A DNA stretch of 64,000 nucleotides, from assembly GCA_030442055.1 (NCBI GenBank), contig JAUJEB010000005.1, forward strand, positions 124,001 through 188,000, given 5' to 3'. Made by a program: the position numbers and the translations under genes. Shown here one piece after another: positions 1 to 64,000 of this stretch; position 1 is the first letter of the stretch, and every line of letters starts with the position of its first letter. The DNA comes from Agaribacillus aureus. GTDB taxonomy: Bacteria; Bacteroidota; Bacteroidia; Cytophagales; Cyclobacteriaceae. The notes beneath the pieces were generated by a model. It saw only the letters and a list, made by a program, of their open reading frames with translations, was not told the DNA's origin and made no database searches.

Positions 1-24
1 GATGAAGCTGCTGAAAGGGAATAA
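1..24 (+). other. possible 3' end of an upstream gene
   Basis: Reading frame 1 is open from the window edge to a TAA at 22-24 and would end in DEAAERE. The stretch is too short to identify, and a second frame is also open here, so it may be non-coding. The only support is its position just before mfd. Confidence 0.2.
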
Positions 25-56
25 TAGTTTGACCTAACGCTTTAGATATTAGTGCA

Positions 57-3000
57 TTGAAGATAAATGACTTCCTGAAATTGTATAAAGAAGACGGTTT
101 GATACAAACCATTGGTGAATGTATGAAACCGAATGAAAGCAAACACATTATTTTAAAAGGGCTGGTTGGAAGTCTTGATGCTGTGGTAGCAGCAGCCCTA
201 TATAAGCTCAACCATCAAAACCACCTATTTGTTATTCCCGATAAGGAGGCTGCTGCTTACTTTCACAATGATTTACAGAATCTAATGGGTGATAAGGAGG
301 TTTTGTTTTTTCCTACTTCCTATCGCAGGCCTTATTTATTTGATGAAACGGAAAATGCCAATATTCTTGTTAGAGCTGAAATACTCAATCGTATCAATCA
401 CAAGGCAGCGACCGGCGAATTAATTGTTACCTATCCGGAGGCCCTGACCGAAAAAGTAATCAATAAAAAATCATTGGTAAGCAATACATTTACTTTAAGG
501 GCCGGCGATTCCTTCGATGCGGCCTTTATCAGTGAGCTGTTGCTTACTTACGACTTTGAAAAGACGGACTTTGTCTATGAAGCCGGTCAATTTGCGGTGC
601 GCGGAGGGATTATTGACATTTATTCCTATGCCCATGATTTGCCTTACCGCATAGAATTATTTGGCGATGAAGTGGAGAGCATTCGGACCTTTGATCCTGT
701 AAGCCAGCTGTCGGAGGAGGAAATTAAAGAAATAAACATTATTCCCAACATACAAACCAAGCTGCTCCAGGAGACCAGGGAATCGTTTCTGGACTATCTG
801 CCAAGAAACACCAAGATCTGGATCAAAGACTTTGAGCATACGCTGAATACTTTTGAAAAGTATTTTGAAAAGGCGACAGAGAGTTTTGATACCATATTGA
901 AACAAAGTGGAGAAACCAGGGTCGTCTTAAATCCGGAGGCGCTGTTTGAAACGTCAGATACCTTTCTGAAAGGACTTTCATCCTTTGTAAAAATAGAATT
1001 TGGTAATAGGGTTTTTCAGAAAAGTGATCATCATTTTCAATTTGAAGCCATCCCCCAGCCATCATTTAATAAGAATTTTGAATTGTTGGTAGATGATTTG
1101 AAAGAAAATCAGACAAATACCATTACCAATATCATGGTTGCCGAATCTTACCAGCAGATAGAAAGATTACAGACCATTTTTGAGGAGTTGGACCCAACAC
1201 TGGACTATCAGCACATGCAAATAGGCTTGCGTGAAGGTTTTGTGGACCGGCATTTGAATATTGCCTGCTACACAGACCATCAACTGTTTGATCGTTTTCA
1301 TCGGTACAAAACAAAGACCAAACACTCCAAATCAAAAGCCATTACCCTGCGGGAATTGCGGTCTTTGTCGCCGGGGGATTACGTGGTACATATAGACTAT
1401 GGGGTAGGAAGATTTGCCGGATTGGAAAAAGTGGATGTAAGCGGGAAGGAACAGGAAGCCATTCGCCTGGTATACCGCGATGATGACCTGCTGTATGTGA
1501 GTATTCATTCATTGCATAAAATTTCCAAATACAGCGGAAAGGAGGGAACGCCGCCCGCTATGAGCAAGCTGGGCTCGCAGGAGTGGGAGAATAAAAAGAA
1601 AAAAGCCAAAAAGCAACTTCAGGATATTGCAAAGGACCTTATTCAGCTTTATGCGAAAAGAAAGGCGGCGGCCGGATTTGGTTTTGCCAGCGATAGTTTT
1701 TTGCAGGCTGAGTTGGAATCGTCCTTTATGTTTGAGGATACGCCGGATCAGGCTAAAGCCACGGAAGACGTTAAGGGCGATATGGAATTAAAGCATCCGA
1801 TGGACCGGCTGGTGTGCGGTGATGTAGGTTTTGGGAAAACCGAAGTGGCGATAAGGGCTACGTTCAAGGCGGTCTGCGACAATAAGCAAGTGGCTATATT
1901 GGTACCAACCACCATATTGGCTATGCAGCATTATCACACATTTAAAGAGCGACTGAGTAATTTTCCGGTGGAAGTGGCCTATATCAACCGCTTCAAATCG
2001 GCTAAAAATATTAAGGATATCCTGCAAAGTGTAAAGGAAGGAAAAATCGATGTCCTGATAGGCACCCATAGAATAGTAAACAAAGATGTTGTCTTTAAAG
2101 ACCTTGGTTTGCTGGTTATTGATGAAGAACAAAAATTTGGGGTGAAAGTAAAGGAAAAACTTAAAGAAATGCGGGTTAATGTAGACGTCTTGACCCTAAC
2201 GGCCACACCAATTCCAAGAACCCTGCATTTTTCATTGATGGGTGCCAGGGATTTAAGCATTATTGGGACGCCACCACCCAATCGTCAGCCGGTAACAACG
2301 GAATTACATACTTTCAACGAAATAATTATAAGGGATGCTGTCAGCTTTGAGTTGCGTCGTGGGGGTCAGGTTTTCTTTGTGCATAATCGCATAAAAGATA
2401 TTGAGCAGGTGGCTAACATTGTATTAAAGCTGGTGCCCGATGCCAGAATCGGTGTGGCGCACGGACAAATGGAAGGCGCCCGGCTCGAAAGGGTAATGCT
2501 GAAGTTTATCGCCGGAGAATACGACATTCTGGTTTCTACCAATATCATAGAGTCTGGTCTGGACATTCCTAACGCCAATACCATCATCATTAACCAGGCA
2601 AACATGTTTGGCCTGTCGGATCTGCACCAGATGAGGGGACGGGTGGGGAGGTCCAACAAGAAGGCCTTCTGCTATTTATTGACCCCTCCTTCCATCGGCC
2701 TTACCTCCGAAGCCCGCAAGCGGCTGAGCACCCTGGAAGAATTTTCGGATCTCGGTGATGGTTTCAAGGTCGCCATGAGGGATCTCGACATTCGGGGTGC
2801 CGGTAATCTCCTGGGAGCAGAACAAAGCGGATTTATCAGTGATCTTGGCTTTGACGCTTACCACAAAATCCTGGATGAAGCCATCCAGGAACTAAAAGAA
2901 ACCGAATTTAAAGATCTGTTTGCCAAAGAACTAGCGGAAAGTACACGGGTATTGGTACAGGATTGTAACGTAGAGACGGATTTGGAAATATTAATACCGG

Positions 3001-3413
3001 AAGATTACGTAGCCAATATCTCCGAACGATTAAATCTCTATTCCAAATTGGATAGTATAGAAAATGAAACCGCCTTGCAAAAATTTGTGGAGGCAATGGT
3101 TGATCGATTCGGACCGCTGCCCGCCTCGGTGCAAGACCTTACCGAAACCGTGCGGCTAAGATGGCTGGCTCAAAATTTAGGCTTTGAAAAATTAGCACTT
3201 AAAAATGAAAAGCTGAAAGGCTATCTGGTACCTTCGGACAACGAAGCCTACTACAAATCACCGATCTTTGGCAAAATTCTCACCTACGTCCAAAAGCACC
3301 CCAGAAAATGCAGACTAAAGGAACATAAAAAGCGATTGATTCTTACGGTCAATGAGATTTTGTCTGTAAAGGAAGGCATTGACATTTTAACGGTTATGAG
3401 TGCTTATGAATAA
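57..3413 (+). CDS. mfd: Transcription-repair coupling factor Mfd
   Basis: Mfd is an ATP-driven DNA translocase that pushes RNA polymerase off lesions and recruits UvrA for nucleotide excision repair. At 1118 aa it is close to the usual length of about 1150. The UvrB-like N-terminal region comes first. The RNA-polymerase-interacting domain starts near residue 439 (PGDYVVHIDYGVGRF). The helicase core has Walker A GDVGFGKT at 588-595 and the DEEQ box at 689-692. The SF2 motif VI region (RGRVGRS) lies near 860, and the TRCF C-terminal domain follows. The start chosen is a TTG at 57: the frame is closed by a TGA at 30-32 and has no ATG before the conserved N-terminus. No Shine-Dalgarno site is visible, as is usual in this phylum. 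The gene stands alone, and NrtS runs toward it on the other strand. Confidence 0.97.
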   Translation: MKINDFLKLYKEDGLIQTIGECMKPNESKHIILKGLVGSLDAVVAAALYKLNHQNHLFVIPDKEAAAYFHNDLQNLMGDKEVLFFPTSYRRPYLFDETENANILVRAEILNRINHKAATGELIVTYPEALTEKVINKKSLVSNTFTLRAGDSFDAAFISELLLTYDFEKTDFVYEAGQFAVRGGIIDIYSYAHDLPYRIELFGDEVESIRTFDPVSQLSEEEIKEINIIPNIQTKLLQETRESFLDYLPRNTKIWIKDFEHTLNTFEKYFEKATESFDTILKQSGETRVVLNPEALFETSDTFLKGLSSFVKIEFGNRVFQKSDHHFQFEAIPQPSFNKNFELLVDDLKENQTNTITNIMVAESYQQIERLQTIFEELDPTLDYQHMQIGLREGFVDRHLNIACYTDHQLFDRFHRYKTKTKHSKSKAITLRELRSLSPGDYVVHIDYGVGRFAGLEKVDVSGKEQEAIRLVYRDDDLLYVSIHSLHKISKYSGKEGTPPAMSKLGSQEWENKKKKAKKQLQDIAKDLIQLYAKRKAAAGFGFASDSFLQAELESSFMFEDTPDQAKATEDVKGDMELKHPMDRLVCGDVGFGKTEVAIRATFKAVCDNKQVAILVPTTILAMQHYHTFKERLSNFPVEVAYINRFKSAKNIKDILQSVKEGKIDVLIGTHRIVNKDVVFKDLGLLVIDEEQKFGVKVKEKLKEMRVNVDVLTLTATPIPRTLHFSLMGARDLSIIGTPPPNRQPVTTELHTFNEIIIRDAVSFELRRGGQVFFVHNRIKDIEQVANIVLKLVPDARIGVAHGQMEGARLERVMLKFIAGEYDILVSTNIIESGLDIPNANTIIINQANMFGLSDLHQMRGRVGRSNKKAFCYLLTPPSIGLTSEARKRLSTLEEFSDLGDGFKVAMRDLDIRGAGNLLGAEQSGFISDLGFDAYHKILDEAIQELKETEFKDLFAKELAESTRVLVQDCNVETDLEILIPEDYVANISERLNLYSKLDSIENETALQKFVEAMVDRFGPLPASVQDLTETVRLRWLAQNLGFEKLALKNEKLKGYLVPSDNEAYYKSPIFGKILTYVQKHPRKCRLKEHKKRLILTVNEILSVKEGIDILTVMSAYE

Positions 3414-3509
3414 TCGGGCAGTGGTATTGAAATTGCCGCGAACAAAATTTCTGTTCCATGACAAAGCGGCAAACAGATGAGGAGGCCCGGTCTGAGGAGA
3501 TATTTTTAC

Positions 3510-3761
3510 CTATTTGCCGGTATGTTCGTCAAACCAGGTAAGGACACTGGAATAGGTGGACACAGAATAGGGGACAATATAAGTAAGGCAAATTTTAATC
3601 ACATCCTTACTATTGATCCCACCCCATAGCAACTTATCTCCATGGTTGATGACCATCAAAATAGTTCCGACCAACAGCGCTACTCTGAGTGCCCTTTTTA
3701 GAATGGTTGGCTTCAAGGCAATTTGCCACCACCGTAACACCGATTTTTCTTTATTAGTCAT
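3510..3761 (-). CDS. NrtS-like small nitrate/nitrite transporter
   Basis: This 83-aa protein has two predicted membrane helices, at about residues 24-40 and 54-70. Its pattern resembles the NrtS family: KRALRVALLVGTILMVINHGD, written here as a short charged N-terminus, a helix ending in a NxGD turn, then a second helix with LTYIVPYSVSTYS. NrtS proteins were described as small nitrate/nitrite transporters in marine cyanobacteria, and many bacteria carry single copies of unproven function. The start is an ATG at 3761. No nitrate-assimilation gene lies nearby, so the substrate here is inferred from the family only. Confidence 0.7.
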   Translation of the reverse strand: MTNKEKSVLRWWQIALKPTILKRALRVALLVGTILMVINHGDKLLWGGINSKDVIKICLTYIVPYSVSTYSSVLTWFDEHTGK

Positions 3762-3895
3762 AGTCGAACAATATCGGCTAATTATAAGAATGGATTAAAA
3801 TTCTACAATCCTGCTTAATAATTAAAGGATATATTCGCTATTTTCTTACCTCGTCACTTAATAGTGGAATTCATAAAATAAATTGGCTGATCTGT

Positions 3896-4792
3896 CTACG
3901 ATTCTGCCAACAAAAGCGCCAGGGCTTTATCGGTCTCGCCTGCTTCCAGAAACTTTTTAGCGAGTAGGTGCAACTCCTTTTGTTTTAGTAAGGGATCGGT
4001 CTGACGCAGGAGGTGCTGTACTTCAGGCAGGGCTTTAACCTTTTCAATTGCTTCAGCGCCTGGCAGGCTGGGCGCGTTGCCTAGTCTGCCAAGATTGTTG
4101 CCCGTTAATACGGTGCTGTTCTGGACTGAGGCAGGTAGCTTATCAACGCCAATTCCTTTGCTGGCTTGTGGTTTGGGAATTTCAAAAAGCGCCTTGTCGC
4201 TGGCTCTGCAATACCAATTGGCGCCCATTCTTCCCACCAGATCCAGTTTGGTAGTATCGAGCCCGCCATTTGCTGACAGGTATTTTTCCTGAATATGGAG
4301 TAATACGACACGAGCAATAATCAAATTACCAGCACCACCTTCGTTGCCCAGTTCTATTACCTGGTCTACTTTGCATTCAAAGCTCACGGGCGCTTCACCT
4401 ACCCGGGGAGGTTTCACTTTTTTCGAAGCGACTTCCGTAAAACCCGCCTTTTGAAATTCGTTGGTGCCGCGATCGTACTCAGTGCTGGCCAGTGAGGTTT
4501 GTTCGACCATGGGATAATTGACAATATTAATTACTGTCTCCGGCACCGCTTTGATATTTTCATAGGTATGTTTGGTCGTATTATCCCTGCCTCTTCTGGC
4601 AGGAGAAAATATCATCACAGGTGGATTGGCGCTGAAAACGTTGAAAAAGCTAAAGGGACTTAAGTTAACTTTTCCATCCTGATCGACGGTGCTGGCAAAG
4701 GCAATTGGTCGCGGTGCCACGGCAGAAATTAAATAACCGTGCAACTGCGGCACAGTTGTATTAGCAGGATCAATTGTAATAATTTTATCCAT
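3896..4792 (-). CDS. Flavin reductase-like FMN-binding protein
   Basis: This 298-aa protein carries the flavin reductase-like split-barrel domain over about residues 10-200. It includes the early ISAVAPRPIAFASTVD segment and the NLSPFSFFNVFSANPP segment that line the FMN site in this family. The remaining ~100 residues form a helical C-terminal extension rich in Leu, Ala and Lys. Such proteins bind FMN and reduce it, or act as flavin-dependent oxidoreductases, in the cytoplasm. It is the last gene of the tyrosine-degradation operon, 4 nt after fahA, which implies co-expression. No step of homogentisate cleavage needs a flavin, so its role in the pathway is not explained by the sequence. Confidence 0.88.
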   Translation of the reverse strand: MDKIITIDPANTTVPQLHGYLISAVAPRPIAFASTVDQDGKVNLSPFSFFNVFSANPPVMIFSPARRGRDNTTKHTYENIKAVPETVINIVNYPMVEQTSLASTEYDRGTNEFQKAGFTEVASKKVKPPRVGEAPVSFECKVDQVIELGNEGGAGNLIIARVVLLHIQEKYLSANGGLDTTKLDLVGRMGANWYCRASDKALFEIPKPQASKGIGVDKLPASVQNSTVLTGNNLGRLGNAPSLPGAEAIEKVKALPEVQHLLRQTDPLLKQKELHLLAKKFLEAGETDKALALLLAES

Positions 4793-4796
4793 AAAA

Positions 4797-6041
4797 TTAC
4801 CTGGCCGGTTTTATCTTGTTGCTTACTTGTCCGAATCCAACTCTAACACCATTTTTTTTACCATGCCCTCGCAGGGTGACGGTGTCGTTGTCATTAATAA
4901 ACACGCGTGTGCTGCCATCGCTAAGGCTTAATGGTTTTGTGCCTGCCCAGGCTAGCTCCAGCATGGAGCCAAAGGAGGTGTCCTCTTTTCCGCTGATTGT
5001 GCCGGAAGCCATGATGTCGCCAATTTTTACATCACATCCGTTGCTGGTATGATGGGCCAGTTGCTGGCACATGTTCCAATACATATACTTGAAATTAGAG
5101 TAGCTGACACGGGTTTCTTTACCTCCCTGGGGTTTAATTGCAACTTCGAGATTAAGATCGTAGTTTTTGGCTCCTTCAAACCGCAGATATGGTAACACCC
5201 TGGGTGTTTGTTTGGGGCCATGCACTTTAAATTCCTCCAATGCCTCCAGTGTTACGACCCACGGGGAAATGGCTGAAGCGAAATTTTTACCTAGAAATGG
5301 GCCGAGAGGGACATATTCCCATTTTTGTATGTCCCGGGCCGACCAATCATTAAATAGCACCAATCCGAAAATATGATCTTCTGCCTTGTCGGTGGAGACA
5401 GGATTGCCCAATCGGCTGTTTTTGCCAATTATAAATCCGATTTCCAATTCAAAATCCAATCGGTTGGAGGCCTGAAATACCGGACGTTCCTTCCCCTTTG
5501 GTAAAACCTGTCCCTTAGGCCGGTGAATAGGGGTTCCGTCAATAACGATACTGGAAGCCCTGCCATGATAACCCACGGGAATGTGTTTCCAATTTGGCAG
5601 CAAAGCATTTTCGGGATCCCGGAACATTTTCCCGACATTGGTGGCGTGCTCTACGCTGGAATAAAAATCGGTGTAATCGCCAATTTTTACCGGCATATGC
5701 ATTTTTGCTTTTTTCCGGGGAATAAGAATCCCGGACTTTCCCTTTATCCGGGATTTTTTGTCTGATAGAAGTTTTTGAATTTCTTTTCGGATCTTTTTAG
5801 TAACAGGTTTTCCCAGCGCAATAAAATCATTTAAAACCGGTCGGTTAAACACACTTTTATCGATTTTAAGTTGATCAAAACAACCCAACTTAGCCACCGC
5901 TACCAGATCCAGAATCTCATCGCCGATGGCCACACCGATCCGGGGGGAATTATTGGCATTTGAAAAAATACCGAATGGAATGTTGTGAATTGTAAAATCG
6001 GAATCCGGGGCGACATCTACCCAGGAAGTTAGTTTTGCCAT
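4797..6041 (-). CDS. fahA: Fumarylacetoacetase
   Basis: Fumarylacetoacetase hydrolyses 4-fumarylacetoacetate to fumarate and acetoacetate, the last step of tyrosine/phenylalanine breakdown. At 414 aa it matches the full-length FAH type, with a small N-terminal barrel (about 1-118) and a C-terminal catalytic fold. By alignment to the human enzyme from memory, metal ligands correspond to D125 (GDYTDFYSS), E198 and E200 (RLDFELEIG) and D232 (NDWSARD), and the general base to H132 (EHATNVG). It lies 21 nt downstream of hmgA and 4 nt upstream of the flavin reductase gene, on the same strand. The start is the ATG at 6041. Confidence 0.97.
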   Translation of the reverse strand: MAKLTSWVDVAPDSDFTIHNIPFGIFSNANNSPRIGVAIGDEILDLVAVAKLGCFDQLKIDKSVFNRPVLNDFIALGKPVTKKIRKEIQKLLSDKKSRIKGKSGILIPRKKAKMHMPVKIGDYTDFYSSVEHATNVGKMFRDPENALLPNWKHIPVGYHGRASSIVIDGTPIHRPKGQVLPKGKERPVFQASNRLDFELEIGFIIGKNSRLGNPVSTDKAEDHIFGLVLFNDWSARDIQKWEYVPLGPFLGKNFASAISPWVVTLEALEEFKVHGPKQTPRVLPYLRFEGAKNYDLNLEVAIKPQGGKETRVSYSNFKYMYWNMCQQLAHHTSNGCDVKIGDIMASGTISGKEDTSFGSMLELAWAGTKPLSLSDGSTRVFINDNDTVTLRGHGKKNGVRVGFGQVSNKIKPAR

Positions 6042-6062
6042 ATTTTATTGCTTGTTTTGAGG

Positions 6063-7223
6063 TTAATGCTCCAACCAGGATTGATAATATTGCCCATCAT
6101 CCAGTTTCAATGCGTTTTCGGTAATTTTCAAGGGTTTAAATGTGTCGATCATCACCGCCAGCTCCTGCGTTTCTTTCTGACCGATGCTTCTTTCATATGC
6201 TCCGGGGTGAGGTCCGTGCGGAATGCCACCTGGATGCAAAGTGATGTGACCTTTTTCAATGTTATTGCGACTCATAAAATCCCCATCAACATAATACAAC
6301 ATCTCGTCAGAGTCAATGTTGGAATGGTTGTAGGGAGCCGGAATAGATTGCGGATGGTAATCATATAACCTCGGACAAAATGAGCAAACTACAAAAGCAC
6401 TGGTTTCAAAGGTCTGGTGCACCGGAGGTGGCTGGTGAATGCGTCCTGTAATGGGTTCAAAGTTGTGAATTGAAAATCCGTAGGGATAATTGTAGCCATC
6501 CCACCCTATCACATCGAAAGGGTGGCTTGCATAAACTATTTCGTGTAGCATTCCCTCCTTTTTGACCTTAATAACGAAGTCCCCTTTTTCATCATAAGTC
6601 TCCAGCTCTGTTGGTAATTTATAGTCTCTTTCACAAAATGGAGCGTGTTCCAGTAATTGCCCGAACCAGTTACGATATCTTTTAGGGGTGTAGATCGGAT
6701 GGTATGACTCGGCGTATAAGAGTCTGTTGTCTTCCGTATCAAAATCAATCTGGTAAATCATGCCCCTGGGAATAACCAGGTAATCACCGTATTCAAAAGA
6801 AATGTTACCTAACAAAGTTCGTAAAGTACCCGATCCTTTATGTATAAACAACAGCTCGTCGGCGTCGGCATTCTTGTAAAAATAGCTTCTTAGCGATTTC
6901 TTTGGCGCTGCAAGACCAATGAGTATATCATTATTTACCAGGATGGGCTCACGGCTTTCCAGAAAATCATCCTTTGGACTTACTTCCATTCCCTTTAATA
7001 ATCTCGCAGACATGTTTTTGTGAACCGCTATTTTTGGCGAAACGTCCAGGGAATTAACCAACGTTTTCACCATAGTGGGCCTCTGAATATGATACATCAG
7101 GGAAGACATCCCATCGAACCCGACTGTACCAAAGAGTTGTTCATAATACAAATTCCCATCCGGCTTTTTGAAAATGGTGTGTCGTTTAGGTGGAATTTTT
7201 CCAAGCGTATGGTATATAGGCAT
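6063..7223 (-). CDS. hmgA: Homogentisate 1,2-dioxygenase
   Basis: This Fe(II) dioxygenase opens the ring of homogentisate to give 4-maleylacetoacetate. At 386 aa it is shorter than the ~440-aa proteobacterial/human form and belongs to the compact cupin type. Likely iron ligands lie in HSNIDSDE (H300, E307) and in HPGGIPHGPHPG (around H336/H339). Conserved aromatic-rich segments such as DVIGWDGYNYPY (236-248) also support the call. It is the second gene of the hppD-hmgA-fahA operon, 68 nt after hppD. No maleylacetoacetate isomerase gene is seen in the window, so that step is either encoded elsewhere or spontaneous. Confidence 0.95.
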   Translation of the reverse strand: MPIYHTLGKIPPKRHTIFKKPDGNLYYEQLFGTVGFDGMSSLMYHIQRPTMVKTLVNSLDVSPKIAVHKNMSARLLKGMEVSPKDDFLESREPILVNNDILIGLAAPKKSLRSYFYKNADADELLFIHKGSGTLRTLLGNISFEYGDYLVIPRGMIYQIDFDTEDNRLLYAESYHPIYTPKRYRNWFGQLLEHAPFCERDYKLPTELETYDEKGDFVIKVKKEGMLHEIVYASHPFDVIGWDGYNYPYGFSIHNFEPITGRIHQPPPVHQTFETSAFVVCSFCPRLYDYHPQSIPAPYNHSNIDSDEMLYYVDGDFMSRNNIEKGHITLHPGGIPHGPHPGAYERSIGQKETQELAVMIDTFKPLKITENALKLDDGQYYQSWLEH

Positions 7224-7291
7224 TTGAAACTATTTAATGATTTAACCAAAAAGTTACTTTACCAAGGACAGATGGAGACACAGGCCCGGGA

Positions 7292-8437
7292 TCAAAGTGT
7301 TCCCCGCGACGCCTGCTCTCTTTCAATAGCTTCAAATAAAGCTTTGAAATTACCTTTTCCAAAAGATACGGCACCTTTTCTTTGAATGATTTCAAAAAAA
7401 AGTGTAGGCCTTGATCCAACCGGCTTGGTAAATATTTGTAACAGGTATCCCTCATCATCGCGATCTACCAGGATCCCCAGCTTTTTTAAGGGGTCGATAT
7501 CTTCATCTATCTTGCCCACTCTATCGAACAGTGTGTCGTAATAGGTGGTCGGTACACGCAAAAATTCTACGCCTCTTGATTGCAAAGCTTCCACCGTATG
7601 AATAATGTTATCGGTGGCTACGGCGATATGCTGAACACCCGGTCCATCGTAGAAGTCCAGGTATTCTTCTACCTGAGATTTTTTCTTGCCTTCTGCCGGT
7701 TCGTTGATAGGAAATTTTATTCTGCCGTTTCCATTGCTCATCACCTTGCTCATTAAGGCAGTATACTCCGTTGAAATATCTTTGTCGTCAAAAGAAATTA
7801 TTTGTTTAAACCCCATCACGTTGGCATAAAAATCTACCCAGGTATTCATTTCATTCCATCCGACGTTGCCAACCATATGATCCACGAATTTGAGCCCAAC
7901 CGGCTCCGTTTCAAAAGCGCTTTCCCATGGCTTGAATCCCGGCAGGAAAATACCTTTGTAATTCTTCCTTTCCACAAATATGTGTACGGTGTCACCATAA
8001 GTATGCACACCCGATAGGACGGCTTCCCCTTCATCATCCCGATGGGTAACAGGTTCCATATAGGAGGTGGCGCCTCGTCGAACGGTTTCCTGGTAGGATT
8101 TGGTGGCATCATCCACCCAAAGTGCCACAACCTTTACACCATCGCCATGACGCTCAACATGCTTTCCAATATCACTACCTTTGTAAAGTGGTGAGGTCAA
8201 CACAAGTCGAATTTTATCCTGTACTACCACGTAACTTTCCCGGTCTTGCAGGCCGGTTTCCAAACCCGCAAAGGCAAATGATTGAAAACCAAACGCGGAC
8301 TTATAAAAGTGGGCGGCTTGCTTTGCATTGCTGACGTATAGTTCGATGTAATCGGTACCATTAATGGGCAAAAAATCTTGTTTTCCTTGCTGATCAGCGG
8401 CACCGGGGTCTGTGGGATTGACGGTTTTTAAAGTCAT
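7292..8437 (-). CDS. hppD: 4-hydroxyphenylpyruvate dioxygenase
   Basis: HppD converts 4-hydroxyphenylpyruvate to homogentisate using Fe(II) and oxygen. The 381-aa protein has two VOC-fold halves. The C-terminal half carries the 2-His-1-Glu iron site: H187 in FVDHMVGNV, H270 in GVQHIAVAT and E349 in LFFEIIQRKG. The usual C-terminal gate region follows the glutamate (GAVSFGKGNFKALFEAIE). It is the first gene of the tyrosine-degradation operon and is transcribed divergently from an Lrp/AsnC regulator. A 245-nt spacer separates them and holds an inverted repeat that may be an operator. The start is the ATG at 8437. Confidence 0.97.
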   Translation of the reverse strand: MTLKTVNPTDPGAADQQGKQDFLPINGTDYIELYVSNAKQAAHFYKSAFGFQSFAFAGLETGLQDRESYVVVQDKIRLVLTSPLYKGSDIGKHVERHGDGVKVVALWVDDATKSYQETVRRGATSYMEPVTHRDDEGEAVLSGVHTYGDTVHIFVERKNYKGIFLPGFKPWESAFETEPVGLKFVDHMVGNVGWNEMNTWVDFYANVMGFKQIISFDDKDISTEYTALMSKVMSNGNGRIKFPINEPAEGKKKSQVEEYLDFYDGPGVQHIAVATDNIIHTVEALQSRGVEFLRVPTTYYDTLFDRVGKIDEDIDPLKKLGILVDRDDEGYLLQIFTKPVGSRPTLFFEIIQRKGAVSFGKGNFKALFEAIEREQASRGTL

Positions 8438-8491
8438 TTTTATGTCGTTTATAATTAAAGGGACTTTGATACTGGCAAACCTGTACGGCTA

Positions 8492-8520
8492 CCCTATGTC
8501 ATTAAAATTCTGACACAGGG
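8492..8520. promoter_or_regulatory. inverted repeat between hppD and lrp-like gene
   Basis: CCCTATGTC and GACACAGGG form 9-nt arms matching at 8 of 9 positions around an 11-nt AT-rich spacer. The site lies 55 nt upstream of hppD in the divergent spacer. It is not followed by a T-run on either strand, so it is more likely a regulator-binding site than a terminator. Binding by the adjacent Lrp-type protein is inferred. Confidence 0.35.
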
Positions 8521-8683
8521 AAAAAACGCTTTTTCAATATACAATAATACTCAATAATCAGCTAATGTTAGAATTAAAATTGCTTGATGTCAATACAATA
8601 GAAAAATATTCTAAAAAGTAAAAAATGTAAGAAATAATTTCCTTTTATTTGTTCTTATAAATAAAGGTTTGGAATAATTTTCT

Positions 8684-9163
8684 ATGATAAAACTGGATCG
8701 TATTGATTTAAAAATACTGGATATTTTACAAAGAGATGCCCGTAGCACGATTAAGGAAATAGCCGGAAAGCTAAACCTTTCTACCACACCGATTTTTGAA
8801 CGTATCAAGCGATTGGAAAAAGCGGGGGTCATCGATCGCTATGTGGCTATTCTTAACCCGACTTTGCTGGGGAAAAAGCTGACTGCCTTCATCCATATAT
8901 CGATTAAAGATCATACCAAAGAGTCCGTGGAGGCTTTTGTGGAACGGGTGGTGAGTTTCGATGAGGTCATAGAGTGTCATCACGTATCCGGCGATTCTGA
9001 CTTTTTGCTTCAGGTCCTGCTGGAAGATATTGAAAAATACAATCAATTTGTGATGGAAAAACTTTCAGTGGTACCCAATATTAGCAAACTGGAATCGCGA
9101 TTTTCCCTGTCAGTCAGAAAGAAAACCAATCTGGTCTATATTCAAACCGGTCCGGCCAAATAA
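8684..9163 (+). CDS. Lrp/AsnC family transcriptional regulator
   Basis: This 159-aa DNA-binding protein has the classic two-domain layout. An N-terminal winged HTH (LDRIDLKILDILQRDARSTI onward, about residues 3-60) includes the STTPIFERIKRLEKAGVI recognition segment. A C-terminal RAM/Lrp ligand domain covers about 70-150 (the HHVSGDSDFLLQVL signature is near 104-117). Lrp-type proteins usually sense amino acids and often control divergent catabolic operons. Its position beside hppD makes control of the tyrosine pathway the natural guess, but this is inference. The ATG at 8684 sits 4 codons before the conserved D-R-I-D start. Confidence 0.93.
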   Translation: MIKLDRIDLKILDILQRDARSTIKEIAGKLNLSTTPIFERIKRLEKAGVIDRYVAILNPTLLGKKLTAFIHISIKDHTKESVEAFVERVVSFDEVIECHHVSGDSDFLLQVLLEDIEKYNQFVMEKLSVVPNISKLESRFSLSVRKKTNLVYIQTGPAK

Positions 9164-9171
9164 ATTAATCA

Positions 9172-9197
9172 ATAGACTTTTGACGTCTATGTTTTTT
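9172..9197 (+). terminator. weak hairpin with T-run after the Lrp-type gene
   Basis: ATAGAC and GTCTAT arms flank a 7-nt loop and are followed by G and six T. It sits 9 nt after the stop of the regulator. The stem is short and AT-rich, so termination would be inefficient. Confidence 0.35.
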
Positions 9198-9199
9198 AA

Positions 9200-9213
9200 T
9201 GAATATTTATTCA
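9200..9213. promoter_or_regulatory. candidate TetR operator
   Basis: TGAATA and TATTCA form perfect 6-nt inverted arms around TT. The site is 13 nt upstream of the TetR gene's ATG, the typical place for autorepression by this family. Assignment to this regulator is inferred from position and symmetry. Confidence 0.45.
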
Positions 9214-9226
9214 CTAAATTTACTTT

Positions 9227-9802
9227 ATGGCGCGTCCAAGAGATGATAAAAAGCTAAATGCGATTTACAGGGCTTCCTTGAAACTGATTTTGAAAGCGGG
9301 CTTTGGTGGTGTCAAAATGAATCTTGTGGCCAAAGAGGCTGGTATTGGGACCGGAACCGTTTACATATATTTCAAAAACAAGGAAGCGCTTATTCGCCAA
9401 CTTTACCGCGTGATCCGGAGACGATCCAACGTAGTGCTATTGACGGGGCATAAGCCGGATGAATCGTTTATGGCAGGTTTTCGTCGTGTATGGAGAAACT
9501 ATTTGCGGTATCGTCTTGGCAGACCTGAGGTGTTTGCATTTTTGGAGCAATATTATGGGTCACAATTTTTTGATCCGTCAACCACGGACCGGCGGGATGC
9601 CTGGCTATCACCAATTTTTGAATTACTGGATAAAGGAAAATCGCAGGGTCTGGTCGCCCCGATACCCACAGAGTTGTTGGTGGCTCAGCTGACCGGGACG
9701 ATAAATGAAATTGGAAAATGGCACCTGGAAGGCCGCTTGCAATTGGATGAAAAGGGCTTTGAGTACGCGTATAAAATGGCCTGGAGCAGCATAAGACGTT
9801 AA
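9227..9802 (+). CDS. TetR/AcrR family transcriptional regulator
   Basis: This 191-aa regulator has an N-terminal HTH over about residues 8-55, including KMNLVAKEAGIGTGTVYIYF and KNKEALI, the typical TetR recognition helix and following turn. The remaining ~130 residues form a helical ligand and dimer domain that is too variable to predict a ligand. A short palindrome just upstream may be its own operator. It is followed convergently by an ATP-grasp gene, so no obvious efflux or metabolic target is next to it. Confidence 0.9.
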   Translation: MARPRDDKKLNAIYRASLKLILKAGFGGVKMNLVAKEAGIGTGTVYIYFKNKEALIRQLYRVIRRRSNVVLLTGHKPDESFMAGFRRVWRNYLRYRLGRPEVFAFLEQYYGSQFFDPSTTDRRDAWLSPIFELLDKGKSQGLVAPIPTELLVAQLTGTINEIGKWHLEGRLQLDEKGFEYAYKMAWSSIRR

Positions 9803-9848
9803 ATAAGTATTTTCAAATTTTCCGCCGGAAGTCACCTGTCAAAACGAT

Positions 9849-10706
9849 TCAGCCCGAAACGTATTTCTTGATGGCTTTGGCGAATCGTTGTCGAAGGTCA
9901 TCATTTAGCAAAAACAATTCCGGTTCGATTAACTCCAGCTCCATCAGCTGAAAAGTATTTTTCCTCACTATCCCATCCACCCTGGCGAATAACAGTGGCG
10001 CTTTATACAGGTCGAGTATGTCGCGGGCTTGCCGAATGATCGCTGGATCGGGATCGGCTGGCGCAGCGATGCCACCCAATTCTTCCTGTACCCTGAAATC
10101 ACCTCTTTTAGGTTGTTTCAGTACGGCATGGCTAAAGGCCTTATTAAAAAATATCAACGACCATTCTCCATTTTCTGATACTTCAGATAAAAATGGTTGA
10201 AGCATAAAAGTATTGTCGCGCATTTTATCTAAATCTAACGCCGGTGGAAGCTGATTTTCAGATATTAAATAAGTGTGGTAGGCAGAGGCGGAAACCACCG
10301 GCTTCAGCACCGCCTGGGCCCACTGCTTTTTCGCCATTGCTGCTAATACTTTCTCAGAAGTTGCTTCTTTAATCCAGGCGGTTGGTACCACCTTTACGCC
10401 CTCTTCCGACAGCCTTTGCAAATAAAACTTGTTGGTGTTTTCCAGGACAACTTCATATGGGTTGGCCAGTGGAATTTTTGATTGATTCAGCTGATCTAAC
10501 CAAATCTTAAATCTGTCGATTTTTAAATGATAATCCCAACAGCTTCTGATAACAATATAGTCATATCTTGTGAAATCCAGGTTTTTATTTTCCCAAATCA
10601 CCGGCTCGGCCATGATTCCCAAATCACGCAAGTGCGGAATCAAAGCCCGTTCGGTTTCAGTTAACTGAGGAACTTCATTACTCGTAGCCAGGCCAATGCT
10701 TATCAT
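9849..10706 (-). CDS. ATP-grasp family ligase-like protein
   Basis: This 285-aa protein resembles the RimK/glutathione-synthetase-like ATP-grasp proteins. A pre-ATP-grasp region at about 1-95 contains DYIVIRSCWDYH, and a central region follows with VLENTNKFYLQRL and WAQAVLKPVVSASAYHTYL (ATP-binding Lys and glycine-rich loop). Near the C-terminus, LFARVDGIV and MELELIEPELFL supply the acidic Mg-binding residues. Such enzymes join a carboxylate to an amine or thiol with ATP hydrolysis. The substrate is unknown, and no peptide or precursor gene lies adjacent. The start is the ATG at 10706. Confidence 0.8.
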   Translation of the reverse strand: MISIGLATSNEVPQLTETERALIPHLRDLGIMAEPVIWENKNLDFTRYDYIVIRSCWDYHLKIDRFKIWLDQLNQSKIPLANPYEVVLENTNKFYLQRLSEEGVKVVPTAWIKEATSEKVLAAMAKKQWAQAVLKPVVSASAYHTYLISENQLPPALDLDKMRDNTFMLQPFLSEVSENGEWSLIFFNKAFSHAVLKQPKRGDFRVQEELGGIAAPADPDPAIIRQARDILDLYKAPLLFARVDGIVRKNTFQLMELELIEPELFLLNDDLRQRFAKAIKKYVSG

Positions 10707-11044
10707 TTATTTTAGATTTATTGGGATATGTATTTATGGAAATATTTGATATAATAAACGTTCGTTTTTACACTTGGTTTGAAAAGTAAGTAATGCTTAC
10801 TTCAGCAAAACCTATTCGCTAAATTAACATGAAATCATTTATGTCGTTGCATATGTTTTCTATGAATTTTACGCTTAATCAATGCCATAGACTCCCTGTC
10901 AGGTTTCGCCGCTAAAAGCTAATTTTAACAAATAGTGCGGATGGAATAGCTGCCGCCTTTCATCTCAACAGAAAGCGACAGGTCGTACGATTCCTCATCA
11001 CAAAACAGTAAATAACACCACGCCCCGTAGCGAAGCCTTTACAG
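10707..11044. other. intergenic region with an inverted repeat and a coding-like tract
   Basis: This 338-nt gap holds the promoter side of the ATP-grasp gene (about 10707-10810), including the 10784-10802 inverted repeat. Toward the TPR gene, the minus strand stays open for about 34 codons after two in-frame stops (10935-11038). It would encode a Cys/Ser/Tyr-rich peptide containing YDLSLSVEMKGGSYSIRTIC, but has no clear start. No RNA gene is seen. Confidence 0.4.
10784..10802. promoter_or_regulatory. inverted repeat upstream of the ATP-grasp gene
   Basis: AAGTAAG and CTTACTT are perfect 7-nt arms around TAATG. The symmetry and AT content resemble operators of TetR-type repressors, and the site lies about 80 nt upstream of the ATP-grasp start. 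The binding protein is unknown. Confidence 0.35.
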
Positions 11045-12241
11045 TTAATTTATAAACGAGGAAATCCAGGTAAAAGCTACGGCTGATAGTGATAGTATTA
11101 GCCAGAGTCCCGCCAAAGTGGTGGCGCCGGTAAGGGATGCCGCGACGATGGCAATTCCCAAGCCAATAAACAAAATGGCAAACCCCGATAAAATAAATTT
11201 TTTCAAGAGCCTGTTGTCATAGTCCAGTTGATACACCGGGATAATGCTCAAAAAAGCCCCAAAAGCCAACCCAAAAAATCCGCTGTTAAAGCCCAGGCCT
11301 AAACCAACGCTTGCCAGGGAAAGGCCAATCAGGCCGATGTTGATTTGCGTGAGCGTCCGCACCTTATCGGTCATCAGGTATTTGCCATATCGATCGAAAT
11401 AGAGCATCACGTCACTGATGGGTCCCGTAAACCAGGTCCAAAAAACAAATACCAGATAAAATGGTAGTAATACCGGTATCAGCTTAACCACAACGATCAA
11501 CCCAATGAAAAATAGCCATTTGTTTTTAGCGCCAAGTTTCTCTATCCAAAAAGAAAACAATAACAATTGACGGTACAGCCAGTTGGAAGCTTTGATGGCT
11601 TCCAACATGCCGCTTCTGGCGAATTCGAAATTTGGATCGTCCTGCAGTGCAATGGCAAAATGCTCTTTGGCTTTTTTGATCTCACCGCGCTGCAGAAAGT
11701 GATATCCGGTATTGGCCTGGGTCAGCGAATTTTCCGGATCATCCATAAGCATGTTTTCCAGTCGTTCATAAGCCTGGTCGGATTGTCCCAGCTTATTTTG
11801 CGCCATGGACAATATATTATTGGACAATAAATCCTCGGGATCAACTTCCAGTCCTTTTTTAGCATATTTTTCAGCCTCCCCGAATTGCTTTTTGAGCATT
11901 AAAATTTCCGCCTTTATACCGTAGTAGGCGGCTATTTCCGGATTGTGAAGGATTGCCTCATCCACCGCCTTCAGCGCTTCATTGTGGTAACCGAGATGCA
12001 ACCATATCTGGGATTTGAGCATGTATAAATAATCGTCTTCCGGATCGAGACCAAGCCCCGTATTCACCGCGGTTTTGGCCTTTTTATAGGCTTTCTTTTT
12101 CAGATAAACCTCTGCTTGTAATCCAAATAACGTGGCAGAATCGGGATAGCTCGTCAGCGCCTCCGTGATTTGTTGTTGCGCCAGGTCAAGCTTGTCTCTT
12201 TCAATTAATAATTGAATTTTGGAAAGGTGCTCAATAATCAT
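11045..12241 (-). CDS. TPR-repeat membrane protein
   Basis: This 398-aa protein begins with about six tetratricopeptide repeats (residues 1-215; segments such as AEVYLKKKAYKKAKTAVNTG and AEILMLKKQFGEAEKYAKKG). About five or six membrane helices follow from residue 245 to the C-terminus. The arrangement suggests a membrane-anchored scaffold with its TPR domain in the cytoplasm. It starts 3 nt after the stop of the TPR-AAA ATPase gene, so the two are almost certainly co-translated partners. No catalytic motif is visible and the specific role is unknown. Confidence 0.85.
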   Translation of the reverse strand: MIIEHLSKIQLLIERDKLDLAQQQITEALTSYPDSATLFGLQAEVYLKKKAYKKAKTAVNTGLGLDPEDDYLYMLKSQIWLHLGYHNEALKAVDEAILHNPEIAAYYGIKAEILMLKKQFGEAEKYAKKGLEVDPEDLLSNNILSMAQNKLGQSDQAYERLENMLMDDPENSLTQANTGYHFLQRGEIKKAKEHFAIALQDDPNFEFARSGMLEAIKASNWLYRQLLLFSFWIEKLGAKNKWLFFIGLIVVVKLIPVLLPFYLVFVFWTWFTGPISDVMLYFDRYGKYLMTDKVRTLTQINIGLIGLSLASVGLGLGFNSGFFGLAFGAFLSIIPVYQLDYDNRLLKKFILSGFAILFIGLGIAIVAASLTGATTLAGLWLILSLSAVAFTWISSFIN

Positions 12242-12244
12242 GAA

Positions 12245-13534
12245 CTATAACTTTAGATAATCTTTGATGTCATCATAAATACCGGAAACATTGGAATAAA
12301 GTGCATAATTTCTGGCAGTGTTAAACCACTCCTTCGTGCTGGGGCGCACCTTTTTACAAAAGCTTAAAAGATCTTTGGTACGGATGGGTTCGACCTTTCC
12401 GGATTTCATGGATATTCTCAGCTTATCTTCTACTGTCAGATCAACCAACATTTTGATATCGGCGCCGCTGAATTCGTTGGTTTTGGCCGCCAGTTTTTGA
12501 TAGTCGATTTCGTTGACCGGCTTATCTGCCAATTGCAGTTTCAGTATTTTTTCTCTGGCTTCCTGGTCGGGAGGTGGGACAAAAATGATGCGGTCAAATC
12601 TGCCTGGCCGTAAAAATGCACTGTCCATATGCCATGGAGAGTTGGTGGCTCCCAAAACCAGCAATCCCTCATTTTGGGAATTTACCCCGTCAAGCTCTTT
12701 CAGAAATTGATTGATAACATTTCGTCCTGCCGATTGTTTAAGATCATTCCGCTTGCTGCCCAGCGCATCAATTTCGTCAAAAAACAAAACACAAGGACTG
12801 TTTTTCCTGGCTATTTCAAATTTTTCATGCAGATTTTTTTCGCTGCCACCCAGCCACATATCCATGATTTCTTCAATACCGATGGAAAGAAATTTGGAGT
12901 CGATTTCTCCGGCCGTTGCTCTGGACAAATAAGTTTTTCCGCAACCGGGAGGGCCATACATTAAAATACCCCCTCCTGCCTTTTTCCCATATGCCTTGAA
13001 TAAATCCGGGTTAGTAAGTGGCTGGATAATTTTAATTCTGATCTCGTCTTTAACATTTTCCATACCACCGACATGATCAAAATTAATATCCGGTTTCTCC
13101 AAAAACGGGTTGTAAGCCGGTTCCTGCGCCGGTGCCAGTGGCGAAATTTTTAGCTGAGATTCAATGGACTCATCGTTCCAGTCAGGGAACTTTAATTGAT
13201 AACTTTGGTATTGCGAAATAGCTTCTTCCAGCTGGCCATCATTAATTAGCAATTGTAAATAGACGGGCAGTATTTCCTTATCAACATTTTCGTTTAACAA
13301 TTCCTCACAAATAATGAGGCCAGGACTATGGTTACCAAGGTTTAGATAACATCTGGCAAGCAATATTTTGCTCTCTTTATTAGGGTCTTCCTGTAAAATA
13401 AGATTAAGATGTTCTTTTGCCTTATCGTAATCGCCCAGTCCAAAAAATCCCTGTGCCACTTGCTTTCTCAGCAGTGTGTTTTCGGGGGATGCTAGCAGGG
13501 CCTGTTCTAATGCTTCTAATGTTACTCTGTCCAC
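12245..13534 (-). CDS. TPR-AAA ATPase (CDC48/VPS4-like AAA domain)
   Basis: The first ~130 of 429 residues form TPR-like repeats. A classical AAA ATPase domain follows. It has Walker A GPPGCGKT at 194-201, Walker B with FFDEIDALGSKR at about 251-262, sensor 1 around N298 (GATNSPW) and two arginine fingers (R309 and R312 in LRPGRFDR). The lid helices (NEFSGADIKMLVDL) are also present. A pore loop is plausible near MWLGGSE (226-232). Such ATPases remodel or unfold protein partners, and the adjacent TPR membrane protein is the likely partner. The start is GTG (13532-13534), since no ATG lies nearby in frame. Confidence 0.9.
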   Translation of the reverse strand: MDRVTLEALEQALLASPENTLLRKQVAQGFFGLGDYDKAKEHLNLILQEDPNKESKILLARCYLNLGNHSPGLIICEELLNENVDKEILPVYLQLLINDGQLEEAISQYQSYQLKFPDWNDESIESQLKISPLAPAQEPAYNPFLEKPDINFDHVGGMENVKDEIRIKIIQPLTNPDLFKAYGKKAGGGILMYGPPGCGKTYLSRATAGEIDSKFLSIGIEEIMDMWLGGSEKNLHEKFEIARKNSPCVLFFDEIDALGSKRNDLKQSAGRNVINQFLKELDGVNSQNEGLLVLGATNSPWHMDSAFLRPGRFDRIIFVPPPDQEAREKILKLQLADKPVNEIDYQKLAAKTNEFSGADIKMLVDLTVEDKLRISMKSGKVEPIRTKDLLSFCKKVRPSTKEWFNTARNYALYSNVSGIYDDIKDYLKL

Positions 13535-13679
13535 TTATTGATCAAGTTCATGGATAAAAATTGGAGCCCAATACTAAATGGGCCAACCAAAATTTAAAAG
13601 TAACCAATAATCCCTAAATGCAATAATAACATTTAACAGCTATCTTACAAAGATGGTACATATCGTAATGGGGGTGTCC

Positions 13680-14297
13680 TCAAAGTGCATTTTGCAGTTT
13701 GTGTTTTCGTACCAACCACTCTGAGAAAATTAGATTTGGCACCCAACATAGCCAGGCAACAATGCGATACGCAAAAATAAATTCGAGCCCCAACACAGCC
13801 TGGGAGAATGGAAGCCACAGTCGCAATGCTACGGCAGCGAAACATAGGGCATAACTTCTGATCATCCAGTACTGGTGATTTTGAATGTCAATTTGGCGAA
13901 TCGAATAATAAGCCTTGCCGGTAGTGTAAAGCCATAGGACGGCCAAACACCCAAATCCAAGCTGCGCAATGATGCCACCGGTGGCGTAAAACGCCAAATA
14001 AAGGCCGGCAGCTCCGGCAGGTAAAACGGCCAGTATATATACTTTGCCTAAATTTCGATGCAGATTTAGTCTTTTGATTCTTAGCTTTTTGCTGAATTGC
14101 GACCAGCCGCAAATCAAACTAATAACTCCCAGGGCTATATGCAGATAAAATGCTGCATTCCAGAGACCATTCTGCAATAATTCAGTAGGTTTGGTCATCA
14201 GCAATCCAAACTTTTCCCGGATGATTAAATATAGCATGGGGTATAAGCCAACGCCTATAGCAAAAAAGGCAAAAAGAAACCAACCTGTTTTTTTCAT
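13680..14297 (-). CDS. DUF2306 membrane protein
   Basis: The protein is 205 aa when started at the ATG at 14297. It has about six hydrophobic helices and a pattern seen in DUF2306 proteins: an early helix pair with FYLHIALGVISLICGWSQF, then RLNLHRNLGKVYI, and later NHQYWMIRSYALCFAAVALR. Conserved His and Arg residues between helices suggest a cofactor or ion site, but no function is established for the family. The frame could extend 35 codons upstream to 14402. That extension overlaps a RhuM gene fragment on the same strand and reads as an unlikely leader, so it was not used. Confidence 0.82.
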   Translation of the reverse strand: MKKTGWFLFAFFAIGVGLYPMLYLIIREKFGLLMTKPTELLQNGLWNAAFYLHIALGVISLICGWSQFSKKLRIKRLNLHRNLGKVYILAVLPAGAAGLYLAFYATGGIIAQLGFGCLAVLWLYTTGKAYYSIRQIDIQNHQYWMIRSYALCFAAVALRLWLPFSQAVLGLEFIFAYRIVAWLCWVPNLIFSEWLVRKHKLQNAL

Positions 14298-14308
14298 GAT
14301 CAGAAACA

Positions 14309-14397
14309 CATAGATGAGATTAAAAATAACCTCATTTATGTTACGTTGCAAGGAGTGAACAATTAAAGGGATCAATGGAGAAAAGAATGAGCTTGAA
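14309..14397. repeat. diverged dispersed repeat, copy A
   Basis: This stretch aligns by eye with 18704-18794. The blocks CATAGATGAGATTAAAAATA and CCTCATTTA match closely, and after a variable middle so does AGAATGAGCTTGAAT. A weaker match exists near 51070-51140. It overlaps the 3' end of the RhuM fragment. Together the copies suggest an old dispersed element bounding the island. Confidence 0.5.
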
Positions 14398-14590
14398 TGC
14401 AACTTGGCAGGTCATCAAAATAGTCGAAGGGTAAATCGGGATTTTTTAAACGTTCGTCGTCTAATGCAAATCCTTTTACAATGTATTCTCTGAGTTGTTT
14501 GGTTGCCCATTGACGAAATTTGGTGGCGGTATGGGATTTTACTCGGTACCCTAATGAGATAATGGCATCTAAATTATAAAATTTGGTTTT
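14372..14590 (-). pseudogene. fragment of a RhuM-family gene
   Basis: The minus strand between 14590 and the TGA at 14372-14374 encodes a segment typical of the virulence RhuM family: KFYNLDAIISLGYRVKSHTA, then FRQWATKQLREYIVKGF and LDDERLKNP. This is the conserved core of RhuM. The start, the N-terminal part and the C-terminal ~200 residues are missing, and the frame stops soon after DYFDDLPS. RhuM proteins are often found on mobile islands near restriction or toxin genes. The fragment is therefore a relic of an earlier insertion. Confidence 0.8.
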
Positions 14591-14600
14591 TTACCTTATC

Positions 14601-14643
14601 GTCCGCATTTGAGGGTGAGCTTGGCGGGAGTGGTAATGCGGAT
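14601..14643. repeat. REP-like hairpin 1
   Basis: CCGCATT (14603-14609) pairs perfectly with AATGCGG (14635-14641), and flanking bases extend the stem with a wobble pair. The first arm continues TTGAGG, as in the 18661 hairpin (CATTTGAGG). This suggests a shared palindromic repeat family. Confidence 0.5.
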
Positions 14644-14653
14644 GCCCTGGTTT

Positions 14654-14668
14654 GGCATTTGCAATGCC
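14654..14668. repeat. REP-like hairpin 2
   Basis: GGCATT and AATGCC form a perfect 6-bp stem with loop TGC. It lies 13 nt after the first hairpin. Short C/ATTTGCAAT-type hairpins like this are typical of REP elements linked to RAYT transposases, but no RAYT gene is in the window. Confidence 0.5.
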
Positions 14669-14849
14669 CGGTGATTGTCTCGTCCTAAAATAAGTTGATG
14701 ATTTTTAATTTATTTTTAAATGAATTTACAAGTTGTTTTTGGTTGGTAAATAATTATTTGAGAATCATTTTCCATCTTCTTTTCCCTCGATTTCTTTCAA
14801 ACACATCATTTGTTCCTCACAAATCAACGCTATCTGTTTCATTAATTTT

Positions 14850-15443
14850 TCAGCGATTGTTGTGCGTAGACTTTTCCTTTAATAACGCCAATGTTTCATT
14901 AATAAATTCTGTTTTCCCCAGAACATATGCACTACGGTCATTCTTATATTTAGATGCTAATTCGAGTTTTAGATTTTCATATTCCATAGCTCGTTCTTTG
15001 TTCCTATTTAAATAATCTCGAAAATCTATCTGTTTCCACATTACATTTTCTTTTGGGCACATATGGATATGAAAGATTTGTTCTTTTTTACCCTCAAAAT
15101 TATATCCTTTTCCAAAAGAGGAGTATGCTTCAATATTTTCCCTGGCAGGCACCACAAAATGGGAATAACCTAATTCAGTAAATTTTTCAATTAAATTTTC
15201 GTCAAACAGTAATTGTTTTGGAATTTCAATCATCAGATCGATATAGGGCTTTGATTTGATACCCGGAATGGATGAACTCCCAAAATGTTCTATGCGCAAT
15301 ATTACTTCAGTCCCGATTTTTTCAACTATTCGTTCTTTTTCTTCTTTGTAAATGTTTTTCCATTCAGGATTATGGTCAACCAATTCGATTGGAAAAAGTG
15401 TATTCCAATCGTCTTTGGTTAAATCATTTAGTGTTTTCTTCAT
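14850..15443 (-). CDS. GrpB family protein (UPF0157)
   Basis: This 197-aa protein (ATG at 15443) has the GrpB signature RIEHFGSSSIPGIKSKPYID near residues 50-72 and a later FHIHMCP segment. The fold is nucleotidyltransferase-like, with the HFGSSSIPG strand-loop and downstream acidic residues, although the biochemical role of the family is not established. GrpB genes often occur as free-standing accessory genes. Here it lies at the low end of the AT-rich island, 207 nt downstream of the Cys-rich lipoprotein gene. A start 10 codons earlier (15473) is possible but less likely. Confidence 0.85.
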   Translation of the reverse strand: MKKTLNDLTKDDWNTLFPIELVDHNPEWKNIYKEEKERIVEKIGTEVILRIEHFGSSSIPGIKSKPYIDLMIEIPKQLLFDENLIEKFTELGYSHFVVPARENIEAYSSFGKGYNFEGKKEQIFHIHMCPKENVMWKQIDFRDYLNRNKERAMEYENLKLELASKYKNDRSAYVLGKTEFINETLALLKEKSTHNNR

Positions 15444-15465
15444 TTTTGGATTAAATTTCTTGCTT

Positions 15466-15500
15466 GTGTACAACGTTCAGCCAAACGCTGTAGGTTCGGC
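15466..15500 (-). other. cassette-junction-like hairpin sequence upstream of GrpB gene
   Basis: On the minus strand, GCCGAAC and GTTTGGC pair with one wobble, followed by CTGAACGTTGTACAC. The adjacent spacer (about 15500-15600) carries no ORF. The motif recalls recombination-site spacers found between accessory genes, but no integrase gene or matching second site is in the window, so the assignment is tentative. Confidence 0.25.
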
Positions 15501-15650
15501 AGTCAAAATATTATTAAAAGTATCAAGTTCCATTTGCTCATACAAATATCTCAGTCAGCCAATGGAGCCTGGCTTCGGTTCGCTTTCTTTTTTTATCAAA
15601 TTGATTGACAGCCATTGCACTCGCTAAATCAGCTCAGTATTCGAGACATC

Positions 15651-16238
15651 TTAATACTTTGCTCTTATTACTTTCAGGTTTGTTTCCAATATTTTTTCAA
15701 GTTGGTCCATCAGTTTTGCCAACTTGTTTTCGTTGGGGTTAAATCCAATGATCGACAGTCTGTATTTGGAAAATCCCGCTTGCCATGAATAGGTAAGTTT
15801 ATTCAAAGAAGTTTCTTTGTCACAGCATTTTGGCAAAATGGAAAGCTCATGAAATTTAGATTCATGAGCAGTACTCATGAATTCTTGCCAATCGTCCATT
15901 TTCAGGGGCTCTCCACAGAGGTTACAGGCCACACTTTCGAAATTTTCTCCAGGATCCACAAATTGAGGATGCGTTGCCAGAATTGATTTTATATGATACT
16001 CTCCTAATTCTGAAATTAAAAATTCAATGGCTTGCCTTTGTTTTGATTTTGACGGCTCAAAGGGTGGGTCAGCTGTGATAATTCGAAGTTCATCGGATGA
16101 ATAATAACCATCACCGGGGCTATATCTTAGTTTATATCCCTTAGAGCTTGTTTCTTCAACTATTTTTTGTTCAGTATTCCGTTGCATACAAGCGGAAGTT
16201 AAACCTAGACAAATTAGAAGTGTATATAGAGTTTTCAT
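15651..16238 (-). CDS. Cys-rich lipoprotein of unknown function
   Basis: This 195-aa protein (ATG at 16238) has a lipoprotein signal (MKTLYTLLICLGLTSAC, lipobox LTSAC). The mature part has ACNLCGEPL and PKCCDKETSLN, a likely zinc-binding set of CxxC plus CC. The stretch TYSWQAGFSKYRLSIIGFNP resembles a conserved motif in an unnamed family from diverse bacteria that are usually cytoplasmic. The lipoprotein signal on such a domain is unusual. It sits between GrpB and the nucleotidyltransferase-HEPN gene. I do not recognise a function. Confidence 0.7.
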   Translation of the reverse strand: MKTLYTLLICLGLTSACMQRNTEQKIVEETSSKGYKLRYSPGDGYYSSDELRIITADPPFEPSKSKQRQAIEFLISELGEYHIKSILATHPQFVDPGENFESVACNLCGEPLKMDDWQEFMSTAHESKFHELSILPKCCDKETSLNKLTYSWQAGFSKYRLSIIGFNPNENKLAKLMDQLEKILETNLKVIRAKY

Positions 16239-16306
16239 ACTATAGATAATGCAAGGCAACCACCTTGCCAAAAAACATTACTATCCTGCAGGTTGGCTAT
16301 GATTTT

Positions 16307-17185
16307 TCAGCTTTTGTTATCTGCTTTCTTTTCTATTTCTTTTAGGCATTCAATTCGTTCCTTGCAAATCAATGTTGTCTGTCCCATTAATTTTTTAGCT
16401 TCCTTGCTCCAATAATCTAATTGTTCCTTTGTTACCGGATAATCTTCCTCACTCCGATATCGCCCACCGATATAAGCGTAGTCCAAATGTTCAAATAACT
16501 CTTTTTGCTCCTTGGTATCCAATGGAAAGGCAGCATCTACCCGCCTGTCCAATTTTGTAATTTTCTGTCTTAGCACTACCAGTTTATGCTCTCTTGTTCG
16601 ATAATGCTTAAATACCATTTCAACACAGGTGTAACACATCTCGCAACATTGTTGAAGTTCAAAGGCTGCTTTCCCATAATCTTTGTCCTTTATTCCATAT
16701 TCAGCATGCTTAAAAGATATATTTGATCTTTCAAACCACTCTTTAAAATCTTCTTCCGCGATTTCTCTTCTTTTGACAGGGGTGATTTCAGTGGGTTCTG
16801 ACAGTTCAAACCTTTCAGTATCATAAAGCATTTTTCCCTCTCGTTTAATGTCCAAAAAGAAATAGTGGGCATCCTCTATGTTACTGTTAACAAAATTGAT
16901 AGAATGAATTTCCAGATTAACGGTTCTGTCAATATCTTCAAATTTATCTTCTAACAAGTCTTTAATTTCCCTGACGGTGGCCCGTTGTCTGGCCACTACC
17001 AAAATGTCATAATCACTTTTTCGTCCTCTTACTTTTCCATCTTTTTCAGAATAGGTTCCTCTGGCATAAGAACCAAAGAGTAGCACCATTTCCGCTTTTT
17101 TGGTGTCGGTGATTCGTTGCGTTATAGTTTCCAGTTCCCGGACTTTATTGTACGGGAGGTGGGATAATATTTTGGTTAAATCCAT
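16307..17185 (-). CDS. MNT-type nucleotidyltransferase fused to a HEPN domain
   Basis: This 292-aa protein (ATG at 17185) starts with a minimal nucleotidyltransferase domain. It has the motif LLFGSYARGTYSEKDG followed by GRKSDYDILVV, i.e. the GS...DxD active-site pattern. A helical HEPN domain follows at about residues 150-280 (KHAEYGIKDKDYGKAAFELQ, and RYRSEEDYPVTKEQLDYW near the end). The RxxxxH ribonuclease motif of toxic HEPN proteins is not evident. Separate MNT and HEPN genes form toxin-antitoxin pairs, whereas this is a single fused protein. The gene overlaps the upstream zinc-finger gene by 41 nt, so the two are probably co-translated. Confidence 0.82.
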   Translation of the reverse strand: MDLTKILSHLPYNKVRELETITQRITDTKKAEMVLLFGSYARGTYSEKDGKVRGRKSDYDILVVARQRATVREIKDLLEDKFEDIDRTVNLEIHSINFVNSNIEDAHYFFLDIKREGKMLYDTERFELSEPTEITPVKRREIAEEDFKEWFERSNISFKHAEYGIKDKDYGKAAFELQQCCEMCYTCVEMVFKHYRTREHKLVVLRQKITKLDRRVDAAFPLDTKEQKELFEHLDYAYIGGRYRSEEDYPVTKEQLDYWSKEAKKLMGQTTLICKERIECLKEIEKKADNKS

Positions 17186-18407
17186 TTTCAACGGTAAAGA
17201 TACCCAAACTTGGAGCATTGATATATCCTTTCGATCCAATACTCAGAACATCATTAAACACGAGCTTACTTAATAATGATTGAGGTTTTCGTCTTTCTTC
17301 AGGTAATCCTACAAAACTGCTGCACCATCCTTCATTAATTCCTTTGTTTGCATAACTACGTATTCCTCCAACAACATTGTTTGCAATACGTGTATTAGAA
17401 CTACTACCAGATAGTTTATCTTTTGCCGCTCGCTCAATGATTCTTTCGGTTATCTTATTAATTTGAGAAACTGAATATATATTCAATAGTTCTTCAAACA
17501 GCTCAACCGTAGTTGTACCTTCTCTTACTGGTAAGCCGATTGTCAAAAGTTCATCATTTAAATATTCGACACATTCATGCAATGCCACTCTTCGCCAAAT
17601 AATCACCCCTTTTAAAAAGTCGGATTTTAGTTCATTTTGAAGGTACTCAACGCAATTTTGGTACAAGTCATTTGCTTCATTAATATTCAACTCAAGTGAT
17701 TTAGAAACCAGCAAGTCCTCAATATTATTATTTTCGATGTAGTTGTTATATGAATCTAGGTTAGCATTCTGACTTATCTTTAATGCTTTACATTTAAGTA
17801 AGACTTTGATAATGTCCTCTTTTAATGAAGTAGTTGGGGCTAAATTCATAAAAGGTCTATAAAAGGAAAAACGTGAAATTTCTGACGATGATGCTTGCTC
17901 TCCTTTTAAAAATGATAAAAGATATACCTTCTCATTGAAATCTAATTCGGTCAAATTAATAGGCTTTTCATTTTCATTTTTTAACATCTCTTTCAGTTTC
18001 TCATGCTCTGCAAGCATCTTTATCTCTAACTCTTTTCTTTCTCGTTCCTCTTTTTCAAATCTTACTCTTGTGCAATTTGAACAAAAACAACGATAGGATC
18101 GCCAGCTATACTCATTGTTAGGATAGATTGTATGGTCACATCTAGGACATTTTTTTTCTCCTCCAATCTTTTGTGTCGATTTCGAGGGATAATACTCCCA
18201 AAGACATACATTACAATACTCACATATTTCGTCAATTATTTTTGGCTCAAACAACTTATGTAAATTTGCATTGCCTTTAATCTTAAACTCGTCAATTAAT
18301 ACAGAATTTTTTTCATTGTAAAAACGATTATAAAATTCTTCCCTTCGTTCTTTTGTTAGATGGGCTAATTTTGGATGGACTTCTGGTTTTATTTTCTCTG
18401 GTTCCAT
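17145..18407 (-). CDS. unrecognised zinc-finger protein, 420 aa
   Basis: I do not recognise this protein. The N-terminal third has a cysteine cluster: CEYCNVC at about 62-68, CPRC at about 88-91, and CFCSNC at about 107-112. This likely forms two zinc ribbons and is followed by a charged helix (VRFEKEERERKELEIKMLAE). The remainder is helical, without membrane segments, and ends in a conserved-looking tail (LLSKLVFNDVLSIGSKGYIN). It may bind nucleic acid. It lies directly upstream of, and overlaps, the nucleotidyltransferase-HEPN gene. The AT-rich composition differs from that of the housekeeping genes on either side, which points to horizontal gain. Confidence 0.7.
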   Translation of the reverse strand: MEPEKIKPEVHPKLAHLTKERREEFYNRFYNEKNSVLIDEFKIKGNANLHKLFEPKIIDEICEYCNVCLWEYYPSKSTQKIGGEKKCPRCDHTIYPNNEYSWRSYRCFCSNCTRVRFEKEERERKELEIKMLAEHEKLKEMLKNENEKPINLTELDFNEKVYLLSFLKGEQASSSEISRFSFYRPFMNLAPTTSLKEDIIKVLLKCKALKISQNANLDSYNNYIENNNIEDLLVSKSLELNINEANDLYQNCVEYLQNELKSDFLKGVIIWRRVALHECVEYLNDELLTIGLPVREGTTTVELFEELLNIYSVSQINKITERIIERAAKDKLSGSSSNTRIANNVVGGIRSYANKGINEGWCSSFVGLPEERRKPQSLLSKLVFNDVLSIGSKGYINAPSLGIFTVENGFNQNIIPPPVQ

Positions 18408-18878
18408 TATCCTCGTAAATTAATGCATATTTATCTCACTGGTTCAAAATCAAAGCTCAAGAAACTTCCTTCACTTATTTATTTCAAAAACTTTAATCTA
18501 AAGGATTTTCAGTAAAATTCATATCTATAGTCTAAGTTAAACATTTATGCGCTTAACTTAATGTCCAGTACCGGCCTTACCTTTCATAGATCAGGTTCAG
18601 CAGGCGCCTATGAAGATACAAAAAAGGATTTGCTGGGTGGCGGTTTTCATCGAAGGGTAAGCGCGCATTTGAGGACAACGGAAACGTGTGCTATCGGTAT
18701 AGCGCATAGATAAGATTAAAAAATAGCCTCATTTACAGCACATTACAAATGGCAGGCAATTAATTGGATTGACGAAGAAAAAAATAAGCTTGAATCCGCT
18801 GAAGTGCAAAAACCGCAACCGTTTTTTGCAAAGGTCTTTTTCAGGGGTCGGGATGAAACCTGGCATTACATACATTTT
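18408..18878. other. intergenic region at the island's upper edge
   Basis: This 471-nt gap contains the promoter side of the zinc-finger gene (about 18408-18560), then a 31-nt REP-like hairpin at 18661-18691 and the repeat copy B. From 18720 to a TAA at 18900-18902 the plus strand is open for 60 codons and reads like protein (HYKWQAINWIDEEKNKLE), but has no start codon. No intact gene is supported. Confidence 0.45.
18661..18800. repeat. REP-like hairpin and dispersed repeat, copy B
   Basis: GCGCGCATTT (18661-18670) pairs with AAACGTGTGC (18682-18691) through GC and GT pairs around an 11-nt loop. The hairpin at 51002-51032 has the same length and layout. The following ~100 nt match copy A at 14309-14397, and more weakly the DNA after the 51002 hairpin. 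Confidence 0.5.
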
Positions 18879-19070
18879 TTATTCGATACCTTCCCTTGGT
18901 AACTTTCCGGAACCCTTACACCAATCGCAGGTCACCCTATCTCTGGCGGCGTACCAAAACCCTTTACCTTCACACCTGCCGCAGCGGACGAAGTCCCCGG
19001 GTGCCAATAGCTTTTTAATAATAAAATAGAGAGCAACAATAATGGCTGCAAAAAATAATAATCTGATCAT
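18879..19070 (-). CDS. small membrane-anchored DnaJ-type zinc-ribbon protein
   Basis: This 63-aa protein has one N-terminal membrane helix (RLLFFAAIIVALYFIIKK). A DnaJ-like cysteine module follows: CGRCEGKGFW, then CDWCKGSGK. The two CxxCxGxG motifs suggest one bound zinc ion on the cytoplasmic side. Proteins of this size may act as thiol/zinc-binding chaperone-like modules, but no function is known. It stands 31 nt upstream of no gene on its own strand; the beta-barrel gene lies on its 5' side. The start is the ATG at 19070. Confidence 0.75.
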   Translation of the reverse strand: MIRLLFFAAIIVALYFIIKKLLAPGDFVRCGRCEGKGFWYAARDRVTCDWCKGSGKLPREGIE

Positions 19071-19100
19071 GCCTGTTTTAAAATGATAAGCTTAAAAAAA

Positions 19101-19670
19101 TTAAAAAGCAATACCGAGGGATACCTGTATCACCCTGTTTGGCGCTGAAAAATTGTCATCCCCATCATCTGCCGTATCTGAAATACCCAAATTATACCTC
19201 ACATCAATAGCAACGTTATCAGCTGTTTCATAGCCAAGCCCAAAGCCCACACCAAAATCAGAGGACTTTAGCGTGTCTTTGATATCTACGTCCTGCCGGT
19301 TGACTTCTTGCTGCGCCGATAACAATATGCCAAGCTGTGGACCTGCCTGCAAGTTAAAATGGTTGTTAAGCATAAACTTGACCATGACCGGAATATTGAG
19401 ATAATCATATTTAAGCTCATCATCTCCAAAATCAGCCTGGGCGCCTTGCTGAGAATAGACGATTTCGGGCTGTAACAGAAAACCCGCCACTACGGGAACT
19501 GACGCAAAGCCGCCTCCGTGAATACCTATTCGATGCTCCAGACCCGTAGCGTCTTCTCCCAGGATAGCGAGATTAAGGCCACCTTTCAGGCCAAATTTCA
19601 ATTTTTGCCCGTTAGCGCTCAGAAGGGTGACGGATAAAATGAGTAATGTAAAAAATATCTTTTTGACCAT
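19101..19670 (-). CDS. PorT-family outer-membrane beta-barrel protein
   Basis: This 189-aa protein (ATG at 19670) has a signal peptide (MVKKIFFTLLILSVTLLSANG) followed by KLKFGLKGGLNLA, the usual opening of PorT/OMP_b-brl_2 barrels of Bacteroidota. Alternating strands such as YDYLNIPVMVKFMLNNHFNLQAG (a long strand pair, described here by its ends) continue to a C-terminal aromatic residue in IQVSLGIAF. It probably forms an eight-stranded barrel in the outer membrane. The function is unknown. An upstream in-frame Met at 19754 would place 28 unlikely residues before the signal peptide. Confidence 0.85.
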   Translation of the reverse strand: MVKKIFFTLLILSVTLLSANGQKLKFGLKGGLNLAILGEDATGLEHRIGIHGGGFASVPVVAGFLLQPEIVYSQQGAQADFGDDELKYDYLNIPVMVKFMLNNHFNLQAGPQLGILLSAQQEVNRQDVDIKDTLKSSDFGVGFGLGYETADNVAIDVRYNLGISDTADDGDDNFSAPNRVIQVSLGIAF

Positions 19671-19851
19671 TTTGTATATGGATTCCGACGTTGAAAACTT
19701 CCAATTTTTATATAAAAAAAGGAATTTACAAATAAAACCGCATAAATGCATCATTCGATTTTTTGAATGATAAAACCGGAATACATAACTCTAAACCTAA
19801 AAGCGATTAATTAATTACAGTGTTATTTGTCATGTTCAATTTTCTGTTAGC

Positions 19852-22458
19852 TTATGAGCATTTAGTGTGGCCACAGCTTTTACAAATCAAACATCCTTCT
19901 TCGTAAACGAGCGTGGGACTGGTACAATCCGGGCAAATATTATCTGCCGGTTTTGTTCCATCCGGCACGTATTTTGTCAAAGCGCGCACGACCCCGTTTT
20001 TCCAGGTATTCAGCGACTCGTCGTCGAGATTAAGGTTGGCAACTACGTTCAGCAATGCCAGGATGGGCATGTCATGTCGCAGCATGCCGGAAATTAGCTT
20101 GGCGTAATTCCAATATTCAGGATTAAAGCACCTGGATAACCCTTCAATGGTTACTTTAAAGCCGTCTTTGTCTTCGTATTGAAAATCATACCGGCTTTTT
20201 CCCTCCTCATTTTTGTTTTTTATCACCCATCCGGAATTTACATAGGATAGAATGGGAAAGGAGTCTTCGCATCTACCTGTAAATATTTCATAGGGCTTTT
20301 CTTGATGGATACCAATCACGGCGATCCATCGCTCGTGGTTATTTTGAAACCGTATAACATTGGCATTCAAAGACCGTGGCCTTTCAGGAGCTGATGTTTC
20401 TGCGGGCTTTGCGGGTTTTTCATCGTCTTTCTGGCTGTTATCCTCTGATACCAACACCCCTGAGCGCGAGCCATCGCGATAAACGGTTACGCCTTTACAA
20501 CCGCTTTTCCATGCTTCAATATAAAGTTCACTGATCAAGGATTCAGGCACGTGGTTGGGGACATTGACGGTGACGCTAATAGAATGATCGACCCAATTTT
20601 GGATGGCTCCCTGCATTTTCACTTTGTTGACCCAGTCCACATCATTAGCAGTGGCCTTGTAATAAGGTGATTTTTGAAAGATCTCTTCCAACTGCTCTGC
20701 TTCCAGGTGTGCGGCGTTCTCAGTATCATACCCATTTTTCTTCATCCAATTCATGAATTGGTGATGAAATACGTTGTATTCCTCCCAGGCATCTCCTACT
20801 TCATCGTTGAAATGCTCGCTGGCCATCTTATCCTGCGGGTTTATTTTTCTTCTCCTTTTATAGGAGACCATAAATGCCGGTTCTATGCCGGACGTGGTTT
20901 GGGTCATGAGGCTTGTGGTACCGGTAGGGGCTATCGTTAACAGGGAGATGTTTCTGCGTCCGTAAGTCAACATATCTTCATACAAAAGCGGATCACTTTG
21001 CTTTATTCGCTGTATGAAAGGGTTTGTATTTTCCCTGTCTGACTCGTAAACCGGGAATGCCCCTCTTTCCCTGGCTAAAATTACGGAAGACCGATAAGCT
21101 TCCAGGGCCAGGGTCTTGTGGGTTTTTACAGCAAAATCAGTGGCCTCCTGCGTACCATATCTGAGCCCGAGGGCAGCCAGCATATCGCCCTCCCCGGTAA
21201 TGCCAAGGCCTGTTCTTCTGCCCTCAACACATTTGGCTTTTACCTTTTCCCACAAATTAAGTTCTACACTTTTTATTTCCGGTGTTTCCTTATCATTGTT
21301 TATTTTATCAATAATCCGGTCAATTTTTTCAATTTCCAGGTCAATAATATCATCCAATACCCGTACGGCGGTGCGAACATGTGCGGCAAATAAGTCAAAA
21401 TCAAAATATGCCTCGGAGGTGAATGGGTGTTTTACGTAACTAAACAGATTTATGGCCAGCAACCGGCAACTATCGTAAGGACACAGAGGGATCTCTCCGC
21501 ACGGATTGGTGGAAGCGGTTTTAAATCCAAGGTCTTCATAACAATCCGGGATTGATTCTTTGATTATCGTATCCCAAAATAAGATCCCTGGCTCGGCAGA
21601 TTTCCAGCCGTTATGAACAATTTTCTGCCACAACTTACCTGCATCAATTTCCTTGCGGATTTCCGGATGTTCCGAGTCTATCGGGTATTGCTGCCAATAG
21701 GGTAAACCTCGCTGAACCGCTTCCATGAATTCTTTGTCGATACGAATAGAAACATTGGCGCCGGTGACTTTTTGACTATCCATTTTGGCATCGATGAAAT
21801 CCTCCGCATCGGGATGTTTGATGGATAAAGATAACATCAGAGCCCCGCGCCTTCCATCCTGTGCCACTTCTCTGGTGGAATTAGAATATCGCTCCATAAA
21901 TGGCACAATACCTGTTGCGGTAAGAGCACTATTCATCACCGGGCTGCCTTTTGGTCTGATGTAGGATAAGTCGTGTCCTACCCCGCCTCTTCTTTTCATC
22001 AATTGGACCTGTTCCTCATCCGTTTTCAGAATGGCGCCATAAGAGTCTGCTTCATTCCCTATTACAAAACAATTTGATAAGGAAGAAAATTGAAAATTGT
22101 TTCCGATACCCGCCATCGAGCCACCTTGCGGGACAAGGTATTTGAAATGCGTAAACAGCTCATAGATGTCTTGCTCACTTTCGGGATTGCGGTATTTTTT
22201 TTCTATTCTGGCAATTTCACGGGCCATCCTTCTGTGCATATCATCAGGTGTAAGCTCATAAATATTACCATGTGAATCCTTCAATGCGTATTTGTTGATC
22301 CACACATTGGCTGCCAACTCATCACCCCTGAAATAAAGCATTGCTTTTTCCAATACTTCATCATATTGATAAGGTTTAAGCTGGAAAGTTGGTTCGCTTG
22401 CGCTGTATTCCGGGATCTCTTGATTTTCAAAATCAATTTCTAAAATGGCGTCTTTCAT
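19852..22458 (-). CDS. nrdJ: Adenosylcobalamin-dependent (class II) ribonucleoside-diphosphate reductase
   Basis: NrdJ reduces ribonucleotides to deoxyribonucleotides using adenosylcobalamin, with no need for oxygen or a small subunit. The 868-aa protein has the first redox cysteine at C130 (SSLSNCF), the radical site NPCGEIPL with C320 and E322, and the later PTGTTSL motif. A C-terminal extension ends in a zinc ribbon (CPDC, then CLICKSCGH). No nrdAB or nrdDG genes are in the window. No cobalamin riboswitch was recognised upstream, but an 18-codon leader ORF precedes the gene by 28 nt. The start is the ATG at 22458. Confidence 0.96.
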   Translation of the reverse strand: MKDAILEIDFENQEIPEYSASEPTFQLKPYQYDEVLEKAMLYFRGDELAANVWINKYALKDSHGNIYELTPDDMHRRMAREIARIEKKYRNPESEQDIYELFTHFKYLVPQGGSMAGIGNNFQFSSLSNCFVIGNEADSYGAILKTDEEQVQLMKRRGGVGHDLSYIRPKGSPVMNSALTATGIVPFMERYSNSTREVAQDGRRGALMLSLSIKHPDAEDFIDAKMDSQKVTGANVSIRIDKEFMEAVQRGLPYWQQYPIDSEHPEIRKEIDAGKLWQKIVHNGWKSAEPGILFWDTIIKESIPDCYEDLGFKTASTNPCGEIPLCPYDSCRLLAINLFSYVKHPFTSEAYFDFDLFAAHVRTAVRVLDDIIDLEIEKIDRIIDKINNDKETPEIKSVELNLWEKVKAKCVEGRRTGLGITGEGDMLAALGLRYGTQEATDFAVKTHKTLALEAYRSSVILARERGAFPVYESDRENTNPFIQRIKQSDPLLYEDMLTYGRRNISLLTIAPTGTTSLMTQTTSGIEPAFMVSYKRRRKINPQDKMASEHFNDEVGDAWEEYNVFHHQFMNWMKKNGYDTENAAHLEAEQLEEIFQKSPYYKATANDVDWVNKVKMQGAIQNWVDHSISVTVNVPNHVPESLISELYIEAWKSGCKGVTVYRDGSRSGVLVSEDNSQKDDEKPAKPAETSAPERPRSLNANVIRFQNNHERWIAVIGIHQEKPYEIFTGRCEDSFPILSYVNSGWVIKNKNEEGKSRYDFQYEDKDGFKVTIEGLSRCFNPEYWNYAKLISGMLRHDMPILALLNVVANLNLDDESLNTWKNGVVRALTKYVPDGTKPADNICPDCTSPTLVYEEGCLICKSCGHTKCS

Positions 22459-22776
22459 TATTAAATCTATTTATGAGGTTTTCAATTTATTCGATTGTGA
22501 TCTGAATTGTTACCGGCTTTTGCCACGGTTTATTAAATTCCATGCCCTCCTCTTTTCTATTACTGTTTAGGAATATTGAAAGGTAAACCGCATTCTGGTG
22601 ATAAGTTTTGCATAGTAGCTGTGAATTTTAAGGTTGTTTATTTTCCGAAACCCATTAATATATATTTAGACCTAAATATCTAAAATTATCCCTAAAGTTT
22701 AAAGAATATTTGTGTTTTTACTATTAAAAACCATCAGGCGTATGGATCCGGTTTTAACCGGGTTATTGCCAATTTG
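22459..22776. other. upstream region of nrdJ
   Basis: This 318-nt gap contains the leader ORF (22487-22543) and a palindrome CCGGTTTTAACCGG at 22748-22761 just after the 139-aa gene. I searched by eye for the conserved boxes of a cobalamin riboswitch and did not find them. Copies of the TAGATATTTAG type may mark the promoter, but none is convincing. Confidence 0.4.
22487..22543 (-). CDS. possible leader peptide upstream of nrdJ
   Basis: An 18-codon ORF, MEFNKPWQKPVTIQITIE, begins 2 nt after a strong purine tract (AGAGGAGG) and ends 28 nt before nrdJ. Shine-Dalgarno-like sites are rare in this window, so the tract is notable. It may be a translated leader that sets nrdJ expression, a tiny conserved protein, or chance. 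Its translation has not been shown. Confidence 0.35.
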   Translation of the reverse strand: MEFNKPWQKPVTIQITIE

Positions 22777-23196
22777 TTAGGAACGATTGAACCTGTTCAA
22801 CCGATCTTTTAACATGGCAAAACTTTGTGAGATGGGGTGGTTTTGGATTTTAACGCGTTGATAATCGGTATAGGTTTTGTAGATAGCTGCCAGTGTAGCG
22901 ATGAAAACAACCATATCCACGGAAGAGATCTGATCGGTTTGAATCAGGATGATAATGGAGTAGACAATTCCAATCAGGGCGGAGGAAGTATCAAATATTA
23001 ACCATTTAATTAATTTCTGTTGCTGTTGCCGCTGCGCTATCGTCTGATATTCTTCCTGATCAATTTGAAATATTATTTTGGCAATTTTATCATCATCCAG
23101 GCCTGAATTATTTAGAAAATGTCTGATTTTAGCATAAGTGTAACCTTTATTCTTAAGCTCCGAAATTCTACTTTTATAGTAATTATCGTCAAGCAT
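22777..23196 (-). CDS. small membrane protein of unknown function
   Basis: This 139-aa protein has a soluble N-terminal half. It carries a helix-turn-helix-like pattern, YKSRISELKNKGYTYAKI, then RHFLNNSGLDDDKIAKII, similar to short recombination- or DNA-binding helices. Two membrane helices follow (LIFDTSSALIGIVYSIIILI and VDMVVFIATLAAIYKTY) with a short tail. I do not recognise a family with confidence. It is transcribed alone between nrdJ and the T9SS protein gene. The start is the ATG at 23196. Confidence 0.65.
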   Translation of the reverse strand: MLDDNYYKSRISELKNKGYTYAKIRHFLNNSGLDDDKIAKIIFQIDQEEYQTIAQRQQQQKLIKWLIFDTSSALIGIVYSIIILIQTDQISSVDMVVFIATLAAIYKTYTDYQRVKIQNHPISQSFAMLKDRLNRFNRS

Positions 23197-23401
23197 GATA
23201 GTATCAACGCAATCGTTTCCTGGTACAATATATTTGGTGAATTTAATTTGTTGATGCTAAATGGTCAAAGTAATAGTTATTAAATTTTAATCGGAGACCG
23301 TCCTGAAACACAACCTATGGCGGACAGAGCCTCAAATAGGTGTGGAATTTTTCAATTAGCCATATAAAGCAAGGTCATTTTGCATCATATGACCGGGAGG
23401 A

Positions 23402-25441
23402 TTATTTAATAATATTAATCCAGCCATTTAATATACCGCCGTCACAGAAATTTATCAGGCTGTAGTAGTAGACCCCACTGCTTATCCCGCTCGCATCCCA
23501 GTCATTTTGGTACCTGACAGCTTCGTAAACGATTTTCCCGTAGCGATTGTACACCTTTAATGTTGAATTCAATAGCTGGTCATCTATCAAAAAATATTCA
23601 TTATGTCTATCGCCATTCGGTGTCATAACATTTGGAACGAAAACATTTTCGGGTTCAATGAGGTCAACCGCTATCATATCCTCCACAGTTTCACATTGGT
23701 TGGAAATGCGAAGTGTGTAGCTACCCGGGGATGCAATGGTAAAAACCGGATCGGTGCTTCCATCCTGCCATAAGTAGTCATCGGCCTCAAGGGAAGATAG
23801 ATCTAACGTTACGTTTTGGCCTGCGCAAAGTTTTCGGTCTTCTCCTAAAAAACCCGTTGGCAAGGGTGGAACGGCGATGAGACTAATGCTATCCCTGTAT
23901 TGGCAACCCGGTAGTGTTACATCTACCCAGTAATTGCCGGACTCATTGGCGATATAAACCGGTGCATCGGATCCATCTTGCCATTGATAAGCTGTTGCGT
24001 TCGCGTCCTTCATATCAAGGGTCATTACCTGATTATGGCAAATGCTATCCACCACTTTAGATCCTTGGGGACATGTCACGCATAGTATTTTTTCCTGCGT
24101 ATGAATGTCAGCCTCCCGGCTTGTCCTGGCATTGAACGGGCCAAAATTACCTCTTATATAAAGTCCGTCAAAACTGGTGGCGCTTACGGTACGCTGATCC
24201 ACGAGCGATGTTACATCTATTGCGCAATCCCCTGTATTTCCCAATAAATCTGTTTTGATTAAAAAGATATCGATGTTCAGTCCCGTTGCTCCTTCGGAAT
24301 TTCCTGACAACAGAAAACCATCTGGTAAAGTATCTACTTTGACAAGATGGTCCTCGTGAATATCACCATAAGTTCTGGCCCAGTTAAGAACGCCTGTGTC
24401 GTCAATACTCATTATCAAACCATCATTTCTCCCATGGCCGAAACTGTCTGTACTACCACAAATAACAAAACCTCCGTTGGCTAATGGTTTCACTTCGCCG
24501 GCTGCTTCATTGCCGTTTCCTCCGTAGGTTTTTATCCACACTACCTCACCTGAAGTATTAAATTTGGCTACCATCAGATCGGTGGTGCCGTTATTTGTAT
24601 AGCTATTGGTTGTCGCCGTAATCACATAGCCGTCATCGGTAGATTTGGTTATACTAGTGGCATTGTCCATGATACCACCGTGAAATCCTTTTACCCACTC
24701 CAGGTCGCCGTTTTCGGAGATCTTGAATAATCTGACTTTTCTGCCGCTTGGCGCGTTGACAAAATTGCTGTAACTGCCGAGTAATATAAATCCGCCATCA
24801 TCTACCTCCACCGCATCCCGGCCGTACATCTCAAAATTAGAGAGCGCATCCACCGTTCCGTTAAAGGTGTAATAATAATTCCACTCCGCCAGCATGTCCT
24901 TATCGTATTTTATGAGGGCTATTTGATTATGACCCGGAACCAAGCCTTCCAGCTCGCCATATTGTAAATATCCACCATCACTGGTGGGGAGCAGTTTGTG
25001 TAATCTGTCATGGAAACTTCCAAATCCCTCGCTTTTTATAACGGAACCGTTAGCGTCGATTTCAATTCCCAACGTACGGGATCCGCGATCACTATAACCG
25101 GAAATCAGAAAATTGCCATTATTTAAGCGCATGATACCAAAGGCCCGATCGTCAGTTGCTGTCCCATAATTTTTTTCCCAGGCTATCGTATAATCGGTAT
25201 TTAATTTGGCTATGTAAAAGTCATTGATATCCACTGCATTGGTAAATCCGACCAGGAATAAGTTGTTATCATCCACTCTGATGAAGTGGCCATTCTCGGT
25301 GCCGGGTGTCCCGATTAATTTTTCAAATGTCGATTGGGCATGACTGTAGCTGAATATCAGGCAAAAGAAAGAAACCAGTTGAATTTTAGCAGAAAATTCA
25401 AGGTATTTGAAGCGTACTGGCAATAGCGTTGAAACAGACAA
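23402..25441 (-). CDS. T9SS type B sorting-domain surface protein with beta-propeller
   Basis: This ~679-aa secreted protein has a signal peptide near the N-terminus (IQLVSFFCLIFSYSHAQ). A long repeat region follows (about 40-420) with units such as DGGYVITATTNSYTNNGTTD and NGNEAAGEVKPLANGGFVIC, typical of a seven-bladed beta-propeller. Two Ig/PKD-like modules have YQWQDGSDAPVYIA and YLWQDGSTDPVFTI. The C-terminus is a gliding-motility type B domain (VFVPNVMTPNGDRHNEYF, then VYNRYGKIVYEA). Export by T9SS and attachment or release at the surface are expected. No ATG lies in frame: the start used is TTG at 25441. An ATG at 25457 is out of frame by one base across a run of six A (T on the coding strand). 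Confidence 0.88.
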   Translation of the reverse strand: MSVSTLLPVRFKYLEFSAKIQLVSFFCLIFSYSHAQSTFEKLIGTPGTENGHFIRVDDNNLFLVGFTNAVDINDFYIAKLNTDYTIAWEKNYGTATDDRAFGIMRLNNGNFLISGYSDRGSRTLGIEIDANGSVIKSEGFGSFHDRLHKLLPTSDGGYLQYGELEGLVPGHNQIALIKYDKDMLAEWNYYYTFNGTVDALSNFEMYGRDAVEVDDGGFILLGSYSNFVNAPSGRKVRLFKISENGDLEWVKGFHGGIMDNATSITKSTDDGYVITATTNSYTNNGTTDLMVAKFNTSGEVVWIKTYGGNGNEAAGEVKPLANGGFVICGSTDSFGHGRNDGLIMSIDDTGVLNWARTYGDIHEDHLVKVDTLPDGFLLSGNSEGATGLNIDIFLIKTDLLGNTGDCAIDVTSLVDQRTVSATSFDGLYIRGNFGPFNARTSREADIHTQEKILCVTCPQGSKVVDSICHNQVMTLDMKDANATAYQWQDGSDAPVYIANESGNYWVDVTLPGCQYRDSISLIAVPPLPTGFLGEDRKLCAGQNVTLDLSSLEADDYLWQDGSTDPVFTIASPGSYTLRISNQCETVEDMIAVDLIEPENVFVPNVMTPNGDRHNEYFLIDDQLLNSTLKVYNRYGKIVYEAVRYQNDWDASGISSGVYYYSLINFCDGGILNGWINIIK

Positions 25442-25552
25442 AAGAAAAAATTTTCATTTCCCAAAATTCTAAAATACCATTTTTTAAACAGAGAACAAAG
25501 AGAATATACCCTGAATAATAACTCGTAATACAGGCAAATCACCATTTAAATC

Positions 25553-26353
25553 TTAAAGGTGGATGAGGCACCCGTTGTCCTTTAGTTGCTCCAACCAGGA
25601 TGGCAGATATTTAATAGGGTTCCATCTCAGGTCCAGCTTTTTGAGTTGTTTTAAGGTGGCCATGGATTCCGGAAGTTCTTTCAATTGATTTCCTCTTAAA
25701 TCCAAAAAAAATAAATTGGCCAGGTTCCCAATAGAGACAGGCAAAGAATGGAGCCGATTATTTCTTAGATCCAGATACGTCAGCTGTTCTAGCCTGCCCA
25801 ACGCCTCAGTTAAAGCAAAAAACCGGTTATTGGCGAGGTGCAATTCCTTTAGTGAGGCCAGGGAATAAATTGATCCAGGGAGTTCTTTAAGCTGGTTATT
25901 ATATAATCTCAGCTCGACAAGCGCTTGCAGATCAAAAAAGACATCAGGCAAAAACCCTATAAAGTTGTTGGCAAGATTTAAATATTCCAGATGGCTGGGG
26001 AAGGTCTCCTCACTTTCCTGCAGGCTTAATTGATTATGGCTGATATACAGATATTTTAATTTTTTCAATGTAGACAAAGACGCCGGTAATGCGCTGATCC
26101 GGTTGTAACTTAAGTCTAAAATTTCCAGGCTTCCAAGATTAGATATCTCTGAGGGCACAGTCGTTATTTGATTTTCATGTAGATATAGTTGCTGCAGATC
26201 GGACAGATCAAAAATTTCGTCGGCAAAGTGTGTCAGGCGATTGTTACCCAGGTCCAGCCATTGTAACTTTTTGTTTGTCCATAGCGAATTCGGATACGTT
26301 TCAAGTTTTTCTCCGTTTAAACGAATGTGATCCAGGTTTGAATTTAGATGCAT
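25553..26353 (-). CDS. Leucine-rich repeat protein
   Basis: This 266-aa protein is built almost entirely of about nine 23-residue leucine-rich repeats of the LxxLxLxxNxLxxLP type (for example LQWLDLGNNRLTHFADEIFD and LEILDLSYNRISALPASLS). It has no signal peptide, so it should be cytoplasmic. LRR proteins of this kind usually bind other proteins; the partner is unknown. Its ATG (26353) follows directly on the TAA of the upstream lipoprotein hydrolase gene with no gap, so the two are likely co-translated. Confidence 0.92.
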   Translation of the reverse strand: MHLNSNLDHIRLNGEKLETYPNSLWTNKKLQWLDLGNNRLTHFADEIFDLSDLQQLYLHENQITTVPSEISNLGSLEILDLSYNRISALPASLSTLKKLKYLYISHNQLSLQESEETFPSHLEYLNLANNFIGFLPDVFFDLQALVELRLYNNQLKELPGSIYSLASLKELHLANNRFFALTEALGRLEQLTYLDLRNNRLHSLPVSIGNLANLFFLDLRGNQLKELPESMATLKQLKKLDLRWNPIKYLPSWLEQLKDNGCLIHL

Positions 26354-27244
26354 TTATGGATGCGCGCGTCCGGCGAGGATTTTTTGAATGGTTGCTGCCA
26401 GCTGCTGGTTAAACTCGTCCGGCTTTTCTAACATGGGATAATGGCCGGTTTCTTCCATATTTACAATTTCGTAAGCTACGCCGGTGGCCTGAAGGTTTTC
26501 TTCCATAATGGGAGTAAATACACAGTTGATCAAATGTAGCTTTATGTCGAGTTTCTGCAGCTTCGATGCTTCCGGATAATTAAAAAGGGATTCAATACTG
26601 CCGATAGCCACATCGGGATCGGAATTTTGGAAATCACCAACTACTCGTTCAATGATCAGGGAGTCGGTATTTGGGTGAAACAGGTATTTTCTACCAAAAT
26701 CGCCGACTACTTCACGGTAGTTTTCCCGCAAAGACTGTACAAAATCGCTGAGGAAGTTTTCCATTTCTTCACTTTTCTCGAAGGCAGGGCTCTTAAAATT
26801 ATCGATGCCGATAATGCCAATTACCTTTTCCGGGTTATTTAATGCAGCTTCCAAAACGATATCACCACCCATAGAATGCCCCACGAGAATTACCTGATCC
26901 AACCCCAGTTGATCAATGACAGCCCCGACATCTTGTCCGTAATTTTCGATGGTCCATTGATCGCGCGTTTTGGCTGTTTGTCCAAAGCCGGGTACATCCA
27001 TTGTTACCACAGTATAGTTCTTGCAGAAATAATCAACCTGTCCATCCCAGTATGACTGGTTAATACCCCACCCATGAACAAATAATAAGGCGACATCCCC
27101 GTCTCCGCATTGATTATAATTGATAGGCATCGCCCCATTCTTTACCTCTAGCCTGGGAGCTTCCATTGTTTCCTGGGTTTTGTTTTTTTGCGTACAGGCG
27201 CCAAGTAAAAAAAGTAGGGCAGCAATGGTTGAAATAGCTTTCAT
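26354..27244 (-). CDS. alpha/beta hydrolase lipoprotein
   Basis: This 296-aa protein has a lipobox signal (MKAISTIAALLFLLGAC). It then shows an alpha/beta hydrolase domain with LLFVHGWGINQSYWDG, the nucleophile elbow GHSMGG (serine near 123), an acid after strand 6 and a catalytic His in EETGHYPMLEKP. It is probably an envelope-anchored esterase or lipase-like enzyme; the substrate is unknown. It ends exactly where the LRR gene begins. The 193-nt upstream spacer separates it from divergently transcribed ppc. Confidence 0.88.
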   Translation of the reverse strand: MKAISTIAALLFLLGACTQKNKTQETMEAPRLEVKNGAMPINYNQCGDGDVALLFVHGWGINQSYWDGQVDYFCKNYTVVTMDVPGFGQTAKTRDQWTIENYGQDVGAVIDQLGLDQVILVGHSMGGDIVLEAALNNPEKVIGIIGIDNFKSPAFEKSEEMENFLSDFVQSLRENYREVVGDFGRKYLFHPNTDSLIIERVVGDFQNSDPDVAIGSIESLFNYPEASKLQKLDIKLHLINCVFTPIMEENLQATGVAYEIVNMEETGHYPMLEKPDEFNQQLAATIQKILAGRAHP

Positions 27245-27405
27245 GAAAAATAATTAGTGGTGAGTTGACTCAATTTGGAGTTAAATTTAAAGAAGTATTC
27301 TAAACTTTAATATCCTCCAAAGCATTTTTCAGGTTCTCGTTATTAAATATTCGTTAAAAATACGGTAAATTCTATTTACGTCTTTTCATTGTCATGGCTG
27401 GTGCT

Positions 27406-27413
27406 TAATTTTG
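27406..27413 (+). promoter_or_regulatory. possible Bacteroidota -7 element upstream of ppc
   Basis: TAATTTTG fits the TAnnTTTG consensus and lies 24 nt before the ppc ATG. No good TTG element is at the expected distance upstream, so the assignment is weak. Confidence 0.3.
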
Positions 27414-27437
27414 GCGCTCACTTAAAGCATGACTTAA

Positions 27438-30206
27438 ATGAAGCGGGCACTGCAGGAAGTTAAAAACACATTAGGAAAACCTTACGAGGACCTGGAATAT
27501 TTACTATTGGCATTGAGAGATGTACTGATAGAAAACGGAGAAAAAGAGATAGCCGAACGGATCCCTTGGATTAATGAGCTAGAAGATTTAAACGATCAAA
27601 CCTTGACAGGGAAGGATCTTGAACTGTATTCCATTGTGTTTCATTTGTTGAATATGGTGGAAATTAATGGTGCCGTACAATCGCGTAGGAGGATAGAAAA
27701 TGAGAATCTGGCAGGAATCACCGGATTATGGGCCAACAACCTGCAATCATTGAAAGACAAAGGAATTGGTCCGGAGGAAATTGCGGAGATGTTGCCATCG
27801 ACAAGGATAGAACCCGTGCTTACCGCGCATCCCACCGAAGCTAAGAGAACGACCGTGCTGGAGCATCACCGCGAGCTATATCTTTTGCTCGTGATGCGCG
27901 AGAATGTTATGTACACCGTTAACGAGCAGCAAAACATTCGCCATAACGTCAAGCAGTCACTTTATCGCCTGTGGAAAACCGGAGAAATATTCATTGAAAA
28001 GCCGGATGTATTATCGGAGGTAAGGAACATATTGCATTACCTGGTCAATGTTTTTCCCGAGATCATTCCTGTGCTGGACCGCCGGCTGTTGCAGGCGTGG
28101 AAATTTGTTGGTTTTGACGTGGATATCCTGCAAAAGAAATATGCCTTTCCAACCATCAGTTTTGGCAACTGGGTCGGGGGTGACCGGGATGGTCATCCAC
28201 TGGTTACACCAAAGGTGACTTCCGAAACCTTGGATCAATTGCGGCTAAATGCCCTGGTTGTTGTCAGAAGAAAATTACTTAGCCTGGTCAAACACCTCAG
28301 TTTTGTACTGGAACTGGAAGAGGCTCCGGCCCAGATGAAGGACAGGATCAAAGAAATGACGGAAGAATTGGGAAAAAGGGCGGAAGCAAGTGTCAACCGC
28401 AACAAAGGAGAAGCCTTTCGTCAGTTTGTGAATCTGATGATGGACAAATTGCCCCTGGATACCATGAGGGGACATGCCACCGAGATGAGAGATTTTGAAG
28501 GAGCCTATGTGCTGGCTGAGGAATTGATTGCCGACCTGAAACTCCTGCAAACGGCCGTATTGGATTACGGGGCTAAAATCATTGCCTATGATGAGGTGAA
28601 CAATGCCATACGTATCGCTGAAACCTTTGGTTTTCATTTGGCAAAACTGGATGTCCGGCAAAATAGCGACTTCCACGATCAGGCTATCGCTCAATTGATG
28701 GATGCCGCCGGTCTGGGAGGGAAGGCCTGGTTTGAATGGGATGAGACGCAAAAACTCGATTTTATTAATAAAGAACTGAAGTCCAACCGTCCTTTTGCCA
28801 ATACGAAGACAAAACTTGAATCCAATGCTGCTGCCGTGATCGGCGCTTATCGGGTGGTGGAAAAACACATAGCCAAATATGGCCATCAGGGCATTGGGTC
28901 CTTCATTGTAAGCATGACCCGGAGTCTGTCGGACTTGTTGCTGGTGTATTTACTGGCAAGAGAAGCGGGACTTACGGCACAAACGGAAGAAGGGGGAGTT
29001 TGTGTTATCCCGGTGGTCCCACTTTTGGAAACCATTGATGACCTGGAAAACGGGGAAGGTACTGTTAGACAATTTTTAGAGCACCCTTTTACACAGCGCA
29101 GTCTTAAGTATATTCAGGACATCAGGAAATTACCTGCTTTGACACAACAGGTGATGGTCGGATACAGCGACAGTAATAAAGACGGAGGAATTCTTGCCAG
29201 CCAATGGCATCTCTATAAGGCCCAGTCCAGGCTTAGTGCCATGGGAAGCAAATTGGGTGTTAAAATACGCTTCTTTCATGGAAAGGGAGGGTCTATAAGT
29301 CGCGGTGCGGGACCGACCCATTACTTTATCGGTGCCCTGCCTGCCGGTGGTCTCAACGGTGACATAAGACTTACGGAGCAGGGTGAGACCATTGCCCAAA
29401 AATATGCCAACATCGTCAACGCAGAATACAACCTCGAACTCCTGGTGTCAAGCACGCTTTCCAGAACCATGATTGATCAGATTGCCCCCAAGGAGGATCA
29501 TCCATTGTCAAACATTTTGGAAAGATTGGCGATATCGAGCAAGCGATACTATGAGGACCTGATGAAAACAGAAGGTTTTATCGAATTTTACAGACAGGCC
29601 ACTCCCATCGATGCCATTGAGTCCAGTAGGATCGGTTCCCGTCCCTCGCGCCGGTCCGGTGCAAAAACGCTACAGGATCTGCGCGCCATTCCATGGGTGT
29701 TTTCATGGGGGCAGGCAAGGTTTAATATGACCAGCTGGTATGGGTTAGGCTCAGCTTTAAGGGATTTGAAAGAACAAAACAAAGAAGATTACCTGGCCTT
29801 TAAAAAATCAACCCAGGAAGATCCCTTTGTTCGCTATGTGTTGACAAATGTTGACACAAGTCTGGCCGCTACTGATGAAAAAATCCTTACCTCCTATGCA
29901 GCATTGGTGAAGAATGATACGATCAGGGAGAAATTCCTGAACCTGTTTTTGGACGAACTGAAAAGAACCCGCGAATTTTTTCTGGATTTGCTGGAGCGAC
30001 CTATTGAGGAAAGAAGAAAGCAACATTATTATTCCAATATGCTCAGGGCCAGTTTATTAAACGTTCTTCATAAGCGCCAGATAAGCCTGCTCAAAGACTG
30101 GCGTGAAACAAGGGAAAGTGGAAATACTGAAGAGATCGAAAAGAAGCTTTTACACCTGCTGATGTCTATCAACGCAATTTCGGGTGCCTTGAGGAATACG
30201 GGTTGA
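27438..30206 (+). CDS. ppc: Phosphoenolpyruvate carboxylase
   Basis: PEP carboxylase adds bicarbonate to PEP to make oxaloacetate and refills the TCA cycle. The 922-aa protein matches the family length. Catalytic motifs are VLTAHPTEAKRTT (His131), YSDSNKDGG (576-584), the mobile loop GKGGSISRGAGP from 615, and a C-terminal SGALRNTG close to the usual xNTG end. It is alone on its strand and runs toward the PVC-type cytochrome gene with a 12-nt gap. An ATG 9 nt upstream is followed by a stop, so the ATG at 27438 is the start. Confidence 0.97.
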   Translation: MKRALQEVKNTLGKPYEDLEYLLLALRDVLIENGEKEIAERIPWINELEDLNDQTLTGKDLELYSIVFHLLNMVEINGAVQSRRRIENENLAGITGLWANNLQSLKDKGIGPEEIAEMLPSTRIEPVLTAHPTEAKRTTVLEHHRELYLLLVMRENVMYTVNEQQNIRHNVKQSLYRLWKTGEIFIEKPDVLSEVRNILHYLVNVFPEIIPVLDRRLLQAWKFVGFDVDILQKKYAFPTISFGNWVGGDRDGHPLVTPKVTSETLDQLRLNALVVVRRKLLSLVKHLSFVLELEEAPAQMKDRIKEMTEELGKRAEASVNRNKGEAFRQFVNLMMDKLPLDTMRGHATEMRDFEGAYVLAEELIADLKLLQTAVLDYGAKIIAYDEVNNAIRIAETFGFHLAKLDVRQNSDFHDQAIAQLMDAAGLGGKAWFEWDETQKLDFINKELKSNRPFANTKTKLESNAAAVIGAYRVVEKHIAKYGHQGIGSFIVSMTRSLSDLLLVYLLAREAGLTAQTEEGGVCVIPVVPLLETIDDLENGEGTVRQFLEHPFTQRSLKYIQDIRKLPALTQQVMVGYSDSNKDGGILASQWHLYKAQSRLSAMGSKLGVKIRFFHGKGGSISRGAGPTHYFIGALPAGGLNGDIRLTEQGETIAQKYANIVNAEYNLELLVSSTLSRTMIDQIAPKEDHPLSNILERLAISSKRYYEDLMKTEGFIEFYRQATPIDAIESSRIGSRPSRRSGAKTLQDLRAIPWVFSWGQARFNMTSWYGLGSALRDLKEQNKEDYLAFKKSTQEDPFVRYVLTNVDTSLAATDEKILTSYAALVKNDTIREKFLNLFLDELKRTREFFLDLLERPIEERRKQHYYSNMLRASLLNVLHKRQISLLKDWRETRESGNTEEIEKKLLHLLMSINAISGALRNTG

Positions 30207-30218
30207 TGGTACCGGTAA

Positions 30219-32459
30219 TCACTGGCTGATTTTCTTTTGCTTCAGCCAATCTGCCAATTCTTCTTCCGTATACATAAAATCCTTTGGCTTTGCCTCCCGG
30301 AGAGATTGTATCATTTCGGGTGAAGCGCCCTTAAACGAATCGGAAAAAGCATTTCTGAGGAAGTTAACGATATCGGCAATATCCTTATCAGTAATCTGCT
30401 CATTGGCGATAAGGCCGGGCATGGTGGCCTTAAAATCATATTTCTTACCATTAACATGAATGGGGCCTTTTAAACCGTGTAAAATGACAAGGCCTAATCT
30501 TTCAACAGGTCCTTTAACATATTCCGAATTGTCAAGCGGAGGAGCCAGCTGCTCGATACCAGCACCATCCTGCCCGTGGCAGGCGCTGCAAATCTTCCGG
30601 TAAAGTTTCAAGCCGTGCGTCCTTCCATCCTCAGTGGTGAGGGATTTGGTAAAAATCGGATTAATCCATTCCTTTTGTCTATTCGTCAGCGTTGTGGCCA
30701 ACATTTGGTTTAGAAGAGGGTTTTCTTTTTGTTCCCCCCCATCTATAAAGTCCATGTAACCAGCTTCCGATCCACTGAGTCCGACGATAATGGCTTCCTG
30801 CATAACGCGATCTTCCTTGTACCGTTCCGACAAAGTTGATAAATAAGGGAAAAACGTTTTGGGAGAAATTGAGGACCAGGTTCCAAGCGTCTGAACAAGA
30901 TGCAATGCTATATCTGCATTGTTTTTTGATATTAATAGCTCGGCCAGGGATTCCATTTCCTCGAGATATTGCTGGTCAGGCATCTTATTTAATAGTTGCA
31001 GGCAGTGATTAACCACACTTGTCTCGCTGCCGCCGGTGGCAATGTTTTTTAAATCCTCAAACGACAGGGCGTCGAGGCCCTCCAAAGCCCAAAGCGCATG
31101 CACCTGTGCGATCGGGTTGCTGTTTTCTTTGGCCATAGCAACCAGCTCGGGAATCTTATCAACTTCTTTTTGATAGATAATCTTATGTTGTGCATGGTCG
31201 CGTACCCAGCCGTTAGGGTGGGCCAGGAGTGATACAAGGTTATTATTTTCAAACTTGACAAGAGCGGGGGCGGCGTCATTCTTTCTCTTAATTTTCAGAA
31301 TCCTTCCCATACCCATTATCGTATCCAACTGTTTTTGCTGAATATGCTTTTTCAGATAGCTGGTCATGTAAGCCCTGTGTTGCACCACGCCACGGTGCAT
31401 GTCAACCACATAAAGATTCCCATCCGGACCATTGTTCAGATTCACCGGCCTGAATGCTTCATCGGTGGCGGCCAAAAACTCGGTATCAATTTTAGCAGGT
31501 GTTGCTGAAATTTGCAGGTTGTTGCGGCTAAGCTTTAAATGTTTTATCAGGTTTCCTTCCGGGATACAAACAAAGGCATCTTCTTCAAAACCGGCTCCGA
31601 ATTGGCCACCTCTGTAAATCAAAGGGCCACATGCCGAGGTAGCGTCGATCAATATACTGTCTTTATCCAGGACGCCGGGAAGGTAACCACGATTAACAGA
31701 CGAACTGTGTAATGGAAATACCTTTTGATTTTCAGTTAACAATTGATTTACCCCGTATTTGGGTCGGTAATTTTTGTTTTGGATAAAAGTATTTGGCAAT
31801 ACCAGATCACCTTGTAGTAAAATCGAGTTATTATTATAGTAAAGTCGTCCGAAGTTGTCCTTACTAATGCCCCACTGTCCCCGGTGTGTGGTTGGCTCTT
31901 TCAGCCATTGGTCGTTTTTAAGTCGGTATCTGAAATTGGAGTTGGCGTTGTAGATCCAGTTATCAATATTGATAAGCAGTCCGTTTGGCTGATGTTCAAC
32001 ATTGCCTTCGGGAGAATAGGTGGAATCCACCAGGGTTTTTTTCCCCGGCTTTAAGTCATTTATTTCAACAAACCACAGGTTGGGGGGTTCGACATACAAC
32101 AATCCTCCGTAGGCCAACCTCACAGCACGCGGCAAAACAAGGCCGTCTAAAAAAACGTGAGAGCGGTCCATGACCCCGTCTTGGTCCAGGTCCTCCAAAA
32201 TCGTGATTCTACCGTTGGGTAATTCCTCACTTAACCCTTCGAGGTCTTGCATGTACCCAATCATTTCAGCGACCCAGATTCTTCCTTGCTCATCGAAATC
32301 AATGGCCACCGGAGCTTCGATCAAAGGCTCGGAGGCAACAACGCCCAATTCAAAACCATCCTCGATATGATAGGCTGCCAGGGAGATAGCAGGTTCATCA
32401 GCCTCAGGTTTGCAACTGATGATTAGAATTGCTGAAAAAATAATAACAAGAAACCGCAC
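30219..32459 (-). CDS. PVC-type heme-binding CxxCH lipoprotein
   Basis: This 746-aa envelope protein has a lipobox signal (FLVIIFSAILIISC). An N-terminal beta-propeller dehydrogenase-like region covers about 30-400, with VAIDFDEQGRIWVAEMIGY and NGPDGNLYVVDMHRGVV. HEAT-like helical repeats follow at about 410-600. A C-terminal c-type cytochrome domain has CSACH at 624-628 and a likely distal Met680 (ATMPGL). Such proteins oxidise a sugar or other organic substrate and pass electrons through heme c; the substrate is unknown. Partner genes (a second dehydrogenase subunit) are not adjacent. The start is GTG at 32459, with no in-frame ATG near it. Confidence 0.85.
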   Translation of the reverse strand: MRFLVIIFSAILIISCKPEADEPAISLAAYHIEDGFELGVVASEPLIEAPVAIDFDEQGRIWVAEMIGYMQDLEGLSEELPNGRITILEDLDQDGVMDRSHVFLDGLVLPRAVRLAYGGLLYVEPPNLWFVEINDLKPGKKTLVDSTYSPEGNVEHQPNGLLINIDNWIYNANSNFRYRLKNDQWLKEPTTHRGQWGISKDNFGRLYYNNNSILLQGDLVLPNTFIQNKNYRPKYGVNQLLTENQKVFPLHSSSVNRGYLPGVLDKDSILIDATSACGPLIYRGGQFGAGFEEDAFVCIPEGNLIKHLKLSRNNLQISATPAKIDTEFLAATDEAFRPVNLNNGPDGNLYVVDMHRGVVQHRAYMTSYLKKHIQQKQLDTIMGMGRILKIKRKNDAAPALVKFENNNLVSLLAHPNGWVRDHAQHKIIYQKEVDKIPELVAMAKENSNPIAQVHALWALEGLDALSFEDLKNIATGGSETSVVNHCLQLLNKMPDQQYLEEMESLAELLISKNNADIALHLVQTLGTWSSISPKTFFPYLSTLSERYKEDRVMQEAIIVGLSGSEAGYMDFIDGGEQKENPLLNQMLATTLTNRQKEWINPIFTKSLTTEDGRTHGLKLYRKICSACHGQDGAGIEQLAPPLDNSEYVKGPVERLGLVILHGLKGPIHVNGKKYDFKATMPGLIANEQITDKDIADIVNFLRNAFSDSFKGASPEMIQSLREAKPKDFMYTEEELADWLKQKKISQ

Positions 32460-32858
32460 ACTAAAAAAGACCCTTAATTAAGTTAAAACATATTTGTGAT
32501 CAATAGGACCATCAGGAAACCCGTGGTCAATTATATTAATTTATTCAATAATATTAATGCTTGATGTAGGTTTTTGTTCACTTGTAAATAAATATCTGCA
32601 CTTTTATTTGCTGCCATCCCTGCCAACCTCTACATAAGACGATTTTATACCCCTCTTACCCCGAAGTAACGGCGTAGATTTCTTAACATTTAAATCGCAG
32701 TAGGTTGCGGATTGATCCGCTTAAAATTTGGCCCCTAAGTGTGAACGGCTATTGAATTATTAAATCATAAAATAAATATGAGCATAACGTTTACCTTTTT
32801 CATTCGGCCATTACTAAGTAAGGTGAATTCATTTTTTAAACCTTAATACTTTTATAAT
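32460..32858. other. intergenic region between the cytochrome and lipoprotein genes
   Basis: This 399-nt AT-rich spacer serves divergent promoters. It contains direct ATATTAAT repeats (around 32534 and 32553) and a small palindrome GCGGATTGATCCGC at 32708-32721. No tRNA, ncRNA family or ORF of credible length is evident. Confidence 0.4.
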
Positions 32859-33554
32859 ATGAGAAAACAATTTTTAGTTTGTGCCTTGATACTCTTGATT
32901 TTATTGCAAGCGTGTCAGGAAGAGGAGGTGGTTCCGAGCAACGATTCAATGACCAATATCGTAAACGAAGAAGAGATTGGCCATCTGAATCACGATCGCA
33001 GAAGGCGTGGAATAGTAAGCCGCTCAAGGGTCTATGAAATGGGAACGGATGCACAAATACGAAATGCCTATTCACGAATTATTCGTAAGGAAAGAGGTGT
33101 CATGGGAGAGTTTCGCAGCCCGGCCCTGAATCCATCAGAAGTGTATACGTTGTGGATGATAATATTTGAAAATCCTGAGTTATGTTCAGATGGCCAATGC
33201 GGGAGTGACGATATTGTCGATAGTGATGGAAAATTGATGGTCAATCCCGATGGGTCTATCGGAACACCAGGGGTTAACGTTTCATCAATATGGGCGGACG
33301 GCACCATTAGCGACCCTATTGGCAGGGTGATCTTCAGAATCAGGGTAGAGAAAAATCAGGCGCCAGGAGAGGTATTGTATGGTCCCGGATTAACGGACCC
33401 CATCGGTTCAGAAATACATTTTGTTGCGCGAACCCATGGAGAGCGGCTACGCGATCGCATCAATGAGCAAATAAGTACTTTTGCCGGCGGATGTGATGTG
33501 AACGAATGTCAGAATCAACAATATGCTATTCATCTGCCTGGTGGAAGGCGATGA
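32859..33554 (+). CDS. lipoprotein of unknown function
   Basis: This 231-aa protein has a lipobox signal (FLVCALILLILLQAC). The mature part contains EFRSPALNPSEVYTLWMIIF, then ENPELCS, and later GPGLTDPIGSEIHFVARTHG. The same order of motifs (a TLW/VWWVIF strand, a Cys after it, then a GPGL...HFVARTHG strand) occurs in an unnamed secreted family in other bacteria. Several cysteines (CSDGQCG and CDVNEC) may form disulfides. It is transcribed just before the peroxiredoxin gene with a 70-nt gap. Its function is unknown. Confidence 0.75.
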   Translation: MRKQFLVCALILLILLQACQEEEVVPSNDSMTNIVNEEEIGHLNHDRRRRGIVSRSRVYEMGTDAQIRNAYSRIIRKERGVMGEFRSPALNPSEVYTLWMIIFENPELCSDGQCGSDDIVDSDGKLMVNPDGSIGTPGVNVSSIWADGTISDPIGRVIFRIRVEKNQAPGEVLYGPGLTDPIGSEIHFVARTHGERLRDRINEQISTFAGGCDVNECQNQQYAIHLPGGRR

Positions 33555-33624
33555 CTACGAAAGAAATAGAGGGCATGAAAATGCTTCCAGGTAAAAATAA
33601 ACTAAACACTAAATTTAAATTATT

Positions 33625-34257
33625 ATGTCATTACAACTAGGAGACACTGCGCCAAATTTCACGGCCAGCACCACAAAGGGAACACTGAATTTTTACGATT
33701 ATCTTGGCGATAGTTGGGGATTGTTGTTTTCTCATCCGGCGGATTTTACGCCGGTATGTACTACTGAGTTAGGTAGAACTTCAAAATTAATACCTGAATT
33801 TGAGAAAAGGAATGTAAAAGTAATGGCTTTGAGTGTTGACCCTTTAAGCCAGCACGAAGGTTGGATTAAAGATATTAACGAGACTCAAAACACCAACGTC
33901 CAGTTTCCATTGATTGCAGACGAAGACCGGGAGGTATCAACCAAGTATGGCATGATCCATCCCAATGCGGCAGACTCGATGACGGTTCGTTCTGTATTTA
34001 TCATTGGTCCTGACAAAAAGATTAAACTTACTTTAACATATCCTGCTGCTACCGGTAGAAATTTCGATGAGATTTTACGGGTAATTGATTCATTACAATT
34101 AACTGCCTATGAAAGTGTGGCAACACCTGCGGATTGGAAAAACGGTGAGGATTGTGTAATTCTTCCGTCCATTACGTCAGAAGAGGCTGTTTCGAAATTC
34201 CCTAAAGGATTTACTGAAGTAAAACCTTACTTAAGATTAACACCACAGCCTAATTAG
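33625..34257 (+). CDS. 1-Cys peroxiredoxin (Prx6 type)
   Basis: Peroxiredoxins reduce hydrogen peroxide and organic peroxides in the cytoplasm through a peroxidatic cysteine. Here this is C45 in FSHPADFTPVCTTELGR, the Prx6-type active site. The protein is 210 aa, with the thioredoxin fold N-terminal (about 1-160) and the longer C-terminal arm of the Prx6 group (DWKNGEDCVILPSI). The Cys in that arm could resolve the disulfide, but the family mostly relies on external thiols. A clear hairpin terminator follows at 34271. Confidence 0.95.
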   Translation: MSLQLGDTAPNFTASTTKGTLNFYDYLGDSWGLLFSHPADFTPVCTTELGRTSKLIPEFEKRNVKVMALSVDPLSQHEGWIKDINETQNTNVQFPLIADEDREVSTKYGMIHPNAADSMTVRSVFIIGPDKKIKLTLTYPAATGRNFDEILRVIDSLQLTAYESVATPADWKNGEDCVILPSITSEEAVSKFPKGFTEVKPYLRLTPQPN

Positions 34258-34270
34258 TGTCATGCAAGCA

Positions 34271-34304
34271 GCCGTCTCAATTTACTTTTGAGGCGGCTTT
34301 TTTT
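34271..34304 (+). terminator. intrinsic terminator after the peroxiredoxin gene
   Basis: GCCGTCTCAA pairs with TTGAGGCGGC (34288-34297) with one GT pair and is followed by seven T. It begins 14 nt past the stop codon. This is a strong Rho-independent form. Confidence 0.9.
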
Positions 34305-34335
34305 GTGCCTGTTATCTCCTGCGGCTTTTGGCTTT

Positions 34336-35055
34336 CTATTTTCTGGCGATGGTATAATACAACCGGTTGTTGCTGTCTGTCTTTATGCTACTGAAACCGG
34401 CCGCTCTTAAATAATCCTCCACTAGCTGAGGCTGAATTCTCAGCTTCTCATAACTGCTTACTTTTAACACCCATTTGCCGGCCGCTTTTTCATAAAGCTG
34501 GTCTGTTACGGTTACTTTTTCATCGAGATAATCAAGAATACAGGTAAGTATGCGATGGTCGTCGGCACGGACAGGAATAAATCGCTGATCCCCGGTTAGT
34601 GGTTGACTGTAATCCCTGTAGGAAAAAACCAGTGCTCCATCCGCAATCAGGTTGTGATAACACTTCGAGATGAGATCCTGCAATTGATTGAGGCTATCCA
34701 AATGTGCGATGGTATCTCCCATGCAGATGATTAGCTCGGACGCTTCCGCTTCTTTGTCAAAATCCTGTATTTCCGCGTTAACGGTTTTTATCTTCAGCAA
34801 ACCCTTTTTATGCTCCAGCTGGTCCAGCAATTGCTGATTGAAGTCAATAGCTGTGACGTCGAATCCTATTTTTGCCAGGGAAACGGACTGTAAACCATGA
34901 CCAGCGCCTAAATCAATAGCCCGCTTGTTTTGCTTTGGTAAAATGTCGTTGTCTCTGAAAAATGCTTCCTGCTGTTGTTGTAATGAATCAAAATCCCCCA
35001 ACATCCATCCGTAAAAATGAGCCAGGTGCTGCTCGTAGTGTGCTTTAACGTTCAT
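34336..35055 (-). CDS. class I SAM-dependent methyltransferase
   Basis: This 239-aa protein has motif I AIDLGAGHGLQSVSLAK near 46-62 and motif II GFDVTAIDF just after it, the standard SAM-binding strand and loop. Motif IV, LIICMGDTIAHLDS, sits near 108-121. The C-terminal part is substrate-specific and unassigned. It likely methylates a small molecule or protein in the cytoplasm. The gene stands alone on the minus strand after the peroxiredoxin terminator. Confidence 0.88.
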   Translation of the reverse strand: MNVKAHYEQHLAHFYGWMLGDFDSLQQQQEAFFRDNDILPKQNKRAIDLGAGHGLQSVSLAKIGFDVTAIDFNQQLLDQLEHKKGLLKIKTVNAEIQDFDKEAEASELIICMGDTIAHLDSLNQLQDLISKCYHNLIADGALVFSYRDYSQPLTGDQRFIPVRADDHRILTCILDYLDEKVTVTDQLYEKAAGKWVLKVSSYEKLRIQPQLVEDYLRAAGFSSIKTDSNNRLYYTIARK

Positions 35056-35224
35056 AGTAAAAAATTAGTGATCCGGTCATATTTTTAAAGTACTGGCCGG
35101 AGATACTTTTGATTCATTACGGAAACGGAAAGTTAAAGTTTAGCACCTGGATTTAACTATTTTTCATTATTTTTTCCATCTACCCGTGTGACTGTTTTGC
35201 CGGTTTGTAGTTATATTTTATCGT

Positions 35225-35599
35225 TTATGCTCCTGCCTGAGTGATCCACCAGGTATTTCCGAATGGATCCCTGACGCCACCACTACGACCATAGTCGTGA
35301 TTTTCCAAATCCGCCACCACCTCAGCCCCGTTTTTCAGCGCCTGCTGGAAGGTTTCGTCGGCATTGGCCACATAAATAAATAACCCGGCATTTTCGACCG
35401 GCCACGGCTTGCGACTTTCGCTGAACATAATAGTACTGTCGCCAATCATAAATTGTGCGTTTACAATAACACCGTTTTCAGCTTTGTTAATTGACAGCTC
35501 ATTGGCATTAAATACCTGCTTGATAAAATCTAAAAATTTATCCGCTCCTTTAACAATCAGATAAGGCATTATAACCTGGTGATCCTTGGGTATGTTCAT
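35225..35599 (-). CDS. VOC (glyoxalase/PhnB-like) domain protein
   Basis: This 124-aa protein consists of a single VOC fold. It shows MPYLIVKGADKFLDFIKQVF near the start, then DSTIMFSESRKPW, and ends in DYGRSGGVRDPFGNTWWIT, the PhnB-like DPFGNxWxI signature. Members bind metals and varied substrates, and many are unassigned. It sits beside an AraC-type regulator on the same strand and belongs to a region rich in VOC, SRPBCC and YCII genes. Confidence 0.85.
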   Translation of the reverse strand: MNIPKDHQVIMPYLIVKGADKFLDFIKQVFNANELSINKAENGVIVNAQFMIGDSTIMFSESRKPWPVENAGLFIYVANADETFQQALKNGAEVVADLENHDYGRSGGVRDPFGNTWWITQAGA

Positions 35600-35678
35600 A
35601 GTGATATTATTTGTTTAAAGCAAAGGTATTTCCCGGCCTAAGCTTAAAATTGGAAAAACACGACATTTTAAGATTTTG

Positions 35679-36485
35679 TCAGACATCTCTGTATTCGGTG
35701 CCCTCCGCCTTTCCGGAAAAGTAGGTGCCGGGATGATAACCCGAAAATTCCTTAAAGTCATGAATGAAATGCGACTGATCATAATAGCCGCAGGCCAGAC
35801 CAATCTCGGTTAAGGACAAATCTTTACGACCATATTGCTGACAAGCGGCTTGAAACCGTATAATTCTGGCATACAGCTTGGGACTAAATCCGGAGAAAAG
35901 CTTAAAATTTCGCTCAAATTGTCGCATGGATAAACAATACTGCTGAGCCAGATCAGTCACTTTTACATTTCCCTGCCGATGGATCAAATATTGAATGGCA
36001 TTGGTAGCCGGAGGGAGGAAATGATCCCGGGCATTCAGCTTTTTATCCAGGAAGGAAATAATCAGGGTCATTCTTGCCGGGTTATTTTCAGCCAGCATCA
36101 TCTTTTCTGTTAGCTCAATTCCTTCCCCACCCCATAAAGTTGTCAGGTCGGGCATTTCATCACTCAACACGCTTGATGGCATCGCACATAATTGGTTAAG
36201 TGCATATGGGTATAGATAAACGCCAAAGATGCCAAAGTTCTGATGGGTGATAAATCTTCTCATCCGTCTGGTTTGGCTGTGAATTAATCCATACGATTGA
36301 TCAAAACTCCCATGTGGTGTGAGCTCCACAAACCTGCCTCGGTAATGAAATATCAGCTCGGCACAACCATCGGCCATTGCCCGGTAGATAAAAGGCTTAT
36401 CACGGGAAGCTTCGCTTTCCATTACCCAAAAAAACCTTACAAATCTGGCCAGCGAAGGTGGCGGTGGCACTACTTCATATTTCAT
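35679..36485 (-). CDS. AraC family transcriptional regulator
   Basis: This 268-aa regulator has an N-terminal effector-binding domain (ADGCAELIFHYRGRF near 40-54 is typical of the DUF6597-type). The C-terminal AraC HTH pair follows at about 155-262, with LAQQYCLSMRQFERNFKLF and LACGYYDQSHFIHDFKEFSG. A short operon with the VOC gene 79 nt downstream is possible. Its inducer is unknown. Confidence 0.92.
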   Translation of the reverse strand: MKYEVVPPPPSLARFVRFFWVMESEASRDKPFIYRAMADGCAELIFHYRGRFVELTPHGSFDQSYGLIHSQTRRMRRFITHQNFGIFGVYLYPYALNQLCAMPSSVLSDEMPDLTTLWGGEGIELTEKMMLAENNPARMTLIISFLDKKLNARDHFLPPATNAIQYLIHRQGNVKVTDLAQQYCLSMRQFERNFKLFSGFSPKLYARIIRFQAACQQYGRKDLSLTEIGLACGYYDQSHFIHDFKEFSGYHPGTYFSGKAEGTEYRDV

Positions 36486-36641
36486 ACCAGTTATAGGAAT
36501 AAGCGTTGTGTTTCATGACATGTTAGTGTTAATGGATGGCGTTGCCGCCAATGAAAAGATCTGCAGACACCTTCCTGTTTTTGGCTTGGCCTCCAGACCA
36601 TATTTGTCTTATTTGCCGCTTGAATATGTCAGATTTACCAC

Positions 36642-36672
36642 TTGAAACCAGTTAATTTCCGCACTAACTTTG
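36642..36672 (+). promoter_or_regulatory. Bacteroidota-type promoter of the monooxygenase-like gene
   Basis: TTG at 36642-36644 and TAACTTTG at 36665-36672 are 20 nt apart. This matches the phylum's -33 TTG and -7 TAnnTTTG pattern. The ATG at 36712 lies 40 nt downstream, which leaves a short leader. It is the best promoter match in the window. Confidence 0.65.
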
Positions 36673-36711
36673 TTGAAATTAATTAAAACTAAAATCACTA
36701 AAAAACGATTC

Positions 36712-37023
36712 ATGAAAAAATTCATTGTTATAACGCGAACCTTTTTTGATGCCGACGTAAAAGATAAAGTCTTTGAAATTTCAAAAAATTCAATGCCTAT
36801 TTTTAAAAAACAGCCGGGCTTGATATCCATTCGAATGCACGTGGAAAATGAGCAATTACAGACCCTGACCTATTTTGAATGGGAAAGTAAGGAAGCCCAC
36901 GAGGCCTGTATGCAAAGTCCTGATTTTGCAGATTGGGGAGCGGCCTGGGAAGGGTTGGTGGCTTCCGGTAAAATAAAATGGGAACTGAATACCTACGAAA
37001 TTCTGGATGAATTCATAGCTTAG
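36712..37023 (+). CDS. antibiotic biosynthesis monooxygenase (ABM) domain protein
   Basis: This 103-aa protein (ATG at 36712) has a dimeric ABM ferredoxin-like fold: FIVITRTFFDADVKDKVFE, then GLISIRMHVENEQLQTLTY and FEWESKEAHEACMQSPDFA. ABM proteins act as small monooxygenases or heme/quinone-binding stress proteins. The catalytic role here is not known. A start 14 codons earlier (36670) would place the start inside the promoter element, so it was rejected. Confidence 0.82.
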   Translation: MKKFIVITRTFFDADVKDKVFEISKNSMPIFKKQPGLISIRMHVENEQLQTLTYFEWESKEAHEACMQSPDFADWGAAWEGLVASGKIKWELNTYEILDEFIA

Positions 37024-37055
37024 TGATGCAAGCGAAAACCCCTTAACCCAATGTA

Positions 37056-37943
37056 TTAATGCGTGTTGCTTCTAACCAATTCAGGAGCCAACTGACCTAA
37101 CCAGTCTTCCATTAATTTACACATTTCCAGGGGCTTTCCTTCATGAGGAAAATGTCCTTCGTTTTCAATGAGGCATAATTTTGAATGTGGCATCATGGCA
37201 TGGATACGGGCGGCAATTCCAAGTTGAGTGACCGGATCGTTTTCTCCATAAATCAGCAGACATGGCTTTTTGTTGATAGTAGTTTCAAAGCCATTTTTAA
37301 TGTGTTGCATGATCGATGCATTGTCTTTTAAACTGTGTAGCATTTTTGTGATGCGACGCCTGTGCGGCCTGCTGGCAAAAAGTTGAAGGTACTGGCGCCA
37401 TTCAGCTTTGGTCAGTTTCCGGCTTTTGACGCCAAAGCGGAAGGTGAGTCGCACCAAAAGATTGGTATAGGCATTAAGTTCAGAAAAAATGCCGCTGCCG
37501 ACGATTTTCAACATCCGGTCAATTTTTCGATATTCATAGACAGGGAAGATAATAGTATCGGTAAGTATCAGGCCCTGCACCATTTCAGGTTGATCAACGG
37601 CAACCTTAAAGGCGGACGGACCTCCTGTGTCATGTCCAAGCAAAATAACGTTTTCCAAATGCAATGCCTGAATAAACGACGCCAGCACCTGGCTTTGGGA
37701 GGCGATGTCATAGCGGTAATCAGCGTGTGGTTCTGACAAACCGAACCCCGGATAATCAAGCGCGATACACCGGAATTTTTGGGATAGTCTTTTTATAAAC
37801 TCCCGGTACATAAAAGAAGACCCCAATGCAGCATGGCTGAAAAGGATGACCTGCCCCACACCTTCATCTATATAGTGAATCCTGTGGTTTTTAATCGTAA
37901 TCCGTTGACTTTTAAAGGGGTACAAATTTTGATCGTATTTCAT
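37056..37943 (-). CDS. alpha/beta fold hydrolase
   Basis: This protein is 295 aa from the ATG at 37943. It shows IDEGVGQVILFSHAALGSSF (oxyanion strand), the nucleophile segment LLGHDTGGPSAF, DPVTQLGIAARIHAMMP, and the catalytic His in IENEGHFPHEGKP. The Asp in place of Ser at the nucleophile position (GHDTGG) is the haloalkane dehalogenase/epoxide-hydrolase form, so it may be a dehalogenase- or epoxide-hydrolase-like enzyme. It has no signal peptide, so it is cytoplasmic. Eight more N-terminal codons are possible (37967). Confidence 0.85.
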   Translation of the reverse strand: MKYDQNLYPFKSQRITIKNHRIHYIDEGVGQVILFSHAALGSSFMYREFIKRLSQKFRCIALDYPGFGLSEPHADYRYDIASQSQVLASFIQALHLENVILLGHDTGGPSAFKVAVDQPEMVQGLILTDTIIFPVYEYRKIDRMLKIVGSGIFSELNAYTNLLVRLTFRFGVKSRKLTKAEWRQYLQLFASRPHRRRITKMLHSLKDNASIMQHIKNGFETTINKKPCLLIYGENDPVTQLGIAARIHAMMPHSKLCLIENEGHFPHEGKPLEMCKLMEDWLGQLAPELVRSNTH

Positions 37944-38165
37944 GATAACACTTTTAGTTTTCACCAAAGGAAATCAAATAACCCGTAAAAAAACTTGCCA
38001 TATGACAAGAAAGCAGTCCTGGTTACAGCTGGGCTTTCAGCGTAAGCGATAATTTTTTGCGAAAAGCTTGAAGTCATAAAATTTGTTCGCCGGGTACTGT
38101 CTCATTTTTCATGTTCCGGTTGTCGTGTTTACAAAATCATTTTTATCATTATAAATTTTAGAATA

Positions 38166-38597
38166 ATGGATATTGTGCATAACGTTAAGATTTCTACAAC
38201 ACCGGCAACCTTGTATGAATTATTTACAACGGAATCCGGCATGAACAAATGGTGGTCAATGGATTGTGACATTGCCCGTGAACCAGGTGGGGTGTCCAAG
38301 GTGAGATTTACCAAAGATGAAAACAAAATCGAAATGTGCTTTCGCCTGGATACACTGGAGCCGGGTGAAAAAATGGTGTGGACCTGCGTCGAGAATCCAA
38401 ACCCGGCCTGGATTGACACCGTGCTTCATTTCTCTGTAAAACCGGCTGGTGAACAATCGGACTTTACATTTAAACACACAAATTGGGATGCAAAATGGCA
38501 GGGACAAATACCTTATGAGCAAACCAAGCATGGATGGGAACACTTTATGAATAGTCTGAAAAATTATTGTGAAAAAGGGATAGGAGAACCGTGGTAG
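38166..38597 (+). CDS. SRPBCC/AHSA1 domain protein
   Basis: This 143-aa START-like protein fits the AHSA1 pattern: VKISTTPATLYELFTTESG (strand 1 and helix), then MNKWWSMDCDI, and the C-terminal helix WEHFMNSLKNYCEKG. It forms a hydrophobic pocket for an unknown small ligand or a protein partner. In other genomes AHSA1 genes recur near YCII/ECF42 modules, and here one lies 50 nt away, convergent. Confidence 0.87.
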   Translation: MDIVHNVKISTTPATLYELFTTESGMNKWWSMDCDIAREPGGVSKVRFTKDENKIEMCFRLDTLEPGEKMVWTCVENPNPAWIDTVLHFSVKPAGEQSDFTFKHTNWDAKWQGQIPYEQTKHGWEHFMNSLKNYCEKGIGEPW

Positions 38598-38646
38598 AAA
38601 AAGTATCACAGTGAGTGGGTGTGGGCGTTGCCTTCACCCTTCCCGT

Positions 38647-39945
38647 TTACTCAGACCGATTTGAGAATGCACCTCCGGGGTTGATCGGATCACCACACAA
38701 TTTTAACTTCGATTTAATAAAAGCAATTTCCTGTGGCGACCTTGTGAGCTTAAGCGCTTCCTGAAAAAAGTCCCTGGCTTTGGTGTGGTGACCCGACTTT
38801 AAAGATAAAATTCCCCTGGTCATTGGTAACAGGTAATAGTCTTTTAGCTGTTGGTTGCCTGAAATCTTTTCAAGTGCCCGGAGGGATGACTCAATGCTTT
38901 CCGTTTGACTTTTAATAATGGCGAGATTTAAAAGCACAATAGGATTTTGCTTGAGCTGGTAAAGCTTTTCATACTGGTGATAAATACTATTCCAGTCGGT
39001 ATCTGCAAAACTTTTTGACAGGCAATGTTCTGCCGCAATGCCGGCCTCCAGGTGGTATTCCGTAAGTTGCTTGCCTACGGAGGCTTTTGTAAGATAATGC
39101 ATGCCGTTTGAAATCAATTCCTTATTCCAAAGCGATCTGTCCTGGTCTTCAAATATGATGATAGCGCCAAGATGATCCGTTCGGGCTTCAAATCTGGCAG
39201 CGTGGAGACACATCAGCGCGAGCAAGGCGGACAATTTAGGCTGGTCCTGAAAATATTGCACCAGTAGCTGCGTGAGTCTTATGGCTTCCAGGCACAAATC
39301 TTTACTGATAACAGCACGTCGGTGAGAAGAATTGTATCCCTCGTTAAACAATAAGTATAAAGCCAGACAGACGGAATTTAAGCGTTTTTCCAGATCCTTT
39401 CCAGAAGGCACCTCAAAGGAGATTTCCAGTGCACGGATTTTTTGTTTGGCCCGGTATAATCGTTTATTGATGGTGGTTTCCCTGGTTAGCAACGCTTTGC
39501 TTATTTCGGAGATTCCAAAACCACACAAGGTTTTCAAGGTAAGGGCCATTTGGGAGGCCACCGGCAACTGGGGGTGGCAGCAAGTAAAAATCATCCTCAG
39601 CTGACTGTCTTTTATCTCTTCACTTAAAAAGACTTCTTCAATATGGTTGCTGCCTTCTACGTGTTTTAAAACGTTGGCAAGATGATTTTTGGATGATTTT
39701 GTGCGTTTTAATTCGTTGAGCACCTTTCTTTTAGCGACTTGCGTGATCCAGGCAGCTGGATTTTCCGGAATGTTGCCATTGCTCCAGTGATGCAATGCGG
39801 TGATAAGGGTGTCCTGTACAATATCTTCTGCCAGATCAATGTGAATGGTGCCAAATATCCTGGTAAGTGTTGCTACTAACTTACCAGCTTCATTTCTGAA
39901 GAGGTGGTCGACCAGTTGATTTGTTGAAGAGTCGGGCGCCTCCAA
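38647..39945 (-). CDS. ECF42-type RNA polymerase sigma factor with helical C-terminal extension
   Basis: This 432-aa sigma factor has the sigma-2 region at about 8-80 (LVATLTRIFGTIHIDLAEDI, then VQDTLITALHHW) and sigma-4 at about 120-185 (LRMIFTCCHPQLPVASQMAL, then ISKALLTRETTINKRLYRAK). A ~230-residue helical extension follows (LYLLFNEGYNSSH is near its start). This matches the ECF42 group, whose members have no anti-sigma factor and rely on the extension. The gene follows a YCII gene by 8 nt, the usual ECF42 partner. The start is TTG (39943-39945). It is paralogous to 59156-60418. Confidence 0.9.
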   Translation of the reverse strand: MEAPDSSTNQLVDHLFRNEAGKLVATLTRIFGTIHIDLAEDIVQDTLITALHHWSNGNIPENPAAWITQVAKRKVLNELKRTKSSKNHLANVLKHVEGSNHIEEVFLSEEIKDSQLRMIFTCCHPQLPVASQMALTLKTLCGFGISEISKALLTRETTINKRLYRAKQKIRALEISFEVPSGKDLEKRLNSVCLALYLLFNEGYNSSHRRAVISKDLCLEAIRLTQLLVQYFQDQPKLSALLALMCLHAARFEARTDHLGAIIIFEDQDRSLWNKELISNGMHYLTKASVGKQLTEYHLEAGIAAEHCLSKSFADTDWNSIYHQYEKLYQLKQNPIVLLNLAIIKSQTESIESSLRALEKISGNQQLKDYYLLPMTRGILSLKSGHHTKARDFFQEALKLTRSPQEIAFIKSKLKLCGDPINPGGAFSNRSE

Positions 39946-39953
39946 AACGATGG

Positions 39954-40289
39954 TTAATGCATTAAGGGTTGAACCAGGGGCCTTACCTCAATAGTGTATA
40001 ATCCAAGATATGGAGAACTTAAAGCAATATTGTTGGCCTCTGCCTGATCTTCAGCTCTGATCAGAAAATAACCGGCGATAATCTCCTTGGGTTCCAGGAA
40101 GGGGCCGTCTGTTACAATGCTGTCTTTATTTTCCAGCAATGCACCGTGATTTTCAAGGCGTTGCCCCGTCACATACTGATCACCAAGATCCGCGACCCAT
40201 TGTTTGTATTGTTGTAGCAGTTTTTGCATTTCTTCCGGAGAAAGGGTTGCCAGGCCATTGCCTTTTAATATCATTAAAAATTCTTTCAT
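39954..40289 (-). CDS. YCII family (DGPF) protein
   Basis: This 111-aa protein carries the DGPF signature in TDGPFLEPKEIIAGYFLIRA and ends in a ferredoxin-like strand. YCII/DGPF proteins are the hallmark neighbours of ECF42 sigma factors and are probably their targets or signal partners; their chemistry is unproven. It is read first and followed at once by the sigma gene, so they form one operon. It is paralogous to 58831-59172. Confidence 0.92.
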   Translation of the reverse strand: MKEFLMILKGNGLATLSPEEMQKLLQQYKQWVADLGDQYVTGQRLENHGALLENKDSIVTDGPFLEPKEIIAGYFLIRAEDQAEANNIALSSPYLGLYTIEVRPLVQPLMH

Positions 40290-40519
40290 AATTTCACTCT
40301 TTATAGATACGAAAAGTCAAAATTGGAAAATAGGACAGTTGATGCCTGGTTTTTTCAGCGTTACATTAAAATTAATGCTAATTACGATTTTTAAAATGCA
40401 AGGCAAGGATTTTTCTTGTCTACCGGGTCAAATACATACACCAAGGGATTGATATTTAGCAAGTATCGGATTTTATGAGCGACTATTGTGATAGACTTTT
40501 GCATCAAAAAATTTAAAAG

Positions 40520-41275
40520 ATGCAAAAACTTAAAAACAAAGTAGCGCTTATTACCGGTGCTACAAGTGGTATTGGCAAAGCGACGGCCATTGATTTCATT
40601 AAAAACGGGGCGAGTGTCATCGTGACCGGGCGTTTCCAGGAGAGTATTGACAAAACAGTCGTTGAGCTTGGTGAACAGGCCAGTGGTATTGTTTCCGATG
40701 CCGGAAAAATGAATGATCTGAAACAGCTTGGAGATAAAGTAAAGGCCATATCTCCACAGATTGATGTTTTATTCGTCAATGCCGGCTATGGAAAATACGC
40801 GCCGATCGAGCACATTGACGAGCGGCATTATGATGAACAATTCAGTGTCTTGGTAAAAGGAGCACTGTTTAGTGTACAACAAATTGTGCCTTTAATGAAG
40901 CCGGGCGGTTCTATCATCCTTAACACCTCTATCGTTACGGAGATCGGGATGAAAAACTCTGTGGTTTATTCGGCGGCGAAGGCGGCTGTTCAGTCATTCG
41001 CGAAAACATTTGCCTCCGAAATGGCGCCAAAGGAGATCCGGGTAAATGCCATTAGCCCGGGACCAATTGAGACAAATTATTTCAACCGGTCTAACCTGAC
41101 AGAAGCAGAGATTGAGGGGGTGGCCGACTTTGTTTTGCCACAGGTGCCTTTGGGACGATTCGGACAGCCTTCTGAAATTGCGAAAGTGGCTACCTTTCTT
41201 GCTTCGGAGGATGCCTCCTTTTTACACGGAGCGGAAATATTTGTAAATGGAGGGTTTCCAAACATTAAAGTTTGA
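40520..41275 (+). CDS. short-chain dehydrogenase/reductase
   Basis: This 251-aa NAD(P)-dependent oxidoreductase has the Rossmann motif TGATSGIGKA (12-21), NAG (87-89), a catalytic Ser near 137, and Y150-x3-K154 in VVYSAAKAAVQSF. The C-terminal PLGRFGQPSEIAKVATFLAS and LHGAEIFVNGGF complete a classical SDR. The substrate is unknown. A strong terminator follows at 41302. Confidence 0.93.
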   Translation: MQKLKNKVALITGATSGIGKATAIDFIKNGASVIVTGRFQESIDKTVVELGEQASGIVSDAGKMNDLKQLGDKVKAISPQIDVLFVNAGYGKYAPIEHIDERHYDEQFSVLVKGALFSVQQIVPLMKPGGSIILNTSIVTEIGMKNSVVYSAAKAAVQSFAKTFASEMAPKEIRVNAISPGPIETNYFNRSNLTEAEIEGVADFVLPQVPLGRFGQPSEIAKVATFLASEDASFLHGAEIFVNGGFPNIKV

Positions 41276-41301
41276 CACCGGTCCTTATTATTTTGATGCG
41301 T

Positions 41302-41334
41302 TCCCTCCTGCCTGACCAGGCGGAGGGATTTTTT
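41302..41334 (+). terminator. intrinsic terminator after the SDR gene
   Basis: TCCCTCC-TGCCTG and CAGGC-GGAGGGA form a GC-rich stem with one bulged base and an AC loop, followed by six T. It starts 26 nt past the stop codon. Confidence 0.9.
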
Positions 41335-41503
41335 CAATTCAAATTTTTTATGACCCTGACAATAACTTTGTAACTTACCGGAATAATCTGTCGGAAAACA
41401 GCTGTCACGAAAGGTAGGTTGATGCAAAATAAAACTTTTGATAAAGTTTTAGACCAACACCTTTAGGGCTACCGTTTTTCCGGCAAACAGCCCGGTTTCA
41501 AAG

Positions 41504-42463
41504 ATGTCAGACAACATTACCTTTATTAACGATACGTTTATTGAATCAAACACCGACTTTGGTGAGATCATAGGCCTCCTTAAAAATGCCATGGCATCTT
41601 CCTTGATTGAGGTGCCGTTGCGTCACCATCATGAACTGACTAACCCTGAGGAACAGGAAAAATCCACCCTCCTGTTAATGCCGGCATGGAATCCCGGGAA
41701 AGATGCCGGTGTCAAACTCGTCACCGTCAGCCCAAACAACAGCCGATACAATTTACCCTCCATACAAGGGGTTTATATATACTTTGATATGCGGCAGGGT
41801 GGGATTAAGGCCATCCTGGCGGCCAGCGCTTTGACAGCCAAAAGAACGGCGGCGGCTTCAGCTTTGGCCTCGAGCTACCTGACGGTAAAAGATGCTTCCT
41901 CCTTGCTGATGATCGGTACTGGCAAGCTGTCCCCCAACCTGATCCTGGCGCATGCGGCCGTGCGACCGATTAAGCAGGTGTTTGTCTGGGGTCGAAGTAT
42001 GGACAAAGCCGTCAAAATTCAGGAACAACTAAAAGGGCAACCCTTTACTGTGGAGATAGTTTCGACCATTGAAGAAAAAATTGACGAAGTTGATATTATT
42101 TCTTGTGCAACGTTATCCAAAACCCCATTGATACCAGGTAAGCGCCTCAGGCGGGGACAACATCTTGATCTGGTGGGCGCCTACAAAACAGATATGCGGG
42201 AAACGGACGATGACGCTATCGTGAAGTCAACCTTGTTTGTAGATAGCTACCAGGGAGCGCTCCAGGAGGCAGGTGAACTGGTAATCCCGCTAAAAAAAGG
42301 GTTGATTACGGAAAACGACATAAAGGCAGACCTGTTCGACCTGTGTGCCGGGAATAAACCCGGAAGAAATTCTGCGGAACAAATCACATTATTCAAATCT
42401 GTCGGGCATGCTATTGAAGACCTTGTGGCTGCTGGCTACTATTATGAAAAGTTTAAAAGGTAA
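41504..42463 (+). CDS. ornithine cyclodeaminase-family ketimine reductase (likely pyrroline-2-carboxylate reductase)
   Basis: This 319-aa protein of the ornithine cyclodeaminase/mu-crystallin family has an N-terminal substrate domain (EVPLRHHHELTNPEEQ) and a Rossmann domain (LLMIGTGKLSPNLILAHAAV, then QVFVWGRSMDKAVKI). The following gene is a trans-3-hydroxyproline dehydratase, whose product is delta-1-pyrroline-2-carboxylate. The usual partner enzyme reduces that to L-proline with NAD(P)H, and this is the most likely role here. The ATG of the next gene follows the stop directly. Confidence 0.87.
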   Translation: MSDNITFINDTFIESNTDFGEIIGLLKNAMASSLIEVPLRHHHELTNPEEQEKSTLLLMPAWNPGKDAGVKLVTVSPNNSRYNLPSIQGVYIYFDMRQGGIKAILAASALTAKRTAAASALASSYLTVKDASSLLMIGTGKLSPNLILAHAAVRPIKQVFVWGRSMDKAVKIQEQLKGQPFTVEIVSTIEEKIDEVDIISCATLSKTPLIPGKRLRRGQHLDLVGAYKTDMRETDDDAIVKSTLFVDSYQGALQEAGELVIPLKKGLITENDIKADLFDLCAGNKPGRNSAEQITLFKSVGHAIEDLVAAGYYYEKFKR

Positions 42464-43522
42464 ATGAATACTTATCAAAAGATACAACAGGAAAAACATT
42501 TCGGGACACCGCCGGACTGGGTACAGATCAAAACCATCGATATGCATACCGGCGGAGAGCCACTGCGGGTAATTGTGGACGGATTTCCTGATATCAGTGG
42601 TGGCAACGTACTTGCTTCCAGGAGGTTTGTGAAGGAAAATTATGATTACTTACGGACGGCTCTGATGTTTGAGCCAAGAGGTCACGCCGATATGTATGGC
42701 TGTTTGCTGCTTCCTCCAAATGATGACTCCGGAGATTTTGGCATTCTCTTTATGCATAATGAAGGATACAGTACCATGTGCGGCCATGCCATCATTGCCA
42801 TATCGACGCTTGCTGTGGAAATGCAATGGATTGATGTACAGGAAGGAGATAACGTATTGAAGATCGACGCGCCCTGTGGGAGAATTACAGCGTATGCCCA
42901 GGTAAAACAAGGACAGGTTCAGGGAGTCCGCTTTCATTGTGTACCTTCTTTTGTGGTGGGACTAGATCGGCAGGTTAATGTTCCGGGACTTGGTACAGTG
43001 ACGTATGATCTGGCCTACGGAGGCGCTTTTTATGCTTATGTGGACATGCGTAAAAACCAGTTTAAATTTGACCTCACACCTGATAGCTACCAGGACATAA
43101 TTGGCACCGGCATGGATATCAAGAGGGCGGTAATGTCTGAGGGTGAGGGTATTATTCATCCATACGAGGAGGATCTCAGTTTTTTATACGGTACCATTTT
43201 TATTGGTGGTCCGCTGCAAGATTCGGCAGATAGCCGAAATGTTTGCGTATTTGCGGAAGGGGAAGTGGACCGTTGTCCTACCGGGTCTGGCGTTTCCGGG
43301 AGAATGGCCATTCACCATGCCAGAAATGAAATAGGTGAAGAGCCGATGCATATTGAAAGCATCACCGGTAGTGTATTTAAGGGTTCCGTCGTGGAGGAAG
43401 TACAATTTGGGCCGCATCGGGCAGTCATTCCCCAGGTGGAAGGCACTGCTCATATTACCGGGCAACATACCTTCATTATCGATCCCAAGGACCCCATGAA
43501 AAACGGGTTTATTTTGAGATAA
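42464..43522 (+). CDS. trans-L-3-hydroxyproline dehydratase (proline racemase superfamily)
   Basis: This 352-aa protein of the proline racemase superfamily has the first catalytic Cys at C106 (STMCGHAIIAI). The second site reads DRCPTGSGVSGR, with Thr273 where proline and 4-hydroxyproline epimerases have Cys. The Cys/Thr pair is the signature of trans-3-hydroxyproline dehydratase, which removes water to give pyrroline-2-carboxylate. It is co-transcribed with the upstream ketimine reductase with no gap. The start is ATG (42464-42466). Confidence 0.92.
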   Translation: MNTYQKIQQEKHFGTPPDWVQIKTIDMHTGGEPLRVIVDGFPDISGGNVLASRRFVKENYDYLRTALMFEPRGHADMYGCLLLPPNDDSGDFGILFMHNEGYSTMCGHAIIAISTLAVEMQWIDVQEGDNVLKIDAPCGRITAYAQVKQGQVQGVRFHCVPSFVVGLDRQVNVPGLGTVTYDLAYGGAFYAYVDMRKNQFKFDLTPDSYQDIIGTGMDIKRAVMSEGEGIIHPYEEDLSFLYGTIFIGGPLQDSADSRNVCVFAEGEVDRCPTGSGVSGRMAIHHARNEIGEEPMHIESITGSVFKGSVVEEVQFGPHRAVIPQVEGTAHITGQHTFIIDPKDPMKNGFILR

Positions 43523-43592
43523 TCCTCTCTAACGGCATCTTTTGAATTACCTGTTTTACTGATTTATCCGGCTGGGTTTTAGTGGAAAAGAA

Positions 43593-44150
43593 CTATTCAA
43601 TAATGATATTCAATGGTGACAGGAAATTTAAAGCGCCATGGGCCGAAAACATTGCTTTATCCATTTTATTTTTCCACGGATCAAAATAAAAACCACTGGC
43701 AGTTCTGAAATCCGCCTCGCTCAAATCACAGTTTTCAAATTGAGAATCTGTCAGGCTGCTGTTTTCAAATAAGGCGCCCTGAAGATTCGAACCCATAAAA
43801 TCACAGGTGTTGAGCTGACAGCCAATAAATTTTGTGTCTTTCAACATTAAGTCGGAGAAGTTGCAAAACGATAAGTTACTGTCCACAAAGCCAACCGATA
43901 ACAATATTTTACTGAGGCTTGAAAAATCAAGGCCAACCAATTTGCACTGGGAAAAGGTTACCTGCTGAAACTTGCTATTGGCAATGGTCACATTGCTCAA
44001 ATTGCAACCGACAAATTCACAGTTTTCAAATAAAGTATCCGTAAAATCACTATTGGAGAAATCACAATTACTAAAAGTGATCTCCTCGTAAGATTGATCT
44101 GTGTATTCGGTTGTTGAAGGCTGTAGGTTGTTAAATGGATTTTGATCCAC
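43593..44150 (-). CDS. pentapeptide repeat protein
   Basis: This 185-aa protein is mostly pentapeptide repeats of the A/C-D/N-L/F-x-x kind (FSNCDFSNSDFTDTLFENCE and FVGCNLSNVTIANSKFQQVT among others). They should fold as a right-handed quadrilateral beta-helix. It has no signal peptide, so it is probably cytoplasmic. Some relatives mimic DNA and protect gyrase, but no such role can be read from this sequence. The start is GTG (44148-44150). Confidence 0.9.
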   Translation of the reverse strand: MDQNPFNNLQPSTTEYTDQSYEEITFSNCDFSNSDFTDTLFENCEFVGCNLSNVTIANSKFQQVTFSQCKLVGLDFSSLSKILLSVGFVDSNLSFCNFSDLMLKDTKFIGCQLNTCDFMGSNLQGALFENSSLTDSQFENCDLSEADFRTASGFYFDPWKNKMDKAMFSAHGALNFLSPLNIIIE

Positions 44151-44374
44151 GCGGCTAAGAATAATTTCTGATTTTCACTTGATTTATACGACACCTGCAA
44201 TTTAAAGATCCTCCAAAAAAATCGTTGACATTTGACCACATTTTATTGTCTGGGTTTCATAAGCACACCAATTTTTTTGAAGGACAGATTTCCTTGTTCA
44301 GAAAAGCATCATATCACTTTAGCCGAATGCCCTGCCATCACCTGAAGGTCTTCCCTCGCCGTTGCGTAATTTGT

Positions 44375-44764
44375 TTATGTCAGAATATCTGAAAAGGTTA
44401 AAATGAACCCATTGGGATCCTGGATAGCAAACTCGTTGGCGCCATAGAATGTTTTGTTCATTGGCTTAATAACGTTCGTCTTGTCTTTTATGTTTTCGTA
44501 CCATTTTTGCAGGTCCGCTACTTTAATGTACATCGTTAATGCACCGCCTTGTTCGTAATTTTCCAGCTCAGGATACTCTTCGCGAATGGAGGTGTCTTTT
44601 TGGAACATGATCAGAACATCATCTTTTTGAACAAATGCCCAGTCAAACGAGCCTTCTTCAGGAACCGTTTGCAGCAGTTGAAAGTCGAGGGTATTCTGGT
44701 AAAAGTCAAGCGTGTCATTGACATTTTTGACCATTAAATTGGGGGTAAGACTATTTAATTTCAT
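44375..44764 (-). CDS. VOC (glyoxalase/bleomycin-resistance type) protein
   Basis: This 129-aa single VOC fold shows LTPNLMVKNVNDTLDFYQNT at the start, WAFVQKDDVLIMFQK in the middle, and ANEFAIQDPNGFILTFSD at the end. DPNGFxLxF is the usual C-terminal metal-site strand of the family. The substrate is unknown. It lies 61 nt downstream of an AraC-type regulator on the same strand, which suggests co-transcription. The start is the ATG at 44764. Confidence 0.88.
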   Translation of the reverse strand: MKLNSLTPNLMVKNVNDTLDFYQNTLDFQLLQTVPEEGSFDWAFVQKDDVLIMFQKDTSIREEYPELENYEQGGALTMYIKVADLQKWYENIKDKTNVIKPMNKTFYGANEFAIQDPNGFILTFSDILT

Positions 44765-44825
44765 CGTTATTTTTTTATGTAAAAGTAGATGATCTATTCT
44801 GTCGATGCTTTGTAAAAAAACGACA

Positions 44826-45593
44826 TTATTTGAGCGCCGACGGTGTTACGCCTCCCAATTGTTTGAATTCATTATTCAGATGCGCATGATCATAGTAGCC
44901 CCTCTCGAAAGAAACTTCCAGCAGACTTTTATTCCGGGCGCTTTTGATGATCCTGGAAGTGTTGATAAACCTGACGACCTTTGCATATTCCTTCAAACTC
45001 GTGCCAACCCTTGCTTTAAAGCGTCTTTGAAGTTGCCTGAGGCTTATGCAGGCGGCATCGGCAACTGCACTCATCCTGATCTGCCCCTGCGATTGGAGAA
45101 TCAGGTCGGTGACTGAAGTAACTAATTTGTCGCCGGTTATATTGGCATGTGCCAGCAATGAATACAGCATTTTTTCAATCAGGGCGATTCGCTCCCCGGT
45201 GGCTGTGATGGCATGCAATTCCTGGAGAAAAGCATCATTCAATTCCGGTATTACTTCGCCGGCCGGAACGGTGGTATTTTTGAATTCGCTGAGTGAAGTC
45301 CTGGTCAATAGGCTCAGACCTCCGGCTTTGAAACGAATCCCCAATAGATTTGACCCCGAAGGTGCCACAACGTCGCGAAAGGTGGTCATCATGCCAATGG
45401 CGGCAATGCTTTCTTTTGCGACGGAGACACCATTGTCCGCCGCGTTTGATATGGTGCCACCAAAATTAAAGATCAGATCTGCGCAACCATCGGGAAGCAC
45501 ACGGCTGATGCCGGACGCAGGTGCCTCTGACTGCCAATAGCAATCAATAAGATCGTGCAGTTGACTGTTTGGTTTGAATTCCTGGTAACTCAT
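44826..45593 (-). CDS. AraC family transcriptional regulator
   Basis: This 255-aa regulator has an N-terminal effector-binding half with LPDGCADLIFNFGGTI near 32-47. Its C-terminal HTH pair covers about 150-250 and contains VADAACISLRQLQRRFKARV and FERGYYDHAHLNNEFKQLGG. It is paralogous in layout to the regulator at 35679-36485. It likely controls the neighbouring VOC gene and/or itself; the ligand is unknown. Confidence 0.92.
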   Translation of the reverse strand: MSYQEFKPNSQLHDLIDCYWQSEAPASGISRVLPDGCADLIFNFGGTISNAADNGVSVAKESIAAIGMMTTFRDVVAPSGSNLLGIRFKAGGLSLLTRTSLSEFKNTTVPAGEVIPELNDAFLQELHAITATGERIALIEKMLYSLLAHANITGDKLVTSVTDLILQSQGQIRMSAVADAACISLRQLQRRFKARVGTSLKEYAKVVRFINTSRIIKSARNKSLLEVSFERGYYDHAHLNNEFKQLGGVTPSALK

Positions 45594-45743
45594 CTTGTTA
45601 TTAGCGCCATGTCGTGACAGGAATACAAAAAAATACCCTGACCGATTTCTTAAGTATCAAAGATAACAAAAGCACGGGAACTTTTAGGATATACCGGAAC
45701 CCTTGCCGGAAGAATAAAATATGTTTATCCGTTGACGGAAAAC

Positions 45744-46214
45744 TTAAAATTTATAGCGAAGGGCCTCATCATAACCACTTAGCCTTAAAATTATGACCCT
45801 GTCCTGCTCTACATAGTTGATGTTATATAAATCCGCCAGCGGCGAAAGGTCAAAGTCAAGTTGTTTTTTCACCAGGGCTTTACAGGGATCGTTGTCTTTA
45901 TGTGACAAAGCAACAGCCAGTTGAACAGGGTTGGATTCCATGAAGTATCCACAGGTAAGCAGTTTATTTTCCACGGTTCCACAACCACCGCCATAACGAA
46001 TGGTTAATTTTAGCTGGTTTTGTTCAACCGTGGCGTTTTCTATAATCAAACCAGGGTCAATAACCGGGGTGCAGTTGTCGGGATCAATGATGATTTTAGA
46101 GCGGCTTGGGCTTTTTTCCTGTGGGGTTTGGTTTTCTACTTTACATCCAAAAAAAGTTATTGTTAAAACCATTAAAGGGACAATCAAAAAAAATGTGCGC
46201 AAATTGCTGTTCAT
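45744..46214 (-). CDS. lipoprotein of unknown function
   Basis: This 156-aa protein (ATG at 46214) has a lipoprotein signal ending in FFLIVPLMVLTITFFGC. The mature part has NCTPVIDPGLIIENATVEQN, then YGGGCGTVENKLLTCGYF, with several cysteines that may form disulfides. The motif LxLxIRYGGGCG occurs in small secreted proteins of Bacteroidota. No function is known. It lies alone between an AraC gene and korA. Confidence 0.75.
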   Translation of the reverse strand: MNSNLRTFFLIVPLMVLTITFFGCKVENQTPQEKSPSRSKIIIDPDNCTPVIDPGLIIENATVEQNQLKLTIRYGGGCGTVENKLLTCGYFMESNPVQLAVALSHKDNDPCKALVKKQLDFDLSPLADLYNINYVEQDRVIILRLSGYDEALRYKF

Positions 46215-46503
46215 GTTTAATAAAAATTGGTCTTTATTTCTGGAGGACACGGGATTGTCATTAATGGTTGTAATTTATTTTCCCGGAGGTAGATATCTTG
46301 TAGCGTTGATGATAAATTAAATACCACAGAACAAAATTTGGATTTGCAGGCAGTTTTCATCAAAATTGATTGGTTAATAGATAGTTTTCTGAATTTTATG
46401 AACTAATTTCACAGAAGGAAATTATTTTGATGAGCCTATTGTTAAGCCAAATCGAGGTATTTTTAGTATATTGTAAATTAAAACTAACCAAATAACCATA
46501 TCA

Positions 46504-48342
46504 ATGTCTGGCAAACAACAAACGGAAGAACTAGAGAAGGTCGTGATCCGTTTCGCAGGAGATTCTGGAGACGGCATGCAATTAACCGGGTCCCAATTTA
46601 CCTTGACCTCCGCCTTGTTGGGTAATGACCTGGCCACTTTTCCCGATTTCCCCGCTGAGATCAGGGCGCCGCAGGGTACGGTGGAAGGTGTATCGGGATT
46701 TCAGGTACAGATTGGCAAGATTGACATTTTTACACCCGGCGATGAAGCGGATGTATTGGTAGCCATGAACCCGGCTGCGCTAAAATCCAATTTGCAATGG
46801 GTTCGAAAGGGAGGAAATGTAATTATTGACTCCGATTCTTTTGAGGAAAGAACATTCAAAAGAGCTGGATATGAAGGTAATCCGCTGGAAAACGGTTCCC
46901 TGCAAGACTACAACCTGATCGAGGCACCTATTACCTCCCTAACCAAAACATCATTGCAGGGAATTGCGCTGGACAATAAAAGTGTGGTGCGGTGTAAAAA
47001 CATGTTTGCCCTTGGGGTGGCGTATTGGTTATTTGATCGTTCGATGGATCAGACCCTGGATTTTTTAAAGGCGAAATTCAAGAAAGCTCCCTTGTTGGTA
47101 GAAGCTAATTCCAAGGCGTTGCAGGCCGGGTATTACTATGCTGAAACTGTTGAAGCACTGCCGTCGAATTATAAAGTACCGGCCGCCAAAATCGAGCCTG
47201 GAAAATACCGGCACATTTCCGGCAATCAGGCAGCAGCCTGGGGTATTATCGCCGCCGCCGAAAAAATGGGTAAAAAATTATTTTTTGGCTCTTATCCGAT
47301 CACCCCGGCGTCAGATATTTTACATGAGTTATCAAAATATAAGAACCTGGGAGTAACAACTTTTCAGGCGGAAGATGAAATTGCGGCAGTTTGTTCTGCC
47401 ATCGGCGCAAGTTATGCCGGAGAATTGGGCGTTACAGCCTCAGCCGGTCCCGGAATTGCACTGAAAGGAGAAGCTATTGGTCTCGCAGCCATGGTGGAAT
47501 TGCCCCTGGTGATCATCGATGTACAAAGAGGAGGGCCTTCCACGGGTTTACCTACTAAAACCGAGCAGGCAGATTTTAACCTGGCCATGTTTGGAAGAAA
47601 CAGTGATTGTCCTATTATTGTTGTGGCCTCAAGTACGCCTTCCAATTGCTTTTCGTTTGCGTATCAGGCCGCCAAATTAACGGTAGAGCACATGACACCC
47701 GTTATGTTTTTGTCCGATGGTTACCTGGCCAATGGTTCCGAGCCCTGGAAAATACCTTCGGTAAAGGACCTGCCTGAAATTGTTATACCTCATGCCAGAC
47801 TAAACGGTCAGGAATTCCATCCCTACGTGAGGGATGAGACCAAATTGTCACGCTTTTGGGCTATCCCCGGAACCGAAGGCATGGAACATCGGATCGGTGG
47901 CCTGGAAAAAGAGAATATTACCGGAAATGTTTCCTACGATCCCGCCAACCACGAGCTGATGGTCAAAGTAAGACAGGAGAAAGTAAGTAAGGTGGCGGGC
48001 TTTATACCTGATCAGGAGGTAATAGGAACAGGGTCAGGAGAAGTGCTGGTTGTCGGATGGGGCAGTACTTATGGATCACTGCTGACGGCCGTTAAGCAAT
48101 TACAGGGTGCCGGCAAAAAAGTAGACCTGGCTCACTTTAATTATCTGAGCCCGTTACCGAAAAATACAGAAGCTATTTTCAAGCAGTATAAAAAAGTGCT
48201 GGTTTGTGAATTAAACATGGGACAGTTTGCTGCTTATTTAAGAAGTATATATCCCGAGGTAAAAATTGAGCAATTCAATAAAATACAGGGATTACCTTTT
48301 ACAGTGATGGAGTTAAAAGAAAAAATAATTGAACTTTTATAA
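46504..48342 (+). CDS. korA: 2-oxoacid:ferredoxin oxidoreductase, gamma/alpha fusion subunit
   Basis: This 612-aa subunit fuses the gamma domain (about 1-190; VIRFAGDSGDGMQLTGSQFT near the start) to the alpha domain (about 225-612; SYPITPASDILHELSKY and TASAGPGIALKGEAIGLAA). With KorB it decarboxylates 2-oxoglutarate or a related 2-oxoacid to the acyl-CoA and passes electrons to ferredoxin. The gene has a short TTTTTAGTATATTG region upstream but no clear promoter call. It is followed by korB, whose ATG lies 10 nt after the stop. Confidence 0.93.
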   Translation: MSGKQQTEELEKVVIRFAGDSGDGMQLTGSQFTLTSALLGNDLATFPDFPAEIRAPQGTVEGVSGFQVQIGKIDIFTPGDEADVLVAMNPAALKSNLQWVRKGGNVIIDSDSFEERTFKRAGYEGNPLENGSLQDYNLIEAPITSLTKTSLQGIALDNKSVVRCKNMFALGVAYWLFDRSMDQTLDFLKAKFKKAPLLVEANSKALQAGYYYAETVEALPSNYKVPAAKIEPGKYRHISGNQAAAWGIIAAAEKMGKKLFFGSYPITPASDILHELSKYKNLGVTTFQAEDEIAAVCSAIGASYAGELGVTASAGPGIALKGEAIGLAAMVELPLVIIDVQRGGPSTGLPTKTEQADFNLAMFGRNSDCPIIVVASSTPSNCFSFAYQAAKLTVEHMTPVMFLSDGYLANGSEPWKIPSVKDLPEIVIPHARLNGQEFHPYVRDETKLSRFWAIPGTEGMEHRIGGLEKENITGNVSYDPANHELMVKVRQEKVSKVAGFIPDQEVIGTGSGEVLVVGWGSTYGSLLTAVKQLQGAGKKVDLAHFNYLSPLPKNTEAIFKQYKKVLVCELNMGQFAAYLRSIYPEVKIEQFNKIQGLPFTVMELKEKIIELL

Positions 48343-48352
48343 AGAGGAAAAC

Positions 48353-49393
48353 ATGGCAACAAATTCAGTAGATACAGTTCACGTAAACCCACAATTAACC
48401 AAAAAAGATTTTACCAGCGATCAGTTGGTTAGGTGGTGTCCTGGTTGCGGTGATTATGCGATATTATCGGCGATGCAAAATGCCCTGCCTCAGCTGGGTC
48501 TTAAAAAGGAAGATTTTGCTTTTATCTCCGGTATTGGCTGTGCGGCCCGGTTTCCTTATTATATGAGTACCTACGGGTTCCATACCATTCACGGCAGGGC
48601 CCCGGCTATTGCTTCCGGTGTTAAATTGAGTAATCCGGATCTAAGTGTTTGGCAGATAACCGGAGATGGCGATTCGCTGGCCATTGGTGGAAATCATTTC
48701 ATCCATGCGTTGCGAAGAAACATTGATATTAATATACTCTTGTTTAATAACGAGATCTACGGTCTTACCAAGGGGCAATTGTCCCCTACTTCCAAGTTGG
48801 GATTAGTGACTAAATCCACACCACTGGGAGGGATTGACCGGCCTTTTAGCGCGGGAGAGCTGGCGTTGGGGGCCCGTGGAACTTTCTTCGCGCGGACTAT
48901 CGATACAAATCCCAAGCTGATGACCCAGATCTTTGTGGAATCCTCCAGGCACAAGGGGACATCACTGATTGAAATACTGCAGAATTGCGTTATTTTCAAT
49001 GACAAAACTCATGGCGCTGTCACTGCCAAAGAAAACAAAGACGATTTTCAACTGCATTTACAGCATGGAGAGCGCATGCTTTTTGGTAAGGAGAAAAACA
49101 AAGGCATAAGATTGAATGGATTTAAGCTGGAAGTAGTGACCATCGGCGAAAATGGGATTACCGAAGATGATATTTTAATCCACGATGCCCACGATGAAGA
49201 TACTACCAAGCACATGATGCTTATCAGGATGCAGCCACCGGAATTTCCTATGGCTTTGGGTATTATCCGGGCTGTGAAAGCGCCAACGTACGACGATTTG
49301 ACAAAGCAACAATATGAATTGAGCAAAGAAAATGCTAAATTTAGTAATGTCGAAGAATTGTTACAGAGCGGAAATACCTGGGAAGTGAAGTAG
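48353..49393 (+). CDS. korB: 2-oxoacid:ferredoxin oxidoreductase, beta subunit
   Basis: This 346-aa beta subunit (ATG at 48353) binds thiamin diphosphate through GDGDSLAIGG and the downstream NNEIYGLTKGQ. The early VRWCPGCGDYAIL has the Cys pair of the family's iron-sulfur cluster, and GIGCAARFPYYMSTYG follows. AAAGAGGAAAAC directly before the ATG is one of the better ribosome-binding sites in the window. A start 8 codons earlier would overlap korA. It forms a two-subunit KOR with the fused korA. Confidence 0.95.
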   Translation: MATNSVDTVHVNPQLTKKDFTSDQLVRWCPGCGDYAILSAMQNALPQLGLKKEDFAFISGIGCAARFPYYMSTYGFHTIHGRAPAIASGVKLSNPDLSVWQITGDGDSLAIGGNHFIHALRRNIDINILLFNNEIYGLTKGQLSPTSKLGLVTKSTPLGGIDRPFSAGELALGARGTFFARTIDTNPKLMTQIFVESSRHKGTSLIEILQNCVIFNDKTHGAVTAKENKDDFQLHLQHGERMLFGKEKNKGIRLNGFKLEVVTIGENGITEDDILIHDAHDEDTTKHMMLIRMQPPEFPMALGIIRAVKAPTYDDLTKQQYELSKENAKFSNVEELLQSGNTWEVK

Positions 49394-49555
49394 TTGTAAT
49401 CGTAGTTGGCGGATTTTTTTGGCAATTGTGAGCGTGTAGATCTGGGATAGCTTTATCCCATTCCCGGCAAGCTTTTTAGATACAATAAATCACATAATGA
49501 TAAGTTACTGTAATTTATCAGCTAACAGAAAACAACCTATTTAATCTTTTTTGCC

Positions 49556-50914
49556 ATGGACAATAATTCCGGTCATCATTTCATTGCTATTTTTGGCGGC
49601 GCCGTAGCGGGCTCAGAGGCTGCCTACCAACTGGCCAGCAGAGGCTTTCGCGTGGTGGTATTTGATCAAAACATTTTGCCCTATGGCAAGATAGAAGATG
49701 GTTTGCCCAAATGGCATGAAAAGCTACGCGATAAGGAAGAAAATAAGATCAATGAAAAAATCAGTCATCCCAATGTCCATTTTGTGCCTGGTGTGCAATT
49801 GGGGAAAGATATTGACTTTGTAGATGTGGCAAAAAACTGGGGTTTCACGGCCGTGTTACTGGCCACCGGCGCCTGGCGTGACCGGCCAATACCCGTAGAT
49901 GGGATTGATGATTATGTGGATAAGGGACTTTACTATCAAAATCCGTTCGTTTATTGGTTCAATCATTACCACGAGCCCACCTATAATGGTCCCACCTATG
50001 AGATAGAGGATGACGCCATTGTGATTGGCGGAGGGTTGGCGTCTTTGGATGTGGTGAAAATCCTCATGATAGAAACGGTGCAAAGAGCGTTGGAAAAAAA
50101 GGGTATCAAAACTAATATGTTCCAACTCGAAAGAGGTATCAACAAGGTGCTTGAAGAGAATGACCTTACCCTCGATGACCTGGGGTTGAAAGGTTGTACC
50201 TTATTTTACCGTCGCCGGGCCATAGACATGCCGCTTTCATCAGCGCCGGCTACCACCCCGGAACAATTGGCCAAAGTGCAGGGGGTGAGACAAAAGATAT
50301 TGGATAATTTCCTTAAAAAGTACCTGTTCAAATTTGAACCCTGCTGGTCGCCGGCAGGAACCGTGGTCGAAGATGATCGCCTGACAGGAATTACGTTTCA
50401 AAAAAATGAAATCACCGATGGCAAGGTTGTTCCTATTCCAGGGGTATGTGAAACGTTTAAATCTTCCCTGTTTATTTCTTCTATCGGAAGCATTCCGGAG
50501 ATGATACAAGGAATACCCGCCGATGGGCAGGTGTTTAAAATAGACCAGGACGAATGTTGCCAGTTAGAAGGCTATGACAATGTATTCGCACTGGGCAATG
50601 CGGTTACCGGAAGGGGCAATATAGTTGAGTCACAAAAGCATAGCAAAGCGGTATCATTAGCACTAATGGATGAGCACCTGCACTGGCAGGAAGAAGATTA
50701 CCAGGCCTGGCTGCGGGGCACCGAGTCAGGTATCCAGCAACAACTAAATGTCATTGTTGATCGCATTGAAAGGAAAAAGTTTATGCCTGAGGAGGTAATC
50801 CAGGAAATTCTCCGAAAGACAAAAGCCTTGCAAAGCAAAACAGGCTATGATGGTGACTACAATGCCTGGGTAAAGAAAAACCTGCCGGTAAGGCTGGAAG
50901 ATATGCTGGACTGA
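49556..50914 (+). CDS. FAD-dependent pyridine nucleotide oxidoreductase next to KOR
   Basis: This 452-aa flavoprotein has an FAD-binding GGAVAGSEAA at 14-23, the second dinucleotide motif IVIGGGLASLDVV at about 155-167, and ATGAWRDRPIPVDG near 103-116. It resembles glutamate synthase small-subunit/ferredoxin-NADP reductase-like proteins but lacks their N-terminal iron-sulfur cysteines. Placed 162 nt after korB, it likely connects KOR's ferredoxin with NAD(P)H. That role is inferred from position. Confidence 0.82.
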   Translation: MDNNSGHHFIAIFGGAVAGSEAAYQLASRGFRVVVFDQNILPYGKIEDGLPKWHEKLRDKEENKINEKISHPNVHFVPGVQLGKDIDFVDVAKNWGFTAVLLATGAWRDRPIPVDGIDDYVDKGLYYQNPFVYWFNHYHEPTYNGPTYEIEDDAIVIGGGLASLDVVKILMIETVQRALEKKGIKTNMFQLERGINKVLEENDLTLDDLGLKGCTLFYRRRAIDMPLSSAPATTPEQLAKVQGVRQKILDNFLKKYLFKFEPCWSPAGTVVEDDRLTGITFQKNEITDGKVVPIPGVCETFKSSLFISSIGSIPEMIQGIPADGQVFKIDQDECCQLEGYDNVFALGNAVTGRGNIVESQKHSKAVSLALMDEHLHWQEEDYQAWLRGTESGIQQQLNVIVDRIERKKFMPEEVIQEILRKTKALQSKTGYDGDYNAWVKKNLPVRLEDMLD

Positions 50915-51392
50915 TTTGCCAATCATCATCTTATAATTTCCTGAATTTTTAAAGTATGATTTGCCGTAGTTTTATTGCGAGCGATTCAGTTAAAACTGAT
51001 AGCGCGCGTTTGAGTGTAACGGAAACGCGTGCACCACGTGATAAATCAGTCGGCTATGATCTCAGCAGTTATAAATAACCTCCTTTGTATAGCTGGGTTT
51101 GCATTTTTGGATATTTTCGAAGAAAGCAAATTGTGGATTAATCTTAAAACCCGCACGCGTTACACTTCGTTAAACGCGCCTTTAGATTAGCTTAGTAGAA
51201 AATAGTTATATTCCAAAGTAAATTAAAACAGCAGGGGTGGACTAATAAACGCGCTAAGTTTCTAAGGCTTATATGGCGCATGAGTTATCTGCAAATTTCA
51301 CTAGAACCAATTTTATCTTCCATTTTTCAGGTTCAATGTAACTTTTGTGATTAGCTGTGCAACTTACTTGCATACGAGAATAATTTTGATCT
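50915..51392. other. intergenic region with inverted hairpin repeats
   Basis: This 478-nt spacer contains the REP-like hairpin at 51002-51032 and its reverse-oriented relative at 51153-51179. The stretch between them is weakly similar to copies A and B. Another AAACGCGC core is at 51248-51255. The rest is AT-rich and carries the promoter of the ECF sigma gene. No gene was seen. Confidence 0.45.
51002..51180. repeat. dispersed repeat copy C with inverted hairpin ends
   Basis: GCGCGCGTTT pairs with AAACGCGTGC (51023-51032) across an 11-nt loop. At 51153-51179, GCACGCGTT and AAACGCGC show the same arms in reverse orientation. The unit of about 180 nt has the look of a small palindrome-ended mobile repeat. 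It is related to the element at 18661. Confidence 0.5.
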
Positions 51393-51923
51393 GTGAAAAA
51401 CAATCAACAAAAGGAATTTATCAAATTATATGATCCAATTCATAATCAATTATTTGGTTTTTGCAGGGCAATTTCAGGAAATGTCCAGGATGCTGAGGAT
51501 CTCATGCAGGATACAGTGCTGACGGCAATAGAGGGGTTTAAAAAATTGCGGGATAAGTCAGCTTTCAAATCATATCTTTTTAGTGTTGCCTGTAACTTAA
51601 ATAAAATGAAAGCCAGGAGGAAAAAATTTAGAGCCGAATTTAATAAGCAGGAACTCATGCAGCTATCGGATTCAAGCAAAAACCCTGAGTCATTGGTAGA
51701 TTTTCAGATTATTCATGAGAAGATGCTCAAGCTACCGGCTAGAATGGCTGAAACCCTGGTTTTGTTTCATATCTGTGACATGTCACTTGAAGATATATCG
51801 AAGATCCAGGGAGGCTCCCTTTCCGGGGTGAAATTACGCCTCAAGAGAGGTAGAAAGAAGCTTTTGTCGATGTTGAATTCACCATCAGAAATGAAAAAGG
51901 CCCTACTGTTTTTAACGATTTAA
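51393..51923 (+). CDS. ECF-type RNA polymerase sigma factor
   Basis: This 176-aa sigma factor has sigma-2 at about 6-75 (LYDPIHNQLFGFCRAISGNV, then QDAEDLMQDTVLTAIEGF) and sigma-4 at about 108-165 (MAETLVLFHICDMSLEDISK, then SGVKLRLKRGRKKL). Unlike the two ECF42 sigma factors it has no C-terminal extension. It is translated from a GTG at 51393 and followed after 13 nt by a membrane protein in the position usually held by an anti-sigma factor. Confidence 0.92.
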   Translation: MKNNQQKEFIKLYDPIHNQLFGFCRAISGNVQDAEDLMQDTVLTAIEGFKKLRDKSAFKSYLFSVACNLNKMKARRKKFRAEFNKQELMQLSDSSKNPESLVDFQIIHEKMLKLPARMAETLVLFHICDMSLEDISKIQGGSLSGVKLRLKRGRKKLLSMLNSPSEMKKALLFLTI

Positions 51924-51936
51924 CAAGATTACAGGC

Positions 51937-53751
51937 ATGAACTATTCGGAGAAAGATATTGACAGGTTTTTTGAGCGCTTCAAGCAATTGCCTAATAACT
52001 ATCAATTAGATAAGATTCATGAGTTGATTAAAAGATTTCCATCAGATGTACCTCGTAGCGAACCATTTCCAAAATCTTTTAAATTTTATTTTGCAATGAC
52101 AACATTCATAATGGCACTTTTGACCTCATTGTTTTTTCTATTTAATACCAATGATAAACAAACGCTTCAAACATCTGAAAATAAAGAGCAAGCACAAGCA
52201 GTGTCACCGGACTATGAAAAGATACCAAAAGACTCATCGGTAAACAACGAAAGATCTGCTATCGACAATGCATTTCAACAAAGTCAATTGAAAGACCAGC
52301 AGGTGGAAAGCGTGGAAGGCGATGGCCCAAATAGCTTTAATAAATCTCAACCAACTAAAAAATCAACCAAAAATAGGTCAGGCATAGTTAATGATAACAA
52401 CCAACGGCCAGGAGTTACTTTGCAAGGAGGTAAAAATGAAATGTCCTGTGATTGGCCATCTGATACGATCGTTGATGGCTCCAAATTGGAAGTTTTATTG
52501 TCCAACGATGAGCTTTCTAAATTAGGCTTTATGATTAATGAAACCGGTGTATATTATAAAAACAGATTCCGGAATAAAACGGCTTGCTTTCACGACCGAT
52601 TTGAAGATGGTGATGGGGAAATGACCAATCTAACCAAATCTCCAAACCAAAATAATAAAAAAGAGCACTATTCAACGCACGATTTTTATCCCGTATTTAT
52701 GACAGATTTTCTCTATCATCCCGGCCTTGCGGTAGATGGAAATCCCGAGGTGTTTGGAGTAAGGAGAGATACGCTGGTCCCTGTCAGAATTCAAGCAAGA
52801 ATTTTGGGGAATTCCGACACCGATATCATTATGTGGTTTATCCCAACACCCAATTTTTTCAATGCATTACCTGCTAAATACCGCCACCTTCACCCCATTT
52901 ATAGTTGTTTGCGGGCTATTAAGAAAAGAACCGGGAGATCGGAAATAGTACGTTTTAGGCAAAAATCACTTATCCGGATAACTCAATTTGTAGAGCCCGA
53001 TAAGGAGACGCTTTTGCAACTGGGATTTGAATTTGATAACGACAAAATCATTTATAAGCAAAGGGGGAAAACATGCTTTTTTATGGTTACGATTAGCAAA
53101 TTCTCGCAATCCATACATGTAAAGGATGAAGAGGTTATTGCTCAGGATCCTGATTTAAATTTAGTTTTTTTGTCTGATACGGTTGGCAGACAAAATATTA
53201 AATGGGCTTGCCGATCCTCGACGGACAAGAACAAGCACAACAGGCGAAATTTTGAAAAGCTTCATGATCTGCTTGTTCCTGTCAAATTACGAAAACAAAA
53301 TTATCCAGACCTGTTATCTAAGGACCTAATCTTCTGGTTTGAACCTTCTGAGGCATTATTTAATGCTCTGCCCAGTGATCTTGGAGAACGAATCAAGCAA
53401 GAATATGAATCCATCGTTTCCGAGCCTAATAGCAGAAAAGAGAATAGTAGCTCCTGTACCTTCTTTGAAACATGCAGATCAACTTTACATTTGGATGCAA
53501 TGCGCCTTTTCCCAAATCCGGCTCAGGATCAATTGAGTTTGCATTTCAACCTGCATAAGGAACAGTTTGGATCTATTTCCTTATTAACTATGGGGGGCAT
53601 TAGGGTAAAAGAACTTCTTTCGGATGCGATTATTTTTCCAGGAAAAAACACTTATGAATTTGATATATCGGGCGTGCCTTCCGGGATTTATTTGCTATCT
53701 ATTATGACTTCAGAAGGGTTTAAAACCCAACGAGTAATTGTTCAAAAATAA
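51937..53751 (+). CDS. membrane-anchored protein with duplicated domain and T9SS type A sorting tail
   Basis: This 604-aa protein has an unusual layout. About 47 cytoplasmic residues (MNYSEKDIDRFFERFKQLPN at the start) come first, then one membrane helix at 48-69 and a Gln/Lys/Asn-rich linker to about 180. Two diverged copies of one domain follow (about 184-325 and 346-492), sharing LGF...YYK/YKQR, a KTxCF segment, LVPV, and IMWFIPTPNFFNALP versus IFWFEPSEALFNALP. It ends in a T9SS type A tail (522-604; LFPNPAQDQLSLHF, then VPSGIYLLSI). The N-terminus and position beside an ECF sigma factor suggest an anti-sigma role, but no known anti-sigma motif was recognised. Confidence 0.8.
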   Translation: MNYSEKDIDRFFERFKQLPNNYQLDKIHELIKRFPSDVPRSEPFPKSFKFYFAMTTFIMALLTSLFFLFNTNDKQTLQTSENKEQAQAVSPDYEKIPKDSSVNNERSAIDNAFQQSQLKDQQVESVEGDGPNSFNKSQPTKKSTKNRSGIVNDNNQRPGVTLQGGKNEMSCDWPSDTIVDGSKLEVLLSNDELSKLGFMINETGVYYKNRFRNKTACFHDRFEDGDGEMTNLTKSPNQNNKKEHYSTHDFYPVFMTDFLYHPGLAVDGNPEVFGVRRDTLVPVRIQARILGNSDTDIIMWFIPTPNFFNALPAKYRHLHPIYSCLRAIKKRTGRSEIVRFRQKSLIRITQFVEPDKETLLQLGFEFDNDKIIYKQRGKTCFFMVTISKFSQSIHVKDEEVIAQDPDLNLVFLSDTVGRQNIKWACRSSTDKNKHNRRNFEKLHDLLVPVKLRKQNYPDLLSKDLIFWFEPSEALFNALPSDLGERIKQEYESIVSEPNSRKENSSSCTFFETCRSTLHLDAMRLFPNPAQDQLSLHFNLHKEQFGSISLLTMGGIRVKELLSDAIIFPGKNTYEFDISGVPSGIYLLSIMTSEGFKTQRVIVQK

Positions 53752-53753
53752 AT

Positions 53754-54842
53754 CTATACTTTTAAATCAAAAGATTGCTCCCCCAGTACCTTGCCATTTA
53801 CCTGCACAGCTAGTTTATGTTTGCCGCTATAGTATTTTCTGGTTGTAATCACTTTGAAGGGATGTGACTTGCTGATTAGCTGTGTTTCACCGGGTGCCAG
53901 CTTGAGTGTATTTAGTTTAAAGACCTTTGGGGCGGTGCTACCGTTGGATTTGACAAAGTGGACAATAAAATCCACCATCAGATTCTGTGGTCGTTTTCCG
54001 TCGTTGCGGAGCTCAAAGGAGAAGCTTAATGAATCTCCCATGGCTATTTTCCGCGGTTTCAGTTTGAAATTGTCGACCGATACTTTCGCGGATCCATATC
54101 CCAGCAGCTTCAGGGCATTGGGATGTCCGGCTTTGAGCATACCTCTCAATGCGTGCCTGGTGATCCATTGCGTTTCTTTACTGGCATCGGTTTGCCATTT
54201 TTCCAGCCGGGCAATTACCAGGTCCGGGTTATCTTTGGTAATGTCGTTGAGGTTATTGGCTACACTTTTTCGTACGTACAGGGATGGATCGGATTTCAGG
54301 TTGTCCAGGATCGGAAAGATCATGCCGGGATCTTTTTTAAAAAGAGGCAGCGCCATGGCCCAGGGTAACCTGGGCCGGCAGCCTTCACTTGAAAGACGCC
54401 TGACATGATGATTGTCGTGCCTGGACCAGGATAACATTTTGTCCATGGTTTTTTCCGGATGTTTCAGGATAAACGGACGAATGGCAAATTCAGCGCTGGA
54501 AAATTGCGTGAAGCGTTCCAGCGCCTCAATAGACAATTGATAATGATCCTGACCAAATTGTTCTACAAAATCGGGAAAGATCATGGCATCAAAACCATCA
54601 AACTTTTGGTATACCTTGCTTAAAATATCCAATGCCTCGTCATAGTTGTCCGGCAAGGTTTCGTGCAGAGACTGAGAGGCGTGATACATTCTTTCCTTCA
54701 GGGATTTATCTTCCCAATCCTCATTATATAAATAGGAAAAAAAATCCTTGGTAGAAAATGAGGGGTATACTTTCCCAATGCTCTTGCCTAGCGCTTCAAA
54801 AAAGGGCCGTTGGAACATTTGATCTTTGAGTGCTTCTGCCAT
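53754..54842 (-). CDS. alkC: AlkC-like 3-methyladenine DNA glycosylase
   Basis: This 362-aa protein has the HEAT-repeat DNA alkylation repair fold. The AlkC-type signature is RRLSSEGCRPRLPW at 148-161, preceded by FAIRPFILKHPEKTMDKMLS (119-138). AlkC enzymes remove 3-methyladenine and 3-methylcytosine from DNA. A beta-rich Ig-like domain forms the last ~105 residues (DSLSFSFELRNDGKRPQNLM), as in AlkC proteins known to carry such a tail. Its stop is 2 nt from the end of the T9SS-tailed gene, in convergent orientation. It lies 66 nt after a GyrI-like gene and may be the last gene of that operon. Confidence 0.88.
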   Translation of the reverse strand: MAEALKDQMFQRPFFEALGKSIGKVYPSFSTKDFFSYLYNEDWEDKSLKERMYHASQSLHETLPDNYDEALDILSKVYQKFDGFDAMIFPDFVEQFGQDHYQLSIEALERFTQFSSAEFAIRPFILKHPEKTMDKMLSWSRHDNHHVRRLSSEGCRPRLPWAMALPLFKKDPGMIFPILDNLKSDPSLYVRKSVANNLNDITKDNPDLVIARLEKWQTDASKETQWITRHALRGMLKAGHPNALKLLGYGSAKVSVDNFKLKPRKIAMGDSLSFSFELRNDGKRPQNLMVDFIVHFVKSNGSTAPKVFKLNTLKLAPGETQLISKSHPFKVITTRKYYSGKHKLAVQVNGKVLGEQSFDLKV

Positions 54843-54908
54843 AAAAATTTTGTCTGAATATCTAAATATAATGCTTCCCCGATAAACCTGGAATTATTGT
54901 AAAAACAA

Positions 54909-55514
54909 TTACTTTACCGGGTATCTGATAATTGTTTTCAACTTCCAGCTGGGAGTTCTCATAGGATCTGAAATATAAATTTCATGATGGTATCCGTTCA
55001 TCTGAAGATTTTCCTCCTGCATTTTTTGAAGTATTTGTTCAATGGTTTTTTCCTCTTCCTCATAAGAACCTATATGCAACATTTGTATACATTTACCTTC
55101 TCTGAGTGTCTGAAACCCCACGTCGTTTATTCTGGCAGTTTTCCCCTTCTTCAACAGTTTTTCTTTCACCATCTCAACGGTATTGGAATCCACAAATTGA
55201 GGCATTCTCATCAATATTCTCCAGTGCCACTCGTTTCTTGGCACCTGCTCAAAAGGGCGCTCGTCGTCTACCCACCATTGGCCCTCCATCTTGGGAACTA
55301 CAAAATCCTGGTCCTCTTCCTTAAAAACAAATTTTATAGCGAAGGCAACAGGATAAATGGCTTCTATAGCGCCGGTGAATAATGGGTCTTCCGGAGCGCT
55401 CTGGCCGCTGATGGTTAAATATTTGTAGGTATCCAACTCTACAATACGAGGTGTCCGCTTGGCCTTATAATAGGCCGGATGTGATTTGATTAAGTCTAAT
55501 TTGAGTGTATTCAT
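54909..55514 (-). CDS. GyrI-like small-molecule-binding protein
   Basis: This 201-aa protein (ATG at 55514) fits the GyrI-like family: LDTYKYLTISGQSAPEDPLF (near 25-45), then AIKFVFKEEDQDFVVPKMEG, and HIGSYEEEEKTIEQILQKMQ. The fold binds drugs or small ligands and can protect DNA gyrase in some bacteria. It follows the WYL regulator gene by 98 nt on the same strand, so a drug or DNA-damage response role is plausible but not shown. Confidence 0.85.
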   Translation of the reverse strand: MNTLKLDLIKSHPAYYKAKRTPRIVELDTYKYLTISGQSAPEDPLFTGAIEAIYPVAFAIKFVFKEEDQDFVVPKMEGQWWVDDERPFEQVPRNEWHWRILMRMPQFVDSNTVEMVKEKLLKKGKTARINDVGFQTLREGKCIQMLHIGSYEEEEKTIEQILQKMQEENLQMNGYHHEIYISDPMRTPSWKLKTIIRYPVK

Positions 55515-55612
55515 GTTACTAACATTTGTTGATTTCACCAAAGATCTGACCGGCAGGTGACAACGGTATGTCAGCATAAAAATTTAATGAATAACTTTTT
55601 TGATTTTTAACT

Positions 55613-56563
55613 TTACCGGTAGTGGCTATGTAACTCTTCGACCAATGAATAGACAGCTTCCTTTAATTCATTTGGCGAAACCACGTTAACCGAAGATCCG
55701 AACATAAGCACCCAACGTGCAAAGTAGCCAAGATCAGGTGTCATAAAAGTACAGATGGTGCTATCTTTGTCTGGCTTTTCCTCCACAAAGCCATAATAAT
55801 ATTTTTGTTCTCCGATGTATCTCATTACAGCTTTGTCGAATCTTAATTTTACTTCCTCCAGAGGGGAACCGAGGATCATTTTTTTTACGAAATTATGAAA
55901 ATCAGCTTTCCGGTCTTTTGAAAAGTGTTCTCCCTGTCCCCGCAACTTGCTGATACGGTCAACCCGAAAATCCCTGAAATCCTTTCGCATGCGGCAGTAG
56001 GCGATCAAATGCCAATGGCCTCCATAATGGCACAGTCCCGATGGTTCGGCCTGGCGGGTAGTAAATTCATCCTTGTAGCTGGCGTAATAATCAAACTTCA
56101 GGACCTCCTTGGTTACAATGGCATTTTGAATTTCCGATAAAAAATTATTCGGAAAATCGGTATGGGTGGGCCTTTGGACTGACAAGACAGCCACATGCTC
56201 TTCCAGACTTTCAATGTGGTCCTTTTCCTGAAATTTCAATACGGCCTTTACTTTAAGCAGGGCGTTGTCAAAATTGGTTTTCAGGGATTTGTCCGATTGC
56301 TTTTCTAGAAATTTCCCGCTGAGCAACATGGCGCTGGCTTCCTCGCGGGTAAACATTACAGGAGGCAGGTGGTAGCCATCCATAATAAAATATCCTTTTC
56401 CGGCCTCTGCTCCAATGGGAACCCCGGCCTCTTCCAGGGCCCGGATATCCCGGTAAACTGTACGAATACTAATATCAAACCGGTCGGCAATTTCCTGCCC
56501 GGTAATCAATCGTTTGCTTTGTAATTGTACAAGTATGGCCGTTAGGCGATCAATGCGATTCAT
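55613..56563 (-). CDS. WYL-domain transcriptional regulator (YafY-like)
   Basis: This 316-aa regulator has an N-terminal winged HTH (TAILVQLQSKRLITGQEIAD, then ISIRTVYRDIRALEEAGVPI). The WYL domain (about 135-225) shows CHYGGHWHLIAYCRMRKDFR and a C-terminal extension. WYL proteins bind nucleic-acid-like ligands or act in DNA-damage responses. The ATG at 56563 overlaps the end of the SRPBCC gene by 14 nt, so they are co-translated. A TTG 3 codons upstream is the alternative start. Confidence 0.9.
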   Translation of the reverse strand: MNRIDRLTAILVQLQSKRLITGQEIADRFDISIRTVYRDIRALEEAGVPIGAEAGKGYFIMDGYHLPPVMFTREEASAMLLSGKFLEKQSDKSLKTNFDNALLKVKAVLKFQEKDHIESLEEHVAVLSVQRPTHTDFPNNFLSEIQNAIVTKEVLKFDYYASYKDEFTTRQAEPSGLCHYGGHWHLIAYCRMRKDFRDFRVDRISKLRGQGEHFSKDRKADFHNFVKKMILGSPLEEVKLRFDKAVMRYIGEQKYYYGFVEEKPDKDSTICTFMTPDLGYFARWVLMFGSSVNVVSPNELKEAVYSLVEELHSHYR

Positions 56564-56990
56564 CTTCTGCAAGTTTTTTTAGAGCCTCATTCATTAACTC
56601 AAACCCGGCGCGGGTTTTGGTGTTTAACTGTTTCCACATGAAGGGGACCAATATACCGCTGAATTCTTCGCGGTGTATAAGCGTGGTTGACCCGTCATTG
56701 TTTTCTTCGATTTCAAAAATATGGTGGCCATCAAAAATCCCGTACATCAACAGGCTGCCAAGCCAGCTGAATTCCTGGTGATACTTAAAGGAAGTGACTC
56801 TGGGTTTAAACTTAAACACTCCTGAATCGGGCGGTTGTACCTGTACCTCCAGTCTTAGCCGGACTTTCAAAGTTCCTTTTATAGATTTTATAAATGGATT
56901 CCAATTCGGATAACGCTCAAAATCCGTGAGGAGGTCCCACACCTTCTCTTTTGGGGCGCTGATGTTAATTTCGGTCTTTAGTTCCTTCAT
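56550..56990 (-). CDS. SRPBCC family protein
   Basis: This 146-aa protein has a START-like fold with ISAPKEKVWDLLTDFERYPN at the start, then FKYHQEFSWLGSLLMYGIFD, DGSTTLIHREEF, and the C-terminal helix KTRAGFELMNEALKKLAE. It is a coenzyme Q-binding/polyketide cyclase type with an unknown ligand. It leads the operon SRPBCC, WYL regulator, GyrI-like protein. The start is the ATG at 56990. Confidence 0.86.
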   Translation of the reverse strand: MKELKTEINISAPKEKVWDLLTDFERYPNWNPFIKSIKGTLKVRLRLEVQVQPPDSGVFKFKPRVTSFKYHQEFSWLGSLLMYGIFDGHHIFEIEENNDGSTTLIHREEFSGILVPFMWKQLNTKTRAGFELMNEALKKLAEDESH

Positions 56991-57127
56991 GCGTTGTTAG
57001 CAGCATTAAACATTGGTTTCATCTGTTTATAATTTATTTTTAAGGTCAGATGGAACCTCGCATATTATAATCATTGCTCTGTGTGTCGATTACGCCATGC
57101 TCGGTTTCATCACATAGTGCCGGTCCC

Positions 57128-57757
57128 TTAAAGAATTTCAATCCTATTACGTTTTTGCTCAATTTTATCTTCCTTTTCCAACTTCTTAAGCAAACGGGAC
57201 ACTACGACCCTGGAGGTATTCAATTCATTGGCGATTTGCTGATGGGTTTTGGCAATAACATAGGAGCCAGTGGCTTGTTTTTTATCCAACAGATATTTAT
57301 ACAGTCGCTCATCCATTTTCATAAATGCCATGCTGTCGACAGCGGCCAGCAATTCGTCAAAACGGGTTTGATAGGAACCAAAAACAAATTTTCGAAATGA
57401 AAGATATTTTTGTACCCAGGTGTCCATATGCCCCAGCGGGACCATCCAAAGCTCTGAGTCCTCTTCGGCAATTACATAAAAAGCGTTTTTCTTCCCTTCC
57501 AGACAGCAGGTAATGGACATGGCGCAGGTCTCCCCACCTTCCAGGTTGTACAGAAAATATTCATTGCCCTGATGATCTTTGGTCATTACCATCAGTAATC
57601 CGGACAGTACGATGGGTACCTCTTCGTTTTTTGAACCCGGGCTGATAACCACGTTTTGGGCTTTGACTTTTTTCAGGCGGCCAAATTGTATGATTTCTTC
57701 TATTAACTTTTCTTCGAATCCGACTTTTTTTAAGGCAATAGCTACGTCCGAGTTCAT
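57128..57757 (-). CDS. Crp/Fnr family transcriptional regulator
   Basis: This 209-aa regulator has an N-terminal cyclic-nucleotide-like beta-roll (VPIVLSGLLMVMTKDHQGNE at about 45-65; GGETCAMSITCCLEGKKN). Its C-terminal HTH has YVIAKTHQQIANELNTSRVV, then VSRLLKKLEKEDKIEQKR. No iron-sulfur Cys set like that of Fnr is visible; the cysteines in AMSITCC are in the family's usual sensor-binding strand. The effector is unknown. It is divergent from the DUF1573 gene. Confidence 0.92.
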   Translation of the reverse strand: MNSDVAIALKKVGFEEKLIEEIIQFGRLKKVKAQNVVISPGSKNEEVPIVLSGLLMVMTKDHQGNEYFLYNLEGGETCAMSITCCLEGKKNAFYVIAEEDSELWMVPLGHMDTWVQKYLSFRKFVFGSYQTRFDELLAAVDSMAFMKMDERLYKYLLDKKQATGSYVIAKTHQQIANELNTSRVVVSRLLKKLEKEDKIEQKRNRIEIL

Positions 57758-58097
57758 CTGGTTTCAAATTTAAATTTTGAAGAAAGGAGATATCTGTTTC
57801 TTGTTTTTCAATTTTCTCTTAAAAGTACCCCCGCGATTGCTACCTGAAATTAAGAGATATGTCATCAATTTTTTAATTATTTAAAGGTCCGGGATTTAAA
57901 GCAATTTAAAATAATTGAAAGTTAAAAATAACTTATACAAACAACTTTTATCATAATGAATCGGGAATTGATAGGAGGATCAGGGGCTTTAACATTTCAT
58001 TAACAATTGTTATATAACCGTTAACAGTGATTCTCGGGACAAATAGGCACTTTTATCATCATAAATTATTTTTTAAACCATAAAAAATTTAATTAAG
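57758..58097. other. divergent promoter region of crp/fnr and DUF1573 genes
   Basis: This 340-nt AT-rich spacer contains a palindrome AACAATTGTT at 58003-58012, near TTAACAGTG. No -7 TAnnTTTG element of good quality was found. No ORF or RNA gene is evident. Confidence 0.4.
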
Positions 58098-58514
58098 ATG
58101 AAAAAAACAATTTTAGTCTCTGCCCTATCGGTTGCCCTGTTGGCTCCGGTATTATCACAAAACCTCACATCACTTACTATCAATGATCTCGCATTTAGAA
58201 TAGCAAGCGCGGTATTTAGCTGGGAGACAACCACTCATAATTTTGGAAAGATTCCCGCAAATGTACCAGCGGTGAAGGAGTTCAGCTTTACTAATACCGG
58301 TGAAGTTCCTTTACAGATCACTAAAGTAAAAGGTTCCTGCGGCTGCACGGTAACAAACTACACCAAAGAAAGCATTGCCCCTGGCAAAACAGGGATGGTT
58401 AAAGCTACCTACAACGCCGCCAAGCTTGGGGCTTTTCACAAAACAGTGACCGTGACCGCCAACACCGAGGAGGGTCCCGTTGTTTTAAGCATAAAAGGTG
58501 AAGTGGTTGAATAA
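58098..58514 (+). CDS. DUF1573 secreted protein
   Basis: This 138-aa protein has a signal peptide (KKTILVSALSVALLAPVLSQ). A DUF1573 Ig-like domain follows, with HNFGKIPANVPAVKEFSFTN, GSCGCTVTNYTKESIAPGKT, and TVTVTANTEEGPVVLSIKGE. The CGC pair is a signature of this Bacteroidota family; the function is unknown. It should be periplasmic or at the cell surface. A hairpin follows at 58559. Confidence 0.9.
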   Translation: MKKTILVSALSVALLAPVLSQNLTSLTINDLAFRIASAVFSWETTTHNFGKIPANVPAVKEFSFTNTGEVPLQITKVKGSCGCTVTNYTKESIAPGKTGMVKATYNAAKLGAFHKTVTVTANTEEGPVVLSIKGEVVE

Positions 58515-58830
58515 TTGTGGTGAGGCATCCATGATTGGCGCATTTCTATTATGCCCGGTTACCTGGCTTTGGTTTTTAGCCGAAGCCAGGTAATTATCTT
58601 AACCGGAATTTTAATAAAGTAATACAATCCGTATGTAGCACCACTCGCGTATCCTCATTGCCATAAGCGAGGTGAGAGCAAAGAAACAATCTCATGGCAA
58701 AACCGCCTTCAAATTATCCTTGATTATACTGGAAGAATTGACATTAAATTTGGATATTCAAAATCCAATGTCCCCATTTTAACAAGTTATGTGTTAAGTG
58801 GGTAAAATGTTTCAATAAAAAATTAAAATC
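58515..58830. other. gap between DUF1573 and the second YCII gene
   Basis: This 316-nt spacer holds the hairpin at 58559-58593 and a stretch of about 200 nt with no ORF. The region just before the YCII ATG (58790-58830) is AT-rich and probably the promoter. No RNA gene is evident. Confidence 0.4.
58559..58593 (+). terminator. hairpin after the DUF1573 gene
   Basis: TTACCTGGCTT and AAGCCAGGTAA are perfect 11-nt arms around a 13-nt loop. The stem is strong, but only a short mixed sequence follows instead of a T-run, so it may be a partial or bidirectional terminator. Confidence 0.6.
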
Positions 58831-59172
58831 ATGGATGAATTCATGTTACTGATGAAGGGAGATGATTCACAAAGTGCATCACCCGCTGAAATGCAAAAAC
58901 GTATGGGGGACTATATGACCTGGATTAAAGGAATGGTCGAAAAGGATAAATTTGTGGCAGGACAGCCCCTGGTTCCCGCAGGTAAACACCTCAAAGACAG
59001 GGAAACCGTCCTGACTGATGGCCCTTTTTTAGAGCCGAAAGAAATCATTGGCGGCTACATGATTATTAAGGCGCAGGATCTTGACGAAGCGACGGCAATC
59101 GCCAAAACCTGTCCCCTGCTACAACATTGTGAAATTTTTGTGAGACCTGTCATGAATGTGCCCGCAGGATAA
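58831..59172 (+). CDS. YCII family (DGPF) protein
   Basis: This 113-aa DGPF protein has TDGPFLEPKEIIGGYMIIKA, nearly identical to its paralog at 39954-40289. The following ECF42 sigma gene overlaps its end by 17 nt, so they are co-translated. The pairing is the standard ECF42 arrangement. Confidence 0.93.
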   Translation: MDEFMLLMKGDDSQSASPAEMQKRMGDYMTWIKGMVEKDKFVAGQPLVPAGKHLKDRETVLTDGPFLEPKEIIGGYMIIKAQDLDEATAIAKTCPLLQHCEIFVRPVMNVPAG

Positions 59173-60418
59173 AGATCTCCACAACATTGATCATTTAATT
59201 GACCACCTTTTCCGAAATGAATATGGTAAGGTGGTCTCTTTTTTGACCTTGTCTTTTGGTTTTCATTTTCTCGAAACCGCAGAAGATATTGCCCAGGATA
59301 CCCTCGCTGAAGCCTACAAAAACTGGGGGTATAACGGCATTCCGCCCAACCCGCATGGCTGGATTTTTAAGGTAGCCAAAAATAAAGCCCTTAATTACGT
59401 CAGAAGGGAGAACATAAAACAAAGCGTTTTTGAAAAACTGGACAAAGAGGAAGAGCAAGTGCAGGGAGAAATTTTTCTTAACCGGGAAATAGAGGATAGC
59501 ATGTTAAGGATGATCTTTGCCTGTTGCCATCCCATCATTCCGGGCGAGAGCCAAATTGCCCTTATCCTTACAACACTGGGCGGGTTTAGCAGAAAAGAGG
59601 TGGCTTACGCCTTGCTTTCCGACGAAGAAGCCATAAAAAAGAGGCTTTACCGCGCTAAAAAGGAGATCAGGCAGTCAAACATCGTGTTAGCCGTACCCAC
59701 TGGCGATGAGCTAAGCGAAAGGTTGAAAACTGTTTGCATCAGTTTGTACCTGCTTTTTAATGAAGGTTATAATGCATCTCATTCCGATGAACTGATCAGG
59801 AAGGACTTTTGTTTGGAGGCTGTAAGGCTTACCAGGCTATTGGCCCAGCACTTTCCCGGGGAAACCAGAGTTTCAGCGTTGCTGTCTCTCATGCTTTTTC
59901 ATGCGGCGAGGCTTAAAAGCCGGATTGATGACAAGGGGGCTATTGTATTGTTCCGAAATCAGGACCGGAGCTTGTGGAATCAGGATCTTATCAAGGCAGC
60001 CTATTTTTATTTGTCGGAATCCTCGAGGGGATCCACGCTGACCTCCTATCATCTAGAGGCCAGTATTGCGGCACAGCATTGCTATGCGCCGACCCACGAG
60101 AAAACAAACTGGCCATTTATTTTTGATTTGTATTCCAGGTTGTATGAGATAAAACCCTCACCCGTCATCAAATTAAACCTGGCTATCGTGTCCAGCAAAA
60201 TAAAAGATGCTAAATATGGGATTGAACAACTTGAGGCGTTGATAAAATCCGAGAAAAAGCTTAAAAACTACTATCTTTTATATGCTACACTCGGCCAGTT
60301 ATATGTCGAAAACGAAGAGAGGGATCTGGCTATTTCAAATTTTGAGCGAGCCAAATCCCTGACAGCTTCCGAAAAAGAAAAGGAGTTTCTTCAAAACCGC
60401 ATTGACGCCCTTTCCTGA
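59156..60418 (+). CDS. ECF42-type RNA polymerase sigma factor with helical C-terminal extension
   Basis: This 420-aa sigma factor has sigma-2 at about 20-90 (VVSFLTLSFGFHFLETAEDI, then AQDTLAEAYKNW) and sigma-4 near 118-180 (MLRMIFACCHPIIPGESQIA, then ALLSDEEAIKKRLYRAKKEI). The helical extension follows (ISLYLLFNEGYNASHSDELI). It is paralogous to the gene at 38647-39945. The ATG lies inside the YCII gene, 17 nt before its stop, which couples their translation. Confidence 0.92.
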   Translation: MCPQDKDLHNIDHLIDHLFRNEYGKVVSFLTLSFGFHFLETAEDIAQDTLAEAYKNWGYNGIPPNPHGWIFKVAKNKALNYVRRENIKQSVFEKLDKEEEQVQGEIFLNREIEDSMLRMIFACCHPIIPGESQIALILTTLGGFSRKEVAYALLSDEEAIKKRLYRAKKEIRQSNIVLAVPTGDELSERLKTVCISLYLLFNEGYNASHSDELIRKDFCLEAVRLTRLLAQHFPGETRVSALLSLMLFHAARLKSRIDDKGAIVLFRNQDRSLWNQDLIKAAYFYLSESSRGSTLTSYHLEASIAAQHCYAPTHEKTNWPFIFDLYSRLYEIKPSPVIKLNLAIVSSKIKDAKYGIEQLEALIKSEKKLKNYYLLYATLGQLYVENEERDLAISNFERAKSLTASEKEKEFLQNRIDALS

Positions 60419-60424
60419 ATCGGA

Positions 60425-60898
60425 TTATTTCCAGTTGCTTTCACATTTTGAAATGACCCCCTCCGGTATTTGTGATATCCAATCTTCCTTTACTTTTTTG
60501 TCGGCAAATAAATAAAGCTTGCCATCTTGTATATGCCAGGCCTCGGGATTGGTCGCGGCGGTAAATCCCTTACTGACGGCAAATGCGCAATAACCGCCAA
60601 ACTGTGGCTGGTAATTGACGGGCTGCGTTTTGAAAGTTTCCAGGTTTTCGGCAGAAGAAAACAGCCATGTGACGCCGTTTTGTACATAACTAAAACGCTG
60701 ATCTCCTTTTCGAACCTCCCCCAGCTGAAGATAGGCCACGGGGTCATAGCCACCAATAGCCGTACCGCCCTTTTGAAGCACTTTGCTGTGCCATCCCCAG
60801 CTCAGGGGATAGACTTTCTTTACATTAGAAAAGATAAGAATGCCCACAACAAGAATGGCTACGATAGAAATAACAATTGTTAAAATCATTTTTTTCAT
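60425..60898 (-). CDS. YHS domain membrane-anchored protein
   Basis: This 157-aa protein starts with a membrane helix (ILTIVISIVAILVVGILIF), then a YHS domain with GGYDPVAYLQLGEVRKGDQR and FGGYCAFAVSKGFTAATNPE, the Cys being the YHS-type metal ligand. YHS domains occur in metal-linked proteins such as copper chaperones; the domain here should face the periplasm. It lies convergent to the second ECF42 gene with a 6-nt gap, so its expression is separate. The start is the ATG at 60898. Confidence 0.88.
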   Translation of the reverse strand: MKKMILTIVISIVAILVVGILIFSNVKKVYPLSWGWHSKVLQKGGTAIGGYDPVAYLQLGEVRKGDQRFSYVQNGVTWLFSSAENLETFKTQPVNYQPQFGGYCAFAVSKGFTAATNPEAWHIQDGKLYLFADKKVKEDWISQIPEGVISKCESNWK

Positions 60899-61033
60899 GT
60901 TTTTAAAATTTTTACTGCTTATTACCGGGATAGCACATGAGCCCTTGAAATGGGGACATGAAAAGAAAGATTTGTTTGGGAATATTTTTGAGGGGATGCT
61001 ACAATTAAGGGTAAAGAGTTGGGTGAAAGCCTA

Positions 61034-62338
61034 CTAAACGGTGCTTTCCGATTCAATGACAGGCATTCGGAATGATAAAAGGAGCACGAGCAGCAAGACC
61101 CCTGCCGTGAAAAAAAATGTAAGGCTTCCCGTTTCACCATATAAATAACCTCCGCAGATAAGTCCGAAAATACTTGCAAGGCTGCCCGAACTATTGGCAA
61201 TTCCCTGTACGGAACCCTGCTGTTTTTCACCACCTAATTTGGCAAGTACCGAGAGATAGGAAGGCCACATCAGACCATTGCCCAAGGCAAATAAAAATGC
61301 TGCGATATAAATAAACAATGCGTCACCGGCAGCCATCAGGCAAAAGTTGACAACCAGCAAAAGGCTGCCGGTAATAATCAAACTGGCATCCGAAAATTTC
61401 CCGGACAAAAAGCTAAGCAGCGGTCCCTGGACCAATATCATCAATCCGCTTAGGAAGGAAAAGAAGATCCCTAGCTGCAGTGAGTTCCATCCCAGATTTT
61501 TGAGGGCATGCATGGGGAATGCGGCATAGAAAAAGCTGAAGCCAAGGAAGGTCAAAAAATAAATAAGCAACATGAAAGGAACGTATTTTATAGAAAAAAC
61601 TGCCTGTAGACTGGTGTCGTTGCACTTTTTCATTTTATAACATTCTTTTTGTTCGATGCTGAAAAGCTTTCGGATCTTAAAGCGGTTGGTGTCAGGATTT
61701 ACCAGGTCGGGCCGGGACTCCGGAAGTTTAAACCAAATAAGATAGATAGCTACGGCCGATATTAACGCAGCGGCAAGAACAGGTATGACTTCTTTATAAA
61801 TAGTAGACCCCAGTACCCCTGCTATCGCCGGACCAATGATAAACCCAAGACTGGAGGACATAGCCATTTTGCCAAAATTTGCTTTTCGGTTTTTATCAGT
61901 AGAAATGTCTGAAAGATAAGCGTTGGCCACGGAGACATTACCCCCCGTGAGGCCATCCAGGGCCCGGGCAGCGAAAAGAAAAACCATGGGTAACGTGATG
62001 ATGAAACTGCCTACAGAAGTTGAATCGACACTTAGCAAGGATGTGCGAGGCAGGTAAAGCGCCAGCAGGAAGATAATCCATGCAAGCAACGTTCCCGCCT
62101 GGCTGACCAGAAGGACCTTTTTGCGGCCGAATACGTCTGACCACTTTCCTAAAATTGGTGCTCCGAAGAACTGGAAGGCAGGATAAATTGATCCTAAAAC
62201 ACCGTAAATAAATTCATTGCCGCCAAATCTATTCACCAGGAAAACCAAAAAGGGTAAAATCACACTGTAACCAAGCATCCCGATAAAGTTGACGGTCAAC
62301 ACGGGTAAAAGGGGAATTGGTTTTGATGACTGTTTCAA
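61034..62338 (-). CDS. MFS transporter, TetA-like
   Basis: This 434-aa protein has 12 predicted membrane helices with a loop of about 30 residues in the middle. MFS motif A, GKWSDVFGRKKVLL, follows helix 2 and is close to the TetA/multidrug type, consistent with drug efflux. An arginine/proline-rich element (PESRPDLVNPDTNRF) lies in the central loop. The start is TTG (62336-62338), with no ATG in frame upstream within a short distance. No regulator is directly adjacent. Confidence 0.88.
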   Translation of the reverse strand: MKQSSKPIPLLPVLTVNFIGMLGYSVILPFLVFLVNRFGGNEFIYGVLGSIYPAFQFFGAPILGKWSDVFGRKKVLLVSQAGTLLAWIIFLLALYLPRTSLLSVDSTSVGSFIITLPMVFLFAARALDGLTGGNVSVANAYLSDISTDKNRKANFGKMAMSSSLGFIIGPAIAGVLGSTIYKEVIPVLAAALISAVAIYLIWFKLPESRPDLVNPDTNRFKIRKLFSIEQKECYKMKKCNDTSLQAVFSIKYVPFMLLIYFLTFLGFSFFYAAFPMHALKNLGWNSLQLGIFFSFLSGLMILVQGPLLSFLSGKFSDASLIITGSLLLVVNFCLMAAGDALFIYIAAFLFALGNGLMWPSYLSVLAKLGGEKQQGSVQGIANSSGSLASIFGLICGGYLYGETGSLTFFFTAGVLLLVLLLSFRMPVIESESTV

Positions 62339-62438
62339 TGGTCTGACGGCTTTCAGTGAGGAACAGTGATTAGTTAAAAGATGTTTGGAAAAGTAATAAA
62401 TTTGAATTGTTGTAAAAAGAATGCCAACGCTTTTTTAA

Positions 62439-63896
62439 TTAACGCTTCATCTTTTCTTCCAGCCAACTTTTGATGTCAACGTAATCCAGCATATCAGCAT
62501 TTGCGAGGGGTGTGTCGCCCTCAAAAAGGGTGGTGTAAAAATTTTTGAATGCCACCGGATAATCCGATTTGGAAATGTTGGTGATCTTTGAAAAAAAAGC
62601 CAGGTAGGACCTCTCAAATGGTTTGAGCCTTTTCATTTTCTTGAAATACCTGCGATGGCTTTCAACCGCGTATTTTATAAAAATCACATTGCCCAAATCG
62701 AAGTGGATCATCAGGTGCAGGAGCCTTGCATAGAATGCCAGGTGTGTCCATACTTCAATTTTGCTGTCGATGATCTTATTGATCCAGCTGAGTGCCTCGG
62801 TATAATTTCCATGGAGAAAATAAAACTGGGCAAACTGGTTCCAAAAAAGCATAAAATAATCTTCAGGGATAGCTTTTTCGAAAGACTGTATAAACTGATC
62901 AACTTCCCGGCATAATCTGATCCCGTTCTCCAGATCCTTTTTGTCCCTGTAAATTTCCAGCTCCAGGTTATAGGAGCGGCACCGGGCTCTTACTGAAAAC
63001 TTGCTGTCTTTGGAGATCCCATATTTTGCCGGCAGCTCCCTGATCAGCTCCAGTACCGGGAAGGCTTCATCCCATCTTTTTTCATAAAGGAGCACCGTGA
63101 TCTTGTTGCCCAACGTGCTGGTATAAAGACCGGGTTCATTTTTAATTTTTTCAGGATGGGCCTCCAGTAATTCGATGATGGCATCGATGTGTTTTTCTGC
63201 CTGAGGTATCTGGTTTTGCAACAGTCCGGCGCTGAAAAGGGTGTGATGATACAGGATTCTTGCCCGCAGGGAGGCAGCCAACCCCGGATTTTGTATCAAA
63301 TCTTTGGCAGCGAGCTTTTCCTCCACCGACGGGCCACTACGGAAATCTGAAACGTCTGCGACCAGCTCCCAGTATCGGTTCAAATTTTCAAGTTTTTTAA
63401 TAGCGCTGGCCTGCTTTTTAACTACCTCTTTAAACATCGGACTGTTGGGGCCGTATTTGGAGACGTACAATTTTCTTTGTCCCTCATAGACGTCAATCAA
63501 TGCCGGAAAACTCTCAAAACGCCTGGCTATTTTTTCAGCTTTTTCGAGTACGTAGTAACATTGATCAAATAGCTCTTTGCTATGCAATATTTCTGCATCA
63601 GTGATTAGATTTCTTACCTCCGTTTCCTTCGATATCCCGGTATGGTAATTTCTAAGACTTTTCAGAATTAGTTTTCTCAGGTGGTTTTTAGTGACATGCA
63701 GCTGCTGGATGAATTTCTCGCCTTCAAATTTTTTCTTAATCTGATCCTCATCAAAAACAGTCTGTTTGTCCAATGCATCAAATAGCCTGAGGTGATTGGA
63801 ATTTGCCTGCTGAGCCGTACAAAAAATCCGGAAATACCGCTTTTCGGTCTGGCTCAAGGATTTGATTAGATAGAACAGATTCCCTTTTTTATGCAT
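62439..63896 (-). CDS. Bacteroidota-specific helical-repeat protein
   Basis: This 485-aa protein starts with FYLIKSLSQTEKRYFRIFCT, a sequence typical of an uncharacterised family in this phylum. The rest consists of about a dozen helical pairs that resemble divergent TPR repeats (for example WDEAFPVLELIRELPAKYG and HGNYTEALSWINKIIDSK). It has no signal peptide or membrane helix, so it is probably a cytoplasmic scaffold. Its role is unknown. The start is the ATG at 63896. Confidence 0.78.
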   Translation of the reverse strand: MHKKGNLFYLIKSLSQTEKRYFRIFCTAQQANSNHLRLFDALDKQTVFDEDQIKKKFEGEKFIQQLHVTKNHLRKLILKSLRNYHTGISKETEVRNLITDAEILHSKELFDQCYYVLEKAEKIARRFESFPALIDVYEGQRKLYVSKYGPNSPMFKEVVKKQASAIKKLENLNRYWELVADVSDFRSGPSVEEKLAAKDLIQNPGLAASLRARILYHHTLFSAGLLQNQIPQAEKHIDAIIELLEAHPEKIKNEPGLYTSTLGNKITVLLYEKRWDEAFPVLELIRELPAKYGISKDSKFSVRARCRSYNLELEIYRDKKDLENGIRLCREVDQFIQSFEKAIPEDYFMLFWNQFAQFYFLHGNYTEALSWINKIIDSKIEVWTHLAFYARLLHLMIHFDLGNVIFIKYAVESHRRYFKKMKRLKPFERSYLAFFSKITNISKSDYPVAFKNFYTTLFEGDTPLANADMLDYVDIKSWLEEKMKR

Positions 63897-64000
63897 ATAA
63901 AGTTTACGATTTTTCTATTTTAACATTTAAAAATACAAAATTAGTGCTCAATAATGGTGTTTATTATATAATATGATTATTACGTTTTAATAAATATTGA

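Follow-up and report, generated by a model that had tools for sequence, protein, structure and literature searches.

An ECF sigma factor gene paired with a putative membrane regulator that ends in a T9SS sorting domain

The window, which is the 64,000-nucleotide stretch of DNA that was analysed, contains an ECF sigma factor gene directly followed by a gene for a membrane-anchored partner protein that ends in a T9SS type A C-terminal sorting domain (CTD). This architecture goes beyond chance because it recurs at 13 further loci, five of them in another class. We suggest that the two genes very probably form a real signalling unit, and that the partner probably has an anti-sigma role. Engagement of its tail by the T9SS is, in our judgement, a little short of an even prospect. 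On balance, we give about an even chance to the whole reading, namely one signalling unit in which an anti-sigma-type inner-membrane regulator reads the state of the translocon through its tail. The pairing, the predicted topology, the tail, their conservation and a promoter-like element are all drawn from sequence.

The sigma factor gene (51393-51923, forward strand) starts with GTG in our reading of the ORFs. Its 176-aa product has regions 2 and 4 (Pfam PF04542, E 2.7e-12, and PF08281, E 7.9e-10) and neither an extension nor any other further domain. The gene for the partner, a 604-aa membrane-anchored sigma-associated regulator with a T9SS tail, begins 13 nt past the sigma stop codon (51937-53751, forward strand). 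ORFs and Pfam thus confirm the original prediction of an extension-free ECF sigma gene followed after 13 nt by a 604-aa protein. The layout it gave for that protein (a cytoplasmic N-terminus, one helix, a domain in two copies and a T9SS tail of type A) was likewise found by hydropathy, BLASTP and the PF18962 and TIGR04183 models. In the window's own genome (G000), which has 91 tail matches, the pair was the sole case of a tailed ORF directly 3' of a sigma match among the 150 region-4 matches scored out of 297 candidates.

The partner opens with a cytoplasmic N-terminus of 47 residues (51937-52077), a putative sigma-binding or anti-sigma segment with two predicted helices. Its single transmembrane helix, at about aa 48-70 (52078-52146), is placed by the structure model and by the one clear hydrophobic peak of the hydropathy plot, with the N-terminus inside by prediction. 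The structure model, made with nine sequences (mean pLDDT 65.9), has short helices at residues 5-17 and 24-32 and a long helix at 48-84; on the C-terminal side it has two domains that are alike and then a seven-stranded tail. A probably disordered periplasmic linker occupies about aa 71-175 (52147-52461), with pLDDT below 50 at residues 73-167. Two copies of a repeat domain come next, at aa 185-313 (52489-52875) and aa 351-480 (52987-53376; domain model pLDDT 84.5, pTM 0.81), and the sorting domain follows at aa 524-602 (53506-53742); all of these features lie on the forward strand. The two repeats, each of about 140 aa, align with each other at a BLASTP E of 2e-6, a score that none of 2000 shuffles reached. 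The repeat domain matched no Pfam model and no PDB sequence, and its model found no counterpart among solved folds (best E 0.33); as judged by these searches, it is a new periplasmic domain. Among the nine partners from the window's family, with domain limits set by hand, mean pairwise identity stands at 29.2% for repeat 2 and 27.6% for the tail, compared with 21.6% for the N-terminus and 13-17% for the linkers and helix; by this measure, tail and repeat are about equally conserved.

Tailed pairs were found at no fewer than 14 loci in two classes, nine in the window's family (eight genomes, five genera) and five in another class, which bears out the expectation of a conserved neighbourhood in related genomes. 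All locus counts are lower bounds, since they come from the best 8 or 10 candidates per genome in samples of larger groups. A scan of the close-relative genome contig set with partner residues 1-518 returned nothing, and a single-sequence search with the partner in 98 genomes, its own included, matched seven other genomes, in each case only via the tail, within aa 514-603. A two-repeat profile run on 390 genomes of the order gave at least one more match, in G312. With a profile of four sigma factors, at least 24 sigma loci were recovered from 390 genomes of the family, in at least 18 genomes including the window's own. Downstream of those 24 sigma loci we found nine tailed partners, 13 untailed membrane partners and two membrane parts fused to the sigma factor, the type at one locus (L063) being read by eye. 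A profile of 12 repeat copies matched at least the window's own genome and G864, from another class, among 395 genomes of the phylum; among 390 family genomes it matched at least the same eight tailed genomes, with one weak partial match. This weak match, in G620 (E 3.8e-5), has an in-frame stop and was dropped on inspection of the ORFs. The tailed pair is present in at least 5 of 13 genomes of G864's family and in at least 5 of 7 of its genus. Each of the five distant loci has a sigma gene and a partner with helix, repeats and tail. The distant partners are longer (about 769-1096 aa) than the nine from the window's family (346-611 aa, with one or two repeats). Sigma and partner genes overlap by 4 nt in seven of the 14 tailed pairs, L095 being among them if an internal ATG is its start; counted to the first possible start, the spacing of the remaining seven lies between -59 and +26 nt. 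One locus (L055, G602:C11) carries two tailed sigma/partner pairs on the same strand, about 3.4 kb apart.

In a tree of 29 sigma proteins, all 14 that have tailed partners form one clade (FastTree support 0.954, one run), and the 15 proteins of the sister clade all have membrane partners that are untailed (13) or fused (2); some of the rows, tailed and untailed, came from searches that had themselves been seeded with such rows. PF18962 was found in none of the 15 sister-clade proteins at E 0.1. Four of the untailed partners (L054, L056, L057 and L058) have a DUF2807 GIN domain. The fusions, L065 (G519) and L070 (G003), are natural proteins that join an ECF sigma factor to a membrane and a periplasmic part, and L065 has a DUF2807 stretch inside and a beta-lactamase-like domain at its end. 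Because these two relatives carry sigma factor and membrane part in one chain, we place the segment before the helix in the cytoplasm. This cytoplasmic segment is conserved among the tailed partners by profile comparison: the tailed N-terminal profile of the window's family scored above all 200 shuffles against 5 of 5 distant partners and 5 of 12 untailed ones. The reverse comparison, with an untailed N-terminal profile, did so for four of nine tailed and one of five distant partners. Together, the two comparisons give no more than partial support to the segment being homologous in tailed and untailed partners. Against the two fused relatives, the score of the cytoplasmic profile was not above shuffles. 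No anti-sigma domain of Pfam or NCBIfam was matched in the partner, and a profile of the N-terminal segment matched no solved anti-sigma factor among PDB sequences.

The original prediction had named a cleaved signal peptide as the finding that would undo its reading of the helix. The nine partners of the window's family speak for an anchor, with 44-71 residues ahead of a helix that starts at residue 45-72, more positive charge before the helix than after it and no Ala-x-Ala-Gln cleavage site that we could see by eye; untailed and fused relatives point the same way. The five distant partners have a like layout, with the helix starting at residue 54-60, and each of the 12 untailed partners that were measured shows a single main helix in a similar position. 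By prediction, the window's partner has a single helix with the N-terminus in the cytoplasm. The cleavable N-terminal signal peptide that is a feature of T9SS cargo was not seen in the partner by hydropathy and eye.

At the other end of the protein, the tail is matched by PF18962 (aa 524-602, E 3.2e-9) and by the type A model TIGR04183 (E 1.1e-8), and it is the sole part of the partner that scores above a curated cut-off. All 14 tailed partners exceed the curated cut-offs of both models. With Foldseek, the full partner model matched the solved mirolase CTD 8qb1 with probability 1.0, a TM-score of 0.65 by target and an E of 0.014, no match to the full model reaching E 0.001 or better; the aligned range is presumably the tail. 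SprA was found above cut-off in all 13 genomes with a tailed pair and in none of 14 control genomes, and it is from the presence of SprA that we infer membership of the Bacteroidota for the genomes with a tailed pair.

The predicted promoter of the pair, TGTAACTTTT-N11-TGNNACTTA, lies at 51337-51366 on the forward strand and resembles elements before the sigma genes of relatives. With the looser pattern TGTAACTTNT-N11-TGNNACWTA, 51337-51366 is the only exact match in its own genome. The shared element has two boxes, of GTAAC type (GCGAC in the distant set) and, after 14-16 bases, of G..AC or G..TC type. A regular expression for it, written after the same sequences had been viewed, matched upstream of 22 of 28 sigma genes (the sigma locus in G622 being left out), including 13 of the 14 with tailed partners; shuffles give an expectation of 0.35 in 28. 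The one tailed miss is G508, in which by eye a similar element overlaps a doubtful start. The unit looks autoregulated because the shared element precedes the sigma genes; the promoter is probably recognised by the sigma factor itself, and the unit probably regulates its own expression. Upstream of the promoter, an imperfect inverted repeat can be seen by eye in the intergenic DNA at window positions 51001-51182.

A longer promoter pattern, run on eight genomes, had a single exact match in three of them (G000, G509 and G489), in every case at the sigma gene; the remaining five had no exact match. A wider regulon did not emerge when up to two mismatches were allowed in the eight genomes, the matches being no more numerous than those of a reversed-pattern control (10 against 26 in G000, 17 against 21 in G509, 6 against 29 in G489, 6 against 17 in G312, 14 against 24 in G597, 13 against 26 in G602, 16 against 62 in G613 and 9 against 11 in G508). 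At the same stringency, none of these genomes had a match close to sprA. Of the nine non-sigma matches that we looked at individually (all eight that had a single mismatch, plus one that had two), eight fell inside ORFs. The ninth, a one-mismatch match (L114, G000:C16:6441-6470), has a CmlA-type diiron hydroxylase gene (PF18456, E 1.9e-96) 141 nt downstream of it. This hydroxylase gene, which is not a T9SS gene, is the lone candidate target.

How might such a unit work? We favour a regulator that reads the translocon because docking of a CTD in SprA/PorV has a precedent and feedback through PorA and SigP has been suggested. According to PMC10994853, the CTD of type A cargo binds PorV inside the SprA pore, and motor energy is proposed to pull the complex out. 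In Porphyromonas gingivalis, the sigma factor SigP lies downstream of PorA, a protein with a CTD, and feedback from T9SS function has been proposed (PMC7712824). By analogy, it is plausible that the tail of the partner is a bait for the T9SS machinery, as the original prediction suggested. In the scheme that we propose, the cytoplasmic segment would hold the sigma factor, and the flexible linker would give the CTD enough reach to dock, as cargo does, in the PorV/SprA translocon of the outer membrane. Once docked, it could not leave because the inner membrane holds the partner by its N-terminus. Docking, pulling by the motor or cleavage of the tail would then change the regulator and free the sigma factor, which would probably transcribe at least its own operon. 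Sigma binding, docking and release are the steps of this scheme that we infer. The unit would in this way report the availability or activity of the translocon, tuned by ligands of the repeat domain. More specifically, and with distinctly less assurance, we suggest an inner-membrane anti-sigma factor that uses a genuine T9SS tag as its probe, with tension or cleavage freeing the sigma factor. Docking of the tail could differ from that of cargo because Arg stands in all 14 partners at an aligned position near the C-terminus where Lys is the commoner residue of cargo. We equate this column, by assumption, with the near-invariant Lys of the T9SS cargo CTD in PMC10994853. In 60 cargo tails taken from the 91 tail matches of the window's own genome, Lys occupies the position in 32 and Arg in 21 (Fisher p 5e-6 for the Arg enrichment, relatedness ignored).

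The Arg column also fits a different and rather unlikely account, in which the genes are an ECF sigma/anti-sigma unit and the tail, its sorting role lost, is a spare beta-sandwich domain of the periplasmic sensor that detects or stabilises something with no link to the T9SS. Such a purely structural role is allowed by CTD-like stretches inside the distant members: all five (L075, L094, L095, L096 and L097) have two to three PF18962/TIGR04183 stretches each, one of them terminal, and the internal ones are unable to be C-terminal sorting signals. From these, the CTD fold appears able to work simply as a module of the periplasmic part. In addition, the sister clade works without tails, and in Foldseek the partner model is matched by Ig-like DUF3244 structures to much the same degree as by the mirolase CTD. 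However, one tail module with the usual ending is kept at the very C-terminus at 14 of 14 loci, the tail is conserved to about the same degree as the repeat, every genome with a tailed pair has SprA, and Arg is itself present in about a third of the cargo tails. A translocon-reading role of the tail, as opposed to a structural one, is what these last points favour.

If the tail is export-competent, as it looks, the T9SS might instead export the C-terminal half of the partner, leaving a chain that spans both membranes and repeats that sense surface signals. The periplasm is 20-30 nm wide, and the 74-182 flexible residues between helix and tail have a contour length of 26-64 nm, which would be enough. 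We nevertheless regard this arrangement as quite improbable: PorV with its cargo is released sideways from SprA in the model of PMC10994853, while a chain tied to the inner membrane would remain threaded and obstruct SprA. Least probable of all is that the partner is normal T9SS cargo whose signal peptide is unusual and which lies behind a sigma gene by accident. A T9SS tail and a hydrophobic segment in the N-terminal part are what such cargo would have, but the long segment before the helix and the lack of a visible cleavage motif in the nine partners, with the distant five alike, speak against it, as do the pairing conserved across classes and the existence of untailed and fused relatives. 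Moreover, 38 of 40 N-termini from other tailed proteins of the window's own genome (40 of its 91 matches, judged by hydropathy and eye) look like ordinary signal peptides; of the two exceptions, one (L218) is truncated at the end of its contig and the other is an M56 receptor. It is also unlikely, though less so than either of these, that the partner, instead of being an anti-sigma factor, co-regulates positively or is a sensor that works via another protein. The partner matches no recognised anti-sigma domain, and class I anti-sigma factors are neighbours of only 6% of Bacteroidetes ECFs according to PMC7406223. Its position, topology and two-helix segment, however, resemble the short class II (CnrY-like) anti-sigma factors described there, and natural sigma-membrane fusions exist. 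An anti-sigma-type regulator that reads the translocon is the reading we carry forward.

Compared with known systems, the partner resembles anti-sigma factors of the RseA/RsiW/CnrY type in its gene directly after that of the sigma factor, its short cytoplasmic segment, its one membrane helix with a periplasmic sensor part and its probable autoregulated promoter. It differs from them in having no recognised anti-sigma domain and in adding a terminal T9SS type A CTD and a new repeat domain. The PorA/PorXY-SigP system of P. gingivalis is alike in that the input to an ECF sigma factor comes from a protein with a T9SS CTD, which may report on how the T9SS functions, but PorA is a surface protein with a signal peptide and a FimH-like domain that acts via a two-component system (PMC7712824). 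In the window, the tail sits instead on an inner-membrane partner encoded with the sigma factor. An ECF/anti-sigma pair of F. psychrophilum is tied to T9SS genes via SM6 promoters and itself lies behind one (PMC9723704). The SM6 promoters have a conserved CGT box at -10, whereas the box of the window pair is of ACT type, and the available part of PMC9723704 nowhere mentions a T9SS tail on the anti-sigma factor.

A closer parallel in one respect is found in the window's own genome (L208:2749-5401; G000:C34, about 178248-180900), where a gene for a BlaI-type repressor (PF03965, E 1.9e-26) overlaps one for a BlaR1-type M56 receptor (PF05569, E 1.4e-29) that contains a Plug domain and finishes with a T9SS tail (PF18962, E 5.1e-11). 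Like the partner, this receptor is an inner-membrane signalling protein ending in a type A tail; it differs in being of protease type, in having a repressor gene in place of the sigma gene and in its unrelated domains. The trick of tethering the tag may have arisen there separately.

Our searches of the open-access literature, at the level of abstracts, brought up no described anti-sigma factor, nor any membrane protein paired with a sigma factor, that bears a T9SS tail, in agreement with the earlier statement that no described system is known to have such an architecture. If the tail engages the translocon, this would be, within that same literature, the first described T9SS export tag on an inner-membrane regulator that senses secretion. 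If the more specific view of a tethered cargo is true, the partner would relay T9SS activity, within a single chain, from the outer membrane to transcription. In a phylum where so few ECF sigma factors have a class I anti-sigma neighbour (PMC7406223), which leaves the control of most of them open, the tailed clade supplies a concrete type of partner. Its short N-terminal segment, its predicted promoter and its new periplasmic domain can each be tested directly. Further along the window, at 58831-60418, a YCII-domain gene is followed by a second ECF sigma gene with a DUF6596 domain, which we take to be ECF42-like.
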